NCBI RefSeq assembly: GCF_000293865.2
Contig: NZ_ALKN02000009.1
Coordinates: forward strand, 62,001 to 126,000
Source: Limnohabitans sp. Rim28
GTDB taxonomy: Bacteria; Pseudomonadota; Gammaproteobacteria; Burkholderiales; Burkholderiaceae_C
Direction: 5' to 3'
DNA: 64,000 nt
A program made the position numbers and the translations under genes. Position 1 is the stretch's first letter. Each line of letters opens with the position of its first letter. Below the pieces are notes generated by a model, which ran no database searches, was not told where the DNA came from, and saw nothing but the letters and a program-made list of their open reading frames with translations. This document shows, in pieces, positions 1-64,000 of the stretch.

Positions 1-480
1 CATCACAGCGAACTGCAACAAATGCTCCGGGGTGCAATCGACATTGGCACCCAAATCCAGCATGGTGGTGCCACCGCCCTTGAAATTGGGCATCTGACCT
101 GCAATCGCTGGACGGTCAATGCCTTCCATGGTCTTGAGCACATAACGGGCGATGGCCATCAAGGCGCCGGTATTGCCCGCAGAGACGGCCACTTGAGCCT
201 GACCATCGCGCACCTGCTCTATGGCCAGACGCATCGAAGAGTCTTTTTTCTTGCGCAAAGCCACTTCCAAAGGGTCATCCATCTCCACCACTTCGGTGGC
301 CACAACCACTTGCGCACGCGGATCCGAAAAACCCGCCAAGGCCTCAGCCCGGCCCACCAAAATCAAGCGCGCTTCAGGGTGAGCGGTCAAGAATCGGCGG
401 CAAGCCGCGAGCGTGACGCGAGGGCCGTGGTCACCGCCCATGCAATCGACAGACACAGTGATCGGGTTGGGTGATGTCAT
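1..480 (-). CDS. plsX: Phosphate acyltransferase PlsX (3' part outside window)
   Basis: This is the N-terminal 160 residues of PlsX, which makes acyl-phosphate from acyl-ACP for the first step of phospholipid synthesis. The visible protein has the family N-terminus with [10 protein letters not shown] at residues 9-18, then [10 protein letters not shown] and the motif [15 protein letters not shown]. The ATG at 478-480 is chosen because the ATG a few bases upstream is followed at once by a stop in its own frame. An AAGGA lies 4 bases before the chosen start. It is the last visible gene of a leftward run yceD-rpmF-plsX, the usual order in proteobacteria. The rest of the gene lies beyond base 1. 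Confidence 0.95.
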
Positions 481-523
481 GTCATCCTTCGGATCAAAAC
501 CGGGAGAAATACAAGCCATAAAC

Positions 524-560
524 TAAAAAGCCCGAGGCTACTCAAAAAGTAGCGCCGGGC
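524..560 (-). terminator. Intrinsic terminator between rpmF and plsX
   Basis: On the minus strand a 12-base arm (549-560) pairs with 530-541 except for a 2x2 internal mismatch. The 7-base loop is 542-548, and TTTTT follows at 525-529. It lies just after rpmF and before plsX, so it probably lets the abundant ribosomal protein be made in excess over the lipid enzyme. The T-run is short and readthrough is expected, since plsX has no other obvious promoter here. Confidence 0.6.
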
Positions 561-588
561 CTCTGGAGGCTTGAGGGCTGCGGGCCGA

Positions 589-771
589 TCAAGCTTCCGA
601 TTTGTTTTTGAGCACTTGACGGCCGCGGTAAAAACCGTTGGGGCTGATGTGGTGACGCAGATGTGTTTCGCCCGTGGTCGGCTCCACAGCGATACCCGGC
701 ACGTTCAGTGCGTTGTGCGAACGGTGCATGCCGCGCTTTGAAGGCGACTTTTTGTTTTGTTGGACGGCCAT
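589..771 (-). CDS. rpmF: 50S ribosomal protein L32
   Basis: This 60-residue basic protein is L32 of the large ribosomal subunit. It begins [20 protein letters not shown], the standard bacterial L32 start, and ends QVLKNKSEA. The open frame extends further upstream to about 873, but the family start and length fix the ATG at 769-771. It lies between yceD and plsX, as in most proteobacteria, and is followed by a hairpin with a T-run. The zinc-binding cysteines found in some L32 proteins are absent, so this is the zinc-free form. Confidence 0.97.
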
Positions 772-894
772 GGTGGCTCCTTGAAAGCTTGGAGGCCGCG
801 ACGATGTGAACGCAGCTTCTGGTTGAAGGGATGTCACTTGGCGCACCAAGCGAAGCTCACGATTATAGCCCAAGCTGCGTCAGCTGCAGGGAAC

Positions 895-1443
895 TTATTT
901 GGACACACCTGTTTTGAGACTCGCCAAGACGCCAAACGGGTTGGGGCGCTCGGAGGCAGCCTCAAACGCCGGATCGGCCACGGACATGGGTAAAACCTCT
1001 GGGCACACCTCGTGCAAGGGCACCAAAGGCAAGGCCAAGATCAACTCATCTTCCACCAAAGCCAGGGCATCAAAGTCGCGACTGAGCACCAAAATGTCTT
1101 CTTCCGACTCGTCATCCAAAGCCGCTGCCGTCGCCTCATCGGCCACAAAACGAAAGGATCGCTCTGCTGAAACTTCCTGCAAAACAGGTGTCAGGCAGCG
1201 CTGGCATTGCATGGGCAACTGCACAGAAGCCCGCAAATCCAGCCAAATCTGGTCTGCACCACCTGCTTGCTCGACCCAGCGACCCTGAAGCTGCCAGAGC
1301 ACGGCACCTGCTGCGAGCTCCTGTCCATGCTCCTCGACAGCCAAACGAGGCCAATCGGTCAAAGCGCCCTCTCCGCGCAACGCCAAGCCGTCTCGCGCAA
1401 ACGACTGCAAATCCAAGTGTTGGGGGTCGATTTTTTTATCCAT
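895..1443 (-). CDS. yceD: YceD family protein (DUF177), 23S rRNA accumulation factor
   Basis: This 182-residue protein belongs to the DUF177/YceD family, whose E. coli member affects 23S rRNA accumulation and whose plant relative is needed for plastid rRNA. It contains the family pattern of a beta-rich first half, then the pair QLPMQCQRCL (CxxC) and a long acidic stretch (DDESEEDILVL). The ATG at 1441-1443 is preferred over a longer open frame to 1518 because the upstream part overlaps maf on the other strand and has no family similarity. It is the first gene of the leftward yceD-rpmF-plsX operon. It lies head to head with maf, so the promoters must overlap the first bases of both genes. Confidence 0.9.
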   Translation of the reverse strand: MDKKIDPQHLDLQSFARDGLALRGEGALTDWPRLAVEEHGQELAAGAVLWQLQGRWVEQAGGADQIWLDLRASVQLPMQCQRCLTPVLQEVSAERSFRFVADEATAAALDDESEEDILVLSRDFDALALVEDELILALPLVPLHEVCPEVLPMSVADPAFEAASERPNPFGVLASLKTGVSK

Positions 1444-1493
1444 GGGCAGCAGTGTAAGAGAATCACCCCTCTGCACACACCGGGATCTGCGCT

Positions 1494-2114
1494 GTGACAA
1501 CGACTTTTGCCAATTCACCCCTTCAAACCTCTGTCAGCCGTTCTGTCGTGCTGGGCTCGACCTCGCGCTACAGGCGTGAATTGCTGGAGCGGCTGCGCAT
1601 TCCTTTTGATGTGACAGCCCCAGAAGTTGACGAAACACCTCAGGCTGGTGAGCCCCCCAAGGCTTTGGCCTTGCGCCTGGCTTTGGCCAAAGCCCAAGCA
1701 GTCGCAGCACTTCACCCCGAAGCGGTGGTGATCGGCTCCGACCAGGTGGCCGATCTGGGGGGGCAACCCTTGGGCAAACCGGGTGATCACGCCCGCGCCG
1801 TGGCCCAATTGCGTCAAATGCGGGGCCAAACCGTGATTTTTCAAACCGCTTTGGCCGTGGTTTGTTTGGCTTCGGGCTTTGAGCAAGTTGATTTGGCCGA
1901 GGTGCGGGTGGTTTTTCGGGACCTGAGCGACGCCGAAATCGAGGCTTATTTGCACGCCGAACAACCCTATGATTGCGCGGGCAGCGCCAAGAGTGAAGGT
2001 TTGGGCATTGCCCTTTTGGAGTCCATCGACAACGATGACCCCACCGCCCTGATCGGGCTTCCGCTCATCCGCACCGCCCGACTGCTGCGCAAAGCCGGAG
2101 TGAAACTGCTGTGA
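1494..2114 (+). CDS. Maf family nucleotide pyrophosphatase (YceF type)
   Basis: This 206-residue Maf/HAM1-fold protein hydrolyses non-canonical nucleotides. The YceF subgroup prefers 7-methyl-GTP, and the position next to yceD-rpmF supports that subgroup. Visible Maf motifs are VLGSTSRYRRELL near the start, DETP at about residues 46-49, the catalytic loop VIGSDQVA, and YDCAGSAKSEG with the conserved Ser-Glu-Gly. The start is a GTG at 1494, 50 bases from the divergent yceD ATG. An in-frame start further downstream would remove part of the leader before SRSVVLGSTS without harming the domain. Its stop overlaps the GTG of the next gene by four bases, so the two are translationally coupled. Confidence 0.9.
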   Translation: MTTTFANSPLQTSVSRSVVLGSTSRYRRELLERLRIPFDVTAPEVDETPQAGEPPKALALRLALAKAQAVAALHPEAVVIGSDQVADLGGQPLGKPGDHARAVAQLRQMRGQTVIFQTALAVVCLASGFEQVDLAEVRVVFRDLSDAEIEAYLHAEQPYDCAGSAKSEGLGIALLESIDNDDPTALIGLPLIRTARLLRKAGVKLL

Positions 2115-2884
2115 ACACCCCCACCCTGCACAAAGGCCGCCTGTTTTTGGTGCCCACCCCTCTCGACTTCGGTTGTGCCGAGCAAGCCCCCATCCAGGAT
2201 GTGTTGCCGAACCGCACATTGGCATGCGCAGCAGGCATCCAACATTGGGTGTGTGAAAACGCCAAAAGCACCCGGGCGTTTTTGAAGCGCGTCGGCGAAA
2301 CCCACACCTTGATCGCCCCCCTGCCCGAACAGACCATCACCGAGCTGCCTCGCCATGTGCACAAAAAAGGCGATCACCAATCTGGTTTTGACGGCAAGCC
2401 TCTCTTGGCGGCAGCCTTGCAAGGACGCGATGTGGGTTTGGTCAGCGAAGCAGGCATGCCTGCGGTGGCCGACCCAGGCAGCTCTGTGGTGCGTGCCGCG
2501 CATGATCTGGGCATCACTGTGGTGCCCTTGGTGGGTCCGGTATCGCTGCTGCTGGCCCTGGCCGCCAGTGGTCTCAATGGCCAAAATTTCGCATTTGTGG
2601 GGTACTTGCCTCAAGACGCAGCAGAACGATCGGCGCGCCTCAAACAACTGGAATCGTTGGCTCTCAAAACAGGTCAAACCCAGTTGTGGATCGAAACCCC
2701 TTACCGCAATGCCGCCATGTTGAGCGGTTTGCTGCAAAGCCTGCAAGCCCAAACAAGGCTGGCCATTGCCAGCGGCTTGACCTTGCCAACGGTCCACATC
2801 CAAAGCCACAGCGTCGCACAATGGAAAAAGGGCAGACAAGGCCCTGATGGTCATACGCCCGCGGTTTACGCCATCGGGCCTTGA
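2111..2884 (+). CDS. Tetrapyrrole-methylase-fold SAM methyltransferase, RsmI-like
   Basis: This 257-residue protein has the SAM-dependent tetrapyrrole/RsmI methylase fold. Near the start is GRLFLVPTPLDFG, in the middle DVGLVSEAGMPAVADPGSSVVRAAHD, and then GPVSLLLALAASGL and FAFVGYLPQD, all typical of RsmI relatives that methylate 16S rRNA C1402. It differs from true RsmI in a longer N-terminal insert around residues 20-70, so it is better called RsmI-like. In Burkholderiales this paralogue usually sits beside maf. It starts with GTG overlapping the maf stop and converges on sppA. The exact substrate is not shown by the sequence. Confidence 0.85.
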   Translation: MNTPTLHKGRLFLVPTPLDFGCAEQAPIQDVLPNRTLACAAGIQHWVCENAKSTRAFLKRVGETHTLIAPLPEQTITELPRHVHKKGDHQSGFDGKPLLAAALQGRDVGLVSEAGMPAVADPGSSVVRAAHDLGITVVPLVGPVSLLLALAASGLNGQNFAFVGYLPQDAAERSARLKQLESLALKTGQTQLWIETPYRNAAMLSGLLQSLQAQTRLAIASGLTLPTVHIQSHSVAQWKKGRQGPDGHTPAVYAIGP

Positions 2885-2903
2885 TGTTGGAGCAGCGTGA
2901 TGC

Positions 2904-3920
2904 TCAGCGCAAGACCGCAGGCTTGTTCAACAAACGAACAGCGCCCTCGCCCACTGCCACGCCAAAACGCTTGACCAGGCGCTCGGCCACATTTTCACGC
3001 TGGGTGTAGTCGATCACATCCGGCGCTTTCACCACATCTCTGGCCACGCCATCGATGCTGCCCAAGCTGTCGGCCAGCCCCAGATCCACCGCTTGCTGTC
3101 CGCTCCAAAACAAACCACTGAACATGTCTGGATTATCTTTGAGCCGATCACCCCGGCCCTTTTTCACCACATCAATGAACTGCTTGTGGATTTGATCCAA
3201 CATGGCCTGTGCATGCAAGCGCTGAGGTGCGGTTTGGGGGCTGAAAGGATCCAGAAATCCTTTATTCTGACCGGCCGTCATCAGGCGACGCTCAACACCG
3301 AGTTTGTCCATCAAGCCTGTGAAACCAAAGCCATCCATGAGGACGCCAATGCTGCCCACCAAACTGGCTTTGTCCACAAAAATTTGATCCGCAGCAGCGG
3401 CAATGTAGTAAGCCGCCGAAGCGCAAGACTCTTCCACCACAGCGTAAATGGGTTTGTTGTGCAAAGCCCGCAAGCGGGTGATCTCATCGTTGATCAAACC
3501 CGCTTGCACCGGACTGCCGCCCGGGGAATTGATCAACAGCACCAAAGCCTTAGATCCTGGGTCTTCGAGTGCAGTGCGCATGGAGGACATGATGTTTTCT
3601 GCACTGGCCTCCGTGTCTGAGGAAATTTCTCCCACGATGGTGACCAAGGCTGTGTGCGGGAAGCTGGTGCTGGTCGCCGGTGAGCCGAAGCTGAAGACTT
3701 GCCACAGTACAAAAACAACAAGACCCATCCAAGCCAATCGCAGACCCAATTTCCAGCGGCGATCGCTTTGCTGCTCTTTCAAGTGGGCAAAAGCCAGTTT
3801 TTCCAAGGTTTCGCGCGCCCAACTTTCTTGTGCAGCCAAAGGGGGCACATGGGCAGCGGCGGCCGAGTTCACAGGCGAATTTTCAACGGGCTTGGACGTG
3901 TTGTCCTGGGGGTCTTGCAT
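2904..3920 (-). CDS. sppA: S49 family signal peptide peptidase (SppA/SohB type)
   Basis: This 338-residue inner-membrane serine peptidase clears cleaved signal peptides. After a soluble N-terminal tail there is one membrane segment at about residues 60-78, then a periplasmic ClpP-like fold. Visible motifs are LLINSPGGSPVQAG (129-141), the nucleophile region EESCASAAYYIA with Ser168, and VGSIGVLMDGFGFTG. It is the short, single-domain form. The ATG at 3918-3920 is chosen because the longer frame to 4082 runs back through the Rieske gene. It follows the Rieske gene by two bases in the leftward rluC-HAD-Rieske-sppA operon. How the small Rieske protein relates to the peptidase is unknown. Confidence 0.93.
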   Translation of the reverse strand: MQDPQDNTSKPVENSPVNSAAAAHVPPLAAQESWARETLEKLAFAHLKEQQSDRRWKLGLRLAWMGLVVFVLWQVFSFGSPATSTSFPHTALVTIVGEISSDTEASAENIMSSMRTALEDPGSKALVLLINSPGGSPVQAGLINDEITRLRALHNKPIYAVVEESCASAAYYIAAAADQIFVDKASLVGSIGVLMDGFGFTGLMDKLGVERRLMTAGQNKGFLDPFSPQTAPQRLHAQAMLDQIHKQFIDVVKKGRGDRLKDNPDMFSGLFWSGQQAVDLGLADSLGSIDGVARDVVKAPDVIDYTQRENVAERLVKRFGVAVGEGAVRLLNKPAVLR

Positions 3921-3922
3921 GG

Positions 3923-4288
3923 TCAAAATTCGAGAGGTTTTAAGTTGTAAGCAGTATGCCAGTGAACCACGCCTTCGCGCTCTGTCAAGTCTATTTTGAC
4001 CAAGCCGCCTCGACACGGACCACCGGCGCAAGCACCGGTATCGGGCTGGTAAGTGGCGCCGTGCGTGGCGCACATCAACCAACGGCCTGTATCGTCAAAA
4101 AACCGGTCCGGTTGGTAATCCATCTCCATGGCCACATGGGTACATCGGTTCAAGTAGGCATGCACTTGGCCCTGGTAACGGATGGCAAAGGCGCGACAAG
4201 TCTGTCCGGCATAAACAATGTCAAAGGGCACAGCCCGTCCGCCATTGACCAAGTCGGCGCTGTTGCACAAAGGGACTGTGGGTTCCAT
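3923..4288 (-). CDS. Small Rieske [2Fe-2S] protein
   Basis: This 121-residue single-domain Rieske protein carries a [2Fe-2S] cluster. The ligands are visible as C49-x-H51 (NRCTHVAM) and C73-x-x-H76 (CATHGATY), with a closing CAGGPCRGG loop. It has no membrane segment, so it is a soluble ferredoxin of the NirD or dioxygenase type. The gene is widely conserved in Betaproteobacteria between a phosphoglycolate-phosphatase-like gene and sppA, as here, but its electron partner is not known. It lies 12 bases after the HAD gene and 2 bases before sppA, so it is certainly in the same operon. Confidence 0.92.
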   Translation of the reverse strand: MEPTVPLCNSADLVNGGRAVPFDIVYAGQTCRAFAIRYQGQVHAYLNRCTHVAMEMDYQPDRFFDDTGRWLMCATHGATYQPDTGACAGGPCRGGLVKIDLTEREGVVHWHTAYNLKPLEF

Positions 4289-4300
4289 GGACGCTCCTGA

Positions 4301-4969
4301 TCAGGCGTGTTGCAGCAACCAGTCATGCAAATCGCGCACACTGTGCGCCACATGGCGTGGCTTCAAAGCATGAAAGGCATCAGGCTCATGCGCGCCATAG
4401 CTCACCCCCACGCTGGCGCAGCCCGCGTTCAGGGCCATTTGCAGGTCGTGCGTGGTGTCACCGATCATCAAGGTGCGCTCGGGCCGGGCGCCAAACTCGC
4501 GCATCAATTCGTTGAGCATCAAGGGACTGGGCTTGCCCGCCGTCTCATCGGCCGTGCGTGAGCCGTCAAAACGGTGACGCAACTCGACCGCCTGCAGGGC
4601 CTCGTTCAAGCCAGAACGGCTTTTCCCGGTAGCCACCGTGAGCCAGTGGTGTCGGGCTTTCAACTCGTCCAGCATGCCCAATACCCCATCGAACAGGCTG
4701 ATGTCGTGCTGGTGCTGCAGGTAATGGTGGCGGTAACGCTCCCCCAGGGCCGGGTATTTGTCCTTGGGCACATCCGGTGCGGCGTGGGCCAAAGCGGGCA
4801 TCAAGGCCATGCCAATCACATACGACGCGGCCTCTCGGGTGGGCTCTTGCCCACCCACATCGACCACCGCCCGCTGAATGCAGCGGGTGATGATGGCGGT
4901 GGAATCGAACAAAGTACCGTCCCAATCAAAAGCGATCAGGTCAAACTGGCGGGGTCTGGTGTTGGGCAT
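4301..4969 (-). CDS. HAD-IA hydrolase, phosphoglycolate-phosphatase-like
   Basis: This 222-residue haloacid dehalogenase superfamily phosphatase has motif I FDWDGTLFDS (nucleophile Asp15, acid Asp17), motif II TVATGKS, a lysine in motif III (GKPSPLML) and motif IV IGDTTHDLQMA. The cap domain lies between motif I and motif II, as in phosphoglycolate phosphatase and PpaX-type enzymes. The start is the ATG at 4967-4969; a TTG two codons earlier is possible. The first 29 bases overlap the 3' end of rluC, so the two are coupled. The family in this position is often annotated Gph-like, but the substrate cannot be told from sequence. Confidence 0.9.
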   Translation of the reverse strand: MPNTRPRQFDLIAFDWDGTLFDSTAIITRCIQRAVVDVGGQEPTREAASYVIGMALMPALAHAAPDVPKDKYPALGERYRHHYLQHQHDISLFDGVLGMLDELKARHHWLTVATGKSRSGLNEALQAVELRHRFDGSRTADETAGKPSPLMLNELMREFGARPERTLMIGDTTHDLQMALNAGCASVGVSYGAHEPDAFHALKPRHVAHSVRDLHDWLLQHA

Positions 4970-5963
4970 GGTCAACGTAGGCTTTCAAGTCGGGGGGCAA
5001 ATCGGCTTGCAAGGCCACTCGCTCGGCGGTTACAGGGTGATTGAACTGCAAGCGCCAAGCATGCAAAAACATGCGTTTCAGGCCGGGGCCCGCGCTGGGC
5101 TTGAGCAACTGGCGGTTCCAGTCAAAGTCCCCATATTTGTCGTCCCCTGCAATGGGGTGGCCTTGCGAAGACAAATGCACCCGAATCTGGTGGGTGCGGC
5201 CGGTTTTGATGGTCACTTCCAGCAAGCTGGCACCTGGCAGGCGCTGAGCCACCTTGACCAAGGTGATGGAACGCATGCCGTCCGGGTCATCGGCTGTGGT
5301 CACGCGCACGCGGCGCTCGCCTTCTTGACCGTCTTTGCCAGGCAACAAGAATTTGTGCAGTGGCTGGTCAATCACCTTGAGCTTGGCGGGCCAATCCCCT
5401 TTGACCAGCGCCAAATAGGTTTTACCGGTCTCACGTTCCCGAAATTGGTCTTGCAGGTGCTTCAAAGCGCTGCGTTTCTTGGCCACCAGCAAAATGCCAC
5501 TGGTGTCGCGGTCCAAACGGTGCACCAATTCCAGTAATTTGGCTTGCGGGCGAGCTTGGCGCAGCTGCTCGATCACCCCAAAACTCACCCCGGACCCGCC
5601 ATGAACCGCCACGCCTGAGGGTTTGTCGATGGCCATCAGGCTGTCGTCTTCGAGCAAAACGGGAAATTCACGCCCAGGCGCAGGTTGCGCGGCTTTCTCG
5701 GCCACTTTTTCAGAAACACGTACAGGGGGCAAACGCACCTGGTCGCCACTTTCAACACGGGTTTCGGCCGAAGCCCGTCCCTTGTTGATGCGCACCTCAC
5801 CGCTGCGGATGATGCGGTAAACGTGCGTTTTGGGAACACCTTTCAGATGACGCATCAAAAAGTTGTCCAATCGCTGTCCCGCCGACTCCTCGTCCACCAA
5901 CAACCATTTGACAACAGGTGTGGTATCAGCCGTCTTGGACCCTATAATGTGATTCACTGGCAA
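4941..5963 (-). CDS. rluC: 23S rRNA pseudouridine(955/2504/2580) synthase RluC
   Basis: This 340-residue RluA-family pseudouridine synthase isomerises three uridines of 23S rRNA in E. coli. An S4 RNA-binding domain covers about residues 28-80 (SAGQRLDNFLMRHLKGVPKT). The catalytic domain has VHRLDRDTSG with Asp151, and GRTHQIRVHLSSQGHPIAGD. Position beside rne, in divergent orientation, is the standard proteobacterial arrangement. The start is uncertain: there is no ATG or clear ribosome binding site before the S4 domain, so translation must begin at TTG 5961-5963 or GTG 5955-5957. A plus-strand TATAAT at 5943-5948 lies inside these first codons. Confidence 0.94.
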   Translation of the reverse strand: MPVNHIIGSKTADTTPVVKWLLVDEESAGQRLDNFLMRHLKGVPKTHVYRIIRSGEVRINKGRASAETRVESGDQVRLPPVRVSEKVAEKAAQPAPGREFPVLLEDDSLMAIDKPSGVAVHGGSGVSFGVIEQLRQARPQAKLLELVHRLDRDTSGILLVAKKRSALKHLQDQFRERETGKTYLALVKGDWPAKLKVIDQPLHKFLLPGKDGQEGERRVRVTTADDPDGMRSITLVKVAQRLPGASLLEVTIKTGRTHQIRVHLSSQGHPIAGDDKYGDFDWNRQLLKPSAGPGLKRMFLHAWRLQFNHPVTAERVALQADLPPDLKAYVDHAQHQTPPV

Positions 5964-6157
5964 TTGGCTGTAAGTGGTTGATTCAAATGGAAATGAATTC
6001 CTGTAGGCAGGAGTTTAGTCCACCACCACCGCGCCAAACCAGATGGTCGATGCCACCCTCGGCACGATTTTGCAGACTGAAGGCCCTTGCCGACAGTGGC
6101 AAAACGCCCCGGAGGTTGGGCCGACGCCCAGAAACCCAGATACGGAATACCCCAAGT

Positions 6158-6180
6158 TGAGCAGCCCCCGAGGCTGCTCA
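6158..6180 (+). promoter_or_regulatory. Perfect 9-bp hairpin in rne leader region
   Basis: Arms TGAGCAGCC (6158-6166) and GGCTGCTCA (6172-6180) pair without mismatch around the 5-base loop CCCGA. No T-run follows on either strand, so it is not a standard terminator. It lies 368 bases before the rne start codon. It is read here as a structural element of the rne leader, but it could also be an end-protecting hairpin of another transcript. Confidence 0.4.
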
Positions 6181-6446
6181 ACGGATCAAAGCGAGATGGT
6201 TGTGTTGTTCGGAACTTTGCTGATGTGGATGAAATGGCTCACGAAGCCATGCGTCTTTGTCACGCCTTGTGACCGGCAGTTTGTCTTAGACACCGGGGGA
6301 AGCCTCCGGCAGTGGACGAATCTCTGCACACCTTTTGACTCGCCCCATCCACGCGCCACGACCCCCATTCCTGTGCTCGCGCACAGCTGAGTGGTCGGTC
6401 AACTTCGGCAATTCCATTCGTTTCAGGCGTCAGCTCCGGCAACGTG

Positions 6447-6475
6447 GGCTTTGCGGTTCTCCAGAACGCAAAGCC
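6447..6475 (+). promoter_or_regulatory. Bulged hairpin 70 bases before rne start
   Basis: Nine bases 6447-6455 (GGCTTTGCG) pair with 6467-6475 (CGCAAAGCC). Above them a single bulged G and a short TTC/GAA extension close the loop. The bulged stem is reminiscent of RNase E-recognised leader hairpins known from E. coli rne, but this is inference from shape and place, not sequence identity. Confidence 0.4.
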
Positions 6476-6547
6476 GGTTGTGTAAACAGGTTTTGCGTGC
6501 AGTGACTTTCTGCGCCAAAGCCAAGCTGAACAGAGAAGGAATGCATC

Positions 6548-9529
6548 ATGAAACGGATGCTGATCAACGCCACGCAAGCTGAAGAGCGCCGCTTGGCCAT
6601 CGTCGATGGACAAAAACTCCTCGACTACGAAATCGAAATTGAAGGCCGCGAACAACGCAAGGGCAACATCTACAAAGCTGTGGTGACCCGCGTCGAGCCC
6701 TCACTGGAGGCCTGCTTCGTCGATTACGGTGAAGACCGCCACGGCTTTTTGCCCTTCAAGGAAATCTCGCGCCAATACTTTGCTGAAGGCGTTGCCGTCA
6801 GCCAAGCGCGCATCCAAGACGTCATCAAAGAGGGCCAGTCTCTGTTGGTGCAGGTCGAAAAAGAAGAGCGCGGTAACAAAGGCGCTGCCCTCACCACCTT
6901 CGTCAGCTTGGCTGGTCGCTATGTCGTGCTCATGCCCAACAACCCCCGGGGTGGTGGCGTCAGCCGCCGCATCGAGGGCGACGACCGGGCCGAGCTCAAA
7001 GAAGCCATGGACCAGTTGGAATACCCCAAGGGCATGTCCATCATCGCCCGCACCGCTGGCATTGGCCGCTCTGCACCCGAGTTGCAGTGGGACCTCAACT
7101 ATTTGCTCAAGCTTTGGACTGCAATTGACGGCGCCACGCAGGGCAAAGGCGCTTTCCTGATTTACCAAGAATCGTCGCTGGTCATCCGCGCGATTCGTGA
7201 CTATTTCAACAATGACATCGGCGACATCCTGATCGACACCGATGACATTTATGACCAGGCTCAGCAGTTCATGAGCCACGTCATGCCCGAATTCGCGCCT
7301 CGTGTGAAACGTTACCGCGACGACGCGCCACTGTTCAGCCGTTTCCAGATCGAGCACCAGATCGAATCGGCTTATGCCCGCACCGTGCAACTGCCGTCCG
7401 GCGGCGCCATCGTGATCGACCACACCGAAGCTTTGGTGTCGGTGGACGTCAACTCGGCCCGCGCCATCAAGGGCGGTGACATCGAAGAAACTGCCACCCG
7501 TACCAACCTGGAAGCTGCCGACGAAGTGGCCCGCCAAATGCGTTTGCGCGACCTGGGCGGCCTGATCGTGATCGACTTCATCGACATGGAAGAGGCCAAG
7601 AACCGCCGCGAAGTGGAAAACCGCTTGCGCGATGCCTTGCGCCAGGACCGTGCGCGCGTGCAGTTCGGCTCGATCAGCAAGTTCGGCCTGCTGGAAATGA
7701 GCCGCCAACGCTTGAAGCCTGCCTTGAGCGAGGGCGCGTCCATCCCCTGCCCACGTTGCGGTGGCGCTGGCCACATCCGCGACACCGAAAGCTCGGCGCT
7801 GCAAATTTTGCGGATCATCCAAGAAGAGTCCATGAAGGACAACAGCGCGGCGGTGCACGCCCAAGTTCCTGTCGAAGTCGCGTCTTTCTTGCTCAACGAA
7901 AAGCGCTCCGAAATCGCGAAGATCGAACTGCAGCAACGCATCAACGTGCTGTTGGTGCCCAACAAATCGCTCGAAACGCCGCATTACAAGCTGGAGCGCT
8001 TGAAACACGACGACCCGCGCCTGGACCGCATCGAAGCCAGCTACAAGATGGCGGACGAGATCGAAGACGCGACCACCGTGACACGCCGCTCTCAAGAGCC
8101 CACCAACAAGCAAACGCCTGTCATCAAAGGCGTTTTGCCGGATGCACCCGCCCCCATGGCGCCGGTCAAGGCCGAGGCCCCTGCCGCCAAATCAGCCACC
8201 AAAGTACCCGCACCTGCACCTGTGCCTGCGGCCGCAGCCAGCGGTGGCTTCTTTGCTTGGTTGAAAAACTTGTTCAGCGGCACGTCTTCTGAACCTGCAC
8301 CTGCAACAGACAAAAAAGACGACAAGACACGCGATGCTCGCCGTGAAGGCGGCCGTGATGGCCGCCGTGGCGGGCGCGATGGTCGCCGTGGCGAGCGCAG
8401 CGAATCTGCCACAGGAGAAGTCCGCGCACCCCGCGAAGGCGGTCGCCGAGGCGAAGGCCGAATTGAAGGCCGCGAAGGCGAAGCCCGGCCGGCACGTGCT
8501 GAACGCACAGAACGCAGCGAGCGCACTGAGCGTGGTGAGCGCCCTGCGCGTGAGGGACGCCGCGATGGCCGATCCGAAGTGCGTGGCGAAGGTCGCTCCG
8601 ATACACGCTCAGAAGCCCGCGCCGATGCACCGGCAGAGCTGAATGCCGACGGTACCGAAGTGCGCCAAGAACGCGCACCACGTGAAGGTCGTCGCGAACG
8701 CGGTGAGCGTGGCGGTGAAGGCCGTCGTGAACGCGGCGATCGGGGGGGCGAGCGTCGTCAAGCCGACGCGTCAGCACCTGAACTCAATGCTTCCGAAGCA
8801 GCAGCCAACGCTGCGGATCCCATGGTCGGCAACCCATCGACCGAAGGCACCAACAGCACAGAAAACACCGGTGAGCGCCGTGAGCGCCGTTCACGTGACC
8901 GTTATGGCCGTGATCGCCGCGAACGCAACGTTGAAACCCGCCAAGACAATGCGCCAGAAGAAGGTCAGGCCGACCTGGCCGCATCGACAGACCTGCCGGC
9001 ACCAGCCCAAGCCGAAGAGCGGCCGGCTGGCCGTTCATACTTTGAACGTGCACAAGCTTCAGCGGCGCCAGCAGCGGCCCCATCCACAGCAGCATCGGAC
9101 AGTGTCATCCCAGTGATTCCCGAAGCTGCACCGATGGCCGAAGCAGCCGTGGCAGCAGAAACACCTGCCAACGCGCCTGCACCAACGCCGGCCTCTGCAC
9201 CCGTCACCGCTGCGCCTGTGGCAACCGCAACGACCTTGGCACCAGCACCGACTGCAGCAACGACGCCAGAAACACCCGTCAAGGGACTGCCGACCGTCAG
9301 CAGCTTCGATCTGCCCATCGAGAGCTTGGCTCAAATTGCCCAATCGTCGGGTTTGGTTTGGGTCAACTCTGACATGGCCAAAGTAGCGGCAGTACAAGCG
9401 GCCATCGCGGCTGAACCCCAAGCCGTGCGCGTGCCACGCGAGCGTCCTCCAGCGGTGGTCCTTGATGAAGGTCCCTTGGTCTTGGTGGAAACGCGCAAGG
9501 ACCTGAACACACTGAAGGTGCCCTTCTGA
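6548..9529 (+). CDS. rne: Ribonuclease E
   Basis: This 993-residue endoribonuclease starts mRNA decay and processes rRNA and tRNA precursors. The N-terminal half is catalytic: S1 domain at about residues 36-120, then the DNase I-like domain with the metal ligands Asp300 (LVSVDVNSARA) and Asp343 (IVIDFIDM). The zinc-link CPRCGGAGH lies at 401-409. From about residue 560 the protein is a scaffold of low complexity: an Ala-Pro stretch, a membrane-seeking segment GGFFAWLKNLFSG, then arginine-rich repeats (RRGGRDGRRG type) over about 590-800 for RNA binding. The last 70 residues are conserved-looking again (GLVWVNSDMAKV, EGPLVLVETRKDL). The ATG at 6548 is used because AGAAGGA sits 7 bases before it. 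A strong terminator follows. Confidence 0.97.
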   Translation: MKRMLINATQAEERRLAIVDGQKLLDYEIEIEGREQRKGNIYKAVVTRVEPSLEACFVDYGEDRHGFLPFKEISRQYFAEGVAVSQARIQDVIKEGQSLLVQVEKEERGNKGAALTTFVSLAGRYVVLMPNNPRGGGVSRRIEGDDRAELKEAMDQLEYPKGMSIIARTAGIGRSAPELQWDLNYLLKLWTAIDGATQGKGAFLIYQESSLVIRAIRDYFNNDIGDILIDTDDIYDQAQQFMSHVMPEFAPRVKRYRDDAPLFSRFQIEHQIESAYARTVQLPSGGAIVIDHTEALVSVDVNSARAIKGGDIEETATRTNLEAADEVARQMRLRDLGGLIVIDFIDMEEAKNRREVENRLRDALRQDRARVQFGSISKFGLLEMSRQRLKPALSEGASIPCPRCGGAGHIRDTESSALQILRIIQEESMKDNSAAVHAQVPVEVASFLLNEKRSEIAKIELQQRINVLLVPNKSLETPHYKLERLKHDDPRLDRIEASYKMADEIEDATTVTRRSQEPTNKQTPVIKGVLPDAPAPMAPVKAEAPAAKSATKVPAPAPVPAAAASGGFFAWLKNLFSGTSSEPAPATDKKDDKTRDARREGGRDGRRGGRDGRRGERSESATGEVRAPREGGRRGEGRIEGREGEARPARAERTERSERTERGERPAREGRRDGRSEVRGEGRSDTRSEARADAPAELNADGTEVRQERAPREGRRERGERGGEGRRERGDRGGERRQADASAPELNASEAAANAADPMVGNPSTEGTNSTENTGERRERRSRDRYGRDRRERNVETRQDNAPEEGQADLAASTDLPAPAQAEERPAGRSYFERAQASAAPAAAPSTAASDSVIPVIPEAAPMAEAAVAAETPANAPAPTPASAPVTAAPVATATTLAPAPTAATTPETPVKGLPTVSSFDLPIESLAQIAQSSGLVWVNSDMAKVAAVQAAIAAEPQAVRVPRERPPAVVLDEGPLVLVETRKDLNTLKVPF

Positions 9530-9558
9530 TCCAGGCGCGGGCGTCTTGAGTCAACATG

Positions 9559-9587
9559 AAAACGGGCCTCAATGGCCCGTTTTTTTT
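9559..9587 (+). terminator. Strong intrinsic terminator after rne
   Basis: Arms 9559-9568 and 9574-9583 form a 10-bp stem (core ACGGGCC/GGCCCGT) around loop TCAAT, followed by an unbroken T-run to 9587. The stem begins with AAAA, so on the minus strand it also has a T-tail and can serve the converging hemY transcript as well. Confidence 0.92.
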
Positions 9588-9654
9588 GGCAAGTCCCTCA
9601 ACCCACAAGCTTCAGGCTTGCATTGACAAGATCAATGGCCAGAGCGATTTGAGA

Positions 9655-10950
9655 TCAATGGGCAGCGCACTGGGCGGCTTGTTTCCAAGCCACCGCAGCT
9701 TCGAAAGCGTCTTGGCGTTGCTCGGCCAGTTCAGCCAGCCCCATCCAGGCCTTACGCTTGAGCGCTGGGCTCTCCAGATTCTTGGTGGCTTGGGTCAACA
9801 GCCCTTGCGCCTTGCCCCAAAGGCGATGGCGCAAGCACAACATGCCGGCCAAGTACTGCAAATGGGCAGCCCTGGGCTGGGCTTGCTGAGCACTCTCTAA
9901 ACGGCTAAGCCAGACCAGGGCGTCTGGGGCGTCGACGCCTGGCAAACAAGCGTCTAAGGCTTGCACCACACCGAGCAGTTGATCCGACGACCAGGGTCGG
10001 TTTGACGACTGAACCAGTGCCCACAGGTCTTGCAACCAGGACCTCGCCGTTTGAGGGTCTCCCGCCAATTGCAACCAACGCAGAACGGCTTGCGATGCCA
10101 CCTCGGGCATCAAGCGCTGCGCGGGTGTCAAGCGCAGCCAAGTGCGCTGCAAGGTCTCGGCGTCGTGCGTGTGTGAGATCAACTCCAACACCAAGCGAGA
10201 CACCAAGCTTTCGGCGGCGGCAGAGGAAAATGCTTTGTGTTTGGCCAGCAAAGTGGCCGTCTCCAGCGCCTGTGCGGGCTGACCAGACAAGCGGGCGGCT
10301 TTGAGCTGAAGACGCATGGTCACCATCCGCCGACCCGCAGCAGGCGGCAAGGCTTTGATTTGCGCCAAACTGGCAGCTGCGTCACGGTCGTCCAACAACC
10401 AACGCGCCGACCGCAGCAAAGAACCTTCCAACAAGGTTTGGCCCGCACTGCCTTGGCTCTCGGCCGCTTGTGCCAAAGCCAAATCCAGGTGGTGTTGACG
10501 CTGTGTTTTGTCTTGCAGGGCGTGGCTGGCCTCGGCCGCCATGATGTGTGCCAGCGTTCGCAATGCAGCGGCATGCTCCAAATGAACGCCCGCTGCCGCC
10601 AGCAAAGCCTCTTTGTTCAAAGTTTGCTCGGCCGACTTGCGGGCTCGCAAAAAACGGCCCGCCATAAAGTGTCCAATCGCATCCAGCAAAGCTGCGTGGC
10701 TGGCTCTTTCTTTCTGTTGCAAACGCCAGCGCTGGGCTTTTTGGGGCAACGAAAAAAAGGCCTCCAATGCCCGCTGGGCAAGGATCACCAGCAAGATCAC
10801 CGACAAAACCATCAAGAAAGCGAGATTGAGTGAGATGTCTACCCGGTGCGGATAAAGAAACAAACTCACCGTGCCTTGGTTATTTCCCGCAAGCCAAGCC
10901 CCAGCGGCCGCCAAGGCAAACAAAATGATGAGCCACAGAGCTGCACGCAT
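9655..10950 (-). CDS. hemY: HemY-type membrane protein with TPR repeats
   Basis: This 431-residue protein is HemY of the proteobacterial hemCDXY operon, a membrane protein of uncertain role in late heme synthesis; it is unrelated to Bacillus HemY. Two membrane segments lie at about residues 4-22 and 40-62, joined by a short loop with NNQGTVSLFLYP. After them comes a long helical, alanine-rich domain with TPR-like repeats to the end. It starts 6 bases after hemX ends, so it is the last gene of the operon. It converges on rne, sharing the terminator. Confidence 0.9.
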   Translation of the reverse strand: MRAALWLIILFALAAAGAWLAGNNQGTVSLFLYPHRVDISLNLAFLMVLSVILLVILAQRALEAFFSLPQKAQRWRLQQKERASHAALLDAIGHFMAGRFLRARKSAEQTLNKEALLAAAGVHLEHAAALRTLAHIMAAEASHALQDKTQRQHHLDLALAQAAESQGSAGQTLLEGSLLRSARWLLDDRDAAASLAQIKALPPAAGRRMVTMRLQLKAARLSGQPAQALETATLLAKHKAFSSAAAESLVSRLVLELISHTHDAETLQRTWLRLTPAQRLMPEVASQAVLRWLQLAGDPQTARSWLQDLWALVQSSNRPWSSDQLLGVVQALDACLPGVDAPDALVWLSRLESAQQAQPRAAHLQYLAGMLCLRHRLWGKAQGLLTQATKNLESPALKRKAWMGLAELAEQRQDAFEAAVAWKQAAQCAAH

Positions 10951-10956
10951 GTTGAT

Positions 10957-12015
10957 TTACCTTCCAGCCGCAGCCGTGCTGAGGGCCGTCAGCGTGGCCT
11001 CTATGCGGGGGACTTCGGCCGTTCGCACTTGTTCAGTGGTTTGCTCCAATAACTGCAACAACTGCGTGGTGCGACGGGATTGCGGCTCAGCGTAGCGACG
11101 CACCAAAATGGCCGAGGCATTGAGGTCGGCCCGCACGCCGTCCTTTTGACGCGCCAACAGGCCCAAGCGCGCATTGAGCAACTTGAGCTTGAGGTTTTCG
11201 CGCACGAAAAAGGCTTGCTCAGGCGACAGCAAGGCGGCCTCCGGCGTGTCAATGCGGCTGACCCTCAACAAACTTTTGAACTCATCTCCCATGCGGGTCA
11301 AACCGGCCATCCACCAAGTCGTTGGTGCAGCACTGGCCGCAGGTTCAGACTGCCGGCGCAGCCTGTTTTGTTGTGCATGGGCGTCGTTGGCCAGTACAAG
11401 GCCATCCACCAAGGCAACACCTTCGTCGAGCTTGGCCATCAAACCCGGCAAATCGAAGCTTGGCAAGCTGTTGATTCGATCCAAGTCTTTTTCCAGGGCA
11501 CGTGCCAGCGGCATGAGCCGCGGTTGCGATGTTCGCTGCACCCGTTTTTGTGCCGACTGCAGTGCCGCGAGCAAGGGTTCGGTGCTGCCGCTCATCAAGG
11601 CTTGCTGCTGGGCAATGCGCAAAGCCGATTCAAGGTCCACCAACAAATTTTCATCGCGCGAACGCGACAGGCTTTGCATCAAATCTTCCAACTGGGTGCG
11701 CTGTAAAGCCACTTCAGCAAGACGCGCCTCCATGAGCGCGATTCTGGCCGCGCTGTCTTTCACGGTTTCTTGGGCTTGTTTGGCCCAAGTTTTGGCCTCC
11801 AAGGCCTGAACCCCAGAGTCTGCGCTCTGGCGAGCCAACTGCTCTTGAATGCGTGAGAGTTTTTGCCACAAGAAAACCGAAGACAACAAGGCCAGCAAGG
11901 CCAAAGTGCCCATCAAAAACAAAACCCATGAAGAGCGTTGCGTGGTGGGCGCACCAGAAACAATCGGCTCGCTGGCGGGCTGGGCGTCTGGAAGGTCGGC
12001 TGAGGGGGGTGTCAT
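10957..12015 (-). CDS. hemX: HemX family protein
   Basis: This 352-residue HemX protein is often annotated as uroporphyrinogen-III C-methyltransferase, but the family lacks the SAM methylase domain and is thought to be a membrane-bound helper in tetrapyrrole synthesis. A single membrane segment at about residues 30-50 (WVLFLMGTLALLALLSSVFLW) is followed by a coiled coil rich in Gln, Arg and Glu (about 52-130). Then comes a helical domain with FFVRENLKLKLLNARLGLLAR, the best conserved family motif. It overlaps hemD by four bases (ATGA) and precedes hemY closely. Confidence 0.9.
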   Translation of the reverse strand: MTPPSADLPDAQPASEPIVSGAPTTQRSSWVLFLMGTLALLALLSSVFLWQKLSRIQEQLARQSADSGVQALEAKTWAKQAQETVKDSAARIALMEARLAEVALQRTQLEDLMQSLSRSRDENLLVDLESALRIAQQQALMSGSTEPLLAALQSAQKRVQRTSQPRLMPLARALEKDLDRINSLPSFDLPGLMAKLDEGVALVDGLVLANDAHAQQNRLRRQSEPAASAAPTTWWMAGLTRMGDEFKSLLRVSRIDTPEAALLSPEQAFFVRENLKLKLLNARLGLLARQKDGVRADLNASAILVRRYAEPQSRRTTQLLQLLEQTTEQVRTAEVPRIEATLTALSTAAAGR

Positions 12016-12860
12016 GCCATTGATTTTATAGACAGCGCCTGCGCCTCAAGGCCAGCCGGTACCAAATCAACACACATCCAACCCCATTGCTTCAACCTGA
12101 GGGCAATGCGCGGGTGGGTGGCCAAGGCTTTGGCCCGATCCAAACTCAAATCTGGGCAGGCCTGCAGCAGGTGCTGCGCTGCCTCTGAACTGCTGAACAA
12201 CCACCAGCTGCCGTCGCTCATGGCTTGTCTTGCACGGTTTTTTTGCGCCTCGCTCAGCCGGGGGGCACGGCGCACATAGGCCACCGTCTGCAGCACTTGA
12301 ATGCCCGCAGATTCCATCTGCAAGGCGAGCCAGTCACGCCCAGCCAACTGGCCATCTGCATCGGCACCGCGCACGATCAACACCACCGCTGGCGCCTGCA
12401 CAGCGGTCTTGCCGCCTGCACAGTCAATGCCCCGACGTGCCTCGATCACACGTGGCGCAACCAAGGCCCACAAGGCTTCTGAGTCAAATTGAGGCGCGGT
12501 TTCATCAGGGGAGTCGATCAACTCGGCCGGCCAGCCCTCTGCCAGCAAAGCCGCCCGGGTGCCCGGCCCCGTTGACCAAGCTCGGCAGGGTTGAATCGGC
12601 CAGCCAGCCGGTCGCGCGGCCATGAAATGACGCACGGCGTTGGCACTGACAAACATCACCGCCAAATGATGGGGCACGGCTTGCCATGCGCTCGTCAAGG
12701 GCGATGGGTCTTGCAAACCGGCAATGTCGATCAAAGGCAAAGACTCGCATTGCACCCCCAAAGCCTGCAAAGAATGCGCCCATGCTTGGGCTTCACGCTC
12801 AGGGCGGGTGACGATCACCCGAGGGGCATCGCCCGACATACGCAAGGGCGCCAGCGCCAT
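12012..12860 (-). CDS. hemD: Uroporphyrinogen-III synthase
   Basis: HemD closes and inverts ring D of hydroxymethylbilane to give uroporphyrinogen III. The protein (282 residues) shows the divergent but recognisable HemD pattern: VIVTRPEREAQAW near the start, FVSANAVRHFM, the glycine-threonine region STGPGTRAAL, VLIVRGADADGQ and the C-terminal WWLFSSSEAAQHL. The start is doubtful. ATG at 12858-12860 is chosen; a TTG at 12876-12878, which overlaps the hemC stop and has GGAG nearby, would add 6 residues. It lies between hemC and hemX in the operon. Confidence 0.9.
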   Translation of the reverse strand: MALAPLRMSGDAPRVIVTRPEREAQAWAHSLQALGVQCESLPLIDIAGLQDPSPLTSAWQAVPHHLAVMFVSANAVRHFMAARPAGWPIQPCRAWSTGPGTRAALLAEGWPAELIDSPDETAPQFDSEALWALVAPRVIEARRGIDCAGGKTAVQAPAVVLIVRGADADGQLAGRDWLALQMESAGIQVLQTVAYVRRAPRLSEAQKNRARQAMSDGSWWLFSSSEAAQHLLQACPDLSLDRAKALATHPRIALRLKQWGWMCVDLVPAGLEAQALSIKSMA

Positions 12861-12874
12861 GTCAGCGCCCGGCT

Positions 12875-13792
12875 TCAATGTGCTCCGCCGTCGCGCAGGG
12901 CCTGTGCCACGCTCAGGCCCAAAGCCTCGGCGGCCTCTAGGCCATCTGTGCTGGCATGCGCGTCGGCTGTGACCAAGGTGGTGCTGCCCTCCGGGTCACC
13001 CCAGGCCGCTTGCAGCTTGAGCACACCGCCCTCGATGGTGGCGTGCGCGGCCAAAGGCATGGAGCAACTGCCACCCATGGCACGGCTGACGGCCCGCTCG
13101 GCCGCCACGCGCCGCCACGAGGGTGCATCGGCCAGCTGCGCCAGCAGGGCGCGCAAATCGGCCCGGTCACTGCGGATCTCAATGCCCAAAGCACCCTGCC
13201 CTGCGGCGGGCAGCATTTGATCGGTTTCAAAAATGTGGCGAATCCGCTCGCTCATCTCCAGACGCTTGAGTCCTGCAGCCGCCAGCACAATGCCCGCGTA
13301 CTGGCCTTCGTCGAGTTTGCGCAGGCGTGTGTCCAGGTTGCCTCGCAAGGGCTCGATTTTCAAATCGGGGCGCAAGGCACGGAGCAACACGGTGCGTCGC
13401 AGGCTCGATGTGCCCACCACAGCGCCTTGCGGCAAGTCTTCCAAACGCGCGTATTGCGACGAAACCCAAGCATCCCGCGGGTCCTCGCGCTCCATCACGC
13501 AGGCCAACTCAAAGCCCTCGGGCATGTCCATGGGCACATCCTTGAGCGAGTGCACCGCGATGTCGGCGTGGCCCTCTTGCAGCGCCACCTCCAGCTCCTT
13601 GACGAACAAGCCCTTACCGCCCACCTTGGACAGGCTGCGGTCCAAGATTTGGTCACCCTGGGTGGTCATGCCCAGCAATTTGACCGTGCAGCCCAGCCCC
13701 TCGAGCAAGGATTTGACGTGTTCTGCTTGCCACAAGGCCAAACGGCTCTCTCGGGTGGCGATGACGATAGCGGGTTGGGTGGACTCGGTCAC
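12875..13792 (-). CDS. hemC: Hydroxymethylbilane synthase (porphobilinogen deaminase)
   Basis: HemC joins four porphobilinogens into hydroxymethylbilane on a dipyrromethane cofactor. The 305-residue protein has the cofactor cysteine C243 in GGSCSMP, the catalytic Asp85 in HSLKDVP, and the family motifs VGTSSLRR and [11 protein letters not shown]. It is the first gene of hemC-hemD-hemX-hemY. Upstream, on the minus strand, a TTGACC (13841-13846) lies 17 bases before TGCGAT (13818-13823), a possible sigma-70 promoter with a weak -10. The hemE and hemB genes are not in the window. Confidence 0.96.
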
Positions 13793-14215
13793 AGAAAGCT
13801 TCCTGAAAAAAATTTTGATCGCATCAAAATGAAATCAAAGGGTCAATTTGTCTGTTCAGGCGATGCTAGCATGACGTCAAGGGAAATTGACACCTTCCGA
13901 ACGCTCTTTGTTGACAAGCTGTTTGCCGCAGCTCACCCTGAAACAGGCTGCTTCTCCGCCCACCTTGGCACCCCATGGCAGCCCCCACGGTTCACCGCGC
14001 GACAAACCAGACCGCGAACGCCCTCTGCTTGAAAACATTGGTTTGCTGGGCCGAATTGGGGGCGATTTGAGCCGGGTGCAGGGGGGCCCCGAGACGGACC
14101 CGTGTGTGCCGCGCGGTAGCCACACCTCGATCAAGGGGATGGCGGCAGGGCTGCGCAACACCGGCCAACCGTCAGTTTTTGGGCGCGGCTGACCGCCCGA
14201 TAAAATCTCCCACCT
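13793..14215. other. Divergent hemC-argH intergenic region
   Basis: These 423 bases lie between divergent hemC and argH. Short open frames exist on the plus strand (for example 13887-14192), but they are rich in Pro, Arg and Ser and show no family motif, so none is called. The left end holds the possible hemC promoter. On the right, TAAAAT at 14201-14206 lies only 10 bases before the argH ATG and could be a -10 box giving a very short leader. Confidence 0.5.
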
Positions 14216-15664
<1,449 letters not shown>

Positions 15665-15679
15665 GCCTGCACCTCAGCA

Positions 15680-15699
15680 TGGGGCACTGAGCTGCCCCA
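15680..15699. terminator. Hairpin between convergent argH and SRAP-like gene
   Basis: Arms TGGGGCA (15680-15686) and TGCCCCA (15693-15699) enclose a 6-base loop. On the plus strand a T-rich but not pure run follows at 15706-15716, inside the last codons of the next gene. It is a plausible weak terminator for argH. Confidence 0.5.
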
Positions 15700-15705
15700 C
15701 GCTGC

Positions 15706-16422
15706 TTATTTCTTTTGAACGGGGTTGGCCAACAGCAAGTGGGCTGGGTAGGCCCGCATGAACTCGCGGGCCTTATCGAGTGGCGCGCTCAACCAGGCAC
15801 CGTAGGCGCCCTCGTTCAAAATGGCAGGCATGCGTTTTTCATTGCCGTTTTGGCCATAACGGTTCATCAAGGCGTGGCTGTTGGCGTTCACCGTGAGCAG
15901 TGTGAAGCTGATGATGTCCTCATCGCCCTGTGACCAGCGCTCCCACAAGCCTGCCACCCCCATGGGTTTGCCGTCCACCCTTGCAATGCGAGTGGGCACG
16001 GCTTTGCGGCTGCGCCAATCGTCTTCCAAAAAAGCTTGCATCGGGATGATGCAGCGCTGGCCTTTCAGCCAGGTCTCGCGCGTGGCCGTGGCGGTGCTCA
16101 TGGTCTCATAACGGGTCACGGCCAACTTGGTGGACCGCAGCTTGGCGTCAGACGCCGACTTGACCCAAGTGGGCACCAAACCGAATTGGCCTTGGGCCAG
16201 CGCCATCACCAGCGCTGGTGTGGGGGCTGCGTCAGCTGCATGCTCAACATCGGGTTCAGGTGCGGACAGCTGGGCTTGTTCAGCTTCCAACATCGCCTTG
16301 CGGATGAAAAAACCCGGCTGGCGCGGCCAGACTTCTTTGCCCAGCAAGGCGGCGGGCGGGGCGATGCCAAAGGCCTCGGCGTACAGGTCGGAGCTTTTCA
16401 GGCATTCGTATTGGGTGCTCAT
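15706..16422 (-). CDS. SRAP/YedK-family protein lacking the catalytic cysteine
   Basis: This 238-residue protein belongs to the SOS-response-associated peptidase (HMCES/YedK) family, which in active members crosslinks abasic sites in single-stranded DNA through Cys2. Recognisable parts are FGLVPTWVKS, RCIIPMQAFLEDDW, GVAGLWERW, SFTLLTVNAN and KRMPAIL. It begins Met-Ser-Thr-Gln-Tyr, so the position of Cys2 is Ser. The segment AVTRYET replaces the usual N-A-R-A-E-T, and EKRMP replaces H-x-RMP. The conserved Arg and Glu remain. It is either a divergent subfamily with another chemistry or an inactive relative. No LexA box was recognised nearby. Confidence 0.82.
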   Translation of the reverse strand: MSTQYECLKSSDLYAEAFGIAPPAALLGKEVWPRQPGFFIRKAMLEAEQAQLSAPEPDVEHAADAAPTPALVMALAQGQFGLVPTWVKSASDAKLRSTKLAVTRYETMSTATATRETWLKGQRCIIPMQAFLEDDWRSRKAVPTRIARVDGKPMGVAGLWERWSQGDEDIISFTLLTVNANSHALMNRYGQNGNEKRMPAILNEGAYGAWLSAPLDKAREFMRAYPAHLLLANPVQKK

Positions 16423-16511
16423 GCGGTCGATGCTAACCCACGGGCGGTGCGGCTCGGACGTGCCCCTGCGACCTGATACGCTCAGCGCTCGATGACAAGA
16501 CCTGCTTTGAC

Positions 16512-17042
16512 ATGCTGATCCGTTTCAACAAGCCCTATGGCGTGCTCAGCCAATTCACCCCCGAGGGGCGCTGGACCGGGCTGATCGACCACATCGACCT
16601 GCACGGCGTGTATGTGGCCGGGCGTCTGGACGCGGACAGCGAAGGCCTGCTGCTGCTCACCGACGATGGGAAAGAGCAGGCCCGCATTGCCGACCCGCGT
16701 TTCAAGATGGAGAAGACCTATCTGGTGCAGGTGGAGGGCTTGTTGAGCGACGCAGCGCTGACCGCCTTGGCCCGGGGCGTGACGCTGAACGACGGCCCCA
16801 CCCTGCCCGCCCGCGCCAGCGCGGTGCAGCCGCCCGCTGAGCTGTGGCCGCGTAACCCACCGATTCGCGAGCGCAAAAAAATTCCAACCTCTTGGCTGGA
16901 ACTGGTGATTCGAGAGGGCCGCAACCGCCAAGTGCGCCGCATGACCGCCGCCGTGGGCTTGCCCACGCTGCGCTTGATACGCACCGCCGTGGGGCCCTAC
17001 AAGCTCGACGGCCTGCCCACAGGCACTTGGCAACAAATCTGA
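16512..17042 (+). CDS. RluE-like 23S rRNA pseudouridine synthase
   Basis: This 176-residue RsuA/RluE-type pseudouridine synthase has no S4 domain, like RluE of E. coli, which modifies U2457 of 23S rRNA. Visible are [11 protein letters not shown] at the start, the catalytic [16 protein letters not shown] with Asp40, KTYLVQVEG and the C-terminal [22 protein letters not shown]. The length and lack of S4 favour RluE over RsuA. It stands alone; the next gene starts 89 bases downstream with its own spacing. Divergent from the SRAP-like gene by about 90 bases. Confidence 0.88.
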
Positions 17043-17131
17043 GCCCAGGGCATTGGCTTGCGCCAACGCAACACAGGTGTCCTGCGTCTTCCTGCACAAT
17101 CGCGCATCTTTCAAACCCCTAGGGAACCCCC

Positions 17132-17770
17132 ATGTCTGACTTGCTGAACAAACTCGAATGGCGTTACGCCTGCAAAAAAATGGACCCCACCCGGGTCGTG
17201 CCGCAAGACAAAGTGGACCGCATCGTGGAAGCGGCTCGCTTGGCCCCCACCTCCAGTGGCTTGCAACCGTTTGAAGTGTTTGTGGTCACCAACACCGAAG
17301 TGCGTGAAAAAATCAAACCCAAGGCTTGGGGCCAAGCCCAGATCACCGACGGTTCGCACCTGCTGGTGTTTGCGGCTTGGGACAACTACACCGCCGAGCG
17401 CATCAACATGATGTTTGACATGAGCAACGCCCAGCGCGGCGGCACCAACGAAGGCTGGGAAAACTACCGCCAGATGTTGCTCAAGAACTATCCTGCACGC
17501 ACCCCGGAAGTGAACTACGAGCATGCCGCTCGCCAGGCCTACATCGGTTTGGGCGCTTCTTTGATCGCTGCGGCTTTTGAAGAAGTGGACGCCACGCCCA
17601 TGGAAGGATTTGACCCCAAAGCGGTGGACGAGATTTTGGGTCTGAGCGCCCGCGGCCTGCGCAGCGTGGTCATCGTGCCTCTGGGCTACCGCGCCCGCGA
17701 GGGCGATTGGTTGGTCAACTTGAAGAAGGTTCGCCGACCCACCGCGCAGTTTGTGACCGAAGTCAAATAA
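17132..17770 (+). CDS. NAD(P)H-dependent nitroreductase family protein
   Basis: This 212-residue flavoprotein of the NfsB/nitroreductase family reduces nitro compounds or quinones with NAD(P)H and FMN. It has RYACKKMD near the N-terminus, the FMN-phosphate region RLAPTSSGLQPFEVFVV, and QAYIGLGASLIAAAFEEVDATPMEGF. The C-terminus GLRSVVIVPLGYRAREGDW is typical of NfsB-type enzymes. It is a single gene with two hairpins following it at 17779-17793 and 17809-17837. The physiological substrate is not shown by sequence. Confidence 0.88.
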   Translation: MSDLLNKLEWRYACKKMDPTRVVPQDKVDRIVEAARLAPTSSGLQPFEVFVVTNTEVREKIKPKAWGQAQITDGSHLLVFAAWDNYTAERINMMFDMSNAQRGGTNEGWENYRQMLLKNYPARTPEVNYEHAARQAYIGLGASLIAAAFEEVDATPMEGFDPKAVDEILGLSARGLRSVVIVPLGYRAREGDWLVNLKKVRRPTAQFVTEVK

Positions 17771-17808
17771 TGGCCGCTCCCGCCGAAGGCGGGCACGTTG
17801 CATACCCC

Positions 17809-17841
17809 CACAAAGCCGCAAATCCTGCGGCTTTGTGCTTT
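17809..17841 (+). terminator. 11-bp hairpin after the nitroreductase gene
   Basis: Arms CACAAAGCCGC (17809-17819) and GCGGCTTTGTG (17827-17837) pair perfectly around a 7-base loop. Only CTTT follows, so termination would be weak. A smaller hairpin CCCGCC/GGCGGG lies just upstream at 17779-17793. The pair sits 49 bases before the small gene at 17886, so it may be either a terminator or a leader element. Confidence 0.55.
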
Positions 17842-17885
17842 AACATCAAGCCTTCCCAAGTCGGGATGCAACCCAAGGAAACACC

Positions 17886-18026
17886 ATGGCCAAAGGCGAA
17901 CAACGCAGCAACAAAATGGCCAAAAAGCCAAAGAAAGACACGTCCCCCCCCAAGACGTTCACCTCGGACCGCCCCATGGCCCCCTCCACCTTTGTAGCGC
18001 CTCGCGGCAAAGTCAAAGACAAGTGA
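17886..18026 (+). CDS. Small basic conserved-type hypothetical protein (46 aa)
   Basis: This 46-residue protein is very basic: it begins MAKGEQRSNKMAKKPKKD and ends in APRGKVKDK. Short proteins with this MAKGxQRxNKxxKKPK start are common in Betaproteobacteria and have no known function; that comparison is from memory. The ATG is preceded by AAGGAAACACC, a good ribosome binding site. No membrane segment or cysteine is present. The lysine-rich N-terminus would suit RNA or ribosome binding, but this is only a guess. Confidence 0.7.
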   Translation: MAKGEQRSNKMAKKPKKDTSPPKTFTSDRPMAPSTFVAPRGKVKDK

Positions 18027-18065
18027 TTTTTCAGCCGAGCAGCCTGCCCGCTCGGCTCACCCTGC

Positions 18066-18743
18066 ATGACCCCGATCCACGAAGACGAGCACCTGCTGGT
18101 GCTGGAAAAACCCAGCGGCTTGCTGTCCGTGCCCGGTCGCGGCCCGGACAAGCAGGATTGCTTGTCCAAGCGGGTGCAAGACCGCTTTCCCGAAGCCCTG
18201 ATCGTGCACCGCCTCGACCAAGACACCTCGGGCTTGCTGCTCATGGCCCGGGGCATTGAAGCCCAGCGCCGCCTGAGCAAACTGTTTGAAACCCGCCAGG
18301 TCAAAAAACGCTATGTGGCGGTGGTGGCAGGCTTACCCGAGCAAACCCAATCGGCCACATCGCCAGATGAAGGCGGTTGGCGCACCATCGACGGCCCCAT
18401 CCTGCTCGACTGGGAGCGCCGCCCACTGCACATCATTCACGCTGACGGCAAAGCGAGCCGCAGCCGATGGCGCACCCTGGAAACCAGTACCAGCGCCAGC
18501 CTGATTGAACTGGAACCCGTCACGGGCCGCACCCACCAGTTGCGTGTGCACCTGCAAAGCATTGGCCACCCCATGCTGGGTGACTCGCTGTACGCACCGC
18601 CCGACATCAAAGCGCTGAGCCCTCGCCTGTTGCTGCACGCGCAGGAGTTGGCCTTTGTGCACCCCTTCACCGATTTGGCCCTGGACTTCAAAGCACCGGT
18701 GTCATGGTCGGCCACATCGCCTTACAGCACCGCAAGGTCTTGA
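18066..18743 (+). CDS. rluA: RluA-family pseudouridine synthase
   Basis: This 225-residue enzyme resembles RluA, the dual-specificity synthase for U746 of 23S rRNA and U32 of some tRNAs. It has no S4 domain and begins directly with the catalytic fold: LLVLEKPSGLLSVPGRG, then IVHRLDQDTSGLLLMARG with Asp51, and GRTHQLRVHLQSIGHPMLGD. Length matches RluA (219 residues in E. coli). It starts 39 bases after the small basic gene and ends 4 bases before the converging DMT transporter gene. Confidence 0.88.
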   Translation: MTPIHEDEHLLVLEKPSGLLSVPGRGPDKQDCLSKRVQDRFPEALIVHRLDQDTSGLLLMARGIEAQRRLSKLFETRQVKKRYVAVVAGLPEQTQSATSPDEGGWRTIDGPILLDWERRPLHIIHADGKASRSRWRTLETSTSASLIELEPVTGRTHQLRVHLQSIGHPMLGDSLYAPPDIKALSPRLLLHAQELAFVHPFTDLALDFKAPVSWSATSPYSTARS

Positions 18744-18747
18744 GCGA

Positions 18748-19647
18748 TCAGGTTTTGCTTGCAGCCTGTATGCGGCTCGACACCAGGCCACACAGCACCA
18801 CCAAGGCCATGCCCGTGAAAGCCCATGCATCGGGCATGTGGTCGAAAAACCACCAACCCAACAAAGTGGAAAAGCCGACGGCGGTGTACAAAAAAGGCGA
18901 GACCACGGAGGCCGGGGCTTTGGAAAAAGCCACGATCAAGAGGTACTGGCCCAGCGTGGCGGCCAAGCCCACCAAGAGCAGCAGAAGCCATTCATTCAGA
19001 CTTTCTGGCGTGACCCACGCATTGAGCACCAGCAGCGTGCTCACAGCCCAACCCACCCAGCCCGTGTAGAGCTGCATCACGGCGGGGTCTTCGGTGCGCG
19101 TCATGTGGCTGGTCACGGCCTGGAACACAGCGTAAGTCACCACCACCGTGAGCGCCATCCAGCCAACGGCGCTGTCGATTTGCCCACCCGGGCGGATCAC
19201 CAGCAGGGCACCGATCAAGCCCCCGACCACCATGAGCCAGCGCAGCGCTGAAACCTTCTCCTTCATGACAAAGCGGGCCAACACCGTCAGCACCAAGGGC
19301 GTGAGCATGACGGTGGCGGTGAACTCGGCCACAGGCATGCGCTGCAAACAGTAAAAAGCCAACAGGCTGCACGACACCATGAGCAAGCCGCGCAGCAACT
19401 GCCAGCGCAGGCTGTGCGTGCGCCACATGGCGCGGCCTCGCAGTGGGGCCAGCACCAAGGTGGTGCCCAGGGCCTGCACCGCATAGCGAAACCACAGCAC
19501 CATCACGGGAGAGACGCTGAGCAAGACCCATTGGCTGGTGGCATCGCTGAAACTCAGACTGGCCATGGCCAGCACCGCAAAAACGATGGCGGGCCCCAGC
19601 CAACGGGTGGGGTTGACTGGCTCTGTCAATGGCGAAGGCTGGGTCAC
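18748..19647 (-). CDS. EamA/DMT-superfamily transporter
   Basis: This roughly 299-residue inner-membrane protein has ten predicted membrane segments in two EamA halves. It belongs to the drug/metabolite transporter superfamily, whose members export amino acids or metabolites. The motifs VAEFTATVMLTPLVLTVLA and SVVSPFLYTAVGFSTLLGW sit at equivalent places of each half. The start is uncertain, because the open frame runs back to 19824 across the ferredoxin region. GTG at 19645-19647 is chosen since GGAAG lies 6 bases before it and the length then fits the family. The substrate is unknown. Confidence 0.85.
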   Translation of the reverse strand: MTQPSPLTEPVNPTRWLGPAIVFAVLAMASLSFSDATSQWVLLSVSPVMVLWFRYAVQALGTTLVLAPLRGRAMWRTHSLRWQLLRGLLMVSCSLLAFYCLQRMPVAEFTATVMLTPLVLTVLARFVMKEKVSALRWLMVVGGLIGALLVIRPGGQIDSAVGWMALTVVVTYAVFQAVTSHMTRTEDPAVMQLYTGWVGWAVSTLLVLNAWVTPESLNEWLLLLLVGLAATLGQYLLIVAFSKAPASVVSPFLYTAVGFSTLLGWWFFDHMPDAWAFTGMALVVLCGLVSSRIQAASKT

Positions 19648-19805
19648 TGGAGGCTTCCAAATCTGTACCACATGATCTTGGCACAGCTTGTCATTGAAAA
19701 CTGTCACCCAAACCCATGACGAGCGACCATGGTGGGCATCCCTTGCAGGTTCTGTCTTTGGGTGCGCTTGAAAAAACAGGTTTTTGACCGCTACACTCGC
19801 CAACC

Positions 19806-20096
19806 ATGTCCCCTGAAATCCCATTTTTCAATGCCTGCATCGCACCCGATGGCGGCAGTTTTGACGCTTGGAAATCCCAAAGCCTGCTCGACTCGCTTGA
19901 GCAAGGCGGCTTGCAGTGGCCCAGCTCCTGCAGATCAGGCACTTGTCGCACCTGCATCGGCCAACTGGTCTCTGGGCAAGTGCATTATGAGATGGCATGG
20001 CCCGGCCTCACGGCCGAAGAAAAAGCAGAGGGCTGTGTGCTGCCATGCGTGGCAAAACCCCTGAGCGATGTGGTGCTGCGTGACCCCTTCGCCTGA
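19806..20096 (+). CDS. Plant-type [2Fe-2S] ferredoxin
   Basis: This 96-residue ferredoxin has the plant-type [2Fe-2S] spacing: C42-x4-C47-x2-C50 (SSCRSGTCRTCIG) and the fourth ligand C81 near the end (CVLPCVAKP). It is a single-domain electron carrier of the cytoplasm. It is divergent from the DMT transporter and convergent with ntrC, so no operon partner tells its role. The ORF starts with a clear ATG; the preceding region is short of a strong ribosome binding site. Confidence 0.88.
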   Translation: MSPEIPFFNACIAPDGGSFDAWKSQSLLDSLEQGGLQWPSSCRSGTCRTCIGQLVSGQVHYEMAWPGLTAEEKAEGCVLPCVAKPLSDVVLRDPFA

Positions 20097-20137
20097 TCAA
20101 AGTGCAAGGCCTCGTTGGCAGCCCTCGCCTTGATCCC

Positions 20138-21643
20138 TCAGCTCTCGTCGATACCCAGTTCCTGAATTTTTCGGGTGATGGTGTTGCGACCAATGCCCAG
20201 TTTCTGGGCGGCCTCAATTCGGCGACCGCGCGTGGTGGCCAATGCCGCTTGAATCAAACTGGTCTCAAAACGTCGGGTCAAGGCATCCCACACATCGGTA
20301 CGCCCGGCGTTCAACATGGCCAAGGCTTCCTGCTCCAAGCCCGCATCCCACACAGCAGCACCCGTGCTGGCCCCAACCATGGGGGGCCCATCCAAGCCTG
20401 CCGTCGCCACCAAATCTGTGCTGAAGGCAGGGTCATCATGACCGGTCAAAGCAGCAGGCAGCACAGTCACGCCCGACACACCGCCCATGTCCAGCACTTC
20501 GGGTGGCAAGTCCTTGACTTCAATGAGCTGCGATGGCGCCATGACGGTCAACCAATGGCAAATGTTTTCCAACTGACGCACATTGCCAGGGAACTGAAAG
20601 TGACTCAGACGCTCCAGCGCAGCGTCGTCCATGCGTTTGGGCTCCACACCCAACTGCTGGGCACTGCGCTGTAAAAAGTGACGGGCCAAAGCGGGCACGT
20701 CCTCGCGCCGCTCACGCAGTGCGGGCAAACGCAGGCGAATGACATTGAGCCGGTGGTACAAATCCTCCCGGAACACGCCTTCTTTGACACGTTGCTCCAG
20801 GTCTTGGTGCGTGGCGGCAATCACGCGCACATTGGCTTTGACGGCGCTGTGGCCACCGACGCGGTAGAAGTTACCGTCCGACAGCACGCGCAGCAAACGC
20901 GTCTGCAAATCGAAAGGCATATCGCCGATTTCGTCCAGAAACAGTGTGCCACCATCGGCCTGTTCAAAGCGACCTCGGCGCGAGGCTTGAGCGCCCGTGA
21001 ACGCACCACGCTCGTGTCCGAAGAGCTCGCTCTCCAGCAAGTCCTTGGGAATGGCCGCCGTGTTGATGGCCACAAAGGGTTGGTTGGCCCGCGGCGAGTG
21101 TTTGTGCAGCGCGTGCGCCACCAACTCTTTGCCTGAACCTGACTCGCCCGTGATGAGCACCGTGACATGGCTTTGCGCCAAACGACCGATACCGCGAAAC
21201 ACATCCTGCATGGCGGGGGCTTGCCCCAGCATTTCAGGCGCATCGGCCATCTTTTCTTCGGCCACGTCTTCGCGCTGGCTCTCGCCCACGGCACGGCGGA
21301 TCAGTTCAACCGCCTTGGGCAAATCAAAAGGCTTGGGCAGGTACTCAAACGCGCCGCTGGAGAACGCCGACACGGCGCTGTCCAGATCGGAGAACGCGGT
21401 CATGATGATGACGGGCAAACCGGGCATGCGCTGCTTGATGGCCGTGAGCAAGTCAAGACCTGAGCCACCGGGCATGCGGATGTCACTGACCAACACCTGA
21501 GGCCCGTCACTTTCGGCCTCTAAGGCTTTCATCACTTCGCGCGGATTGGTAAAGCTGCGGGTTGGCAGTCCCTCACGCAAAAGCGCTTTTTCAAGCACAA
21601 AGCGAATGGATTGGTCATCGTCTACGATCCAAATAGGCTTCAT
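20138..21643 (-). CDS. ntrC: Nitrogen regulation response regulator NtrC
   Basis: NtrC activates sigma-54 promoters under nitrogen limitation. This 501-residue protein has a receiver domain (WIVDDDQS, phosphorylated Asp54 in SDIRMP), a AAA+ domain with Walker A GESGSGKE, the sigma-54 contact loop GAFTGA and the Walker [11 protein letters not shown], and a C-terminal Fis-type helix-turn-helix ([19 protein letters not shown]). The ATG at 21641-21643 gives the standard start [10 protein letters not shown]; an in-frame ATG ten codons upstream is possible. It follows ntrB closely in the glnA-orf-ntrB-ntrC order. Its own target sites are visible upstream of glnA. Confidence 0.96.
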
Positions 21644-21679
21644 CAACGTAACGCTTTCAGTGTTCACGGGCATTGGCTT

Positions 21680-22741
21680 TCAGGGCAACGGAATCAAAAT
21701 TTTGAAATCCGTCCGGCCGGGCTCGCTGTCACACTCGATCATGCCGTGGTGCTGTTGGACAAAGGTTTGCGCCAATGTCAACCCCAAGCCAGAGCCGCCT
21801 TCACGCCCCGAAATCAACGGGAAGAAAATCCGGTCCTTGATCGAGTCTGGAACACCAGGCCCGTTGTCCATCACATGCAATTCCAATGCCAGGCGATAAC
21901 GCTGCTTGCCAAACGTGACTTGCCTCAAGATACGGGTACGCAGTGTGATCTGGCCCTCGCCCTGCGCGATGCGCTCTTGCAGCGCCTGGGCCGCGTTGTG
22001 CGCAATGTTGAGCACCGCCTGAATGAGCTGTTCACGGTCACCGCGAAACTCCGGAATGGAGATGTCATAGTCGCGCACCACCTTCAGGCCACGAGGGAAT
22101 TCGGCCAATATCAGGGCTCTGACGCGCTCGCAGACCTCGTGAATGTTCACGTCACCCACCACATGCGGTCTGCGGTGCGGCGCCAGCAAACGGTCCACCA
22201 GGGTTTGCAGGCGATCGGCCTCGTGGATGATGACTTGTGTGTACTCGCTCAACTCTTTGTCATTGAGCTCCATCTCCAGCAACTGGGCTGAGCCCCGAAT
22301 CCCCCCCAGGGGGTTTTTGATCTCGTGCGCCAAATTGCGGATCAGCTCCTTGTTGGCTTGCGCCTGGTCCAGCAGGCGCTCCTCGCGTTCTTGCCGCGTT
22401 TGCTGCTCCACCGGCATGAGCTCCACAATCACTTCGTCGGGCTCATCTGTGGCCGCCACGATCACATGCACAGGCAAAGTATCTTCATGGTGCAAGCGGC
22501 GCAACTGCGCCTCATAACGCAAGGCCGCAAACTCGTTGGACTGTGCCCCCACCAAAGCAGACACCAGCGGTTGGGGGTCCAGAAAGAAATCAGGCAGGTG
22601 CATGTCGTAAAGCGTTCGGCGCGACATGCCCAAAGCGTCTTCCAAGGCCGCATTGACAAAACGGATTCTCCCCTGCCCTTGCATCACTGCAACAGGGGTG
22701 GCCAATAAATCAAAAGATTGGAAACGGGCAACTTTATTCAT
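21680..22741 (-). CDS. ntrB: Nitrogen regulation sensor kinase NtrB
   Basis: NtrB is the PII-controlled histidine kinase/phosphatase of NtrC. The 353-residue soluble protein has an N-terminal PAS domain (about residues 8-115), the H-box NLAHEIKNPLGGIRGSAQLL with His139, the N-box VLNIAHNAAQAL, and the G-boxes DNGPGVPD and GSGLGLTLAQ. The ATG overlaps the stop of the upstream small gene (ATGA), and ntrC follows. The PII genes (glnB/glnK) that control it are not in the window. Confidence 0.96.
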   Translation of the reverse strand: MNKVARFQSFDLLATPVAVMQGQGRIRFVNAALEDALGMSRRTLYDMHLPDFFLDPQPLVSALVGAQSNEFAALRYEAQLRRLHHEDTLPVHVIVAATDEPDEVIVELMPVEQQTRQEREERLLDQAQANKELIRNLAHEIKNPLGGIRGSAQLLEMELNDKELSEYTQVIIHEADRLQTLVDRLLAPHRRPHVVGDVNIHEVCERVRALILAEFPRGLKVVRDYDISIPEFRGDREQLIQAVLNIAHNAAQALQERIAQGEGQITLRTRILRQVTFGKQRYRLALELHVMDNGPGVPDSIKDRIFFPLISGREGGSGLGLTLAQTFVQQHHGMIECDSEPGRTDFKILIPLP

Positions 22742-23292
22742 GGGCTTCGGGTGCTGACCACCGCCGGACGGCGGTCAAGCTCTCGTTGCAAGCTGTCAAT
22801 GTCACGCTGCGTGCGCTCGATGGCGGCCTTGAGCGAAGACACGCGGTCCAGGTACCTTTGGTGGTGACGGCTTTCAGAAGCCCATTTGACCGGCTCGCCA
22901 TCGTTGTACTCCTGCACCAAGACGGTGAGTTGCTGTCGAGCCTTGTCCAACTCATGACCCACAATGGTGCGGGCCTGCAGGTCGCGTTCGGCTTGTTGTA
23001 GGGACAATGCACGCGCCGGCTCAGTGCTGCGCCCTTCGTTGGATACGGCGCTGGGCGCAAAGGCCGGGGCCCGAGCAGGAGAAGGCCGGGTTCCGGTGAT
23101 GACCGTGACAGCCTGCGGGGCCAAGCGCTCGCATTGGCGAACATCACTGGGCGCGTTGGTGTATTCCTGTCCGCAACGGTAAATGGCCTCCTGCGCCGAG
23201 GCAAGGCCTATGGCAGCGACCGACACACCGAACCCCAAGGCCCCAAGTTGGCGAAAAGTGAAGCCGTTTTGATAACGTCGAAGCGTGAGCAT
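22738..23292 (-). CDS. Exported DUF4124-like protein between glnA and ntrB
   Basis: This 184-residue protein has a probable signal peptide (LGFGVSVAAIGLASAQE, cleavage near residue 29). A short region EAIYRCGQEYTNAP with Cys follows that resembles the start of DUF4124 domains, and then two helical segments likely to form a coiled coil (about residues 90-180, rich in Gln, Arg, Leu). The ATG at 23290-23292 is preferred over a much longer frame to 23730 that runs into the glnA terminator and glnA itself. Similar small genes are common between glnA and ntrB in Comamonadaceae, but their job is unknown. It overlaps ntrB by four bases. Confidence 0.8.
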   Translation of the reverse strand: MLTLRRYQNGFTFRQLGALGFGVSVAAIGLASAQEAIYRCGQEYTNAPSDVRQCERLAPQAVTVITGTRPSPARAPAFAPSAVSNEGRSTEPARALSLQQAERDLQARTIVGHELDKARQQLTVLVQEYNDGEPVKWASESRHHQRYLDRVSSLKAAIERTQRDIDSLQRELDRRPAVVSTRSP

Positions 23293-23345
23293 GATTGGAC
23301 TCCTGTGCCAACAGGCAGTGGACACCCTCAAAACCACATTGAACC

Positions 23346-23375
23346 AGAAAAAAAGGACGGCCAAGGCCGTCCTTT
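23346..23375 (-). terminator. Intrinsic terminator after glnA
   Basis: On the minus strand an 11-bp perfect stem (23365-23375 with 23352-23362) with a two-base gap at its tip is followed by a run of T down to 23348. It separates glnA from the DUF4124-like gene and ntrBC, so glnA can be expressed far above the two-component genes. A second hairpin with 8-bp arms lies at 23381-23401. Confidence 0.88.
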
Positions 23376-23414
23376 GAGCGCATTGCACAGGTCGTGCAAT
23401 GGCATCCATACCGA

Positions 23415-24830
23415 TCAGAGCGAGTAGTACATGTCGTATTCGACAGGCGACACTTCGACGCGGCTGCGGTTGACTTCTTGCATCTTCAAGTCGATGTAAG
23501 CGTCGATCCACGAATCGGTGAACACGCCACCCTTGGTCAAGAAAGCGCGGTCTGCGTTCAGTGCGTCCAAAGCTTGATCCAAGCTGGAGCAAACGGTGGG
23601 GACCAATTTGTCTTCCTCGGGCGGCAAGTGGTAGAGGTCTTTGGTCGCTGCTTCGCCGGGGTGGATCTTGTTTTCGATGCCGTCCAAGCCCGCCATCAAC
23701 AAGGCTGCGAAGCCGAGGTAGGGGTTGCACAATGGATCGGGGAAGCGGGCTTCCACGCGGCGGCCCTTGTCGCTGGCGACGTTGGGAATGCGGATCGAAG
23801 CGGAGCGGTTCTTGGCCGAGTAAGCCAACTTGACCGGCGCTTCGTAGTGAGGGACCAGGCGCTTGTAGCTGTTGGTGCCAGGGTTGGTGATCGCGTTCAG
23901 GGCGCGGGCGTGCTTGATGATGCCGCCGATGTAGTACAGGGCAAATTCGGACAAACCAGCGTAGCCATTGCCTGCGAACAGGTTCTTGCCGTCTTTCCAG
24001 ATGGACTGGTGAACGTGCATGCCAGAGCCGTTATCGCCAGCGTAGGGCTTGGGCATGAAGGTCGCGGTTTTGCCGTAGGCATTGGCCACGTTGTGGATCA
24101 CGTACTTTTGCAGCAGTGTCCAGTCAGCGCGCTCGACCAAGGTCGAGAAGCGCGTACCGATTTCGCACTGACCGGCGCCTGCCACTTCGTGGTGGTGCAC
24201 TTCGACCGGGATGCCCACGGACTCGAGGATCAGCGACATTTCGCTGCGCATGTCGTGTGTGCTGTCCACTGGAGGCACGGGGAAGTAGCCGCCCTTGACG
24301 CGGTTGCGGTGGCCTTTGTTGCCGCCGTCCATCTTGGAGCCGCTGTTCCATGGGGCTTCGGCTTCGTCGATCGAGTAGAACGTGTTGTTGGGTTCGGTGC
24401 TCCAGCGCACTTCGTCGAACAAGAAGAACTCTGGCTCGGGACCGAAGTAGGCCGTATCGCCCAGGCCCGATTGTTTGAGGTAAGTTTCAGCACGCTTGGC
24501 GATCGAACGGGGGTCACGCTCGTAGGCCTTGCCGTCTGTGGGTTCGATCACGTCGCAGATCAAAACCAGTGTGACTTCTTCGAAGAAGGGGTCAATGATG
24601 GCGCTGTTGGCATCGGGGATCAACAGCATGTCCGAAGCTTCGATGCCTTTCCAGCCCGCAATGGAAGAGCCGTCAAACGCTTGACCGTCTTCGAACTTGC
24701 TTTCGTCAAACTGCGACACGGGCGCAGTGATGTGCTGCCATTTGCCACGGGTATCGGTGAAACGGAAGTCAACGAACTTGACTTCGTTGTCTTTCACCAT
24801 GTTCATCACATCTGCGACGGTCTTGGCCAT
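23415..24830 (-). CDS. glnA: Glutamine synthetase type I
   Basis: GlnA makes glutamine from glutamate and ammonia. The 471-residue protein is a GSI-beta enzyme: the adenylylation tyrosine is Tyr400 in [11 protein letters not shown]. Active-site motifs are [37 protein letters not shown] and NRSASIRIP. The ATG at 24828-24830 has GGAGAA seven bases before it; a TTG one codon earlier is not needed. Upstream there is a sigma-54 promoter and two NtrC boxes, so nitrogen control is direct. It heads a regulon with ntrB and ntrC behind a terminator. Confidence 0.98.
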
Positions 24831-24877
24831 CAAATTCTCCTGAATAGAAAGGGATTGAAAAGTTTACTAAGGTGCAT

Positions 24878-24893
24878 TGCAGTTTTTGTGCCA
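24878..24893 (-). promoter_or_regulatory. Sigma-54 promoter of glnA
   Basis: On the minus strand TGGCAC, five A, then CTGCA gives GG and GC dinucleotides 12 bases apart, the fixed -24/-12 spacing of sigma-54 promoters (consensus TGGCAC-N5-TTGC). Only the T before TGC differs (C). Transcription would start near 24867, about 37 bases before the glnA ATG. Confidence 0.85.
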
Positions 24894-25059
24894 ACCAGGC
24901 GTTTTCAAACACTGCGAACAGACCGAGATTGTGCCCTGAGCGCATCCTTTTCAGGCTTTGCACTGCAGAAAAAAAAGCAAGGTTCCGCGCCAAGTCTCCA
25001 TGGCAGCCCCAGCGACCGAGAAAAACCAGATCAGCGCTCGACGCCAAAAAAGAATTTAC

Positions 25060-25074
25060 GCACAATTATGGTGC
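25060..25074. promoter_or_regulatory. NtrC binding site 1 upstream of glnA
   Basis: The sequence GCAC-AATTA-TGGTGC fits the NtrC consensus GCAC-N5-TGGTGC exactly. Its centre (25067) is about 188 bases upstream of the -12 element of the glnA sigma-54 promoter, a usual enhancer distance. Confidence 0.85.
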
Positions 25075-25080
25075 TTTTTT

Positions 25081-25095
25081 GCATTATTTTGGTGC
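25081..25095. promoter_or_regulatory. NtrC binding site 2 upstream of glnA
   Basis: GCAT-TATTT-TGGTGC matches the NtrC consensus in 9 of 10 fixed positions. It is 21 bases from site 1, two helical turns, so two dimers would sit on the same face of DNA. A further half-site GCACCAA at 25109-25115 lies in the last codons of the next gene. Confidence 0.8.
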
Positions 25096-25103
25096 AGAAT
25101 CAA

Positions 25104-25919
25104 TCAACGCACCAATTCGGGGCCGTATTGCAACGAGAAAGCTTGCAAGCCTTGCCGCAGGTCCGCATAGGCGAGCTGCGCCGCGGCTGGCTCGCCCTTG
25201 ACACCCAACTCGATGTGACGCCCCCACTGGGGGTGGTCAACACTGGGCAAACTGAAGACCTTGACCGCAGGGTGCGCCGCTTCAATGGCTTCCATCAGCG
25301 GCGTCAAAGTCGCCTCCATCGCGCCCAAAATGATCACCGACTTCTCGATGTAAGCGTTCAGCCTGAAATGGGCGCTGTACTGGGTGTCTAAAACCGATTC
25401 GATCATGGGCCAAGCCATGACCGGGAAACCGGGCACAAAATGAACACGACCACCGGCCACGCCCACGCAGCTGAACCCAGGAATCTTGTTGTACGGGTTA
25501 CGAATGATGTCGGCGCCTTCCGGGAAAACGCCCATGTTGAGTCGGTGGATGTTGTCCGGGCGGTCAGGCTCATAGGCGACGCCCTGCTCTTTGGCAGTAT
25601 CTTGCATCCGTTCTTGGATCAAGACCTTGGCTTCTGGATGCAAGGCCAATGGCAGGCCTAAAGCCCGTCCGGCGCATTGGCGGGTGTGGTCATCAGGCGT
25701 GGCACCGATACCGCCACAGCTGAAGACCACGTCGCTGGATTCGAAGGCCCGCTTCAAGGTGGCGGTAATGCGATCAGGGGCGTCACCGATGTATTCGGCC
25801 CAACCCAGGCTCAAGCCTCGGGCGGTCATCAACTCGATGACTTTGGGCAAGTGTTTGTCCTGGCGCTTGCCGGACATGATTTCATCGCCAATGATGATGA
25901 GTCCAAATTGAGGGGTCAT
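25104..25919 (-). CDS. Molybdopterin-binding / CinA N-terminal-type protein
   Basis: This 271-residue protein is of the MoCF-binding-domain type found at the N-terminus of CinA. Visible motifs are IIIGDEIMSGKRQDKH near the start and VVFSCGGIGATPDDHT, the substrate loop of MoeA/MogA/CinA folds. It lacks the CinA C-terminal nicotinamide-nucleotide amidase domain, so it is the stand-alone form seen in Burkholderiales and often annotated as competence/damage-inducible protein A. The ATG at 25917-25919 is chosen over one 12 codons upstream that lengthens the protein without family match. Its 3' end touches the NtrC sites of glnA. Confidence 0.85.
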   Translation of the reverse strand: MTPQFGLIIIGDEIMSGKRQDKHLPKVIELMTARGLSLGWAEYIGDAPDRITATLKRAFESSDVVFSCGGIGATPDDHTRQCAGRALGLPLALHPEAKVLIQERMQDTAKEQGVAYEPDRPDNIHRLNMGVFPEGADIIRNPYNKIPGFSCVGVAGGRVHFVPGFPVMAWPMIESVLDTQYSAHFRLNAYIEKSVIILGAMEATLTPLMEAIEAAHPAVKVFSLPSVDHPQWGRHIELGVKGEPAAAQLAYADLRQGLQAFSLQYGPELVR

Positions 25920-25951
25920 GGTGCTGGGTGAGGTCAAGGTAAACAAGGGGA

Positions 25952-26890
25952 TCAAGCGCCGCGCCGAGGATCAACATCGGTCACATCGGTTTTAGGGGTG
26001 TTGCTCAACCCCAGCGCAACACCGGCGGCCAAGCGGGCCTCTGCATGCGGAGAGACAGGCTGGGTGGGAAAAATGTCACCGGCAAAAGCTTGCGGTGTCT
26101 CCAGGCGCAGGTCGTGCAAGGCACTCAAGGCGTAATGCGCAAACCACAAAGATGCAAACGCGAAAACCAGGGTGTAAATCCAGATCGCCAAAGGCACCAA
26201 GATCACAAAAGCAGCGACAAACAACGCGCCTGAGGCCCAAACCAAGCTGGGTGCTGCACCCATCATGCCGGTGATCACGCCCATGCCCAATAGGCTCATG
26301 CGGTGGCGCGACAACAGGGTTTGCCGCTCTGAGGCGCTGGCAAATTCGGCCAACACATCAAAAGCCATGATGCGGTAAGTGAGCCAGCCCCAAATCAAGG
26401 CGGGCAGCAACATGGCCAAAGGCGGCACCAACCACATGGGCAAGGTGATCAACAAGGCCCCCAAGGCCAACAAGACCGACCACAAGGTCCAGCCCAAACC
26501 CGCCAGCGTACTTCCGCCATGCTTGAGCTCAAGTCCGGCAAACCGTCTTTGGGCGACCATGCGAGACAAGGCAGGCGTCATCAGCCAAGAAACCAGCACC
26601 AGGCAAACGACCACCACCACGGGGGTGATCAGAAAAATCACCACCAAAGGCGCCACGACCGCCTTCAAATCGGGCAAGCCCACCCCTTCCAACCAGCGCC
26701 ACACGGTGTCCAGCCAACTGGAAGCATCAAGCCCCGTGCGCACCAGCGCGGTGGCGGCATCCCAATACAAGTAGCCCAGCAACCAGGACAGGGCGACCAT
26801 CAAAACCAAGGGCAGCAGCGACAAGCCAATGACACGGGGATGAAGGCAATACGCGCCAGCACGCCAAAACGAATCGATCAACAACTTCAT
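25952..26890 (-). CDS. EI24-domain membrane protein (CysZ-like)
   Basis: This 312-residue integral membrane protein has about six membrane segments and the EI24/CysZ-type pattern: FWRAGAYCLHPRVIGLSLLPL at the start, LITPVVVVVCLVLVSWLMTPALSRMV, and RIMAFDVLAEFAS before a conserved central part. CysZ of E. coli is a sulfate channel, but most EI24 proteins in this order are uncharacterised and no cys genes are near. It precedes the CinA-like gene by 32 bases in the same direction, so they may be cotranscribed. The C-terminal tail from about residue 260 is soluble and variable. Confidence 0.85.
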   Translation of the reverse strand: MKLLIDSFWRAGAYCLHPRVIGLSLLPLVLMVALSWLLGYLYWDAATALVRTGLDASSWLDTVWRWLEGVGLPDLKAVVAPLVVIFLITPVVVVVCLVLVSWLMTPALSRMVAQRRFAGLELKHGGSTLAGLGWTLWSVLLALGALLITLPMWLVPPLAMLLPALIWGWLTYRIMAFDVLAEFASASERQTLLSRHRMSLLGMGVITGMMGAAPSLVWASGALFVAAFVILVPLAIWIYTLVFAFASLWFAHYALSALHDLRLETPQAFAGDIFPTQPVSPHAEARLAAGVALGLSNTPKTDVTDVDPRRGA

Positions 26891-27000
26891 GCCTCAAAGC
26901 TTAACAGCTGACAACAGCCGACCGCGTTGCGGGTGCTTCACGGCCCGCTACAAAACGCGATCAAAATAGCGCCTCACCATTGAATTTGAAAGCCCCTCAG

Positions 27001-27825
27001 ATGCTTTTGCCCGTGAGCGAAAAAACAGTCGTGTTCGGCATCCAGCTGGAGACCCAGTTCATCCCGGCGCCAGCGGGCCAAGAACACCCTGTACTGGTTT
27101 TTTTGCACGAAGGCCTTGGCTGTGTCCGCATGTGGCGTGACTGGCCACAACGCCTGTGTCAACAACTCGGCTGCGCTGGCTGGGTCTATTCTCGGCAAGG
27201 CTATGGCCTATCGGATGCTGTGGCGGATGTGCGGGGACCTGCCCAGCAAAGTCCGGACGATCACATTCGAAGCGGCCGTCTCCAGCCAGACTACATGCAC
27301 CGCGAAGCCCAGCTGGTCTTGCCCGAATTGCTGGACCGATGGGGCATTCAAAAACCGGTTTTGATTGGCCATTCGGATGGGGGAACCATTGCCTTGCTGC
27401 ACGCCGCCCATCACGATGTCCACGCCTGCATCACCATGGCGCCCCATGTCATGGTCGAAGACATGTCGATTCAGGCCATCCAATTGGCCCGCGAAGCGTT
27501 TGAAAAGGGCACTTTGCGTGAACGCCTCCAGCCCTTCCATGCAGACGTCGACTGCGCCTTTTGGCAATGGAACGATGTCTGGCTGAGCGAGGGCTTTCGC
27601 AACTTTGACATTCGAGACTCATTGGCCACGGTCAGCGCACCCATGTTGGCCCTACAAGGGGTGGACGATCCCTATGGCAGCATGGCCCAAATTGACGACA
27701 TTGCGCGCCACGCCCCACAGACCCAAAGGCTCAAACTGGCAGGCTGCGGCCACTCCCCCCACCGTGACCAACCCTTGGCGGTGAGTCAAGCCATTGCGGG
27801 CTTTTTGAAAAACCTCAAGGTTTGA
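27001..27825 (+). CDS. Alpha/beta hydrolase
   Basis: This 274-residue alpha/beta hydrolase-fold protein has the nucleophile elbow LIGHSDGGTIALL (Ser in GHSDG), an oxyanion region FLHEGLGCVRMW, the acid region LALQGVDDPYG and the catalytic His in GCGHSPHRD. The GHSDGG elbow and EGLGCVRMW pattern are typical of a Burkholderiales clade beside rsuA; substrate unknown. ATG 27001 is chosen because GAAAG lies 8 bases before it; a TTG start at 26980 would add seven residues. Its last 11 bases overlap the converging rsuA gene. Confidence 0.88.
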   Translation: MLLPVSEKTVVFGIQLETQFIPAPAGQEHPVLVFLHEGLGCVRMWRDWPQRLCQQLGCAGWVYSRQGYGLSDAVADVRGPAQQSPDDHIRSGRLQPDYMHREAQLVLPELLDRWGIQKPVLIGHSDGGTIALLHAAHHDVHACITMAPHVMVEDMSIQAIQLAREAFEKGTLRERLQPFHADVDCAFWQWNDVWLSEGFRNFDIRDSLATVSAPMLALQGVDDPYGSMAQIDDIARHAPQTQRLKLAGCGHSPHRDQPLAVSQAIAGFLKNLKV

Positions 27826-28534
27826 GCAAACTCAAATCTTCTTCAGTGAGCCAGCGCCATTGCCCCGGCGCCAAATCGTTCAACGCCAAACCGCCAATGC
27901 GTGACCGGTGCAGCCCTTCCACCCGGTTGCCCACAGCCGCCAGCATGCGTTTGACCTGATGGTATTTGCCTTCGGTCAGGGTCAACCTGAGGTGCAACTC
28001 GCCTACGGCCTCACAGGCTGCTGCTTTGACCGCTTGCGGATCGTCATCCAGCACCACGCCCGTCAAAAGCCGATCGACCATCTCCGCGGTGATGGGGTGC
28101 TTGGTGGTGACTTCATAGACCTTGGGCACATGGTGTTTGGGAGAGCTCATTTTGTGGATGAACTTGCCATCATCGGTCAGCAACAACAGCCCCGTCGTGT
28201 CTTGGTCTAGCCGCCCCACCGCCTGGACACCTTGAACCGCGGCTTTTTGGGGGCGCTGGCGCAATGGCGCCGGAAGCAAGGTGTAAATGCTGGGCCAAGT
28301 TGACGGCTTTTGTGAACACTCGGTCCCTGCAGGTTTGTTCAGCATCAAATAGGCCTGACCCGCAAAGGGCCAGTCTTCCCCCTGCACCTTGAAACGCAGA
28401 CCCTCAAGCTCAAAGAATTCGCCCGCATCGACCACGGTCTGGCCATGAACTTGCACATGCCCCTGTTGGATCAGTCCGGCGCAGACCCGGCGGGTACCAA
28501 AGCCCTGACTGAACAAAATGTCTTCTAGGCGCAT
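27815..28534 (-). CDS. rsuA: 16S rRNA pseudouridine(516) synthase RsuA
   Basis: RsuA forms pseudouridine 516 in 16S rRNA. The protein (about 239 residues) begins with a short S4 domain, MRLEDILFSQGFGTRRVCAG, then has the catalytic [17 protein letters not shown] and EGKYHQVKRMLAAVGNRV. It is distinguished from RluE by the S4 domain. The start is taken at ATG 28532-28534 because the family usually begins at the S4 domain; ATG 28556-28558 would add eight residues. It converges on and slightly overlaps the hydrolase gene and is divergent from a small hypothetical gene. Confidence 0.9.
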   Translation of the reverse strand: MRLEDILFSQGFGTRRVCAGLIQQGHVQVHGQTVVDAGEFFELEGLRFKVQGEDWPFAGQAYLMLNKPAGTECSQKPSTWPSIYTLLPAPLRQRPQKAAVQGVQAVGRLDQDTTGLLLLTDDGKFIHKMSSPKHHVPKVYEVTTKHPITAEMVDRLLTGVVLDDDPQAVKAAACEAVGELHLRLTLTEGKYHQVKRMLAAVGNRVEGLHRSRIGGLALNDLAPGQWRWLTEEDLSLLKP

Positions 28535-28608
28535 GGGTTTAAGAGTTGGAACTTTCATGGGGCATGATTGTCGCTTCGAAAACAACTTCAACCCAGAGCC
28601 TTTTGAAG

Positions 28609-28893
28609 ATGACCCAGAACTCAAGCCCGCTGGTCGCCATGACGCAAGCCCTGAGGCAGTGCGAGCAAGGCAACACAACCACCGCCCGCATGGTGCAAAT
28701 TTGGCGCGAACAATCGGCTCAGTTGCCCCTGCCAGCAAGATACGGCGAAGTGCTGAATGGACAGCTCGATCGCATGGAATCCAGCGCTTTGTTCAGCGAA
28801 GAAAGTTGTTCTTTCAGCCACAAAGACCAGCTGGACGCTTTGAAAATTTGGCTTGAAAAAGCACACCAACAAATGAGCCGGCAAGCCTCTTGA
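28609..28893 (+). CDS. Hypothetical protein divergent from rsuA (94 aa)
   Basis: This 94-residue soluble protein of unknown function has a helical first half (MTQALRQCEQGNTTTARMVQIWREQ), then LPLPARYGEVLNGQLDRMESSALFSEESCSFS and an amphipathic C-terminal helix. I believe similar small proteins occur beside rsuA in other Comamonadaceae, but I cannot confirm that here. The start is uncertain: ATG 28609 is chosen, with ATG 28639 or 28564 also possible. It has no membrane segment or signal peptide. Confidence 0.6.
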   Translation: MTQNSSPLVAMTQALRQCEQGNTTTARMVQIWREQSAQLPLPARYGEVLNGQLDRMESSALFSEESCSFSHKDQLDALKIWLEKAHQQMSRQAS

Positions 28894-28969
28894 AAACTTT
28901 GCCCTGCGCGCGCAACCGATCACCGGGCTCCACCGACCTCAGCAGGCTGGCTGCCTGCGCCTCCATGGG

Positions 28970-29557
28970 TCAGTAAACGGTGCAGGCCTGCTCAAATGAC
29001 AATCGGGGATGGCGAGGGAACAGCTTGCTGCTGTCGCCATAACCCAAATTGATCAGAAAGTTGGCGGTGAGGCGGCCATCCGGGAAAAATTCTGCATTCA
29101 CTTTGGCCAGGTCTACGCCACTCATGGGGCCGCAATCGAGACCCAGAGCGCGCGCCGCGATCATGAAATAAGCACCACTCAAAGTGCTGTTGCGTGATGC
29201 AGTCCCTTGGGCCATTGCCGCATTGCCTTCAAACAATGCTTTGGCATTCGGGTTGCTCGGGAAAACCAGCGGCATGTGCTCAAAGAACTGGCTGTCGGTT
29301 GCCACAATCACGCACACCGGTGCCGATTGGGTTTTGACCACATTGCCCGGACTCAAGGCGGGCATGAGTCGTTGCTTGGCCGCGTCGCTGGTCAGGAATA
29401 CATAGCGCGCGGGTTGAGAGTTCATGGATGTCGCCCCCATCTTGGCGATGTCATAGACCTCCTGCAGCAAAGCCGCGGGTACAGGCTTGTCCAGAAAACC
29501 ATTGGCGGTGCGAGCGTTCAAAAAAAGCTGCTGAAGAGAGGCGTTGTCAATTTTCAT
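28970..29557 (-). CDS. rutE: RutE/HadB-type malonic semialdehyde reductase family protein
   Basis: This 195-residue nitroreductase-fold flavoprotein closely resembles RutE: ARTANGFLDKPV, MGATSMNSQPARYVFL, ALSPGNVVKTQSAPVCVIVA, ARALGLDCGPMSGVD and INLGYGDSSKLFPRHPRLSFE. RutE reduces malonic semialdehyde to 3-hydroxypropionate in uracil breakdown, but no other rut genes are present. Here it is the last gene behind the Bug protein gene of the hydroxyquinol-type cluster. The ATG at 29555-29557 is preferred over a longer frame to 29809 that overlaps the Bug gene end. Its role in this cluster is unproven; semialdehyde or enone reduction downstream of ring cleavage would fit. Confidence 0.85.
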   Translation of the reverse strand: MKIDNASLQQLFLNARTANGFLDKPVPAALLQEVYDIAKMGATSMNSQPARYVFLTSDAAKQRLMPALSPGNVVKTQSAPVCVIVATDSQFFEHMPLVFPSNPNAKALFEGNAAMAQGTASRNSTLSGAYFMIAARALGLDCGPMSGVDLAKVNAEFFPDGRLTANFLINLGYGDSSKLFPRHPRLSFEQACTVY

Positions 29558-29586
29558 GGGGCTGGTCTGAGTGAAAAGTAAAGTGT

Positions 29587-30594
29587 TTATTCTGCCTTGA
29601 TGCCGATGTCGCGAACCAATTTGGACCAGCGCTCGACATCTCTGCGAACCAAGGCCCGCGTTTGATCGGCGTTCAGGCTCAGTGGCTTGCCACCCGCTTT
29701 GCGGAAAGTTTCTTGTAAATCGGGCTGCGCAATCACCTTGGCCAGTTCGTTGCGCAAACGGTCTTGAATGTCCATCGGTGTCCTTTTGGGCACGAAATAA
29801 CCAAACCACGACTCCAAGTCCAGGTTGGCAACACCGCTTTCCACGATGGTGGGCACATCCGGGTGCATGGGGTTTCGTTCAGCGCCTGAGACCGCTAAGG
29901 CCTTCACACTGCCCGCATTCACATGGACACGCGCTGTGGACGACAGATCAAAGAACAGGTCAACGCGGCCACCCAACAAATCGAGGTAGGCGGCTTGCGC
30001 ACCTCGGTAAGGAACGTGAACCAAGTCTGCACCGGCCAAGTGCCACAAAGCCGCTGGCAGCACATGCTGGCCCGATCCGACACCCGCTGAAGCGTAAGAC
30101 AACTTGCCAGGATTGGCTTTGGCGAAGGCCACGAGATCTTTGAGCGAGTTAAGGGGGAGGTCCTTGCGCGCCATCAGCGTGTAGCTGTAACTCACCGCCA
30201 GGCCCACGGGCTCAAAGTCGCGCAAACTGTCATAAGACAGTTTGTCGTACAAGCCCATGTTGAGCGCAATGTTGGAGACCGAACCCACCAAGATCGAATA
30301 ACCATCCGGATCGGCCTTGGCCGCAGCGTCCGTGCCGACCAAGGTGCCAGAACCAGACCTGTTTTCGACGACGATGCTCTGTCCCAGCGATTTGGTCAAC
30401 CGCTCGGCCAGCGCGCGCGCCACAAAATCAAAACCACCGCCGGGCGGCTGAGGCACGATCACCTTCAAGGGGCGGTTAGGGTATCCCCCTTGCGCCCAAA
30501 CACCAGGCGCCAAGCCCAACATGCCCATGGCTGGCAGTGCCCGCAAGATGCCGCGACGATCCGCATTCACCCCAAAAATTGGTTCTTTGTTCAT
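29587..30594 (-). CDS. Bug/TctC-family periplasmic substrate-binding protein (1)
   Basis: This 335-residue protein is a solute-binding protein of the tripartite tricarboxylate transporter type (Bug family). A twin-arginine-like or Sec leader (DRRGILRALPAMGMLGLAPGVWAQ) is followed by the family start YPNRPLKVIVPQPPGGGFDFVAR. Later motifs are VVENRSGSGTLVGTDAAAK, NPGKLSYASAGVGSGQHV, VPYRGAQAAYLDLLGGRVD and PHDVPTI-type loop PDVPTIVESG. AAGGAG lies before the ATG at 30592-30594. No TctA or TctB gene is in the window, so the membrane partner must be encoded elsewhere or shared. It lies between a SnoaL-like gene and the RutE-like gene. Confidence 0.93.
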   Translation of the reverse strand: MNKEPIFGVNADRRGILRALPAMGMLGLAPGVWAQGGYPNRPLKVIVPQPPGGGFDFVARALAERLTKSLGQSIVVENRSGSGTLVGTDAAAKADPDGYSILVGSVSNIALNMGLYDKLSYDSLRDFEPVGLAVSYSYTLMARKDLPLNSLKDLVAFAKANPGKLSYASAGVGSGQHVLPAALWHLAGADLVHVPYRGAQAAYLDLLGGRVDLFFDLSSTARVHVNAGSVKALAVSGAERNPMHPDVPTIVESGVANLDLESWFGYFVPKRTPMDIQDRLRNELAKVIAQPDLQETFRKAGGKPLSLNADQTRALVRRDVERWSKLVRDIGIKAE

Positions 30595-30629
30595 CCGTGT
30601 CTCCTTGAAAAAAGTGTGACTCAATGTGC

Positions 30630-31247
30630 TCAGCGCTCTAGAGCACCACCGGCCAACCAGCGTGCGCCACGTTGGTAGAGTTCTTCGACCACCGGCCCTT
30701 TGAGCATGGGCATGTCCATCTTGACCGTGTAACCAATCCGCGTTTGGATATAGGCCAAATGGCGGTAACCCTCAGGGAAAGTGGCCAGCGCGGCAGTGTC
30801 CAGCTTGAGCACCGCGGTAGAGTCAACCGGGTCGATGCGGTCTTTTTCATAAATGGGCTGACGGTGCAGCAGCTTCCATTCATCTTCGTGACGGATGACA
30901 AAGTCGTAAAAACGACCTGTGCACACCACATCGCACATGACAGGGCCATTTTCGCCCTCCACCATGCCCCTCTGAGAGATGGTCATTTTGGTCTGCGCGA
31001 TGGCACGGTCACCCACCACCTCGATGGCCGACCCCCCCAAAAAATGCAGAATGCTGACCCCTTTGGCCCAACCCTCTTTTGTGACGCGAATGAACTCACT
31101 GAAGGGACCCTGAAACCAAGTGGCCATCATCACGCCTTCGGGGTGCCAAACCGTTGCGAAACGATCCCAGTCACCCGCGTCACGCCAAACCGCCCAACGC
31201 TCGACCATTTGTCGCACCCGTAATTCGTCACTGAATGAAGGGGTCAT
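30630..31247 (-). CDS. SnoaL/NTF2-like fold protein
   Basis: This 205-residue protein has the SnoaL_4/NTF2-like alpha+beta cone fold also used by scytalone dehydratase and ring-hydroxylating dioxygenase small subunits. Visible are RQMVERWAVWRDAGDWDRFATVWHPEGVMMATWFQG, a typical start, and VCTGRFYDFVIRHEDEWKLLHRQPIYEKDRID. There are candidate catalytic Asp/His/Arg residues but no certain active site. GGAG lies before the ATG at 31245-31247. It belongs to the leftward operon with Dabb, YCII, TRAP and dioxygenase genes and probably acts on a ring-cleavage or related intermediate. Confidence 0.85.
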   Translation of the reverse strand: MTPSFSDELRVRQMVERWAVWRDAGDWDRFATVWHPEGVMMATWFQGPFSEFIRVTKEGWAKGVSILHFLGGSAIEVVGDRAIAQTKMTISQRGMVEGENGPVMCDVVCTGRFYDFVIRHEDEWKLLHRQPIYEKDRIDPVDSTAVLKLDTAALATFPEGYRHLAYIQTRIGYTVKMDMPMLKGPVVEELYQRGARWLAGGALER

Positions 31248-31267
31248 GCTTTTATCTCCGTTAAAAA

Positions 31268-31570
31268 TCAATGGGGGGTGTAATCCACTTGGAAGCGGGA
31301 AGTGCGCAAATCTGCCACCTCTTGCTTCACGCGCAAGTGCTCTGGGTGACTGGCGTAGGCATTCAGAGCGTCCTGGCTGTCAAACTCTGTGTACAAAACC
31401 ACATCGCAGGCATAGTCAATGCGGCTGGTGTCAATGCCCAACTCAAGGTGCAAGAGACCGGGAATTTGGCCTCGCAGACTTTCAAAACTGCTTTTCAACT
31501 GCGCGATGGCCGTCGCTTTGTCTGCATCAGATGTGCCCCGTACATGCCACATGACGATGTGTTTGATCAT
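31268..31570 (-). CDS. Dabb-domain (stress-responsive A/B barrel) protein
   Basis: This 100-residue protein has a dimeric alpha+beta barrel (Dabb) domain: MIKHIVMWHVRGTSDADK at the start, IPGLLHLELGIDTSRIDYACDVVLYTEFDS in the middle and a histidine-containing loop ASHPEHLRVKQEV. The fold is shared with muconolactone isomerase-like and polyketide cyclase enzymes. It lies 12 bases after the YCII gene and 20 before the SnoaL gene in the same operon. A role in lactone or enol isomerisation after ring cleavage is an inference from fold and neighbours. Confidence 0.87.
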   Translation of the reverse strand: MIKHIVMWHVRGTSDADKATAIAQLKSSFESLRGQIPGLLHLELGIDTSRIDYACDVVLYTEFDSQDALNAYASHPEHLRVKQEVADLRTSRFQVDYTPH

Positions 31571-31582
31571 TAATCAGACGCC

Positions 31583-31888
31583 TCAAGCTTCAGGGGGAAA
31601 GCCAATTTTTTGAGGCCAGAGGTTGACGAAGGCGTGAACAGCCATACTGGAATAAAGTCCAGCCTTAGTGAATGGCTCATCGGCCAACCATGAATGTGCT
31701 GCCTCGCGGCTGTGAAAGTCAATCACCAACAAACTGCCAAGCATGGTCCGTTCATCATCGTGGGTCAGTGGCCCTGCAAATGCGATGCGATCAGCCATGG
31801 CCGCCAAGTAAGCCTTGTGCTCCGGACGGATACGTTGCCGCAAATCGGAAAAGTCGGGTTTATCCACAAGTAAAAATACAAATAGCAT
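31583..31888 (-). CDS. YCII-related domain protein
   Basis: This 101-residue YCII-family protein starts MLFVFLLVDKPDFSDLR and has the family core IRPEHKAYLAAMADRIAFAGPLTHDDERTMLGSLLVIDFHSREAAHSWLADEPF, with the His/Asp pair (PEH, THDD) that forms the putative active site. The characterised member TftG removes chloride from chlorohydroxyquinol in 2,4,5-T degradation, next to a hydroxyquinol dioxygenase. Here too a hydroxyquinol-type dioxygenase lies in the same operon. ATG at 31886-31888 is chosen over a start 12 codons upstream that overlaps the dctM end. Confidence 0.88.
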   Translation of the reverse strand: MLFVFLLVDKPDFSDLRQRIRPEHKAYLAAMADRIAFAGPLTHDDERTMLGSLLVIDFHSREAAHSWLADEPFTKAGLYSSMAVHAFVNLWPQKIGFPPEA

Positions 31889-31905
31889 GAGATTTTTTCC
31901 TTGTT

Positions 31906-33225
31906 TTACATGCGGGCCAACCAAGTTGAAAGACTTGGAAACAGGGCCAGAATCACGAGCGCCAATACCATCACCAGCACAAATGGAAATGCGCCAGCAA
32001 AGATATCTCTCACAGATATAGACGGATTGTTCAGCGCACTTTTAACTGTGTAGACAGATACACCAAATGGCGGCGTCAGCAAGCCAATTTCAACGGCTAC
32101 GACGGTGAGTACCCCGAACCAGATTTTGTCCATACCGAATGCGCTGACAATCGGCAATACGATCGGCAGCATGATCAGCATGATGGATACAGAATCGATG
32201 ATGCAGCCCAACAAAATCACAATGACCAAATATGCAACGAGGAAACCCCATGCACCCAACCCCACGTCGGTGATGCTAGAGGTGATAGCGGCTGGCAAAC
32301 CCGTCAAGGCAAGCATGCGGCTGTAGAGTGAAGCTGCGATGATGAGAAAAAGCACTGAAACGGATACGTACCCAGTCTCAGTTAAGACATTCCAGAGCTT
32401 TACCCAGTCCAGACGTCGACGCAGCAAGGCAATTAGAAAAGCGCCTGCAGCACCAACGGCACCTGCCTCCGTAGGCGTGAAGAAGCCGCTGTAAAGACCT
32501 CCTAAAACAAGTACAACAAGTATCAAAATAGGGAAAAATTTTTGAGCGGCAGTGGCCCAAGTCTCAAGGTCTTTTTCCTCGGTAGCGTCGAAGTTGCCTG
32601 AGGTAAAAATCCTGGCTGGACTCAGGTATGCCATGGCAATGATCAGCAAGCAAAAAAGCAAGGCCAAGAGCAATCCCGGCAAGATGCCAGCCATGAACAT
32701 TCGGCCAATCGATTCCTCCGCTATGACGCCATAAATGATCATCAGCAATGAAGGTGGGATGAGCATGCCCAGTACCGATGAACCTGCCACAACGCCCACG
32801 GCGAAGCGAGGCGTGTATCCGTGGCGAATCATTTCTGGTGTGGCCACCTTGGTGAATACCGAGGCAGAGGCGATGGAAATTCCAGTGATGGCGGCAAATA
32901 CAGCGTTGGCACCCACCGTGGCCAGACCCAGTCCACCGCGCACTCGGCGCAACACCCACTGAAACACATCAAAAGTATCCCGACCAACTCCGCTGATACT
33001 GACAAACATGCCCATCAGTACAAACAGTGGGACCACGCCAAAAAGGTAGTCTCGAATGGCATCGTTGGCCGCGGCACCTACAAAGCGTGCAGCAATTTCA
33101 GGTGACTTCATGAGCCAAACGGCAACGAAGGAAGTCACAATCAATGCAATGCCGATGTGCATGCCCAAAATAATGAAACAGAGCATGGCAAATATGGCCA
33201 TGAACCCCAAAACCAAATCAGTCAT
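31906..33225 (-). CDS. dctM: TRAP transporter large permease DctM
   Basis: This 439-residue inner-membrane protein with about 12 segments is the ion-coupled permease of a TRAP transporter. Typical motifs are VPLFVLMGMFVSISGVGRD, GVVAGSSVLGMLIPPSLLMIIYG, FTPTEAGAVGAAGAFLIALLRR and DSVSIMLIMLPIVLPIVSAFGMDKIWFGVL. AAGGAG precedes the ATG at 33223-33225 by 7 bases. It overlaps dctQ by 8 bases. The gene is visibly less G+C rich than core genes: the line at 32041 is 47% G+C. Uptake of an aromatic or organic acid substrate is inferred from the dioxygenase next door. Confidence 0.95.
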   Translation of the reverse strand: MTDLVLGFMAIFAMLCFIILGMHIGIALIVTSFVAVWLMKSPEIAARFVGAAANDAIRDYLFGVVPLFVLMGMFVSISGVGRDTFDVFQWVLRRVRGGLGLATVGANAVFAAITGISIASASVFTKVATPEMIRHGYTPRFAVGVVAGSSVLGMLIPPSLLMIIYGVIAEESIGRMFMAGILPGLLLALLFCLLIIAMAYLSPARIFTSGNFDATEEKDLETWATAAQKFFPILILVVLVLGGLYSGFFTPTEAGAVGAAGAFLIALLRRRLDWVKLWNVLTETGYVSVSVLFLIIAASLYSRMLALTGLPAAITSSITDVGLGAWGFLVAYLVIVILLGCIIDSVSIMLIMLPIVLPIVSAFGMDKIWFGVLTVVAVEIGLLTPPFGVSVYTVKSALNNPSISVRDIFAGAFPFVLVMVLALVILALFPSLSTWLARM

Positions 33226-33814
33226 GCATGCTCTCCTTGCGAGCCTCGCGCCAATCCTGTAAGGTCAGCAGCATGTACTGAACCGCGGCCAAGGTAGCGC
33301 CACAAAAAACAACCAAGCGCATGGGCCATGTGGGAAAAGTAAACAGTCCTTCAACGCCGAAAAATTCGCTGTTGTTCCAAGCACGCGTGAACAATGGCCA
33401 GGTGGCATAAGCAATCAAGCTACAGGCAATAATGCCTGCAAGTGACAGCAAACAGCGCAAAAACTTGCCCGCAATCGGGCGCTTGCTGAGCAAGGGGCCG
33501 AGATAAAAATCGGCGCTGCTCATGCGGCCATGGCGCAAGGTTGCTGGCAATTGCAGAAAAACAATCACGATGATAGATGCCGCCACCATTTCCGCAACGC
33601 CGTCAATAGGCCGGTTGAACGCATTGCGCATGAAGACGTCCAAGCACATGAGCACCATGACCAGAGCAATCACAATGGACCCCAGTCCATTGAGGGCATC
33701 GACCAATCTGCCAAACAGGCTGTCTTGTGCAGATGAGGCAGGACTGGAGTCGAGATCCGTGTTGGTTTCGTAGGACAAAAGAGACTCCAGTAATTGGAAA
33801 ACAGATCCGATCAC
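33218..33814 (-). CDS. dctQ: TRAP transporter small permease DctQ
   Basis: This 198-residue protein with four membrane segments is the small TRAP subunit that joins DctM. Typical is LGSIVIALVMVLMCLDVFMRNAFNRPIDGVAEM followed by QLPATLRHGRMSSADFYLG. The start is uncertain: GTG at 33812-33814 opens the frame, but a TTG at 33776-33778 has GGAG seven bases before it and would give a protein 12 residues shorter. It overlaps dctM. A hairpin at 33865-33883 separates it from dctP upstream. Confidence 0.92.
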   Translation of the reverse strand: MIGSVFQLLESLLSYETNTDLDSSPASSAQDSLFGRLVDALNGLGSIVIALVMVLMCLDVFMRNAFNRPIDGVAEMVAASIIVIVFLQLPATLRHGRMSSADFYLGPLLSKRPIAGKFLRCLLSLAGIIACSLIAYATWPLFTRAWNNSEFFGVEGLFTFPTWPMRLVVFCGATLAAVQYMLLTLQDWREARKESMHD

Positions 33815-33864
33815 GACCAGCTATAACTGAGCACTTAAAACCAAAGTCAAGGGTTTTTCAGGCA

Positions 33865-33883
33865 GGCACCCGCTTTGGGTGCC
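33865..33883 (-). promoter_or_regulatory. Hairpin between dctP and dctQ
   Basis: Arms GGCACCC (33865-33871) and GGGTGCC (33877-33883) enclose a 5-base loop on both strands. On the minus strand no T-run follows directly, so it is more likely an mRNA-stabilising or processing hairpin at the 3' end of dctP than a full terminator. Such hairpins often let the binding protein be made in excess of the permease. Confidence 0.6.
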
Positions 33884-33924
33884 CGACCTTGAACAGAAAA
33901 GCGTCGTTGGTTTTTGACGTCAAG

Positions 33925-35019
33925 TCAGAGTTCTTTGTCCCAGTCACGCAATGGTTTGGCTCCGCGCTTGCGCAGCTCCTCCATATAGGTCTTCAAGATC
34001 TGGGCAGCTGGTCCCCGTGAGGCATTGGCCTTTACCCAATCCGCAGTGATGTTGGGCATGGTTTTCGCCCATTTTTCCCGCTCGCCCTGGGCCATTGGCG
34101 CAATCTTTACAGGAACTGCTTGCTTGGCACCTTGTTCGCCGATGGCTTTGAGTGCCGCTTCATACCGCTGCATCAGCGTATCGCCAAGAACTCGCGAATA
34201 CTCAAGGCCAACGTCTTTGACAATTTTTCGAATCTCGGGTGGGAGTGCATTGAAACTGTCTTTGTTCATCGCCATACCGCCGTTGTACAAAGCGCCAATA
34301 TCTACAGTGGTCACGAAGGGAGCAACCTCATAAATCTTGTTGGGCAAAATGCCCGTTGAAATCGAAATGGTGCCTTCACTGACCCCCGTCTGAATGTCGG
34401 TGTAGTAGCTGGTCAGCGATCCATCGACTGGTACGGCTCCAGAACCACGCAGCCAAACACCAACAGCGCCCGGTGCAGAGATTTTTTTTCCGTTCAGATC
34501 AGCATAGGTATTGATGGGCGTCTTGGTGAACAGGTGATAAGTGTCTACGCCAGATGCTCCGAGGAACACCATATTGTTACGATCCCATTCTGCTTTGAGG
34601 GCCGGAACTTTTTCGTTCATCTCGTTTGCCACTTGCAAGATAGTTCTCACATCACCCGTGGCAAAAGGCGTGACGGTCCCAAACTGCGTCAAAGGCATCT
34701 TGGATGCCTCCAAGCTGGCAAACACCCAACCAATATCGGCGATACCCGAACCTACACTGGACAAGGTAGCGTTCATCTTATAAAGCTGCCCTCCGTAAGA
34801 TTCCTTCCAATCGATCTTGTAGCCTTTGCCAAGTGCCTCAACTCGCTTGTTCACCTCTGGTACAAAGAGTGTGCTCATCAGACCAACCCAAGGCAACGAT
34901 GTGGGATGGCTGGAGGCAATTGTGAGTTTGAAGGTTTGCTGAGCCTGAACCGGCATCAACACCGATGAAGCCAGCACAGTGACGCACAGGGCCGTCTTGA
35001 TTAACTTTCGCTTTTGCAT
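33925..35019 (-). CDS. dctP: TRAP transporter substrate-binding protein DctP
   Basis: This 364-residue periplasmic TRAP binding protein has a signal peptide (LIKTALCVTVLASSVLMPVQAQQ), then FKLTIASSHPTSLPWVGLMSTLFVPEV, typical of the DctP/TAXI group. The ligand arginine and region GWVFASLEASKMPLTQFGTVTPF and KISAPGAVGVWLRGSGAVPVDG are visible. AGGAGAGAG precedes the ATG at 35017-35019. It lies between the dioxygenase and dctQ in the leftward operon; a hairpin follows it. The ligand is unknown, but dioxygenase neighbours suggest an aromatic acid or hydroxylated product. Confidence 0.94.
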   Translation of the reverse strand: MQKRKLIKTALCVTVLASSVLMPVQAQQTFKLTIASSHPTSLPWVGLMSTLFVPEVNKRVEALGKGYKIDWKESYGGQLYKMNATLSSVGSGIADIGWVFASLEASKMPLTQFGTVTPFATGDVRTILQVANEMNEKVPALKAEWDRNNMVFLGASGVDTYHLFTKTPINTYADLNGKKISAPGAVGVWLRGSGAVPVDGSLTSYYTDIQTGVSEGTISISTGILPNKIYEVAPFVTTVDIGALYNGGMAMNKDSFNALPPEIRKIVKDVGLEYSRVLGDTLMQRYEAALKAIGEQGAKQAVPVKIAPMAQGEREKWAKTMPNITADWVKANASRGPAAQILKTYMEELRKRGAKPLRDWDKEL

Positions 35020-35073
35020 GTCTCTCTCCTAGGTTGTTATGAAAAAATCCGCACGCCGGTCGTGTATCAAAAA

Positions 35074-35904
35074 CTACTGCAGTGGATTCAGTACAAAGTT
35101 AAATTCAAGCAGATGGTCACCGTTGGATTGTTGCTTCCAACTGACCACCAGTGAATGCCGTACGCCAAACACGACATCCGAATCCAGATATTGGTCACCA
35201 TCGCGAAACACATGCGTGATCAAAGTCTCGTAGCCTTCAGCTTTGATCATGAAATGCAAATGTGCCGGTCGCCACGGGTGGTTATTGCTAGCACGCAACA
35301 TTTCACCTACGGGCCCATCGCTTGGAATTGGATAAGCCTCTGCCAAAATGGTTTTAAAGTCGAAACTACCATCCGTTCGCGATTGCAAAACACCACGTGC
35401 CTGAGGGTGGGCCAAATCCGCGTACTGCACATCGTAATTGCCGTCCGCATCGGCCTGCCACACCTCGATGGTGGCATTGGCCACTGGCTGACCGTCCAGC
35501 CCAAGGACATGGCCACGCACCCAACAAGGCATGCCACTGGCGCCATTGGCAACATCCTGTCCGTTTTGGTAAGAAGGGGCGCCCTCAATATAGAAGGGCC
35601 CAAATACGGTCGCTTCTGTACATCCAACGGGCTTCTTGTTGTTCATGGCCACCGTCAGCATGGACAACCCCAAGGTGTCAGACAAAAGGATAAATTCTTG
35701 GCGCTTGTCATCGCACTTTTGGCCGGTCCGTGTCAGAAAATCAATGCCCCTAAACCATTCCTCTTCGGTCAGCTTGACTTCGCGCGCGAAGGCGTGCAAG
35801 TGCTGGATCAAGCTACTCAGGATTTCCTTGAGTCGAGGATCAGGTGTTTTCGAGAAACGCTCGATCACAGCTTGGGTGATGGTGTCCTCGTTGAGATTGC
35901 GCAT
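35074..35904 (-). CDS. Intradiol ring-cleavage dioxygenase, hydroxyquinol 1,2-dioxygenase type
   Basis: This 276-residue non-heme iron(III) dioxygenase cleaves catechol-like rings between the two hydroxyls. Aligned with hydroxyquinol dioxygenases, the iron ligands are Tyr157 (GNYDVQ), Tyr191 (AYPIPSDGP), His215 and His217 (RPAHLHF). The family N-terminal helical domain (about 1-95) with TEEEWFRGIDFLTRTGQ is complete. The hydroxyquinol type is favoured by YPIPSDGPVGEMLRA and HVFRDGDQYLDSDVVFGV. It is the first gene of the leftward operon and is divergent from a LysR regulator, the usual arrangement for aromatic pathways. Catechol or another triol could also be the substrate. Confidence 0.92.
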   Translation of the reverse strand: MRNLNEDTITQAVIERFSKTPDPRLKEILSSLIQHLHAFAREVKLTEEEWFRGIDFLTRTGQKCDDKRQEFILLSDTLGLSMLTVAMNNKKPVGCTEATVFGPFYIEGAPSYQNGQDVANGASGMPCWVRGHVLGLDGQPVANATIEVWQADADGNYDVQYADLAHPQARGVLQSRTDGSFDFKTILAEAYPIPSDGPVGEMLRASNNHPWRPAHLHFMIKAEGYETLITHVFRDGDQYLDSDVVFGVRHSLVVSWKQQSNGDHLLEFNFVLNPLQ

Positions 35905-36038
35905 GCGCCGGTCTCCTGCTTTTTATACTAGGGTGATTGAACTTTAAACGCTCAACGCGATTCAAAAAACTTAGCTGACGCAAATGTCTTTTCCGCCTAG
36001 CGAAAAAAATCCAGTTAAAGTGCCAGAAAGGAGAACGT

Positions 36039-36968
36039 GTGGACCGCTTCGTAGAAATCCAGCTCTTTATCCAGGTTGCTGAGACTGGAAGCCTCAGCCG
36101 TGCCGCTGAAGCACTTAACTTGTCCAATGCGGCGGCAAGCCGACACCTTCAGGCTTTAGAGAGCAGACTGGACTCTCGCCTGGTTGAGCGCAATACTCGG
36201 CGTCTTTATTTAACAGACACTGGACAGGATTTCTTCAACCGCACCAAGGCAGTGCTAGCCGATCTGCAGGACGCTGAAGATGCCGTCAACGCCAGCGCAC
36301 TTAACCCCTCAGGGACTTTGCGGATAACAGCTTCGCTCTCCTTTTCTATGCAACACATTGCGCCATTGCTGCGCGCCTACACCGAGCGTTATCCCAACGT
36401 GAAAATTCATGTGGAAGCAGCTAACCGCTACTTAGACATCATCGACAACAACATCGATGTGTCCATACGCACACGGGAGTACGAGCCCGACTCCAACATC
36501 ACTGTAAGGCGACTCGCCCGAACACGTCGGATACTTGTTGCTTCACCCCGTTATCTGGCGCGCAATGGCAAGCCTAAAACATTGGATGATCTTCAGCAGC
36601 ACCAATTCCTGATCTACACCTATGCCAACAAGCCCAATGAACTGCGCTTCACGCGCGATGGTGATGTCACAACATTGCAGGTCAAGGGATTGCTTGAGTC
36701 CAACGACGGTCAGATTTTGCGCGCCGCCGCATTCGACGGCTTGGGCATCCTGGTCCAGCCCACTTACATCGTCTACGAAGACATGGTGGCCGGCCGATTG
36801 GTTCCTTTACTCGACGATTGGGATTTACCGCACCTCACGGTGAATGTGGCTTATCCCAGCCGCAAGCATCTATCAGCCAAAGTGCGCACCTTCATTGACT
36901 TCATTGTTGAGCACTTCCAGCAAATGGATTACGAGAAAAAATGGTCCGGACGCTTTGGCGGTAGCTAA
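36039..36968 (+). CDS. LysR-family regulator, divergent from dioxygenase operon
   Basis: This 309-residue LysR protein begins with a GTG at 36039, with AAAGGAGAA a few bases upstream. The helix-turn-helix covers SLSRAAEALNLSNAAASRHLQALES, followed by the linker helix and a two-lobed effector domain (GTLRITASLSFSMQHI onwards). The 134-base gap to the dioxygenase is where it should bind, and dioxygenase genes controlled by a divergent LysR are common in aromatic pathways, so it is the probable regulator of the cluster. Its inducer would be the substrate or cleavage product. Base composition is as low in G+C as the TRAP genes. Confidence 0.92.
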   Translation: MDRFVEIQLFIQVAETGSLSRAAEALNLSNAAASRHLQALESRLDSRLVERNTRRLYLTDTGQDFFNRTKAVLADLQDAEDAVNASALNPSGTLRITASLSFSMQHIAPLLRAYTERYPNVKIHVEAANRYLDIIDNNIDVSIRTREYEPDSNITVRRLARTRRILVASPRYLARNGKPKTLDDLQQHQFLIYTYANKPNELRFTRDGDVTTLQVKGLLESNDGQILRAAAFDGLGILVQPTYIVYEDMVAGRLVPLLDDWDLPHLTVNVAYPSRKHLSAKVRTFIDFIVEHFQQMDYEKKWSGRFGGS

Positions 36969-36985
36969 GGCAAAAAATCCGACAG

Positions 36986-37038
36986 TTCCACCCCTTGCGA
37001 CACCCTAGACCCACTTCCGTTTTCTAGACAAGGTGGAA
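36986..37038 (+). repeat. Long nested inverted repeat after the LysR gene
   Basis: Outer arms TTCCACCCCTTG (36986-36997) and CAAGGTGGAA (37029-37038) pair with two extra C in the left arm. Inside them CTAGA (37005 onwards) and TCTAG (37024 onwards) also pair. AAAGCTTTTTT follows at 37045-37055. It could act as a weak terminator for the LysR gene. The remaining bases 36969-37167 show no gene. Confidence 0.4.
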
Positions 37039-37167
37039 AGAATCAAAGCTTTTTTGGAGCCGAGGATGTCAATTTCTTGCGCCAACTGGTTCAACGCTCC
37101 TCTGCCAAAATAACGCGAGCAGGCTGGGGGGTGTACATCAATGATTGCATCGGTGCATTTCTTGAGA

Positions 37168-38058
37168 TCAGTCGAATCGATCTTTTATGGCCGGCCCCAG
37201 GCCCACCTCGCGTTCCAGGACTTGGATGATGCTCGCGTAGTCATCCTGGCCAAAGCCTTGGTTTACTGCCGAATGCATTAAGGCTTGCGTCATCGCCGTT
37301 TGCCGAAGCGTCATGCTGTGGGCAACGGCCTCATCAAGAATCAGGTCAAGATCTTTGATCATCTGCACCACTGTGAAGGTGGGCGTGAAGTCCCGATTTT
37401 CCAATTGCATAGCCTTAGCTTTGACAATAGGAGAGGCAACAGCGCTGACTGTCAACACTTTCCACATGTCCTGCCATTCCAATCCACCTTTTTGCCCAAG
37501 TGTGAGCGCCTCTGCCAGCATGGCGCTTGTTTGAGCGATCATGAGGTTAACGACCAGCTTCATCAAGCGAGCCTGCTCGGCATCGCCAAGGTAAAAATGG
37601 TTGGGCCCCAAAGCCTCCAGCAGCGGCAGCACCCTTGTGTAAGCAGAACGGGGTCCGGACGCCAGAACAGTCAGCTGGGCATCTTCGGCCATCTTGTTGT
37701 TGCCTGAAACCGCCACACGCACATACTCGATGCCTTGGACCGCCAACTGAAGGGCTACCTTGGCCGAGGCAGACGGTGAGACCGTGCTGGTGTCCACAAA
37801 AACCGTCCCTGAACGTGCACTGCCTGCGACAGTAACACCTACAGCCAACAGCGCCGAGTCGTTGGGGAGCGAAGAGAAAACGACATCCGCAGCACCTATT
37901 CCAGCCGCACCGTCTTTCACAACAGTCAAGCCCTGCGCAATCGCCAGTTCCAAGCGACCCTCACTGGGATCATTGACCGTTAGAGCATGACCGGCACCCG
38001 CCAAATGCATTGCCATGGGTAGCCCCATCTTGCCGATTCCCAAAAAATGGATCTTCAT
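37168..38058 (-). CDS. 3-hydroxyisobutyrate-dehydrogenase-like NAD(P) oxidoreductase (1)
   Basis: This 296-residue beta-hydroxyacid dehydrogenase has the N-terminal Rossmann motif IHFLGIGKMGLPMAMHLAGAGHAL, the DTSTVSPS loop that binds substrate, and the catalytic lysine in RLMKLVVNLMIAQ. The family covers 3-hydroxyisobutyrate, tartronate-semialdehyde (GarR) and 4-hydroxybutyrate-type dehydrogenases; sequence does not choose between them. ATG at 38056-38058 is used, with GAGG before it. It is 61 bases after the amidohydrolase and probably shares a transcript with it and possibly with the Bug gene upstream. Confidence 0.88.
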   Translation of the reverse strand: MKIHFLGIGKMGLPMAMHLAGAGHALTVNDPSEGRLELAIAQGLTVVKDGAAGIGAADVVFSSLPNDSALLAVGVTVAGSARSGTVFVDTSTVSPSASAKVALQLAVQGIEYVRVAVSGNNKMAEDAQLTVLASGPRSAYTRVLPLLEALGPNHFYLGDAEQARLMKLVVNLMIAQTSAMLAEALTLGQKGGLEWQDMWKVLTVSAVASPIVKAKAMQLENRDFTPTFTVVQMIKDLDLILDEAVAHSMTLRQTAMTQALMHSAVNQGFGQDDYASIIQVLEREVGLGPAIKDRFD

Positions 38059-38119
38059 GGTGCGAACCTCTTTCAAAAATTGTGTGATTTCATGAATCTC
38101 GACCACTTGGTTTCATTTT

Positions 38120-39472
38120 TCAGAATCCGTTGGCGACCAAACCCAGTCCGGCCATGATCTTTTTTCCAGATGCCTGCAAAGCTGCGAGTTTGGGCGCCAG
38201 AATCACATCCAGCAAGCGACCTTGGCGCTTCTTCCAGCGCCCTGCAACCATCACACTGTCTATGTTGGCCAGCGTGGTCTGCATCACCACGGTGTTGACG
38301 GGATCATGCATAGGCTGCATGTTCAGATCATCGGAGCGAATCAGCACCAGATCGGCCTGCTTGCCTACTGCGAGCGTGCCAATTCGATGGAGTTGTCCCA
38401 GCATGCGAGCGCCCTCCACGGTGACCCAGCGTAACGCTTCACGCGTATTCACAGTGGATGTTGGAGGGATGCTGTCGTGCACGAGACGGTATTCAAAGTT
38501 ATCCAGACTACGCTGCATCCCTAAAGCCACCCTGGCCTGGGTCAACATATCACCTCCCATCACACTCTCCAGATCAACACCTAGGGACGGGGCCTTGCCT
38601 AGACGACGCAGCCTCCCAGTTATCGGATAACCATGGCCTTGCGTCATTTCATTTTCCGCCGCAACAGAGAAACTCATCCCTAAATCGCAAAAGCGTTGAA
38701 GCTGCGCGTCGCTGAGTGCGTGACCGTGCACGATGTTGATTTGCTCTCCCAAGAGTCCAGCGGCTTCCAGTTGATTCCAACCCTCTGGCGTGCGAGCAGC
38801 ACCTCCACCTTGATGCAAGGAACCCACAACTCCAAGCGCCTTGATCATTTGAAAGTCGTGGAGGGCTACCGCCAGGGTGCAATAGTGCGGCCCAAGCACA
38901 GCAGCGTGCACGTTAAGCAATTCATGACCTTGATACTTATTGAGCAGACGCTCAAGTTCAGTGCGTGGATGAGGAACTGCCCAAAATGGTTGTTCGCCCG
39001 GCTTGGGGTCGGGTTTTGGGGTGCCGTGAAAGAAGGCTGCGCGAATGCCAGACTCCAGTAAAGCAGAGATGGCTGCGTCATTGTGCGCCGGTGTCTTGTT
39101 GTTGTGACACCAGTCCACCAGCGTAGTCGTGCCGCAGTTGAGCTGATTGAGCGCACCCACCAGCGTTGCAATATGCAGATCCTCGGGCTCAAACACAGTG
39201 GCCAAACCGGCATGCATTTTTTTAAAATACTCCAGCAGTGTCCAATTGGCAGCCAGACCGCGTAATGCAGTTTGCCATGTGTGCATGTGCGCGTTGACCA
39301 GACCAGGGATCATGATGCAGCCTCCAGCATCTACCAGCAGTGCGTCATCGGCATTGATTTTGGTGGCTATCTGTGTGATTTTGTCGTCCGTTACAAGAAC
39401 ATCGGCACAAGGCAAATCACCCAAGGTGTCCATGGTGATCACTGTAGCGCCGCGAATCAGGGTGCGGTTCAT
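38120..39472 (-). CDS. Amidohydrolase of the AtzB/SsnA type
   Basis: This 450-residue metal-dependent amidohydrolase (deaminase/dechlorinase branch) has the N-terminal metal motif GLVNAHMHTW, a later metal His in GSLHQGGGAA and VHGHALSD, and the acid region SLGVDLESVMGGDML. The closest named relatives are SsnA, hydroxyatrazine hydrolase AtzB and guanine deaminase, so a deamination or N-dealkylation of a heterocycle is likely, but the substrate is unknown. ATG 39470-39472 is chosen; the longer frame begins with a TTG at 39493. It lies between a Bug gene (upstream) and a 3-hydroxyisobutyrate-type dehydrogenase. Confidence 0.9.
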   Translation of the reverse strand: MNRTLIRGATVITMDTLGDLPCADVLVTDDKITQIATKINADDALLVDAGGCIMIPGLVNAHMHTWQTALRGLAANWTLLEYFKKMHAGLATVFEPEDLHIATLVGALNQLNCGTTTLVDWCHNNKTPAHNDAAISALLESGIRAAFFHGTPKPDPKPGEQPFWAVPHPRTELERLLNKYQGHELLNVHAAVLGPHYCTLAVALHDFQMIKALGVVGSLHQGGGAARTPEGWNQLEAAGLLGEQINIVHGHALSDAQLQRFCDLGMSFSVAAENEMTQGHGYPITGRLRRLGKAPSLGVDLESVMGGDMLTQARVALGMQRSLDNFEYRLVHDSIPPTSTVNTREALRWVTVEGARMLGQLHRIGTLAVGKQADLVLIRSDDLNMQPMHDPVNTVVMQTTLANIDSVMVAGRWKKRQGRLLDVILAPKLAALQASGKKIMAGLGLVANGF

Positions 39473-39713
39473 GGACAAACGTGTTGTATTCAATGGTTGA
39501 ACTAGATTTCTATGAGTATTTAGAAAAAGCCTTTGATCAACAATACAGAAGCGGAAAATCAGTTTTCCAGCGAACGTAAAAAACGTGCACCTGCGACGGT
39601 CACAACTTGCCCTGCGGCGTTGCGCAAGATTGTCGCTGCTGGAGCCTCCTCGATTCCCGGAGCCGTTCAGGATGGCCCTTTGGATGGGTCCAAAACCTGT
39701 TCTTTCATGAGAA

Positions 39714-39742
39714 AGGAGCGCTTAAACAAGCGCCCCTTTTTT
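39714..39742. terminator. Hairpin with T-run between Bug gene 2 and the amidohydrolase
   Basis: Arms 39714-39723 and 39728-39737 pair with one mismatch around a 4-base loop. On the plus strand TTTTT follows at 39738-39742. On the minus strand, after the Bug gene, the tail is TTTCTC, so termination is weaker in that direction. It suggests the Bug gene and the amidohydrolase are mostly separate transcripts. The remaining bases 39473-39764 show no other convincing feature. Confidence 0.6.
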
Positions 39743-39764
39743 AACTCAAGCTCAAGGTGTGGGC

Positions 39765-40751
39765 TCAGGAATCGGCGCGGAAACCCAGCGCCCTGACCAA
39801 TCGGCCAGAGAACTCGGTGTCGGCCTTCATGCGTTCGGCAAACTGCTCTTGCGTGGTGGGCGTGACCTGCACACCCAAAGGTGCCACCGCTTCAGCGACA
39901 TCGGGCTGAGACAAGGCGGCGCGCAGCAAATTAGAGGCGCGGTCACGCACAGCGGCTGAGGCCGTGGCTGGCAAGAAGAAACCGAACCATTCACGCATGA
40001 CCAGTTCGTCAAAACCCTGCTCGCGGTAAGTGGCCACATTGGGGACAAAGGTGGAGCGATTCGGGCCCGATGTGGCCAAAATGCGTGCGCGGCCTGTGGC
40101 GTGATGCTGGATCCAGTCGCCCAATGGTGATGACATGGACGTGATTTGCCCACCCAAAACCTGAGGCACGCCAGGGCCAGAGCCTGCAAACGGTACGTTC
40201 AAAGATTGGATGTCGGCAATTTGTGCAAAACGGCCCGCCAACAAATGCGGCATGGAGCCAGCGCCCGGGTTACCCACAGTGGCTTTGCCAGGATTGGCTT
40301 TGGCCCAGGCCACATACTGGCGCAAATTGGTCACTTCAGCAGGCACTGCTGGGCCCACCACAAAAGCATGGTCGGTGGCGTGGCCAATGCTGATGGGCGC
40401 CACATCGGCCTGGGAGTAAGGCAACTTGGAGTAAGAGTGCGGGTACACCGTCAACATGGAAGCAGGTGTGTACAGCATGGTGGCACCGTCGCCTGCTGCG
40501 GCTTTCAAGGTCGAGACACCAATTTGGCCGCCTGCACCCGGGCGGTTTTCAATGATGATGTTGGTGGCATAAACGCCGCGCAGCTTCTCACCAATGCGAC
40601 GCGCGAACGCGTCGGTGGTGCCACCCGGTGGAAAGCCCACCACAATTCGCAAAGTCTCTGGGATGGCTTGTGCAAATGCAGGCAAGTGGCCCAAACCTAA
40701 AGCGGCAACAGCGCTGGCGCTCTGAATAAGGGCTTGACGACGGGTTTTCAT
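39765..40751 (-). CDS. Bug/TctC-family periplasmic substrate-binding protein (2)
   Basis: This 328-residue Bug protein has a signal peptide (ALIQSASAVAALGLGHLPAFAQA) and then LRIVVGFPPGGTTDAFAR, IIENRPGAGGQIGVSTLKAA, NPGKATVGNPGAGSMPHLLAG and VLGGQITSMSSPLGDW. The two-Gly loop PPGGTTD and the C-terminal ERMKADTEF are typical of the family. ATG 40749-40751 is chosen over a start 13 codons upstream. Like the other Bug proteins here, it has no transporter membrane partner in the window. It precedes the amidohydrolase behind a terminator-like hairpin. Confidence 0.92.
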   Translation of the reverse strand: MKTRRQALIQSASAVAALGLGHLPAFAQAIPETLRIVVGFPPGGTTDAFARRIGEKLRGVYATNIIIENRPGAGGQIGVSTLKAAAGDGATMLYTPASMLTVYPHSYSKLPYSQADVAPISIGHATDHAFVVGPAVPAEVTNLRQYVAWAKANPGKATVGNPGAGSMPHLLAGRFAQIADIQSLNVPFAGSGPGVPQVLGGQITSMSSPLGDWIQHHATGRARILATSGPNRSTFVPNVATYREQGFDELVMREWFGFFLPATASAAVRDRASNLLRAALSQPDVAEAVAPLGVQVTPTTQEQFAERMKADTEFSGRLVRALGFRADS

Positions 40752-40899
40752 GTTTGACTCCTGGTTTTTGATGTTGAAGGTGAAAACCAATCCATGTTAA
40801 GCGAGCACGTTCGATCAACCAAGTGAAATCAAGGCGAATCCTTACATTTCATAAGCATTTGATGCAAAAATAAAACACGAGAATTCGGCCTTTAAGCCC

Positions 40900-43116
40900 T
40901 CATTTGGCAATGGGTGCAATGCTGCTGAATTGGTCGGTCCACAACCTCAAACCGGGTTGGTCTTGAGGTTCATGCCGCAAGAACCGGCCCGCAGCATCCC
41001 TCACCTCTCGGTTCACAGAAGGGTAGGCTTTCAAGTAAGCCTGATCCTGGGTCATGATGAAGTGCAAGTTTCTGCGTATATTGCGAACCTCGTCAGCGGC
41101 TTGGGACTTGTGCCGAAACGCCATGCCCAGGCCCTCTGACTGCGCCTTCACGACGGGGTACAGGTTGAGATAGGCGTTGGTGATGTTGATGGCAATGTAA
41201 CCGTCAGGTTGGAGGTGATCGCGGTAAATCTGAAAGGCTTCCCGCGTCAGCAGATGGATGGGCACCGATCCGCCGGTGAACGCGTCCAAAACAATGACGT
41301 CGTACAACTTGTCTTTGGGCAACTGCTCCATGCGCAGACGCGCATCACCCAGCAAAATATTTTGCTCGCGCGCTTTGCAAGACGACAGGTTGTCAAACCA
41401 TTCTTGGGCAAATCGAACGGCAGCAGGATTGATCTCGTAAAAATCGTAAGCATCGGCTTCCCGGGCAAAATTGGCCAAGGTGCCAGCGCCCAAACCGATG
41501 AGCGCGACCGAAAGATTCGGCTTTTGCGACATGGCCCACAGCAAAGTCTCGCCTATCCCGCTGTCGCGTGCGTAGTAAGTGGTGGGCACATGGCGAAGGG
41601 ACTCCGACAAGAACTGCTGACCATGGGTGACGTTGCCACTGAAAAACACCCTGTCGTTGCGCTCGGGCTCGTTCAAAAATCGGCGTTCCTTGACGGAAAC
41701 CGTGCCGTAAAAATTTCTGTCCTGGTCCAACAGCACTTCTGTGCGGTCCGCTTTGCGCACCTCGCGCCAAGACCACGGGTTTTGCATGGCCACCAACAAA
41801 GCCACCATGACGATGGCCGTGAACACGCCCACAAGACGCCCCCCCAAGCCAGGACGCTTTGAGTTTGAGCGAAACAACACTTGGCAGGCCAACAAGGCCA
41901 CCAACACCAAGGCCATCAACCACTCGTGGTAATCGTCAAACCATTGGGTCGCCACCAAGGTCACGAACAAACCACCGAACGCTCCGCCCACGGACATGCA
42001 CAGGTAAAACTCGGTCAAGCGACGTGGGTCCTCGGGCCGGCGGCGATAGAGTTCACCATGACACAACATGCACACCACAAACAACAGTGCGAAATGCGAC
42101 CATCGCACTTCGTTGACGCCATAGTCCCACTCAATGCCTAACCAGCGCGGTATGTCACTCAGACCCGCGGTGGCCAGCAGCAACACCAAGGTCAAGAAGG
42201 CAAACAACTTGGGGCGGTACCACCGGGGGTGGTCAAAGGTCAAAATGAACGTGACCAAATAAAGGCCCAAGGTGGAAATCCACAACCTGGGCTCTGGCGC
42301 CACGTCGTGGCTGATTTGATCGGTGGCTGCAATGAAAACCAATGAGGCCAATGCGGGCAAAGCGATCCAGGAAAACCGCTGTGCCAACGATGACGCGGGT
42401 TGCGTCTCGGTGGGTTCTGCGGCTTGGCGCATGGAGGTTTCTTCGCCTTGCCCTTTGGCGGCAGGAGAGGTCTCAGGCTTGTTTTGCCAAGCCCCCAAAG
42501 CCACCGGCAAACAAAGCAGGGCAAACACCCAAAATCCTGCGGTCCAAAGTTGCCCCATTTCTTGTTGTTCGAGCCATGGCTCCAACACATAAGGAAAAGA
42601 CAACAAAGCCAAAAATGAACCCACATTGGACAATGCGTACAAGCGGAAAACAGACGATGCATGTGCCGTGCTGGTGAACCAGTGTTGAACCAAGGGTCCG
42701 GTGGTGGCCAAGCAAAAGTAAGGTAAACCCACACTTGCGCCCAAAATCAACAACACCTGCATGACCGGCGAGTCGGGGGATTCTGGCCGCAGCTCTGTAC
42801 CGGGCAATACCCTAGAGGCCAACAGGGCAGCAATCACCAACAAAAGCACATGAATTCGCGCCTGTGTCTGGCGAGAGGGCACCTTGGCCAAGGCATGTGC
42901 ATACAAATAACCCAAGCACAACAAGGTCTGAAAAAACAGCATCGCTGTGGTCCAAACAGCAGGACTGCCACCAAACCACGGAAGTATTTGCTTGCTCAAC
43001 AGGGGCTGAACTTGGAACAGCAAAAAAGCGCTCGTGAATATCGTGAGTGCGAATGGCAGAAAACTCCAAGGGCTTGAAGATGGATGGGCAACGTGAGGAT
43101 TCATGGTTTTGATCAT
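40900..43116 (-). CDS. Membrane-fused spermidine synthase-like protein
   Basis: This 738-residue protein joins an N-terminal membrane half of about 12 segments (residues 20-440) to a C-terminal spermidine-synthase-like methyltransferase fold. The soluble half has ALIGLGAGTLANFAREADAYDFYEINPAAV (SAM or decarboxy-SAM motif), ILLGDARLRMEQL and YDVIVLDAFTGGSVPIHLLTREAF, as in the fused MFS/spermidine synthases found in many bacteria. Whether the enzyme makes polyamines is not known; several relatives have lost activity. A short cytoplasmic linker with TETQPASSLAQ lies near residue 245. It is divergent from the exported methyltransferase gene at 43537, with 420 bases between. Confidence 0.88.
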   Translation of the reverse strand: MIKTMNPHVAHPSSSPWSFLPFALTIFTSAFLLFQVQPLLSKQILPWFGGSPAVWTTAMLFFQTLLCLGYLYAHALAKVPSRQTQARIHVLLLVIAALLASRVLPGTELRPESPDSPVMQVLLILGASVGLPYFCLATTGPLVQHWFTSTAHASSVFRLYALSNVGSFLALLSFPYVLEPWLEQQEMGQLWTAGFWVFALLCLPVALGAWQNKPETSPAAKGQGEETSMRQAAEPTETQPASSLAQRFSWIALPALASLVFIAATDQISHDVAPEPRLWISTLGLYLVTFILTFDHPRWYRPKLFAFLTLVLLLATAGLSDIPRWLGIEWDYGVNEVRWSHFALLFVVCMLCHGELYRRRPEDPRRLTEFYLCMSVGGAFGGLFVTLVATQWFDDYHEWLMALVLVALLACQVLFRSNSKRPGLGGRLVGVFTAIVMVALLVAMQNPWSWREVRKADRTEVLLDQDRNFYGTVSVKERRFLNEPERNDRVFFSGNVTHGQQFLSESLRHVPTTYYARDSGIGETLLWAMSQKPNLSVALIGLGAGTLANFAREADAYDFYEINPAAVRFAQEWFDNLSSCKAREQNILLGDARLRMEQLPKDKLYDVIVLDAFTGGSVPIHLLTREAFQIYRDHLQPDGYIAINITNAYLNLYPVVKAQSEGLGMAFRHKSQAADEVRNIRRNLHFIMTQDQAYLKAYPSVNREVRDAAGRFLRHEPQDQPGLRLWTDQFSSIAPIAK

Positions 43117-43536
43117 GTCAACAAAGGTGCGATAAAAATTCGCACATCAGAATGGTGGTTTAAAAGCACCGTCGAAAATGAGATCCGCTGGATTGATCCA
43201 TGTTTTATGGTGCGCACCGATTCATGCTGACAGCCAAAAAGATTCGATTTTTATACCAAACGGCGCAGATTCTACAAGCCAAAGATCAGGGCATGTACGC
43301 TTTGAGCAAGCGCATAAACTTTTTTTAAAAAGGTTTTGTCCATGCCCTGTTTATTCACGGCCTCACCGCAAAATTTTCACGAAAAAAATCGTTGAAACCA
43401 AGGGTTTATACGGAACGCCACTGTCTTGCGCAGCTCATCAAAGTCGCACTTTGAAATGGTTTAATTCAACCGTATGGGGTTGGGCTTCAGCATTTTGTTG
43501 AAGCACCAATCTGAATCTCAACATCTGGAGTTTTGA
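43117..43536. promoter_or_regulatory. Divergent region between fused synthase and exported methyltransferase
   Basis: These 420 bases hold no convincing gene. The one plus-strand frame (43178-43501) has no initiation context and no family motif. An inverted repeat GTGCGA/TCGCAC (43127-43132 with 43140-43145, 7-base spacer) lies just upstream of the synthase start and may be an operator or leader hairpin. AT-rich runs around 43321-43400 look promoter-like. CTGGAG at 43525-43530 is the ribosome binding site of the methyltransferase gene. Confidence 0.4.
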
Positions 43537-44394
43537 ATGCCAACGATGCGTTTTTTTATGGCCACACTGATGGCTTGTTCCATGTCTCTGGCTCAAGCCT
43601 CTTCAACAGCTGCATCAACCGACCCGAAAAGCCCCAACACCGCGTATGAACCCATTCGGGGTCAAGCGGGCAAAGATGTGATCTGGATCCCCACACCCGA
43701 AGGTCTGATCGACAAAATGCTGACAGCCGCCAAAGTCACCGAACAAGACCGCTTGTTCGACTTGGGATCAGGTGACGGGATCATCGCCATCACGGCTGCG
43801 CGCAAGTTTGGCGCGCAATCGGTGGGCATTGAGTACAACCCCGACATGGCCCAATTTGCCCGTCGCAAGGTCAATGAGGCAGGACTGAACAACAAGGTCC
43901 GCATCATCACTGGCGACATCTTCAAAGAAGACTTCACATCAGCGACTGTCGTCACGCTTTACCTGATGCCACATCTGAACCTTCAGCTTCGACCCACTTT
44001 GCTCAAAATGAAGCCTGGTACACGCGTCGTGTCGCACGCCTTCACGATGGGCGATTGGGAGCCTGACGAAACCATGCAGCACGAGTACTCACGCGCCTAT
44101 TACTGGATGGTGCCTGCGCAAGTTGCAGGTGACTGGGTCATCACGGGCCTCGAAGGCGGCCCTGTGCGCTTGAGAATGAACCAAACCTTTCAACACATTG
44201 GCGGCACCATGACCCGTGGCGGCGTGACTCAAGCGCTGATGGGCGCAAGACTTCAGGGCGAAGAACTCAAATTCCGCTTCAGCACGCCCGACCAAACTGT
44301 CCACACATTCACGGGGAAGGTGGAGGGCAAGCGCATGACCGGCAGTGTGAGTTCAGGCTTCACAAACGCTTCCATTGAAGGCGTTCGTCAGTAA
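43537..44394 (+). CDS. Exported class I SAM-dependent methyltransferase
   Basis: This 285-residue protein has a probable signal peptide (MRFFMATLMACSMSLAQASS, cleavage near residue 23) followed by VIWIPTPEGLIDKMLTAAKV and a complete SAM-binding motif LFDLGSGDGIIAITAARKFGAQSVGIEYNPDMA. TVVTLYLMPHLNLQLRPTLLKM and GTRVVSHAFTMGDWEPD complete the fold. A beta-rich C-terminal region (about residues 195-285) follows. Exported SAM methyltransferases of this family are widespread in proteobacteria but their function, and how SAM would reach the periplasm, are not understood. It leads a plus-strand operon: an APC permease follows after 39 bases and an AMP ligase after that. Confidence 0.86.
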   Translation: MPTMRFFMATLMACSMSLAQASSTAASTDPKSPNTAYEPIRGQAGKDVIWIPTPEGLIDKMLTAAKVTEQDRLFDLGSGDGIIAITAARKFGAQSVGIEYNPDMAQFARRKVNEAGLNNKVRIITGDIFKEDFTSATVVTLYLMPHLNLQLRPTLLKMKPGTRVVSHAFTMGDWEPDETMQHEYSRAYYWMVPAQVAGDWVITGLEGGPVRLRMNQTFQHIGGTMTRGGVTQALMGARLQGEELKFRFSTPDQTVHTFTGKVEGKRMTGSVSSGFTNASIEGVRQ

Positions 44395-44433
44395 TCTATT
44401 GCTTTTCCGAACTTTCTCACTTTTTCTCAGACC

Positions 44434-45801
44434 ATGAACGCTGACAACACCGCTCCCGTCAACATGCTGCGCTTGCTTCATCCTTTGTCAGCCATTGCCC
44501 TGATTGTCGGCATCGTGATTGGCGCCGGCATTTTCAAAACACCCTCGATGGTGGCGGGCATCAGCGGCGATGCTGGCTGGGCCTTGGTGCTTTGGGTTGC
44601 GGGGGGACTCATTTCCATCATCGGCGCCTTGTGCTATGCAGAACTGTGCACGGCTTACCCCAGTGCTGGTGGTGATTACCATTTTTTAAAGCGCGCCTTT
44701 GGGCGTGATTTTTCATTCATTTATGGATGGTCTCGCGCCACCATCATCAATACGGGATCTATCGCTCTGTTGGCTTTTGTTTTCGGTGATTACATGAGCA
44801 CACTGTTGCCCTTGGGTGCTTTTTCCAGTGCCATCTGGGCGATGGGTGTCGTGGTCTTTCTGACGGCTGTCAATTTGCTGGGCATCCACGCCTCCTCCAA
44901 AATTCAGAATTGGCTGACTGCGACCGAAATCCTGGGATTGCTGGCCATTGTGGTGGCGGGCTTTTGGGTTGATGCGCCCGCTTCCGGCGCTATCCAATGG
45001 TTCGCACAAGCACCCGCAGCCTCACAATGGGGTCTGTGTTTGGTCTTTGTCTTGCTGACCTTTGGCGGTTGGAATGAATCCGCTTACATCTCAGCCGAAC
45101 TCCAAGGTGGACCGCGCACCATGGTCTGGGTCATTCTGGCCAGCATGATCGCTTTGTCCGCCATTTATTTGCTCGTCAATGTGGCACTTATTTTTGGCCT
45201 CGGCTTGAATGGATTGAGTCAAAGCAAAACCGCAGCAGCCGACCTGCTGGGTTTGGCCTTCGGTCCTTGGGCGCAAAAGGCTTTGGGTTTGTTCGTGGCC
45301 ATTGCTGCCCTGACCAGCATCAACGCCACCATGTTTGTCGGCGCTCGTACCAATTTTGCGGTTGGCACCGACTGGAAAGCATTGCGCAAACTGGGGCAAT
45401 GGCAATTGAACATCGGCAGCCCCAAACCAGCCTTGCTGCTGCAAGCCCTCATCAGCATGGGCTTGATCATTTTGGGCACCCAAGAAGCCGACGGCTTTTC
45501 TGCCATGGTCGAGTTCACAGCCCCTGTTTTTTGGGGTTTCTTGTTTTTGGTGGGTCTGTCCTTGATCTGGTTGAGGCAAACAGACCGCCAGACCGCCAGG
45601 CCCTTCAAAGTGCCCCTTTACCCCATCTTGCCCCTGGTTTTTTGTACCGTTTGCGCCTGGCTCACTTATTCCAGCATCACGTATGCCATTTCACAAAAGG
45701 CCATCCATGTCTCCATGTGGCTCATTGCCAGCGGCGTTGTGGCCTTGCTGATTTTGCGAATCCGAGAGAACTCTATCGACAAACTTTCAAGCCCCACTTG
45801 A
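44434..45801 (+). CDS. APC-family amino acid permease
   Basis: This 455-residue inner-membrane transporter has 12 segments and the APC N-terminus SAIALIVGIVIGAGIFKTPSMVAGISGDAGWALVLW, then GALCYAELCTAYPSAGGDYHFLKRAFGRD and FGGWNESAYISAELQG. It resembles the LAT/glutamate-type APC transporters for amino acids or polyamines. The C-terminus is hydrophobic to the end. It lies 39 bases after the exported methyltransferase gene and 4 bases before the AMP ligase gene, clearly one operon. The substrate is unknown; the neighbours give no amino acid catabolic enzyme. Confidence 0.92.
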   Translation: MNADNTAPVNMLRLLHPLSAIALIVGIVIGAGIFKTPSMVAGISGDAGWALVLWVAGGLISIIGALCYAELCTAYPSAGGDYHFLKRAFGRDFSFIYGWSRATIINTGSIALLAFVFGDYMSTLLPLGAFSSAIWAMGVVVFLTAVNLLGIHASSKIQNWLTATEILGLLAIVVAGFWVDAPASGAIQWFAQAPAASQWGLCLVFVLLTFGGWNESAYISAELQGGPRTMVWVILASMIALSAIYLLVNVALIFGLGLNGLSQSKTAAADLLGLAFGPWAQKALGLFVAIAALTSINATMFVGARTNFAVGTDWKALRKLGQWQLNIGSPKPALLLQALISMGLIILGTQEADGFSAMVEFTAPVFWGFLFLVGLSLIWLRQTDRQTARPFKVPLYPILPLVFCTVCAWLTYSSITYAISQKAIHVSMWLIASGVVALLILRIRENSIDKLSSPT

Positions 45802-45805
45802 TCCG

Positions 45806-47434
45806 ATGAAAACGCCATTTCCTGCTTTTGATTACGAAGCCGCTCGCGCCAATTTTTCCTACTCCGTTCCAGAGTTTTTCAACTTTGGCTTTGACGTGGT
45901 GGACAAGCGTGCACAGACCCGTGACAAGCTGGCCCTGATCGCCATCGACCGAAGCGGCCAGAACGTCACGCATTACCGTTACAGCGACCTTGAACGTGAG
46001 TCCAATCGTTTTGCCAACGCCCTGTTGGCATTGGGTGTTGGCAAAGGTGACTCGGTTTTGGTGGTGCTCCCACGCATCGCAGCATGGTATTTTGTGCTGT
46101 TGGGTTGCGCCAAAATCGGGGCCATTGCCATGCCTGGCACCAACCAACTCAAAGCCAAAGATTTGGAGTACCGGGTCAACCGATCCGGCGCATCGGTGGC
46201 CGTGGTGGGCACCCCACACGCCCAAGCCCTGGAGTCGATCGAATCATTTTGCCCCTCGCTCAAACACAAAATTCTGGTGGGCGACAGCCAAGCCGGTTGG
46301 CATTCATTTGAAGACCTGTGCGCGGCGCAATCGGCCCAAATCGACCGCGACAAGATCGAGCCCACGCGGTCTGAAGAGTCCATGCTGATTTATTTCACGT
46401 CGGGCACCACATCCCTGCCCAAGATGGTCGAAAGAGACCATGCCTATGCCTTGGCCCATTCGATCACCGGCAGCTACTGGCAAGACTTGCGCGAAAGTGA
46501 CGTGCACTGGACCTTGACCGATACCGGCTGGGCCAAAGCCGCCTGGGGCCTGCTCTACCCCCCGCTCACAGCTGGTGCCACCATCGTGCTGTACGACGGA
46601 GAAGGATTTGATCTGCAAATGCATTTGGACATCATTGCCAAATACAAAGTGAGCACGTTTTGCGCGCCGCCCACCGTTTACCGCGTGATGGCCAAGGCCG
46701 ATTTATCTGGCGCTGATTTCAGTTCGCTTCGCCACTGTTTTGGTGCTGGCGAACCCCTCAACCCCGAAGCCATGCGGGCTTGGAAGCTGGCCACAGGCTG
46801 CGACATCTACGACGGTTATGGCCAAACGGAAACCATCAACATCGTGGCCAACTTTCCGGGTATGGCCATCCGCCCCGGCTCGATGGGCAAACCCTGTCCA
46901 GGCTTGCAGGTCGATGTGATCGACGATGACGGTCAAGTGGTGGCCGATGATGAGGTGGGCCATATTGCGGTGAAGGTCACAGACCCTTACCCGCCGGGAC
47001 TTTTCAGGGGCTACTACGGTGACCCTCAAACCACCGCGAAATCATTTCGCCATGGCTGGTATTACACCGGCGACACCGCCAAGCGAGACCAAGACGGCTA
47101 CATCTGGTTTGTGGGCCGCTCGGACGACATCATCTCATCCTCCAGTTACCGGATCAGTCCTTTTGAAGTCGAATCCACGCTGATCGAACACCCCGCCGTG
47201 GCCGAAGCCGCCGTGGTTGGCAAACCCGATGAATTGCGTGGCGAAATCGTCAAGGCCTTCATCATTTTGGCCAAGGGTTACACCGCGTCAGATGCGCTGG
47301 CTGTGGAGATTCAAAACTTCGTCAAAGAACAAACCGCGCCCTACAAATACCCCAGAGAGATCGAATTCAGAGACACGCTGCCCAAGACCATCTCCGGAAA
47401 AATTCGACGGGTGGAATTGCGCAGCGAGGGCTAA
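45806..47434 (+). CDS. AMP-dependent acyl-CoA synthetase (medium-chain type)
   Basis: This 542-residue adenylate-forming ligase activates a carboxylic acid to an acyl-CoA via acyl-AMP. The P-loop YFTSGTTSLPKMVE has Ser in place of the usual second Gly. Other motifs are YDGYGQTETINI, the hinge DDIISSSSYRISPFEVE, YTGDTAKRDQDGYIWFVGR and the catalytic lysine in LPKTISGKIRRVE. It resembles the medium-chain acyl-CoA synthetase/AcsM branch. Its start is 4 bases after the permease stop, so it is the third gene of the operon. The acid taken in by the permease could be its substrate, but this is inference. Confidence 0.92.
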   Translation: MKTPFPAFDYEAARANFSYSVPEFFNFGFDVVDKRAQTRDKLALIAIDRSGQNVTHYRYSDLERESNRFANALLALGVGKGDSVLVVLPRIAAWYFVLLGCAKIGAIAMPGTNQLKAKDLEYRVNRSGASVAVVGTPHAQALESIESFCPSLKHKILVGDSQAGWHSFEDLCAAQSAQIDRDKIEPTRSEESMLIYFTSGTTSLPKMVERDHAYALAHSITGSYWQDLRESDVHWTLTDTGWAKAAWGLLYPPLTAGATIVLYDGEGFDLQMHLDIIAKYKVSTFCAPPTVYRVMAKADLSGADFSSLRHCFGAGEPLNPEAMRAWKLATGCDIYDGYGQTETINIVANFPGMAIRPGSMGKPCPGLQVDVIDDDGQVVADDEVGHIAVKVTDPYPPGLFRGYYGDPQTTAKSFRHGWYYTGDTAKRDQDGYIWFVGRSDDIISSSSYRISPFEVESTLIEHPAVAEAAVVGKPDELRGEIVKAFIILAKGYTASDALAVEIQNFVKEQTAPYKYPREIEFRDTLPKTISGKIRRVELRSEG

Positions 47435-47436
47435 AT

Positions 47437-47646
47437 TCACGCGCTTGCGCCGCCCAATCTTTTGAGGATGCCCGACTTGGGCTGAACAAAGGTGTGCTGA
47501 CCGTGGATCCCTTGGAGGGCGAATGCAAAGAGCTGACGCGCTGGATCGGTGGCGTCCAACAAAAACGGTCGAGGGACCACAGCCACACTGTCGCGTTGCC
47601 CATCATTGGTCAGAAAATTCAGGGCTTGCGCAGAGGCTCGAACCAC
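47437..47646 (-). pseudogene. Possible small gene or gene remnant (69 aa frame)
   Basis: A 69-residue minus-strand frame with a GTG start, ending in the 3' flank of the ligase gene, has codon use that looks coding: RASAQALNFLTNDGQRD and VVPRPFLLDATDP are ordered and not low complexity. A stop lies 11 codons upstream of the GTG. No domain is recognised and there is no ribosome binding site. It may be the end of a decayed gene that converged on the ligase. The call is tentative. Confidence 0.3.
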
Positions 47647-47776
47647 CGAGCTGCGCCGCTGATGAAGGGCCTGCTTTTAAAGACGAATAACAGCACCTAT
47701 TTAGCGGTCTGTCCCAAAAGACAAGGTCTCACAGCGCGCGACAGAGATCCCGCCGAGCAAACCGCCCGCCGGCGGA

Positions 47777-47905
47777 TCAACTGTTTCGGTGGACCAACAC
47801 CACAATCACGGCAATGACGCACAGGACAGCAGAAAAAACCAATATGCCCACTGCGTAGTAGCGTGCAGAGATGTTCCGAATTTTGGAGATTTGCAGTTTG
47901 TTCAT
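47777..47905 (-). CDS. Candidate 42-residue single-span membrane protein
   Basis: This short frame encodes a basic, amphipathic start (MNKLQISKIRNISARYYAV) and one uninterrupted hydrophobic span (GILVFSAVLCVIAVIVVLV), then HRNS. The arginines on the first side and the short tail after the span fit a type of small inner-membrane protein with the N-terminus inside. A GAGG lies very close to the ATG at 47903-47905, so initiation is not certain. It is in a 676-base gap between converging transcripts. No known small-protein family is recognised. Confidence 0.45.
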   Translation of the reverse strand: MNKLQISKIRNISARYYAVGILVFSAVLCVIAVIVVLVHRNS

Positions 47906-48110
47906 GCCTCATTCTCGCACGATACCCACACAGTCATCAAAGGCTTATGGATACAACTGTTTGGAAAAATCCAAAATATGCTTATTTGACCCAAGCAAGG
48001 TGGCTATCAAGGTGATGCCGATTTGAAACATACCCATTTCAAACTGGAACACTCACAATTTTGAAATGGCGTTTCCCCCAAAAGCTGACCCAAAACCGAA
48101 AAGACCCAGA
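47906..48110. other. Intergenic bases between small ORF and hydroxyacid dehydrogenase
   Basis: Nothing convincing is seen in these bases: no hairpin with a T-run and no frame with a start and coding-like composition. The dehydrogenase gene ends at 48111 on the minus strand, so this is its 3' flank and any transcript must stop here or be limited by other means. Confidence 0.4.
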
Positions 48111-49082
48111 CTACGAAAAGCTCGGTACGACCTCTGAATTGGCCAAATTTTGAGGCTTGCCTTGCGCGAAAGCATTCACATTGTCGAAAGCCATTCCAAA
48201 ATAATGCTCGTAATTGTCACGCTCAACGTAACCAATGTGAGGGGTGCACAGCGCGTTGGGGAATTTGAGAATGGGGTGGTCAACCGATAGAACAGGTTCG
48301 GACTCATAAACATCCACCGCAGCAAAGCCCGGGCGACCAGATTGCAAAGCCGCCACCAAGGCCCCAGGGGCCACCAACTCTGCTCTGCTGGTGTTGACCC
48401 ATAGGGCGCTGGTTTTCATGGAAGTCAGGTCATCCACGGTCACCAAACCGCGCGTTTGATCGTTCAGGCGGATGTGGAGACTGAGCACATCGCTGGCGGC
48501 TAAAAATTCAGCGCGTGAAGGGGCCAGCTCGAACCCATCGGCTTGGGCTCTGCTCATGGAGCCCTCACGACCCCAAACCCAAACCTGCATGCCGAAAGCC
48601 CGTCCAAAAGAGGCCACTTGCCGACCAATGCGTCCATAACCCCACACGCCCAAGCGCTGCCCGGACAATTGTTGTCCTAAGTGCCCTTGCCACAGACCTT
48701 CTTGCATGCGTCGCGCTTCACTCAACAAGTGACGTCGGCTGGCCAGGATCAAGGCCCAAGTCAGCTCAGCTGTCGCTGCACCCGTTCCTTGACCCTCTGA
48801 CACCGCCACACCCCGCGCCGTGCAAGCCGCCAAGTCAACGTGACCCGCGATTTTTCCTGTTTGGCTGATGAGTTTTAAAGTGGGCAATTGGTCCAACAAG
48901 CTTGCGCTGATGGCCGTGCGCTCACGCGTCAGCACCACCGCATCAAAGTCCTGTAAACGCGCGGCCAATTCGGTGTTTGTGACCGTGTCTTGAAACACCA
49001 CCACATCGTGCTTGGCCAATTTTGAAAAACAGTTCAGTTGATGAATGCAATTTTGATAGTCGTCAAGAATCGCCACACGCAT
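48111..49082 (-). CDS. D-isomer-specific 2-hydroxyacid dehydrogenase
   Basis: This 323-residue NAD(P)-dependent enzyme oxidises or reduces D-2-hydroxy acids. The nucleotide motif GVWGYGRIGRQVASFG is at about residues 145-160. The catalytic Arg is in VNTSRAELV, the Glu in DVYESEP and the His in TPHIGYVE. Close relatives include phosphoglycerate-, glyoxylate/hydroxypyruvate- and sulfolactate-type enzymes. It is the last gene of the leftward group behind a Bug protein, cupin, Ldh-family dehydrogenase and another Bug protein. A chiral pair with the Ldh-family enzyme is likely in this context. Confidence 0.92.
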   Translation of the reverse strand: MRVAILDDYQNCIHQLNCFSKLAKHDVVVFQDTVTNTELAARLQDFDAVVLTRERTAISASLLDQLPTLKLISQTGKIAGHVDLAACTARGVAVSEGQGTGAATAELTWALILASRRHLLSEARRMQEGLWQGHLGQQLSGQRLGVWGYGRIGRQVASFGRAFGMQVWVWGREGSMSRAQADGFELAPSRAEFLAASDVLSLHIRLNDQTRGLVTVDDLTSMKTSALWVNTSRAELVAPGALVAALQSGRPGFAAVDVYESEPVLSVDHPILKFPNALCTPHIGYVERDNYEHYFGMAFDNVNAFAQGKPQNLANSEVVPSFS

Positions 49083-49102
49083 GGTCTTGCCTTTGGGTTT
49101 GT

Positions 49103-50146
49103 TTATTCCAGTTTGATACCCAGTTGTTCAACTGTGCGTTTCCAATGTTGCAAGTCAGTGCGAATGATTTGCTGAAATTCAGCTGGGGGCATGCCGCCGG
49201 GCTCAATGCCTTGGGCTTTGAAAAGATCTCTCACTTCGCGGGTCGCCAATGCGGCTTTCACCTCTGAATGCAATCGGTCCAAAGTCGAGGGTGGTGTCCC
49301 AGCTTTGGCCATCAAACCGTACCAAGCTCGGATATCAAAACCGGGGTAGCCCTGCTCAGCGATGGTGGGAACATCGGGCAAGCCTTCAAAGCGACGCGCC
49401 GGTGCAACGGCCAAAGCACGCAGTTTTCCAGCTTGAATCTGGGACAAGGCCGAACTCATGTCCAAGAACATGAATTGCACTTGTCCACCCAGCAAATCTT
49501 GCAATGCAGGACCGGCACCTCGGTAGGGCACATGTGTGACCCGAATGTCTGCACGAGAGGCAAACATGGCTCCAGCCAAGTGTGCTGAAGTCCCGTTGCC
49601 AGAAGAGGCATAAGCCATGGTGCCAGGTTTCGCTTTGGCAAGGGCCACCAAGCCAGCCAGATCTTTGGCCGGAAAGTCGGGCTTGACCACCAACGCATGG
49701 GGAATAAACCCAACCACCGTGACCGCACTGAAATCTCGGGGAATGTCGTAGGGGTAATTCGGCATCAGCGCCGGATTGGTGACGGCCAAGATAGAAGGGA
49801 ACATGAGCGTGTGACCGTCTGCGGGCTGCCGGACGATTTCACCAAAACCAATCAAGCCCCCACCACCCGGCTTGTTGTCGACCACCACGGGTTGGCCCAT
49901 AGACACCGCCATATTTTTACTGATCGCTCGTGCCATCAAGTCAGTGGGGCCGCCAGGCGCAAACGGCACCACCAAACGCACCGGCTTGTTCGGGAAATCA
50001 GTGGCATTGGATTGGGCATGGGCCTTGTGTGCAAAAGTGCCCAGCACCATCACCGTGCTCAAAAACAAAGCGCGAGCGAACCAGCGATCCGACCGACGCG
50101 CACCAAAGGGTAAGCCAACACTCTGGCCTTGGGGAAAGAAAAGCAT
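49103..50146 (-). CDS. Bug/TctC-family periplasmic substrate-binding protein (3)
   Basis: This 347-residue Bug protein has a signal region (FARALFLSTVMVLGTFAHKAHAQS) and then DFPNKPVRLVVPFAPGGPTDLMAR, VVDNKPGGGGLIGFGEIV and PGTMAYASSGNGTSAHLAG. The loop PYRGAGPALQDLLGGQVQ is a family signature. GGAG lies 7 bases before the ATG at 50144-50146; a GTG one codon earlier is less likely. It lies between the 2-hydroxyacid dehydrogenase and the cupin gene. Its ligand is probably the substrate of one of the dehydrogenases, but this is not shown. Confidence 0.93.
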   Translation of the reverse strand: MLFFPQGQSVGLPFGARRSDRWFARALFLSTVMVLGTFAHKAHAQSNATDFPNKPVRLVVPFAPGGPTDLMARAISKNMAVSMGQPVVVDNKPGGGGLIGFGEIVRQPADGHTLMFPSILAVTNPALMPNYPYDIPRDFSAVTVVGFIPHALVVKPDFPAKDLAGLVALAKAKPGTMAYASSGNGTSAHLAGAMFASRADIRVTHVPYRGAGPALQDLLGGQVQFMFLDMSSALSQIQAGKLRALAVAPARRFEGLPDVPTIAEQGYPGFDIRAWYGLMAKAGTPPSTLDRLHSEVKAALATREVRDLFKAQGIEPGGMPPAEFQQIIRTDLQHWKRTVEQLGIKLE

Positions 50147-50253
50147 CACGGTGTCTCCGTTTTTTTAAATCCATGGGTGGGCCGAAGAAGCATGTATGGC
50201 TGAAACCCATTCAAGCCCCTGTGCCCACCTGCTGGCCGTTGAAAAACAAGCGT

Positions 50254-50652
50254 TTATTTGTTGTGCTCAGCGGTAATAGGCCGAGTTTCACCGCTCTCAG
50301 TCAACGTGCGCGTGGCGTTGACAGAAGCATACGTCCAAAAAATCTTCATCGGCTCAGTGTCCGATTTGTTGCGGAAACGGTGTGGCACGTTGGGGGGAAT
50401 GAATGTGGTGTCATGCGGCTTGAGTTCATGCACCTCGCCATCAATGTCCAGAAAAGCATGCCCCGTCAGCAACATCACGCTTTCTTCACAGTTGTGTGAG
50501 TGAAAGGGAATGGCAGTGTTGGGCGCAAATTCGGTGATGCCGTTGATGAAAGTTGTCGCCCCCAAAGAAGGCAGCACCAATGGCGTTGTGCGCGCCCCAC
50601 CGCCACGGTCATGGCTTTTGAGTTGATCAGGTTGAAGAACAGCGTGTTTCAC
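50254..50652 (-). CDS. Cupin-domain protein
   Basis: This 132-residue single-cupin protein has the metal-binding pattern FHSHNCEESVMLLTGHAFLDIDGEV (two His, Glu) and the second cupin motif FIPPNVPHRFRN. AAGGAG lies a few bases before a GTG at 50650-50652, which is chosen over an upstream codon in a longer frame. The cupin family includes isomerases, dioxygenases and sensors; the function here is open. It lies between Bug protein 3 and the Ldh-family dehydrogenase in the same direction. Confidence 0.87.
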   Translation of the reverse strand: MKHAVLQPDQLKSHDRGGGARTTPLVLPSLGATTFINGITEFAPNTAIPFHSHNCEESVMLLTGHAFLDIDGEVHELKPHDTTFIPPNVPHRFRNKSDTEPMKIFWTYASVNATRTLTESGETRPITAEHNK

Positions 50653-50689
50653 AGGGACTCCTTTAAAAGATGCGCAGATCAGCGCCAAA

Positions 50690-51760
50690 TCATGCCAATT
50701 CGTCGTGATTCAAGGGGGCAACACCCAACTCCACAGCCAATGCATGGAGATCGGCCACCAAAGCAGGGGCCAATGGAATGCCATCACGCTGGTATCGCCC
50801 GCGTTTGTCGTGGCTTTGCTCGCCGGGCACCCAAATCCGTTCAACACCCGGCAATTTTTCGCTGTTTCGCAAATCGCGCACCAAAGCATCGACCTGCAGC
50901 TTGAAATGCTCGGGGTCACCGAAAGCGGACAAGTCGATCACCAGTATCGCTTGGCCTGTGTTGGTCACACTGACATGGTCTGCGTTGAAGTCAACGACAT
51001 CCTTCCCCATGGCGGCACCGCCCAAGGTGCCCGCCAACAGGCCCACCACCAAGGCCAAACCATAGCCTTTGTGTTCACCAATGGGCAACAAGAAACCATC
51101 GCCTGCTTTGCTGGGGTCCAACAAGGGCTGACCTTGACGGTCAATCATCCATCCTGGCGGCATCATTTCCCCGCGCTTGGCTTTGGCTTTCACCTTGCCA
51201 TAAGCGGCGACCGTGGTCGCCATATCCAGCACAACGGGGGGTTCCTCTGAAGCGGGAATACCCGCAGATATAGGGTTGGTGGACAGCAACATGTCTGTAC
51301 CACCCCATGGCGGCAAATGATTGGCGTTGCCAACGGCAAAGTACAGACCCAGCATGTTGTGCTGCAGAGGGCGCCGCGAATAAATCGAAGCGGGGCCGGC
51401 ATGGTTGCTGAATCGCGTGCTGACCCATGCCACACCCGTTTCGCGGGCTTTTTGGATGGCCAAATCAACCGCCTGCGAAACCACCAAGTGCCCCATGCCG
51501 TTGTCACCGTCCAAAACGGCCATGGCAGCCCGTTCTTGAACCACGCGAATGGTGGGATTTTTATTGATGCCGCCTGCGCGTATTCGCTTGATGTATTGAG
51601 GCAAACGGATGACACCGTGTCCGTCTGATCCTTGCAAGTCAGCCTCAGCCATCAGCTGTGCAATCAAACTGGCATCCTGATTGGGAATACCTTGACTGAT
51701 AAAGACGGCTTCAATAAAGGATTGAAGCGCACTCAATGAAATATGAACAGAAGAACTCAT
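50690..51760 (-). CDS. Ldh-family (malate/L-lactate-type) dehydrogenase
   Basis: This 356-residue NAD(P)-dependent enzyme belongs to the YlbC/MdhII/ComC-type Ldh family, unrelated to classical Rossmann dehydrogenases. Motifs are ADLQGSDGHGVIRLPQYIKRI (conserved His in SDGHG), NGMGHLVVSQAVDLAIQKA, STNPISAGIPA and GEHKGYGLALVVGLLAGTLGGA. Members oxidise L-malate, ureidoglycolate, L-sulfolactate or L-2-hydroxyacids. It lies 37 bases before the cupin gene and 10 bases after the next Bug gene. Beside a D-2-hydroxyacid dehydrogenase, it suggests handling of both enantiomers of one 2-hydroxy acid. Confidence 0.92.
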   Translation of the reverse strand: MSSSVHISLSALQSFIEAVFISQGIPNQDASLIAQLMAEADLQGSDGHGVIRLPQYIKRIRAGGINKNPTIRVVQERAAMAVLDGDNGMGHLVVSQAVDLAIQKARETGVAWVSTRFSNHAGPASIYSRRPLQHNMLGLYFAVGNANHLPPWGGTDMLLSTNPISAGIPASEEPPVVLDMATTVAAYGKVKAKAKRGEMMPPGWMIDRQGQPLLDPSKAGDGFLLPIGEHKGYGLALVVGLLAGTLGGAAMGKDVVDFNADHVSVTNTGQAILVIDLSAFGDPEHFKLQVDALVRDLRNSEKLPGVERIWVPGEQSHDKRGRYQRDGIPLAPALVADLHALAVELGVAPLNHDELA

Positions 51761-51769
51761 TGAAAAATC

Positions 51770-52750
51770 TTACTCAGCACGGATGCCTTTTTCTTGGATC
51801 AGTTTGCGGTACAACTCAAATTGGGTGCGGGTCGCCGCACCGAACTCAGCGGGTGTGGTGCCACGTGGCGTAACGCCCAAACCAATGAGTTTTTCGCGAG
51901 TCGCTGGATCGTTCATGGCTTTGCGCGACTCCTCGCTGAGTCTGTCCACAATGGACTTGGGTGTTCCAGCCGGTGCGACCATGGCAAACCACGAATTGAA
52001 AGTAAAGTCTTTCAGACCTGCTTCGGTGAATGTAGGCGTCTGAGGGTATTGGGCCAAACGAGCGGGTGTTGAAACAGCCAACAGCCTGAGCTTGCCCGAC
52101 TGAATCAAAGCAGTCACCGTGCCGAGACCTTGCATGGCCGCATCGACCTCGCCTGCCGCCACAGCAACAGCAGCAGGTGTTGCCCCTTTGTAAGGCACAT
52201 GCGTCAAATCGACATTGGCCCGGTTGGCCACCAACGCCATACCAATGTGCTGTGGGCTGCCGTTTCCACCGGAACTGTAATTGAGCTTGTTGGGGCTGGC
52301 TTTGGCAGCACTCAAGAAATCTGTCAAAGTTTTGTAGGGGCCATCGGCCTTGACGACCAAACCCCATTCAATGGTGCCCACCAAAGAAATGGGCTCAAAG
52401 TCGGTCAATGCGTTCCAAGGCATCTTGGGAATCAGATGCGGCACCATGGTCAAAATGCTGTCGTTGTAGCCACCAATGGTGTACCCGTCAGGGGCCGCTC
52501 GGGCCACTCGCTCGGCGCCAATCAAACCAGAGGAGCCCGCGATGTTTTCGATCACAAAGCCTTGCCCCATGTTTTCAGCCATCTTCAGCGTCAAGACACG
52601 AGCGGCATTGTCAACAGCACTGCCAGCAGCCAACGGAATGATCATCTTGATGGGTTTTTGCGGATAGGCCGTCTGCGCGCTGCAAATGGCGCCCATGCCC
52701 AAACCAGCCAGCCATGCAAGCGTACGGATTTTTTTAATCAGTTGATTCAT
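51770..52750 (-). CDS. Bug/TctC-family periplasmic substrate-binding protein (4)
   Basis: This 326-residue Bug protein has a signal region (LAWLAGLGMGAICSAQTA) followed by YPQKPIKMIIPLAAGSAVDNAAR, IENIAGSSGLIGAERVARA, YSSGGNGSPQHIGMALVAN and THVPYKGATPAAVAV. ATG 52748-52750 is chosen over a frame that extends 37 codons upstream into the divergent promoter region. It is the first gene of the leftward group and diverges from LysR regulator 2. Like the other Bug proteins, it has no transporter gene beside it. Confidence 0.92.
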   Translation of the reverse strand: MNQLIKKIRTLAWLAGLGMGAICSAQTAYPQKPIKMIIPLAAGSAVDNAARVLTLKMAENMGQGFVIENIAGSSGLIGAERVARAAPDGYTIGGYNDSILTMVPHLIPKMPWNALTDFEPISLVGTIEWGLVVKADGPYKTLTDFLSAAKASPNKLNYSSGGNGSPQHIGMALVANRANVDLTHVPYKGATPAAVAVAAGEVDAAMQGLGTVTALIQSGKLRLLAVSTPARLAQYPQTPTFTEAGLKDFTFNSWFAMVAPAGTPKSIVDRLSEESRKAMNDPATREKLIGLGVTPRGTTPAEFGAATRTQFELYRKLIQEKGIRAE

Positions 52751-52875
52751 TTTTTGTCTCCAAACAGGGTTGATTCCAACAACTCTCTCAAAGATTAAAA
52801 GTGGAATCCAAAGCTGTCCAATACTCTTTTCATTTTTTGCCATAGCATATTGAAATACCAAAAAGCCATGAACGC

Positions 52876-53805
52876 ATGCATTTACGAACTATTCAATACT
52901 TTTTAGCCATTGCTGACGCTGGCAGCTTCACCGCAGCGGCGGCAGCCATCCCTTTGGCACAGCCGGCTCTCACGCGTCAAATGCGTGATCTTGAAAAGGA
53001 CATGGGTGTCCAACTTTTGCAACGCATGCCAAGAGGCGTCCTGTTGACCCCCGCTGGTGTGACTTTTTACGAGTCTGCGCAGAGGATCCTGAACGAAGCA
53101 TCCATGCTTCGCCAACGTTTGTCGCATCAAAAAGACAAGCAAAACGCCCGAATAGTTTTGGGGGTGTCGCCCACTTTGGCCAGGGTTTTGCTGCCAGGAC
53201 TGCTCGAAAACTGCTTCAATATTTTGGACAACGTCGAATTGAGGACGCGTGAGGCGTTCACACCCGCCTTGATGGATTGGCTCGAAAAAGGCGTGATCGA
53301 TATGGCCATCATGACCAACCCGGGCCCCGGACGGCACTTGTCTTATCTGCCGCTATTGGGTGAACCTTTCGCATTGGTCTCGAACAAATCCATGCGCTTG
53401 GGATCGGTCGTCTCGGTCAATCACTTGACACGCATTCCGCTGCTGATGACCAGTTTGCACCGGAACTTGGTTGAGAAACAAATGCAGCCTTTGGGCATGC
53501 CACTGAATGTCCACTCCGAAATTGATTCCGTCGACTCCATTCGTGAATTGATTTCGCGTGGACCGTGGGCAACGGTCATGCCCGTGTCGGTTTTCAAAGA
53601 CCTGTCTAACGACACCCACATCACCATGTCAGAAATCTCTGGCATTCAACTCAACCGCATCTTGGTGCTGGCCACCCGAATGAATACAGAAATCAGTCGA
53701 GAACTGACACTGATCCAAGAGCTGGTTGAATCCGAAGTTTCACGCTTGATGCGGCACGGGGTGTTCAGCTTAGGCGCCCCATCAGCCGGCAATGAGCGCG
53801 CTTGA
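52876..53805 (+). CDS. LysR-family regulator divergent from Bug/dehydrogenase group
   Basis: This 309-residue LysR protein begins MHLRTIQYFLAIADAGSFTAAAAAIPLAQPALTRQMRDLE, the standard helix-turn-helix. The effector domain starts near IVLGVSPTLARVLLPGLLENC. It diverges from Bug gene 4 with 125 bases between, so it probably controls that gene and the hydroxyacid dehydrogenase group. It resembles the NAC/CbbR-like LysR branch that acts on nitrogen or aromatic acid genes, but the inducer is unknown. It converges on a BLUF gene with 31 bases between. Confidence 0.92.
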   Translation: MHLRTIQYFLAIADAGSFTAAAAAIPLAQPALTRQMRDLEKDMGVQLLQRMPRGVLLTPAGVTFYESAQRILNEASMLRQRLSHQKDKQNARIVLGVSPTLARVLLPGLLENCFNILDNVELRTREAFTPALMDWLEKGVIDMAIMTNPGPGRHLSYLPLLGEPFALVSNKSMRLGSVVSVNHLTRIPLLMTSLHRNLVEKQMQPLGMPLNVHSEIDSVDSIRELISRGPWATVMPVSVFKDLSNDTHITMSEISGIQLNRILVLATRMNTEISRELTLIQELVESEVSRLMRHGVFSLGAPSAGNERA

Positions 53806-53836
53806 AAACCAGGTGCATCGACAAAAATCAGTTGCT

Positions 53837-54292
53837 TCAAGCCGCAGGCGGCCGACTTTTGAGTTCCCTCAGCAGCAAAGACAGCATCTGCTTTTGTTTG
53901 TCGTCAGAGGCTTCTTTCAAGGCGCCCTCCAGCACGTCGCTGATCTCAGACGCCTCCACCAGCTCCATGTCCCAATCCGGGAACAATCGGTCACGGATTT
54001 CGTCCTCTTCACTCAGCACAACCACATTCAAATGGCGAGGGTCATCGGCAATGATCTTCATCAGGGTAGACACCTTGTCACGGGGACCTTCGAGCCATTG
54101 GAAAAAAATGCCACTGCCGTACACCAACAAACCCGTGATGCCATGGCGAGGGTTGTAATGCTTTGCCGTGGCAATGATCTTGGCAACTTCACCGGGATGC
54201 ATCGCTGGCGCCGCCAAGCTGCAATAAATGAGGTTGTAAAGCGAACGCCCCGCAGAGCCCTCGTCGTGTGGCGAGCTAGGGGTGTGATTCAT
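53837..54292 (-). CDS. Short BLUF blue-light photosensor
   Basis: This 151-residue protein is a single BLUF domain with FAD. The photochemical residues of AppA are present: Tyr23 (LIYCSLAAP), Asn47 (HYNPRHGITGLL), Gln65 (FFQWLEG) and Trp107 (WDMELVEAS). There is no output domain, so it would act through protein partners, as in PixD-type short BLUF proteins. The last 45 residues are helical (about 110-151). ATG 54290-54292 is followed by a flexible start of about 15 residues. It lies next to coq7, DUF411 and LysR genes; no obvious partner is seen. Confidence 0.9.
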   Translation of the reverse strand: MNHTPSSPHDEGSAGRSLYNLIYCSLAAPAMHPGEVAKIIATAKHYNPRHGITGLLVYGSGIFFQWLEGPRDKVSTLMKIIADDPRHLNVVVLSEEDEIRDRLFPDWDMELVEASEISDVLEGALKEASDDKQKQMLSLLLRELKSRPPAA

Positions 54293-54328
54293 GAGGCCTT
54301 TTCATAATGTTTTGAAGATTCAGAACCA

Positions 54329-54856
54329 TTAAACACGTCGTGCGAAAACCACGGCCACTTCCGAGCCCCAACCCACGATCCAACACCAAGCCTTTAACAG
54401 CCCATGGCGCGAAGGACCTGCCAAGGCAGCTGCCTCATCCCGGTGGTGCTGTTCGTCCGCTTGGCACTTGACCAAGAGTTCCAACAAGCCTTCAGGGCCA
54501 CCCTGTTGATGAAGGTGATCGATCTGCTGTTGGTAATGCCGGTCAACAAAGGTTTCAACCGCTTCGATCGTGGCGTAGACAGCATGCGATCCAAACAATG
54601 CGGGTAAAGCGCCTGTCAACCAACCCGCCCAACGCCATGGTCCTAAAAACGCGCTTCGCAAGTTCACTGGCAACCACATCTCGACACATGCCAAGTGCTC
54701 TGCCTCGGTGGTGCCGTGCATGTGCGCAAAAGCCAACATGGCCTCATCGCCGCGCCACTTGGCGACCGCCGCGATCCCTTGGTAAATGCTCACAGCACCG
54801 GTTTCGCCGGCATGGTCCGAGCGCAATTCACGCTCTAAATAAGGAGACAGTTTCAT
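54329..54856 (-). CDS. coq7: Coq7-type demethoxyubiquinone hydroxylase family protein
   Basis: This 175-residue di-iron protein is of the Coq7/UbiF-replacing type that hydroxylates demethoxyubiquinone. The iron ligands are visible as LRSDHAGETGAV (Glu18), GTTEAEHLACVEMWLP (Glu, His), FVDRHYQQQIDHLH and QADEQHHRDEA (Glu, His). Betaproteobacteria use Coq7 instead of UbiF, so it is likely the ubiquinone gene of this strain. The start ATG at 54854-54856 is short and plain. It lies between BLUF and DUF411 genes, all in the same direction, with 36 bases to BLUF. Confidence 0.9.
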   Translation of the reverse strand: MKLSPYLERELRSDHAGETGAVSIYQGIAAVAKWRGDEAMLAFAHMHGTTEAEHLACVEMWLPVNLRSAFLGPWRWAGWLTGALPALFGSHAVYATIEAVETFVDRHYQQQIDHLHQQGGPEGLLELLVKCQADEQHHRDEAAALAGPSRHGLLKAWCWIVGWGSEVAVVFARRV

Positions 54857-54898
54857 TGAAAAGACCGAAGTGGGAGCCCACCATTTGAAAACACTGGC

Positions 54899-55378
54899 TT
54901 AAACCATGCGCCCTGACGCGGGGTAACGCTGGAAGCTTTTGACACTGCCATCTTTTTGCACCAGAAGCACATCAAAGGCATCTTTTTTGCCTTTGTATTC
55001 GGGGCCGTCCATACCCGGACTGCCGATGGGCATCCCAGGCACAGCCAGGCCCAGAGCCGTGGGTCGCTCTTTGAGCAGACGGCGAATGTCAGCAGCTGGG
55101 ACATGGCCCTCGATGACGTAGCCAAGCACAGTCGCGGTGTGGCATGAGCCTAATTTTTCAGGCATGCCCAATCGTTGACGCGCAGCGGTATTGCCCACGT
55201 CGCGCACATTGACCTTGAACCCATTGGCTTGCAAATGTTCAACCCAAAGTTGGCAGCAACCACAATGAGGATCTTTCCAAACATCGACCGTGGTCGCCTG
55301 CGCGAACACGGAAGTTTGCAACATGGCCGTAGACAGGCCCGTTAAAAAAGCCGCTTGCAAGCAGTGACGTCTTTTCAT
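54899..55378 (-). CDS. Exported DUF411 metal-binding protein
   Basis: This 159-residue periplasmic protein has a signal peptide (MKRRHCLQAAFLTGLSTAMLQTSVFA) and the DUF411 core VDVWKDPHCGCCQLWVEHLQANGF with the C-x-C-C motif, then LGSCHTATVLGYVIEGHVPAADIRRLL. DUF411 proteins are thought to be copper or metal-binding and are often near copper resistance genes; none are seen here. The ATG at 55376-55378 is chosen. The last bases of a 78-codon frame upstream overlap it by four bases (ATGA), which is noted in the next entry. Confidence 0.88.
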   Translation of the reverse strand: MKRRHCLQAAFLTGLSTAMLQTSVFAQATTVDVWKDPHCGCCQLWVEHLQANGFKVNVRDVGNTAARQRLGMPEKLGSCHTATVLGYVIEGHVPAADIRRLLKERPTALGLAVPGMPIGSPGMDGPEYKGKKDAFDVLLVQKDGSVKSFQRYPASGRMV

Positions 55379-55751
55379 GATGGCTTTGAAATGAGTTTTA
55401 AAACCCATTGATCATGCATGCGTTGCAATACCCCCTGCCCAAATACGCCAAATGAATTGAACAGTGGACCGGTATTGAACGCCATCAACCTCCATGTGAC
55501 CTGCCACCCGGGCAGCAGCACTTTGGTAGATGTCCGTTGCTTTTTGAGAGTCTGCACCTTGAACCTGTAACCTGCGCGTCTTGTTTCAGGGATGACACTG
55601 TGTAAAAACACGGTTCAGACATACAAGCTGGTTGGCGCATTGAAGGTTTTTCAAAGTTGTCAATGCAACCCGTCTGTTCGTCCGTTGCGCAGAGGGGATG
55701 ACATCCCCGATTTTTTGTTTTGATTTGCCCATAAAACTGGAGACCTGTCCT
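55379..55751. other. Region between DUF411 gene and Bug gene 5
   Basis: These 373 bases separate the divergent DUF411 and Bug genes. A minus-strand frame (55375-55611, 78 codons) ends with ATGA overlap on the DUF411 start. It has no ribosome binding site or recognisable domain, so it is not called, although coupling is possible. No strong promoter boxes were found. Bases 55739-55751 hold TGGAGACCTGTCCT, with GGAG as the ribosome binding site for Bug gene 5. Confidence 0.4.
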
Positions 55752-56738
55752 ATGAAACGTCGTGAATTACTCACCCAAGCAGCGGTTGCGGCCACCGGCC
55801 TGGCACTCCCCCATGCTTTTGCCCAAACAGCGGCTTACCCCAACCGTCCGATTCGTTTGATCGTGCCATTCCCAGCAGGCGTGTCTCCAGATGTGGTGGC
55901 ACGGCTGATCGGCGATAAGCTGAGTGCCGCCATGGGCCAGCCCGTGCTCATCGACAATCGCCCCGGTGCCGGCGGCATGATTGGCGCTTTGGCTGCAGCC
56001 GCCACGCCTGCTGACGGCTATACCTTGTTTTACAGTGTCAAAGCATCCCACGCGATTGCACCCAATGTCTACCGGGATCCCAAGTACAACCCACCACGTG
56101 ACTTCAAAGCCGTCAGCCAACTGCTGCTGGTTCCGCATGTGTTGACCGCCACCCTCAAAGCGCCTTACAACAACATGCGCGAGCTGGTCGATTACGCCAA
56201 AAAGAATCCCGGAAAAATCGACTTCGCTTCTCTGGGTGTTGGCTCACAACCCCATGTGGCTTTGGAAGCTTGGTCGCAAAGACTGGGTATCAAACTCAAC
56301 CACGTACCTTATAAAACCAACCCTTCGCCCGATGTGATGAGCGGTGTGATCAGCCTGTCTGTAGAAGCTTCGACAACCGCCATTCCACTGATCAAAACAG
56401 GCAAAGTCAAGGCACTGGGTATTTCGGGTGCACAGCGTATTCCGAATTTGCCAGACGTGCCCACCATGACCGAATTTGATGCCAACCTCGATGTCAACGG
56501 CGTCATCGGAAGCTCTTGGCACGGCATTTTTGCCCCGACGGGTACGCCCAACGATGTGATCGCCAAGCTCAATGCTGAAATCGTAAAGATTGTCAAAACG
56601 CCCGAAATTCAAGGGCGCATGTTGGACTTGGGCCTCACCCCCACCGGCACGACCTCAGCCGCTTTGGACGCTGTGGCCAACTCCGACTACGCCTTTTGGA
56701 ACAAAGTGGTCAACGACCTGAACATCAAAGTGGATTGA
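55752..56738 (+). CDS. Bug/TctC-family periplasmic substrate-binding protein (5)
   Basis: This 328-residue Bug protein has a signal peptide with KRRELLTQAAVAATGLALPHAFAQT, then AYPNRPIRLIVPFPAGVSPDVVARLIG and VLIDNRPGAGGMIGALAAAA. Further motifs are DFASLGVGSQPHVALEAW, HVPYKTNPSPDVMSGVISL and PDVPTMTEFD. ATG 55752 is chosen over a longer frame at 55698 because it directly follows GGAG and gives a normal signal peptide. The gene of a hydroxyisobutyrate-type dehydrogenase follows at 56810, so the pair may be one operon. Ligand unknown. Confidence 0.92.
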   Translation: MKRRELLTQAAVAATGLALPHAFAQTAAYPNRPIRLIVPFPAGVSPDVVARLIGDKLSAAMGQPVLIDNRPGAGGMIGALAAAATPADGYTLFYSVKASHAIAPNVYRDPKYNPPRDFKAVSQLLLVPHVLTATLKAPYNNMRELVDYAKKNPGKIDFASLGVGSQPHVALEAWSQRLGIKLNHVPYKTNPSPDVMSGVISLSVEASTTAIPLIKTGKVKALGISGAQRIPNLPDVPTMTEFDANLDVNGVIGSSWHGIFAPTGTPNDVIAKLNAEIVKIVKTPEIQGRMLDLGLTPTGTTSAALDAVANSDYAFWNKVVNDLNIKVD

Positions 56739-56809
56739 AGGCCTCAAGTGATTGTTTTGCGTTCAACCGCCTTTTCTTCAAAGGTCTATTTGACTGCAGG
56801 TCTGGGCTC

Positions 56810-57736
56810 ATGACCCAACTTGCGGCCAAACCACGGAAAAAACAACCCAGTCAGCCCATCAGACGCATTGGCGTCTTGGGCGTGGGCATCATGGGCTTGG
56901 CCATGGCCAGCAACTTGGTCAAAGCCGGCTTTCAAGTGTCCGGCTATGACCCCAATCCCAAAGCGCTCAAGCGTCTAAAGGCTGCAGGCGGCCAACCACA
57001 GCCCAATACCGCTGCGATGGCAGCCGAAGTGGACGTGATCATTTGCGCTTTACCCGGACCGCAGGCATTGCACGATGCCGTCCAACAGATCGCTGCCAGT
57101 GGCAACCGACAACTGGTCGTGATGGAAACCAGCACACTGGATATTCAAGACAAAAAAGCGGCGCGTGATGTCTTGAAGTCCCGCTCGATACCGATGCTCG
57201 ATTGCCCTTTATCCGGCACAGGGGCTCAGGCTGCGGTCAAAGACCTCACGGTATATGCCAGCGGACCACGGTCGGCCATAAGACGCCTGGCGCCGGTTTT
57301 TGAAGGCTTTGCCAAAAACTGCTTCGATCTGGGGCCTTTTGGCAACGGCATGAAGATGAAGCTGATGGCCAATTTGCTGGTGGCCATCCACAACGTTGCC
57401 ACGGCTGAAGCCCTCTTGTTGGGGCAACGTTGGGGGATTGCACCATCACGGGCCGTCAAAGTTCTGGCCGACGGCGCTGGTGGCTCTAGGATGCTGCAAA
57501 TCAGAGGCCCCCTGATGGAAGATGCTGGCTGGACCCACCCCACCATGAAAGTGGCCATTTGGCAAAAAGACATGGCCCTGATTGCGGCAGCATTGGCCCA
57601 AGCGCAAGTGCCAGCACCGGTATTTGCAGCGACTGTTCCGGTCTACAACGCGGCCATGGCTTTGGGACACGGGGAACACGACACAGCGTCGGTTTTCAAC
57701 GTCTTGTCGAGAATGTCGTCTTCAACATCCAAGTGA
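56810..57736 (+). CDS. 3-hydroxyisobutyrate-dehydrogenase-like NAD(P) oxidoreductase (2)
   Basis: This 308-residue beta-hydroxyacid dehydrogenase has a short charged start (MTQLAAKPRKKQPSQPIRR), the Rossmann motif IGVLGVGIMGLAMASNLVKAGF, the substrate loop METSTLDIQDK, CPLSGTGAQAAV and the catalytic lysine in MKMKLMANLLVAIHN. ATG 56810 is chosen because the region before it overlaps the end of Bug gene 5. It differs clearly from the paralogue at 37168, so it probably has another substrate. A group of overlapping inverted repeats follows. Confidence 0.88.
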   Translation: MTQLAAKPRKKQPSQPIRRIGVLGVGIMGLAMASNLVKAGFQVSGYDPNPKALKRLKAAGGQPQPNTAAMAAEVDVIICALPGPQALHDAVQQIAASGNRQLVVMETSTLDIQDKKAARDVLKSRSIPMLDCPLSGTGAQAAVKDLTVYASGPRSAIRRLAPVFEGFAKNCFDLGPFGNGMKMKLMANLLVAIHNVATAEALLLGQRWGIAPSRAVKVLADGAGGSRMLQIRGPLMEDAGWTHPTMKVAIWQKDMALIAAALAQAQVPAPVFAATVPVYNAAMALGHGEHDTASVFNVLSRMSSSTSK

Positions 57737-57762
57737 CCCCAATCCCAGAGTCTGAGCGCTAC

Positions 57763-57802
57763 GCCTGACAGCGCTCAGGCCCTGATGTCAGGCTTGGCCT
57801 GA
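57763..57802. repeat. Alternating GCCTGA/TCAGGC repeats between convergent genes
   Basis: GCCTGA (57763-57768) pairs with TCAGGC (57775-57780), and TCAGGCC (57775-57781) can instead pair with GGCCTGA (57796-57802), with CTGATGTCAG (57782-57791) palindromic between them. The alternatives are mutually exclusive structures. No T-run follows on either strand. The site lies where the dehydrogenase and GlcG-like transcripts meet, so a weak bidirectional terminator is the simplest reading. Confidence 0.5.
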
Positions 57803-57833
57803 AACCAAGGGCAGTTCGCAGCAGGTGAAATGT

Positions 57834-58259
57834 TCACCCTGCAAGCAAGCCAACAGCTTGGATTCCGGCGACGCAAATTTGCTCGTCTTCATCGCCTGTG
57901 CCGCCACTGGCCCCGGCTGCACCCAGAATTTGGCCGCTGGCATCCTTGATCAGAACTGCGCCAGGTTGCGCTAAAAACTTGCCTTCAGCCGTAGCGGCCA
58001 ATGCAACAAAAAAGTTAGGGTTGTCTTTGGCGCGTTCAGCCAAAGCACGGCTTGATGCGCCCATGCCCACAGCACCCCAAGCCTTGCCTCTTGCGATGTC
58101 AAAGCGGAACATGCTGGCGCCGTCTTCTCGGACAAAAGCCATCAACTGTCCTGATGCGTCAAGAACCACAACACCCATAGGTTTGAACTGGGCCGACCTG
58201 GCAGCGCTGAGTGCGCCTTGACATATTTTGAGTGCTTGTTCAGAGGTCAATGAATTCAC
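57834..58259 (-). CDS. HbpS/GlcG-like heme-binding-family protein
   Basis: This 141-residue GlcG/HbpS protein has the family start TSEQALKICQGALSAARSAQF, GVVVLDASGQLMAFVREDGASMFRFDIARGKAWGAVGMG, and a glycine-rich C-terminus VLIKDASGQILGAAGASGGTGDEDEQI. The family includes GlcG and HbpS, and some members bind heme or are fused to propanediol-utilisation proteins. GTG at 58257-58259 has AGGA upstream and is chosen over an ATG 27 codons upstream at 58340. It is a single gene on the minus strand, between a dehydrogenase and a divergent SDR gene. Confidence 0.86.
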   Translation of the reverse strand: MNSLTSEQALKICQGALSAARSAQFKPMGVVVLDASGQLMAFVREDGASMFRFDIARGKAWGAVGMGASSRALAERAKDNPNFFVALAATAEGKFLAQPGAVLIKDASGQILGAAGASGGTGDEDEQICVAGIQAVGLLAG

Positions 58260-58485
58260 GGTGAGTCCTGATTGAAGAATTTTGAAGCTGGACAGCGTAC
58301 CAGAACGCACCAGGAAGCTTGTCTTGTGATTGACAAACATTGATGCGTGTTAGCCCCTGGCGACAAGCGGCCACTCCAATAAAACCAGTCAGAAAGGACG
58401 TGGTTGATCAGCCTTTCGAAAATTCATATGATGGCCCAATCACCCGATTGGGATTTGCATTTTTTTGCTGGATGAGAGGCCCGTC

Positions 58486-59262
58486 ATGAATCAAAAAACC
58501 AGTCCTCAACAACGCGTTGCCGTGGTGACCGGTGGTGCCATGGGCATCGGTGCGGAGGTTTGCGCGCACCTCGCTGCAGCTGGACATTTTGTTTTGGTGG
58601 CCGATCAAAATAGGCAAGAGGCCAACGCAACTGCACAGCGGTTGTCAGGGCTTGGCGGCAAAGCCATGGCGGTGAGTCTTGATGTGGGATCTTCAGAGTC
58701 CATTGCCCAAACCTTCTCGATGATTGGCAATGACCTAGGCCGCTGCGACATCTTGGTTAACTGTGCCGGCATTGCCAAGGTTTTTCCTTTTGTAGACTTC
58801 CCCCTTGATAACTTTGTCGCCACGATGAATGTCAATGTCACGGGCACACTGCTGTGCTCACAAGCCGCAGCACGGCTCATGCTGCCCAAGCAATGGGGCC
58901 GGATCGTCAACATCGCGTCCGTGGCAGGCATGAGAGCGGTGGGTTCCGGGCGAACAGCCTACGGCACGTCCAAAGCAGCCGTCATCGCTTTAACGCGACA
59001 GATGGCTGTTGAATTGGCCGAGCATGGCATCACCGCCAACGCCGTCGCCCCAGGGCCAGTAGACACCCCCATGACCCGCACATTGCACAACGATCGCTTC
59101 CGCGAGGAGTACACCAAAGCCATCCCCATGAACCGTTACGGCGCCACCGCAGAAATTGCCGCTGCGGTCATGTACCTTGTGTCTGAAGCTGCTGCTTACA
59201 CCTCAGGGGTTGTCTTGCCGGTCGATGGTGGTTTTCTGGCTTCTGGCGCAAGAAGCCTGTGA
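58486..59262 (+). CDS. Short-chain dehydrogenase/reductase
   Basis: This 258-residue SDR oxidoreductase has the NAD(P) motif VVTGGAMGIGAEVCAHLA, the NCAG loop VNCAGIAKV, and the catalytic Ser-Tyr-Lys set in NIASVAGM, TAYGTSKAAVIAL. The C-terminus VMYLVSEAAAYTSGVVLPVDGGFLASG is the FabG-type end. GAGAGG precedes the ATG at 58486-58488. It is the first of two plus-strand genes, with an alpha/beta hydrolase 27 bases after it, so a hydrolysis-then-oxidation pair is possible. The substrate is unknown. Confidence 0.93.
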   Translation: MNQKTSPQQRVAVVTGGAMGIGAEVCAHLAAAGHFVLVADQNRQEANATAQRLSGLGGKAMAVSLDVGSSESIAQTFSMIGNDLGRCDILVNCAGIAKVFPFVDFPLDNFVATMNVNVTGTLLCSQAAARLMLPKQWGRIVNIASVAGMRAVGSGRTAYGTSKAAVIALTRQMAVELAEHGITANAVAPGPVDTPMTRTLHNDRFREEYTKAIPMNRYGATAEIAAAVMYLVSEAAAYTSGVVLPVDGGFLASGARSL

Positions 59263-59289
59263 TCTTGATAAAACACATTGAAAGAAAAA

Positions 59290-60198
59290 ATGGTGCCAGC
59301 CCTTCAATTCGTGGACACATCCTTGCTGCGCATCGGCTATGAGGAGTGGAATCCAAATGCATCCCGAACCGTGGTGTTGCTGCACGGCTGGCCAGACAGC
59401 ACACGCACTTGGGCAGCCATTGCACCGGGCCTGGCCGAGGCTGGTTGGCGCGTGCTGGTGCCTGCACTGCGCGGTTTTTTGCCAACTCGGTTTTTAAGTG
59501 ACGATGCGCCACGCACCGGTCAACTGGCCTCGCTGGGCTGCGACTTGCTTGAGTTTATGGACGCACTTGACCTCAAAAAACCCGCACTCGTCGGCCATGA
59601 TTGGGGCGCACGCGCAGTGGCCATTGCCTGTGGCCTGAGGCCTGGTGTTGCCAGCCATTTGGTCATGTTGTCGGTCGCCTACGGCACCAACGATCCTCAG
59701 CAGGCATTGAGCATTTTGCAGGCCCGCAATTATTGGTACCACTGGTTCATGGCGACGCCTCGGGGCCAGCAAACTGTGCGTGAAGATGGACGCCATTTTG
59801 CCCAAACCATGTGGGACACATGGTCTCCACCGGGTTGGTATGCGCAAGAAGAATTTTTGGCCACCGCGCAGGCCTTTGACAACGCCGATTGGGCCGACAT
59901 CACCCTGCACTCCTACTGCCACCGATGGGGGCATGCGCCAGCAGATCCACGCTATGCAAGCGAAGAGTTGTTACTCAATCCAGCGCCTGTTTTGGACGTT
60001 CCCACTTTGCTACTGCACGGCGATGCAGATGGTGTCAATCATCCCAGCAGCAGTTTGGGCAAAGAAAAGTTTTTTCGCGGTGTGTACGAGCGCGTTTTGA
60101 TTGCCGATGCCGGACACTTTCCGCAGCGCGAAAAGCCAACCGAAGTGCTTGCATCCTTGTTGAATTTTTTCAATCAAACAAGTCAAACCCAGCCATGA
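59290..60198 (+). CDS. Alpha/beta hydrolase (epoxide-hydrolase-like)
   Basis: This 302-residue alpha/beta hydrolase has the oxyanion loop LLHGWPDSTRTW, the Asp nucleophile elbow VGHDWGARAVAIACG, and the acid/His end LLHGDADGVNHP and DAGHFPQREKP. The Asp nucleophile in GHDWG is seen in epoxide hydrolases and haloalkane dehalogenases. ATG 59290-59292 is chosen because GAAAG precedes it; a TTG four codons upstream is possible. It follows the SDR gene and converges on the serine hydrolase gene. The substrate is unknown. Confidence 0.88.
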   Translation: MVPALQFVDTSLLRIGYEEWNPNASRTVVLLHGWPDSTRTWAAIAPGLAEAGWRVLVPALRGFLPTRFLSDDAPRTGQLASLGCDLLEFMDALDLKKPALVGHDWGARAVAIACGLRPGVASHLVMLSVAYGTNDPQQALSILQARNYWYHWFMATPRGQQTVREDGRHFAQTMWDTWSPPGWYAQEEFLATAQAFDNADWADITLHSYCHRWGHAPADPRYASEELLLNPAPVLDVPTLLLHGDADGVNHPSSSLGKEKFFRGVYERVLIADAGHFPQREKPTEVLASLLNFFNQTSQTQP

Positions 60199-60269
60199 GC
60201 GCGTGTAACGCGGATTTCATCCGCAAAAATGAGCCACCAGCCATACACACTGAACCTGTCAGCAGGCAG

Positions 60270-61322
60270 TTACCGGGCACCCAAAGATTGCATCACCTTG
60301 GCTATGCAGTCGTTGGTTTTGGCAGCGTCAATCCACCTCATGATGCACACCAATTCCAGCACGGGATCAACCCATGTGATGGACGAACCCGCACCAATGG
60401 CAAACCATGAACTGCGTGGCGCATCCTTGAACAATGCCCCATCTTTGTTCAACCAAATCAGGTAGCCATAATAGGGCGCGACATCGCAAGGCTGCTGCAT
60501 CATTTGTAGCCATTGCTTTGATAACACTTGTTGTCCATTGAACTGCCCTTGTCCCATCAGCATCAGGCCAATGCGCGCCTGGTCCATGGCCGAGATGGAA
60601 ATCCCACCCCCCCAATGACTGCCACCCGGCACCGACATCATGCGTTGGCCATTGACTTGGGTTAAACCTTGCTCGTAACCCAGCCATTGAAACGCATCTG
60701 AACACCCCAGAGGTTTTCTGAAAAATTCTTCAAACACCTCAGGCAAGGGTCTCTTGAACAAATGGAGCAAGGCCAAAGACAATTGATTGATGCGAACGTC
60801 GTTGTATTCAAACCGAGTGCCCGGTTCGCCCAGGGGTCTGGCGTCGCCCTTGGTTCCTTCTGCTTGTCCGGTTTGGTAGGCCAGCCAACGGTAACGGTCA
60901 ACTTGTTCCGGGATCCCTAGGCAAGTCCCCTCCCATTCGCTGGTTTGCTGTAATAAATGGTGCCAAGTGATGCGCGACAAACGATCGCCCTCAAAACCAA
61001 TACCCGGACATTGTTGAACAACCGGGGTATGAACATCTTTCAAAAGCCCTTGGTCAAATGCCAGACCTGCCAGAAGGGCCAAGTAAGTTTTGGCAACGCT
61101 GAACGTCAGGTCAGCCTTGTGAGGCTCCCCCCACTCGGCCAACATCTGGTTTTTGTGAAACAAAACGCCAGAAACAGGACCACGCCCATGGACAGGACCG
61201 TATAAGCGGTTGTAGGGCGGGGGGTCCATGTCGTGGATGCCCCAAGGCGGCGAAGTGTCTCGCGACCAAGATGTTTCACAAGATTGGATGAAGGCGATGG
61301 TCTCGTCTAGGGAATGGTTCAT
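60270..61322 (-). CDS. Beta-lactamase-family serine hydrolase
   Basis: This 350-residue penicillin-binding-protein/class C-type hydrolase has the SxxK motif in LTFSVAKTYLALLAG, the YxN element in FEYNDVRINQL and the third motif HWGGGISIS. No signal peptide is visible with the chosen ATG at 61320-61322; the longer frame to 61457 does not add a clean one. Such enzymes cleave esters, amides or D-amino acid peptides, often in catabolic clusters of this kind. It stands alone on the minus strand between the hydrolase and a small membrane gene. Confidence 0.88.
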   Translation of the reverse strand: MNHSLDETIAFIQSCETSWSRDTSPPWGIHDMDPPPYNRLYGPVHGRGPVSGVLFHKNQMLAEWGEPHKADLTFSVAKTYLALLAGLAFDQGLLKDVHTPVVQQCPGIGFEGDRLSRITWHHLLQQTSEWEGTCLGIPEQVDRYRWLAYQTGQAEGTKGDARPLGEPGTRFEYNDVRINQLSLALLHLFKRPLPEVFEEFFRKPLGCSDAFQWLGYEQGLTQVNGQRMMSVPGGSHWGGGISISAMDQARIGLMLMGQGQFNGQQVLSKQWLQMMQQPCDVAPYYGYLIWLNKDGALFKDAPRSSWFAIGAGSSITWVDPVLELVCIMRWIDAAKTNDCIAKVMQSLGAR

Positions 61323-61580
61323 GGTGACAATCGACAATGGTTGGCCCGCTGATGATGCAGACGAAGAACGATGCTCAGACCCATCATCATGGCTTGTGGC
61401 CCATTTGACGTTCACTCTGGCGACTCTCCATGAGATGCGCGCATGGCCAGCGAACAAATAAACCCCATGCGTAACAGTTTATTTACAAAATAAATTGTCA
61501 GATTTTTGTTACATTGATCTAATATGGCGCTGAGATCAGGTCAACCACCAATCCAGGTGGTCCTCATCCAGGAGATTCGC

Positions 61581-61829
61581 TTGAACATTTACATCTATCT
61601 GTTCCTCTTGTTTGGCCTTGTTTTCGGCCTCTCAACGTTCTCTTACATGCACCTCTTCAGCGAGGGGCCGCACAAGGTGGATACGCCAGAAGGTGGCTCC
61701 ACTTTGGGCGGTCGCGTGTTGTGGGCCATGGTCTGCACTTTCTTGTGGCCCATCATGGTCCTCACGGGTCTCAACTCAGCCAGGATACTGGCCAAGCGCA
61801 AACGGCAGACAGTCGCTGCGAACCCCTGA
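61581..61829 (+). CDS. Small two-span membrane protein (82 aa)
   Basis: This 82-residue protein has two membrane segments (about 3-22, LNIYIYLFLLFGLVFGLSTF, and about 48-66, VLWAMVCTFLWPIMVLTGL), joined by a loop with TPEGGSTLGGR. The C-terminus is basic (RILAKRKRQTVAANP). TTG at 61581 is used because AGGAG lies seven bases before it; the open frame extends 19 codons upstream to 61524. The function is unknown. It is divergent from the serine hydrolase and converges on the class II aldolase. Confidence 0.65.
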   Translation: MNIYIYLFLLFGLVFGLSTFSYMHLFSEGPHKVDTPEGGSTLGGRVLWAMVCTFLWPIMVLTGLNSARILAKRKRQTVAANP

Positions 61830-61882
61830 GCCGCGGCGCCGAGGTTGCCGCCGACGTCAAATTGACCTTCCGCCTTGATGGC

Positions 61883-62653
61883 TCAATCCGCATAGCCTGG
61901 ATTGACGCGATCCAGGATGCGCATATTGGCTTCAAAATAAAGCCTCTCGCGGTCGCCTCGGGGGTGGCGGTCATTGCCAGAAGGCTGAAGGACACGTTGA
62001 ATGACATCGTCAGCCAAGATGTTCAAGGACTTGCCCGTGCTCATGGCCAAGACTTGTGTTTGGCAAGCTTTTTCAAGTTTATACAAGCGGCGATAAGCCT
62101 GAGCCACCGTATCGCCAATGGTCACAACACCATGGTTTTTCATGAACAAAACGGTCTTGTCACCCATCAAGGCAGCCAGACGTTCACCCTCTTCCAAAGA
62201 CGATGCCAGACCTGTATAGGTATCGTCATAAGCAATGCGTCCATGGAAAAAAGCAGCCGTTTGGGTCGCGGGCAACAAGCGATTGTCTTGCAACATGTTC
62301 AGCGCGGTCGCCCACGGTTGATGGGTATGCAAAACAACTTTTGCACCGGTTAAACGGTGCAGGGGGGCGTGAATGCTTTGGGCCGAAAGCTCTACAACGC
62401 CCCGCCCTTCCAGGGTCTGCCCTTGCTCGTTAAAAATCATCATGTCGCTGGCCCTGGCTTCTGACCAATGCAAGCCGAACGGCAAAACAAAGTACTGGTT
62501 GGGACGGCCGGGCACACATGCTGTGAAATGGTTGTCAATGCCTTCTTCAAAGCCATCCAGGACAGCCATGCGCAAAGCTGCAGCCAAATGAATTTTGATT
62601 TCTTGAACAGCCGCATCTTGCGCGCCAACGGTTGGGAGTGGGTAAACAGACAT
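61883..62653 (-). CDS. Class II aldolase/adducin family protein
   Basis: This 256-residue zinc-dependent aldolase/adducin-type protein has the zinc histidines in VLHTHQPWATALN and the third in FMKNHGVVTIGDTVAQAY, with a Glu-containing N-terminal part FEEGIDNHFTACVP. It resembles fuculose-phosphate aldolase and adducin-like proteins that may act on small sugar or hydroxyacid phosphates. It stands alone on the minus strand, convergent with a small membrane gene and divergent from Bug gene 6. Promoters for the pair must lie in 62654-62878. Confidence 0.9.
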   Translation of the reverse strand: MSVYPLPTVGAQDAAVQEIKIHLAAALRMAVLDGFEEGIDNHFTACVPGRPNQYFVLPFGLHWSEARASDMMIFNEQGQTLEGRGVVELSAQSIHAPLHRLTGAKVVLHTHQPWATALNMLQDNRLLPATQTAAFFHGRIAYDDTYTGLASSLEEGERLAALMGDKTVLFMKNHGVVTIGDTVAQAYRRLYKLEKACQTQVLAMSTGKSLNILADDVIQRVLQPSGNDRHPRGDRERLYFEANMRILDRVNPGYAD

Positions 62654-62878
62654 TTAGAGATCAAAGCGGTGATGTGGATGGCTTAAGACTACGCGATGTG
62701 GGTCAAAATTCAAGCGCTGCAACCCTAAACCGTGCAACTCTGGTGACTTGAAGTCAGCTCTCGAATACCCAACAGTCCAAGAAGGTCTTGCACTTCACAA
62801 ACATTTCCAATAATCTGAGCTCCTAACTCTTAAAGTCATGCATTTGGGAGTTCGATTTCAATAACTAGGAGACATCAC

Positions 62879-63883
62879 ATGGCATTCATCAAATTAAAAC
62901 CCTCATTTTCTTGGGTCACATCTTTGGCGGTTTCAGTGGGCATGGCTGGCGCATTGCTGTCATCGCCAGCCGCCTTGGCACAGGCTTTTCCCAATAAACC
63001 CCTGCGACTGATTTGCCCCTTCCCCCCTGGCGGTGCTGTGGATATCGCTTCGCGGGCCATTGCGCAAGAACTGTCCAAAAATTTAGGCCAGCCTGTGACC
63101 GTCGAAAACAGGCCTGGTGCAGGCGGGAACATTGGTGGCGCCGAAGCGGCCCGAGCCAACCCTGACGGTTACACCATTTTCATGACCACCAGTGGCATCC
63201 AAGCCATCAACCCGGTGCTGTACGCCAAGATGCCCTTCGACCCCAGCAAAGACTTGGTCCCCGTCTCTGCTTTGGTTTCTTTGAACAATGTCTTGGTTTT
63301 ACACCCTTCCATCAAAGCGAACTCGGTGCCTGAAGTCATCGCGATGGCCAGATCGCAGCCCGGAACCATGAATTACGCTTCCAGCGGAAGCGGCACCAGC
63401 ATTCACATGTCAGGTGAAATGTTCAAATCTCTGACTGGCGTCAACATCACGCACATCCCTTACAAAGGCAGCGCCCCCGCCATGACCGACCTTCTGGGTG
63501 GGCAAGTCATGATGATGTTTGACAACATCCCGTCTGCCATTCCTCACATCAAATCAGGCAAGCTCAAGGCACTCGCCACAACGGGGGCCAAGCGTGATCC
63601 CTTGCTGCCCGAATTGCCAACCTTGGCAGAAGCCGGCATATCGGGCTATGAGTCTGGCGTGTGGTTTGGTTTGGCTGTGCCCGCCAACACACCTCGCGAC
63701 GTGATCATGAAACTGAACGCTGAAGCCATCAAAGGCACAAGATCACCCGAATTCGTGAAGCGAATGACCGAGCTGGGTTACAACATCATGGGCACAAGCC
63801 CTGAGGTCATGTCCGACATGAGCAGGGCCGAAGTGCAACGTTGGGGTCCGATTGTCAGAGCCTCTGGTGCCAAGGCAGACTGA
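62879..63883 (+). CDS. Bug/TctC-family periplasmic substrate-binding protein (6)
   Basis: This 334-residue Bug protein has a signal peptide (FSWVTSLAVSVGMAGALLSSPAALAQA), then FPNKPLRLICPFPPGGAVDIASRAIAQEL, VENRPGAGGNIGGAEAA, NYASSGSGTSIHMSGEMF and HIPYKGSAPAMTDLLGGQV, all typical. AGGAG lies 7 bases before the ATG at 62879-62881. It is divergent from the class II aldolase. Downstream only a weak hairpin is seen before the window ends. As for the other Bug proteins, no TctA/TctB gene is present. Confidence 0.95.
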   Translation: MAFIKLKPSFSWVTSLAVSVGMAGALLSSPAALAQAFPNKPLRLICPFPPGGAVDIASRAIAQELSKNLGQPVTVENRPGAGGNIGGAEAARANPDGYTIFMTTSGIQAINPVLYAKMPFDPSKDLVPVSALVSLNNVLVLHPSIKANSVPEVIAMARSQPGTMNYASSGSGTSIHMSGEMFKSLTGVNITHIPYKGSAPAMTDLLGGQVMMMFDNIPSAIPHIKSGKLKALATTGAKRDPLLPELPTLAEAGISGYESGVWFGLAVPANTPRDVIMKLNAEAIKGTRSPEFVKRMTELGYNIMGTSPEVMSDMSRAEVQRWGPIVRASGAKAD

Positions 63884-63938
63884 ACCCTGCAATGTTGAAG
63901 GGGCAGGCAGTTATTGGTCTCCATAAAATTTTATTTTT

Positions 63939-63956
63939 CCCAGCAACCTGGGTTTT
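63939..63956 (+). terminator. Weak hairpin after Bug gene 6
   Basis: CCCAG (63939-63943) pairs with CTGGG (63948-63952) around a 4-base loop, followed by TTTT. The stem is only five pairs, so it is a weak candidate terminator. The last bases to 64000 show nothing else. Confidence 0.4.
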
Positions 63957-64000
63957 ACACCGGGTTCGAAGACCGCTGCCTCCCCTTCCTCTAAGAAAAT

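Follow-up and report, generated by a model that had tools for sequence, protein, structure and literature searches.

We describe here an SRAP protein that lacks the cysteine by which this family is defined from E. coli to human, together with the sizeable clade to which it belongs, a clade without Cys2 and the catalytic histidine and, by our estimates, under strong selection. The gene lies in a 64,000-nucleotide stretch of the Limnohabitans sp. Rim28 genome (the window), and its product is an SRAP protein by profile and predicted fold, yet has neither the Cys2 nor the His of the crosslinking kind. Because both residues were lost and selection has nevertheless stayed strong, the fold appears to be useful without its chemistry, and the clade probably retains a function, by other than the known chemistry. 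We lean, with a little more confidence than doubt, towards a single-origin SRAP subfamily that binds single-stranded or abasic DNA non-covalently or through a transient imine, with no thiazolidine crosslink.

The gene occupies positions 15706..16422 on the minus strand and encodes a protein of 238 amino acids (P0001), as supported by the open reading frame, Pfam, the 1zn6 alignment and an AlphaFold2 model. The frame runs from an ATG at 16422 down to 15706, and its second codon (16417..16419, minus strand) is AGC, so that translation and alignment place Ser2 where Cys stands in the other SRAPs read. No upstream start giving Cys at position 2 was overlooked, since between the preceding stop and the ATG there is no in-frame ATG, GTG or TTG. 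The protein matches the SRAP profile PF02586 at 92.2 bits, against a curated cut-off of 27.1; the NCBIfam search gave no match close to cut-off, and the PHROGs search matched one family, of unknown function. A preliminary description of this DNA had named both the family and the AGC serine codon, without giving the strand; the profile match and the SRAP fold of the predicted model bear out the first, and the minus-strand frame the second.

The AlphaFold2 model, built from a 91-row alignment, has a pLDDT of 91.3 and a pTM of 0.88. Because 59 of those 91 rows are Cys2-type relatives, and a model from the clade rows alone (32 rows) reached a pLDDT of only 41.3, our claims about individual residues rest on the alignment and not on the model. 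A linker at residues 43-73 (16204..16296, minus strand) is variable in the alignments and falls in blocks of low pLDDT. All 21 Foldseek matches at E <= 0.001 (each in fact at E <= 1e-7) are SRAP structures, with 1zn6 at the top. With the predicted model as query, Z ranged from 18.9 to 29.8 over the 15 listed PDB entries, including 25.9 for 2f20, 23.3 for the human HMCES SRAP domain (6oov) and 20.3 for the C2A Schiff base of E. coli YedK (8d2m). The closest structure is the BB1717-like protein Q7WLM8 of Bordetella bronchiseptica (1zn6), at Z 29.8 with an rmsd of 2.0 over 208 aligned residues and 41% identity. These comparisons indicate that the SRAP fold is kept in the window protein.

Residue equivalences were taken from a phmmer alignment of the window protein with 1zn6, read against the triad of PMC3765255. 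In that paper, the founding survey of the family, Cys2 is described as absolutely conserved in SRAP, the predicted triad of 1zn6 is Cys2, Glu115 and His173, and R86 and R180 are given as possible DNA contacts. In the alignment Cys2 becomes Ser2, Asn84 becomes Val102 and His173 becomes Gly190, while Arg86 (Arg104), Glu115 (Glu133) and Arg180 (Arg197) are kept, so that the Glu and two Arg are held in common with 1zn6. Among the residues that mark a crosslinking SRAP, the window protein thus has the catalytic Glu and lacks Cys2, the catalytic His and the conserved Asn. Val102 (16117..16119, minus strand) stands at the place of YedK Asn75, Arg104 (16111..16113) at that of YedK Arg77, Glu133 (16024..16026) at that of the catalytic YedK Glu105, and Gly190 (15853..15855) at that of the catalytic YedK His160, all three on the minus strand as well. 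The preliminary description was right that Asn and His are replaced and that Arg and Glu remain, but it looked for the His in HxRMP, and the decisive position is 190. In this branch of SRAP the catalytic His sits in FHKPx(D/E)EKR. HxRMP would correspond to the E of EKRMP, and there 44/44 Cys2 relatives, too, have Glu or Asp.

We then asked how far these states extend beyond the window. From 180 proteins taken from loci, YedK included, we obtained 148 distinct sequences and kept 146, namely 101 without Cys2, 44 with Cys2, and YedK; two short rows were dropped, L026 (in-frame stop) and L098 (contig end). Seven loci whose N-terminus was absent or not located were also dropped (L089, L094, L117, L155, L170, L181 and L185), and Met-Cys is visible in the printed frames of L170, L181 and L185. 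The Cys2-less relatives come from Limnohabitans, Hydrogenophaga, Acidovorax and other Burkholderiaceae. Since the group was defined by the absence of Cys2 (0/101 have it), its monophyly was tested separately. In a maximum-likelihood tree of 68 rows (36 Cys2-less against 32 Cys2), a single branch separates the two types with 100/100 support and in 100% of 200 bootstrap trees; the trait columns were part of its alignment, while YedK, 12 long-branched Cys2 rows and some clade members were not. A quick tree of 112 rows that included the long branches and YedK likewise needed a single change, supported at 76. The trees point to the Cys2-less SRAPs being a single clade of single origin. The preliminary description had proposed asking whether Ser2 is conserved in a clade within Burkholderiales, and it is: position 2 is Ser in 85 of the 101 distinct members, Thr in 12, Ile in three and Pro in one, against Cys in all 44 relatives.

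The remaining active-site positions vary more widely. At position 102 the clade has N in 49, V in 44, H in five, A in two and T in one (relatives N in 44); at 104, R in 87, K in 11, Y in two and A in one (relatives R in 44); at 133, E in 86, V in nine, A and T in two each, and Q and I in one each (relatives E in 44); and at 190, G in 56, Q in 40, D in two, A in one, H in one and a gap in one (relatives H in 43, F in one). The sole clade member with the catalytic His is L145.

Best tblastn segment identity to the window protein among kept rows is at least 47.8% without Cys2 and at most 44.7% with it, a narrow gap, given that the dropped locus L155 reaches 49.0% over a part and two further Cys2-group genes match at 50% over a portion of their sequence. 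In the family sample, clade-type matches score at least 236 bits and the next match 172, and this bit-score gap, with the tree, gives firmer grounds for separating the types than the identity gap does. At that level (>=236 bits), 33/250 genomes and 18/141 genera of the family sample have a clade-type match. Within the genus, the window protein was matched in 50/60 genomes, 42 of which have the close type (best identity >=59%; next group <=44%). The order sample yielded the clade type in 7/300 genomes (>=314 bits; next 214), six of them in Burkholderiaceae and one, G540, in another family; the three of 369 genomes that passed E 1e-50 in the class sample all fall within Burkholderiaceae. The G540 member has the N-terminus MSSQYQ and the clade motif described below, and may have arrived by horizontal transfer. 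It is locus L384 (G540:C71:89946-90653), in a genome of family f10, and a second SRAP match lies about 13 kb off on the same contig. A gene 82-84% identical to the window gene also occurs in a record titled Akkermansia muciniphila (L053, CALQKH020000002.1), probably a mislabelled MAG.

As a control we read 16 further SRAP genes of the family, 13 of them from low-scoring matches (the MCYSA/MCFSA group), and 16/16 start with Met-Cys. SRAP loci on viral contigs also start with Met-Cys, in 33/33 read (of 80) in one set and 77/77 read (of 80) in another. Among the genes with an N-terminus read in the sampled genomes and contigs, the loss of Cys2 appears limited to this clade. A peptide-pattern search of viral contigs, a weak one with limited patterns and collections, found no clade members. 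On these limited collections we set aside an origin in phages or plasmids: matches came from 37 phage records and 535 plasmid records, every one below 60% identity, the best listed at 43.3% and 43.8%.

A serine at this position could also reflect an error at codon 2 or a decaying paralogue. Three classic active-site residues do differ, and the same genome holds an SRAP fragment with an in-frame stop (on G000:C2). A sequencing error is excluded, however, since many assemblies yield Cys2-less sequences, 101 of them distinct. Mean dN/dS was 0.157 (Nei-Gojobori, 45 pairs of 10 same-genus sequences) and 0.083 without the variable linker, which indicates that the clade is under purifying selection and argues for a retained function. 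We therefore reject both error and pseudogene: decay or artefact is very improbable in the face of these values, of a new invariant motif and a conserved -10 box (both below), of clade-type matches in 18 genera of the family sample, and of 17 genomes in the genus where the clade type is the only SRAP found. Specifically, 25 of the 60 genus genomes have both types, 17 the Cys2-less type only, eight Cys2 types only and ten none, with types assigned by identity, some N-termini read and some genomes incomplete. These counts also rule out that the clade type works solely as a helper to a Cys2 SRAP: among the 42 genomes of the genus that carry it, 17 show only this SRAP, and six of those 17 are at least 99% complete.

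What the clade can still do is best judged against published YedK mutants. According to PMC9436759, Cys2 attacks the aldehyde of the abasic (AP) site with its N-terminal amine, Glu105 drives Schiff-base formation, His160 aids ring opening and the thiol closes the thiazolidine. An SRAP protein without the Cys2 thiolate is reported there to form no DNA-protein crosslinks (DPCs) and to cleave the strand instead; cleavage of AP sites by YedK without the thiol depends on Glu105. The Schiff base can be trapped with borohydride, as the paper notes had been done before for C2A and C2S. The lyase rate constants (the legend carries no unit) are 0.05 for C2A, 0.02 for C2A H160Q and 0.002 for C2A E105Q, so that cleavage is 2.5-fold and 25-fold slower than C2A in the two double mutants, while C2A H160Q retains Schiff-base formation with rate constants of 1.8 against 1.7 (PMC9436759). 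The window protein resembles YedK (6nua crosslink, 8d2m) in fold, at Z about 20, and in keeping the equivalents of Glu105 and Arg77, but the equivalents of Cys2, His160 and Asn75 are replaced, so Cys2-thiazolidine chemistry would not be expected of it. From these mutants we infer that stable crosslinking has very probably been lost in the clade. The preliminary description had called the protein inactive or differently acting; the lack of a thiazolidine crosslink agrees with the mutants, while "inactive" is too strong, given purifying selection and the AP-site cleavage of YedK without its thiol. A partly active crosslinker, with Ser2 joined to the AP site as an imine or oxazolidine that gives reversible shielding, is improbable: SRAP without the Cys2 thiolate forms no DPCs in the same account, Ile2 and Pro2 members exist, and the His is gone.

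Position 2 is Ser, Thr or Pro in 98/101 members. The initiator Met is normally removed before these residues and should stay before Ile. A free Ser2 or Thr2 amine could then attack the AP aldehyde, with Glu133 driving the Schiff base; as no thiol is there to close the ring, beta-elimination would nick the strand. The clade would on this view be a natural AP lyase, cutting at the lesions its Cys2 relatives protect. Most often, clade members retain the Glu but have neither Cys2 nor His; this combination is close to C2A H160Q and makes a weak lyase chemically plausible, and YedK gains lyase activity when its Cys2 thiol is lost (PMC9436759). The Ile2 lineage (L147-L149), where the Met would be expected to stay, has lost the Glu in 3/3, as this reading would have it. 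Against it, the mutant rate constant is small (the 0.05 of C2A), and the Glu, invariant in the 44 Cys2 relatives, is lost in 15/101 clade members, 12 of which still have Ser2 or Thr2. We regard a lyase as a minority prospect, and it overlaps with the favoured binder, in which an imine may arise transiently.

The pattern of change within the clade bears on the same question. Mapped on a quick tree computed without the columns concerned, the presence of Glu133 requires eight changes, and Asn102 and Arg104 six each, where the 206 core columns of the clade have a median of six changes and 43 columns have none. By change count, the Asn, the Arg and position 2 exceed 50% of the core columns, the Glu 70% and the His 77%. 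In other words, the residues that bore the old chemistry have turned into ordinary positions inside the clade, with Glu, Asn and Arg lost repeatedly.

Other columns have become fixed instead. At W86-L100 (WVKSASDAKLRSTKL; 16123..16167, minus strand) the alignment shows the clade motif WxKSxSDxxLRxxK, modelled as a helix at 90-97, in which W86, K88, S89, S91, D92, L95, R96 and K99 are each present in 101/101 members. At the same places the 44 Cys2 relatives have Ser89, Asp92, Leu95 and Arg96 in none, Ser91 in three, Lys99 in four and Lys88 in 32. The segment lies between Trp86 (YedK Trp67) and position 102 (YedK Asn75), and presumably borders the DNA cleft. It has four residues more than in the 44 Burkholderiaceae Cys2 relatives, all of which lack columns 95-96, and we had considered this insertion as unique to the clade. 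That idea was dropped, since in phmmer alignments the 1zn6 segment, ungapped between the cleft elements, is equally long, and that of HMCES lies in the same place and is one residue shorter; the special feature is the motif and not the length. The motif KSxSDxxLRxxK is absent from 1zn6, which has Cys2, Asn84 and His173, and from HMCES, which crosslinks via Cys2. More broadly, the clade has 62 columns with conservation of 97% or higher, where the Cys2 group has 21, and several of the 62 are specific to the clade; its members are, however, also closer to one another (mean pairwise identity 0.66, compared with 0.49 in the Cys2 group). Ser2 is one among several clade-wide changes, the new invariant motif included.

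A motif of this kind could also mark a site with no DNA function, the old pocket or the new motif binding RNA, a nucleotide or a protein through Ser89, Ser91, Asp92 and Lys99. The invariance of these residues and of Leu95 and Arg96, rare or absent in the relatives, fits such a role, as does the lack of DNA-repair families among 20 flanking ORFs of eight loci outside the genus (14 with a Pfam match), a weak point since many SRAP genes may stand alone. The segment length is not new, though, and we think a non-DNA role, with these residues as a candidate site, improbable. The proposal that the clade has either reversed SRAP function, its Ser/Thr amine and Glu cleaving abasic sites that a thiol would otherwise cap, or turned the fold to a new substrate via KSxSDxxLRxxK is a minority prospect. 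If true, either reading would mean a natural SRAP activity independent of Cys2.

The reading that we favour is non-covalent or transiently imine-forming binding. Cys2 and the catalytic His would have been lost in or near the ancestor of the clade, which belongs mainly to Burkholderiaceae (GTDB sense, including the former Comamonadaceae), making the thiazolidine DNA-protein crosslink impossible. By its predicted structure the subfamily retains the fold of SRAP proteins, most members also retain the conserved Arg residues, and KSxSDxxLRxxK became fixed between Trp86 and position 102. The protein, made from a leaderless mRNA as predicted below, would most likely act by binding single-stranded or abasic DNA, and the surface of the new motif may recruit a partner; we likewise infer this DNA binding and role. 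There is precedent in HMCES, reported in PMC10250235 to be active in alternative end joining without crosslinking, with DNA binding. Three points count against this reading. Glu133 in 86/101 and Arg104 in 87/101 members are more than a purely structural protein needs; the 98 members with Ser, Thr or Pro at position 2 may reflect selection for a free N-terminal amine able to form a Schiff base; and, bar single cases, no neighbours are shared outside the genus, so no partner gene is implied.

The neighbours of the window gene are hemC-, argH-, pseudouridine-synthase- and nitroreductase-like. Of the 64 loci compared, 15 to 28 have relatives of these neighbours, a figure that falls to 0 to 2 for the 20 loci from other genera; one of these neighbour groups consists of doubtful antisense frames, and no conserved operon partner was found among the 64. 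Flanking ORFs were called mechanically, so that small or overlapping genes could escape, and part of them were scanned. The SRAP genes of SOS operons adjoin umuDC, imuAB-dnaE2, dinB or lexA (PMC3765255).

Upstream of the window gene a -10-like box, TAGCAT, lies at -13 to -8 from the ATG (16430..16435, minus strand), and the upstream alignment shows no Shine-Dalgarno sequence. A TANNAT starting at -16 to -10 occurs in 94/101 clade genes (93 at -13 or -12) against 9/44 relatives, where the stretch from -100 to -30 leads one to expect 0.1 and 0.4, respectively. Shine-Dalgarno-like 4-mers are found upstream of 2/101 clade genes and 8/44 relatives. The box is kept although other upstream DNA differs between genera, the sequences being related and not independent. 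The usual -10 spacing would put the transcript start at the ATG or about one base before it. Clade genes are thus predicted, from the position of the box without a Shine-Dalgarno sequence, to be transcribed as leaderless mRNA.

Among the literature matches listed, from a search mostly outside subscription journals, there was no report of a natural Cys2-less SRAP or of Cys2-free SRAP activity. The clade offers a natural test of crosslinking-independent functions of HMCES and YedK, as a counterpart in nature of the C2A and C2S mutants. It also calls for caution, in that the usual activity should not be read from the name "SOS response-associated peptidase".

Several further SRAP genes were observed in the course of this work. 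The window genome has a Cys2 SRAP (L001, G000:C9:151604-152113), 38% identical to the window protein over residues 74-223; unlike the latter it reads Met-Cys with a GTG start, keeps the Asn, Glu and His, and shows, by eye, no TANNAT at the position of the clade's box. The fragment with the in-frame TGA in the same genome (L003, G000:C2:50198-50344) is under the family cut-off and may be the relic of a third SRAP gene. Another genome carries two SRAP matches about 2 kb apart, L103 and L117 (G035:C1:847280-847903 and 849853-850140), the second apparently truncated. Finally, the family contains another divergent SRAP group, L410-L422, whose proteins start with MCYSA or MCFSA, have Cys2 in 13/13 and, as read by eye, carry a long, charged insertion within their first half.
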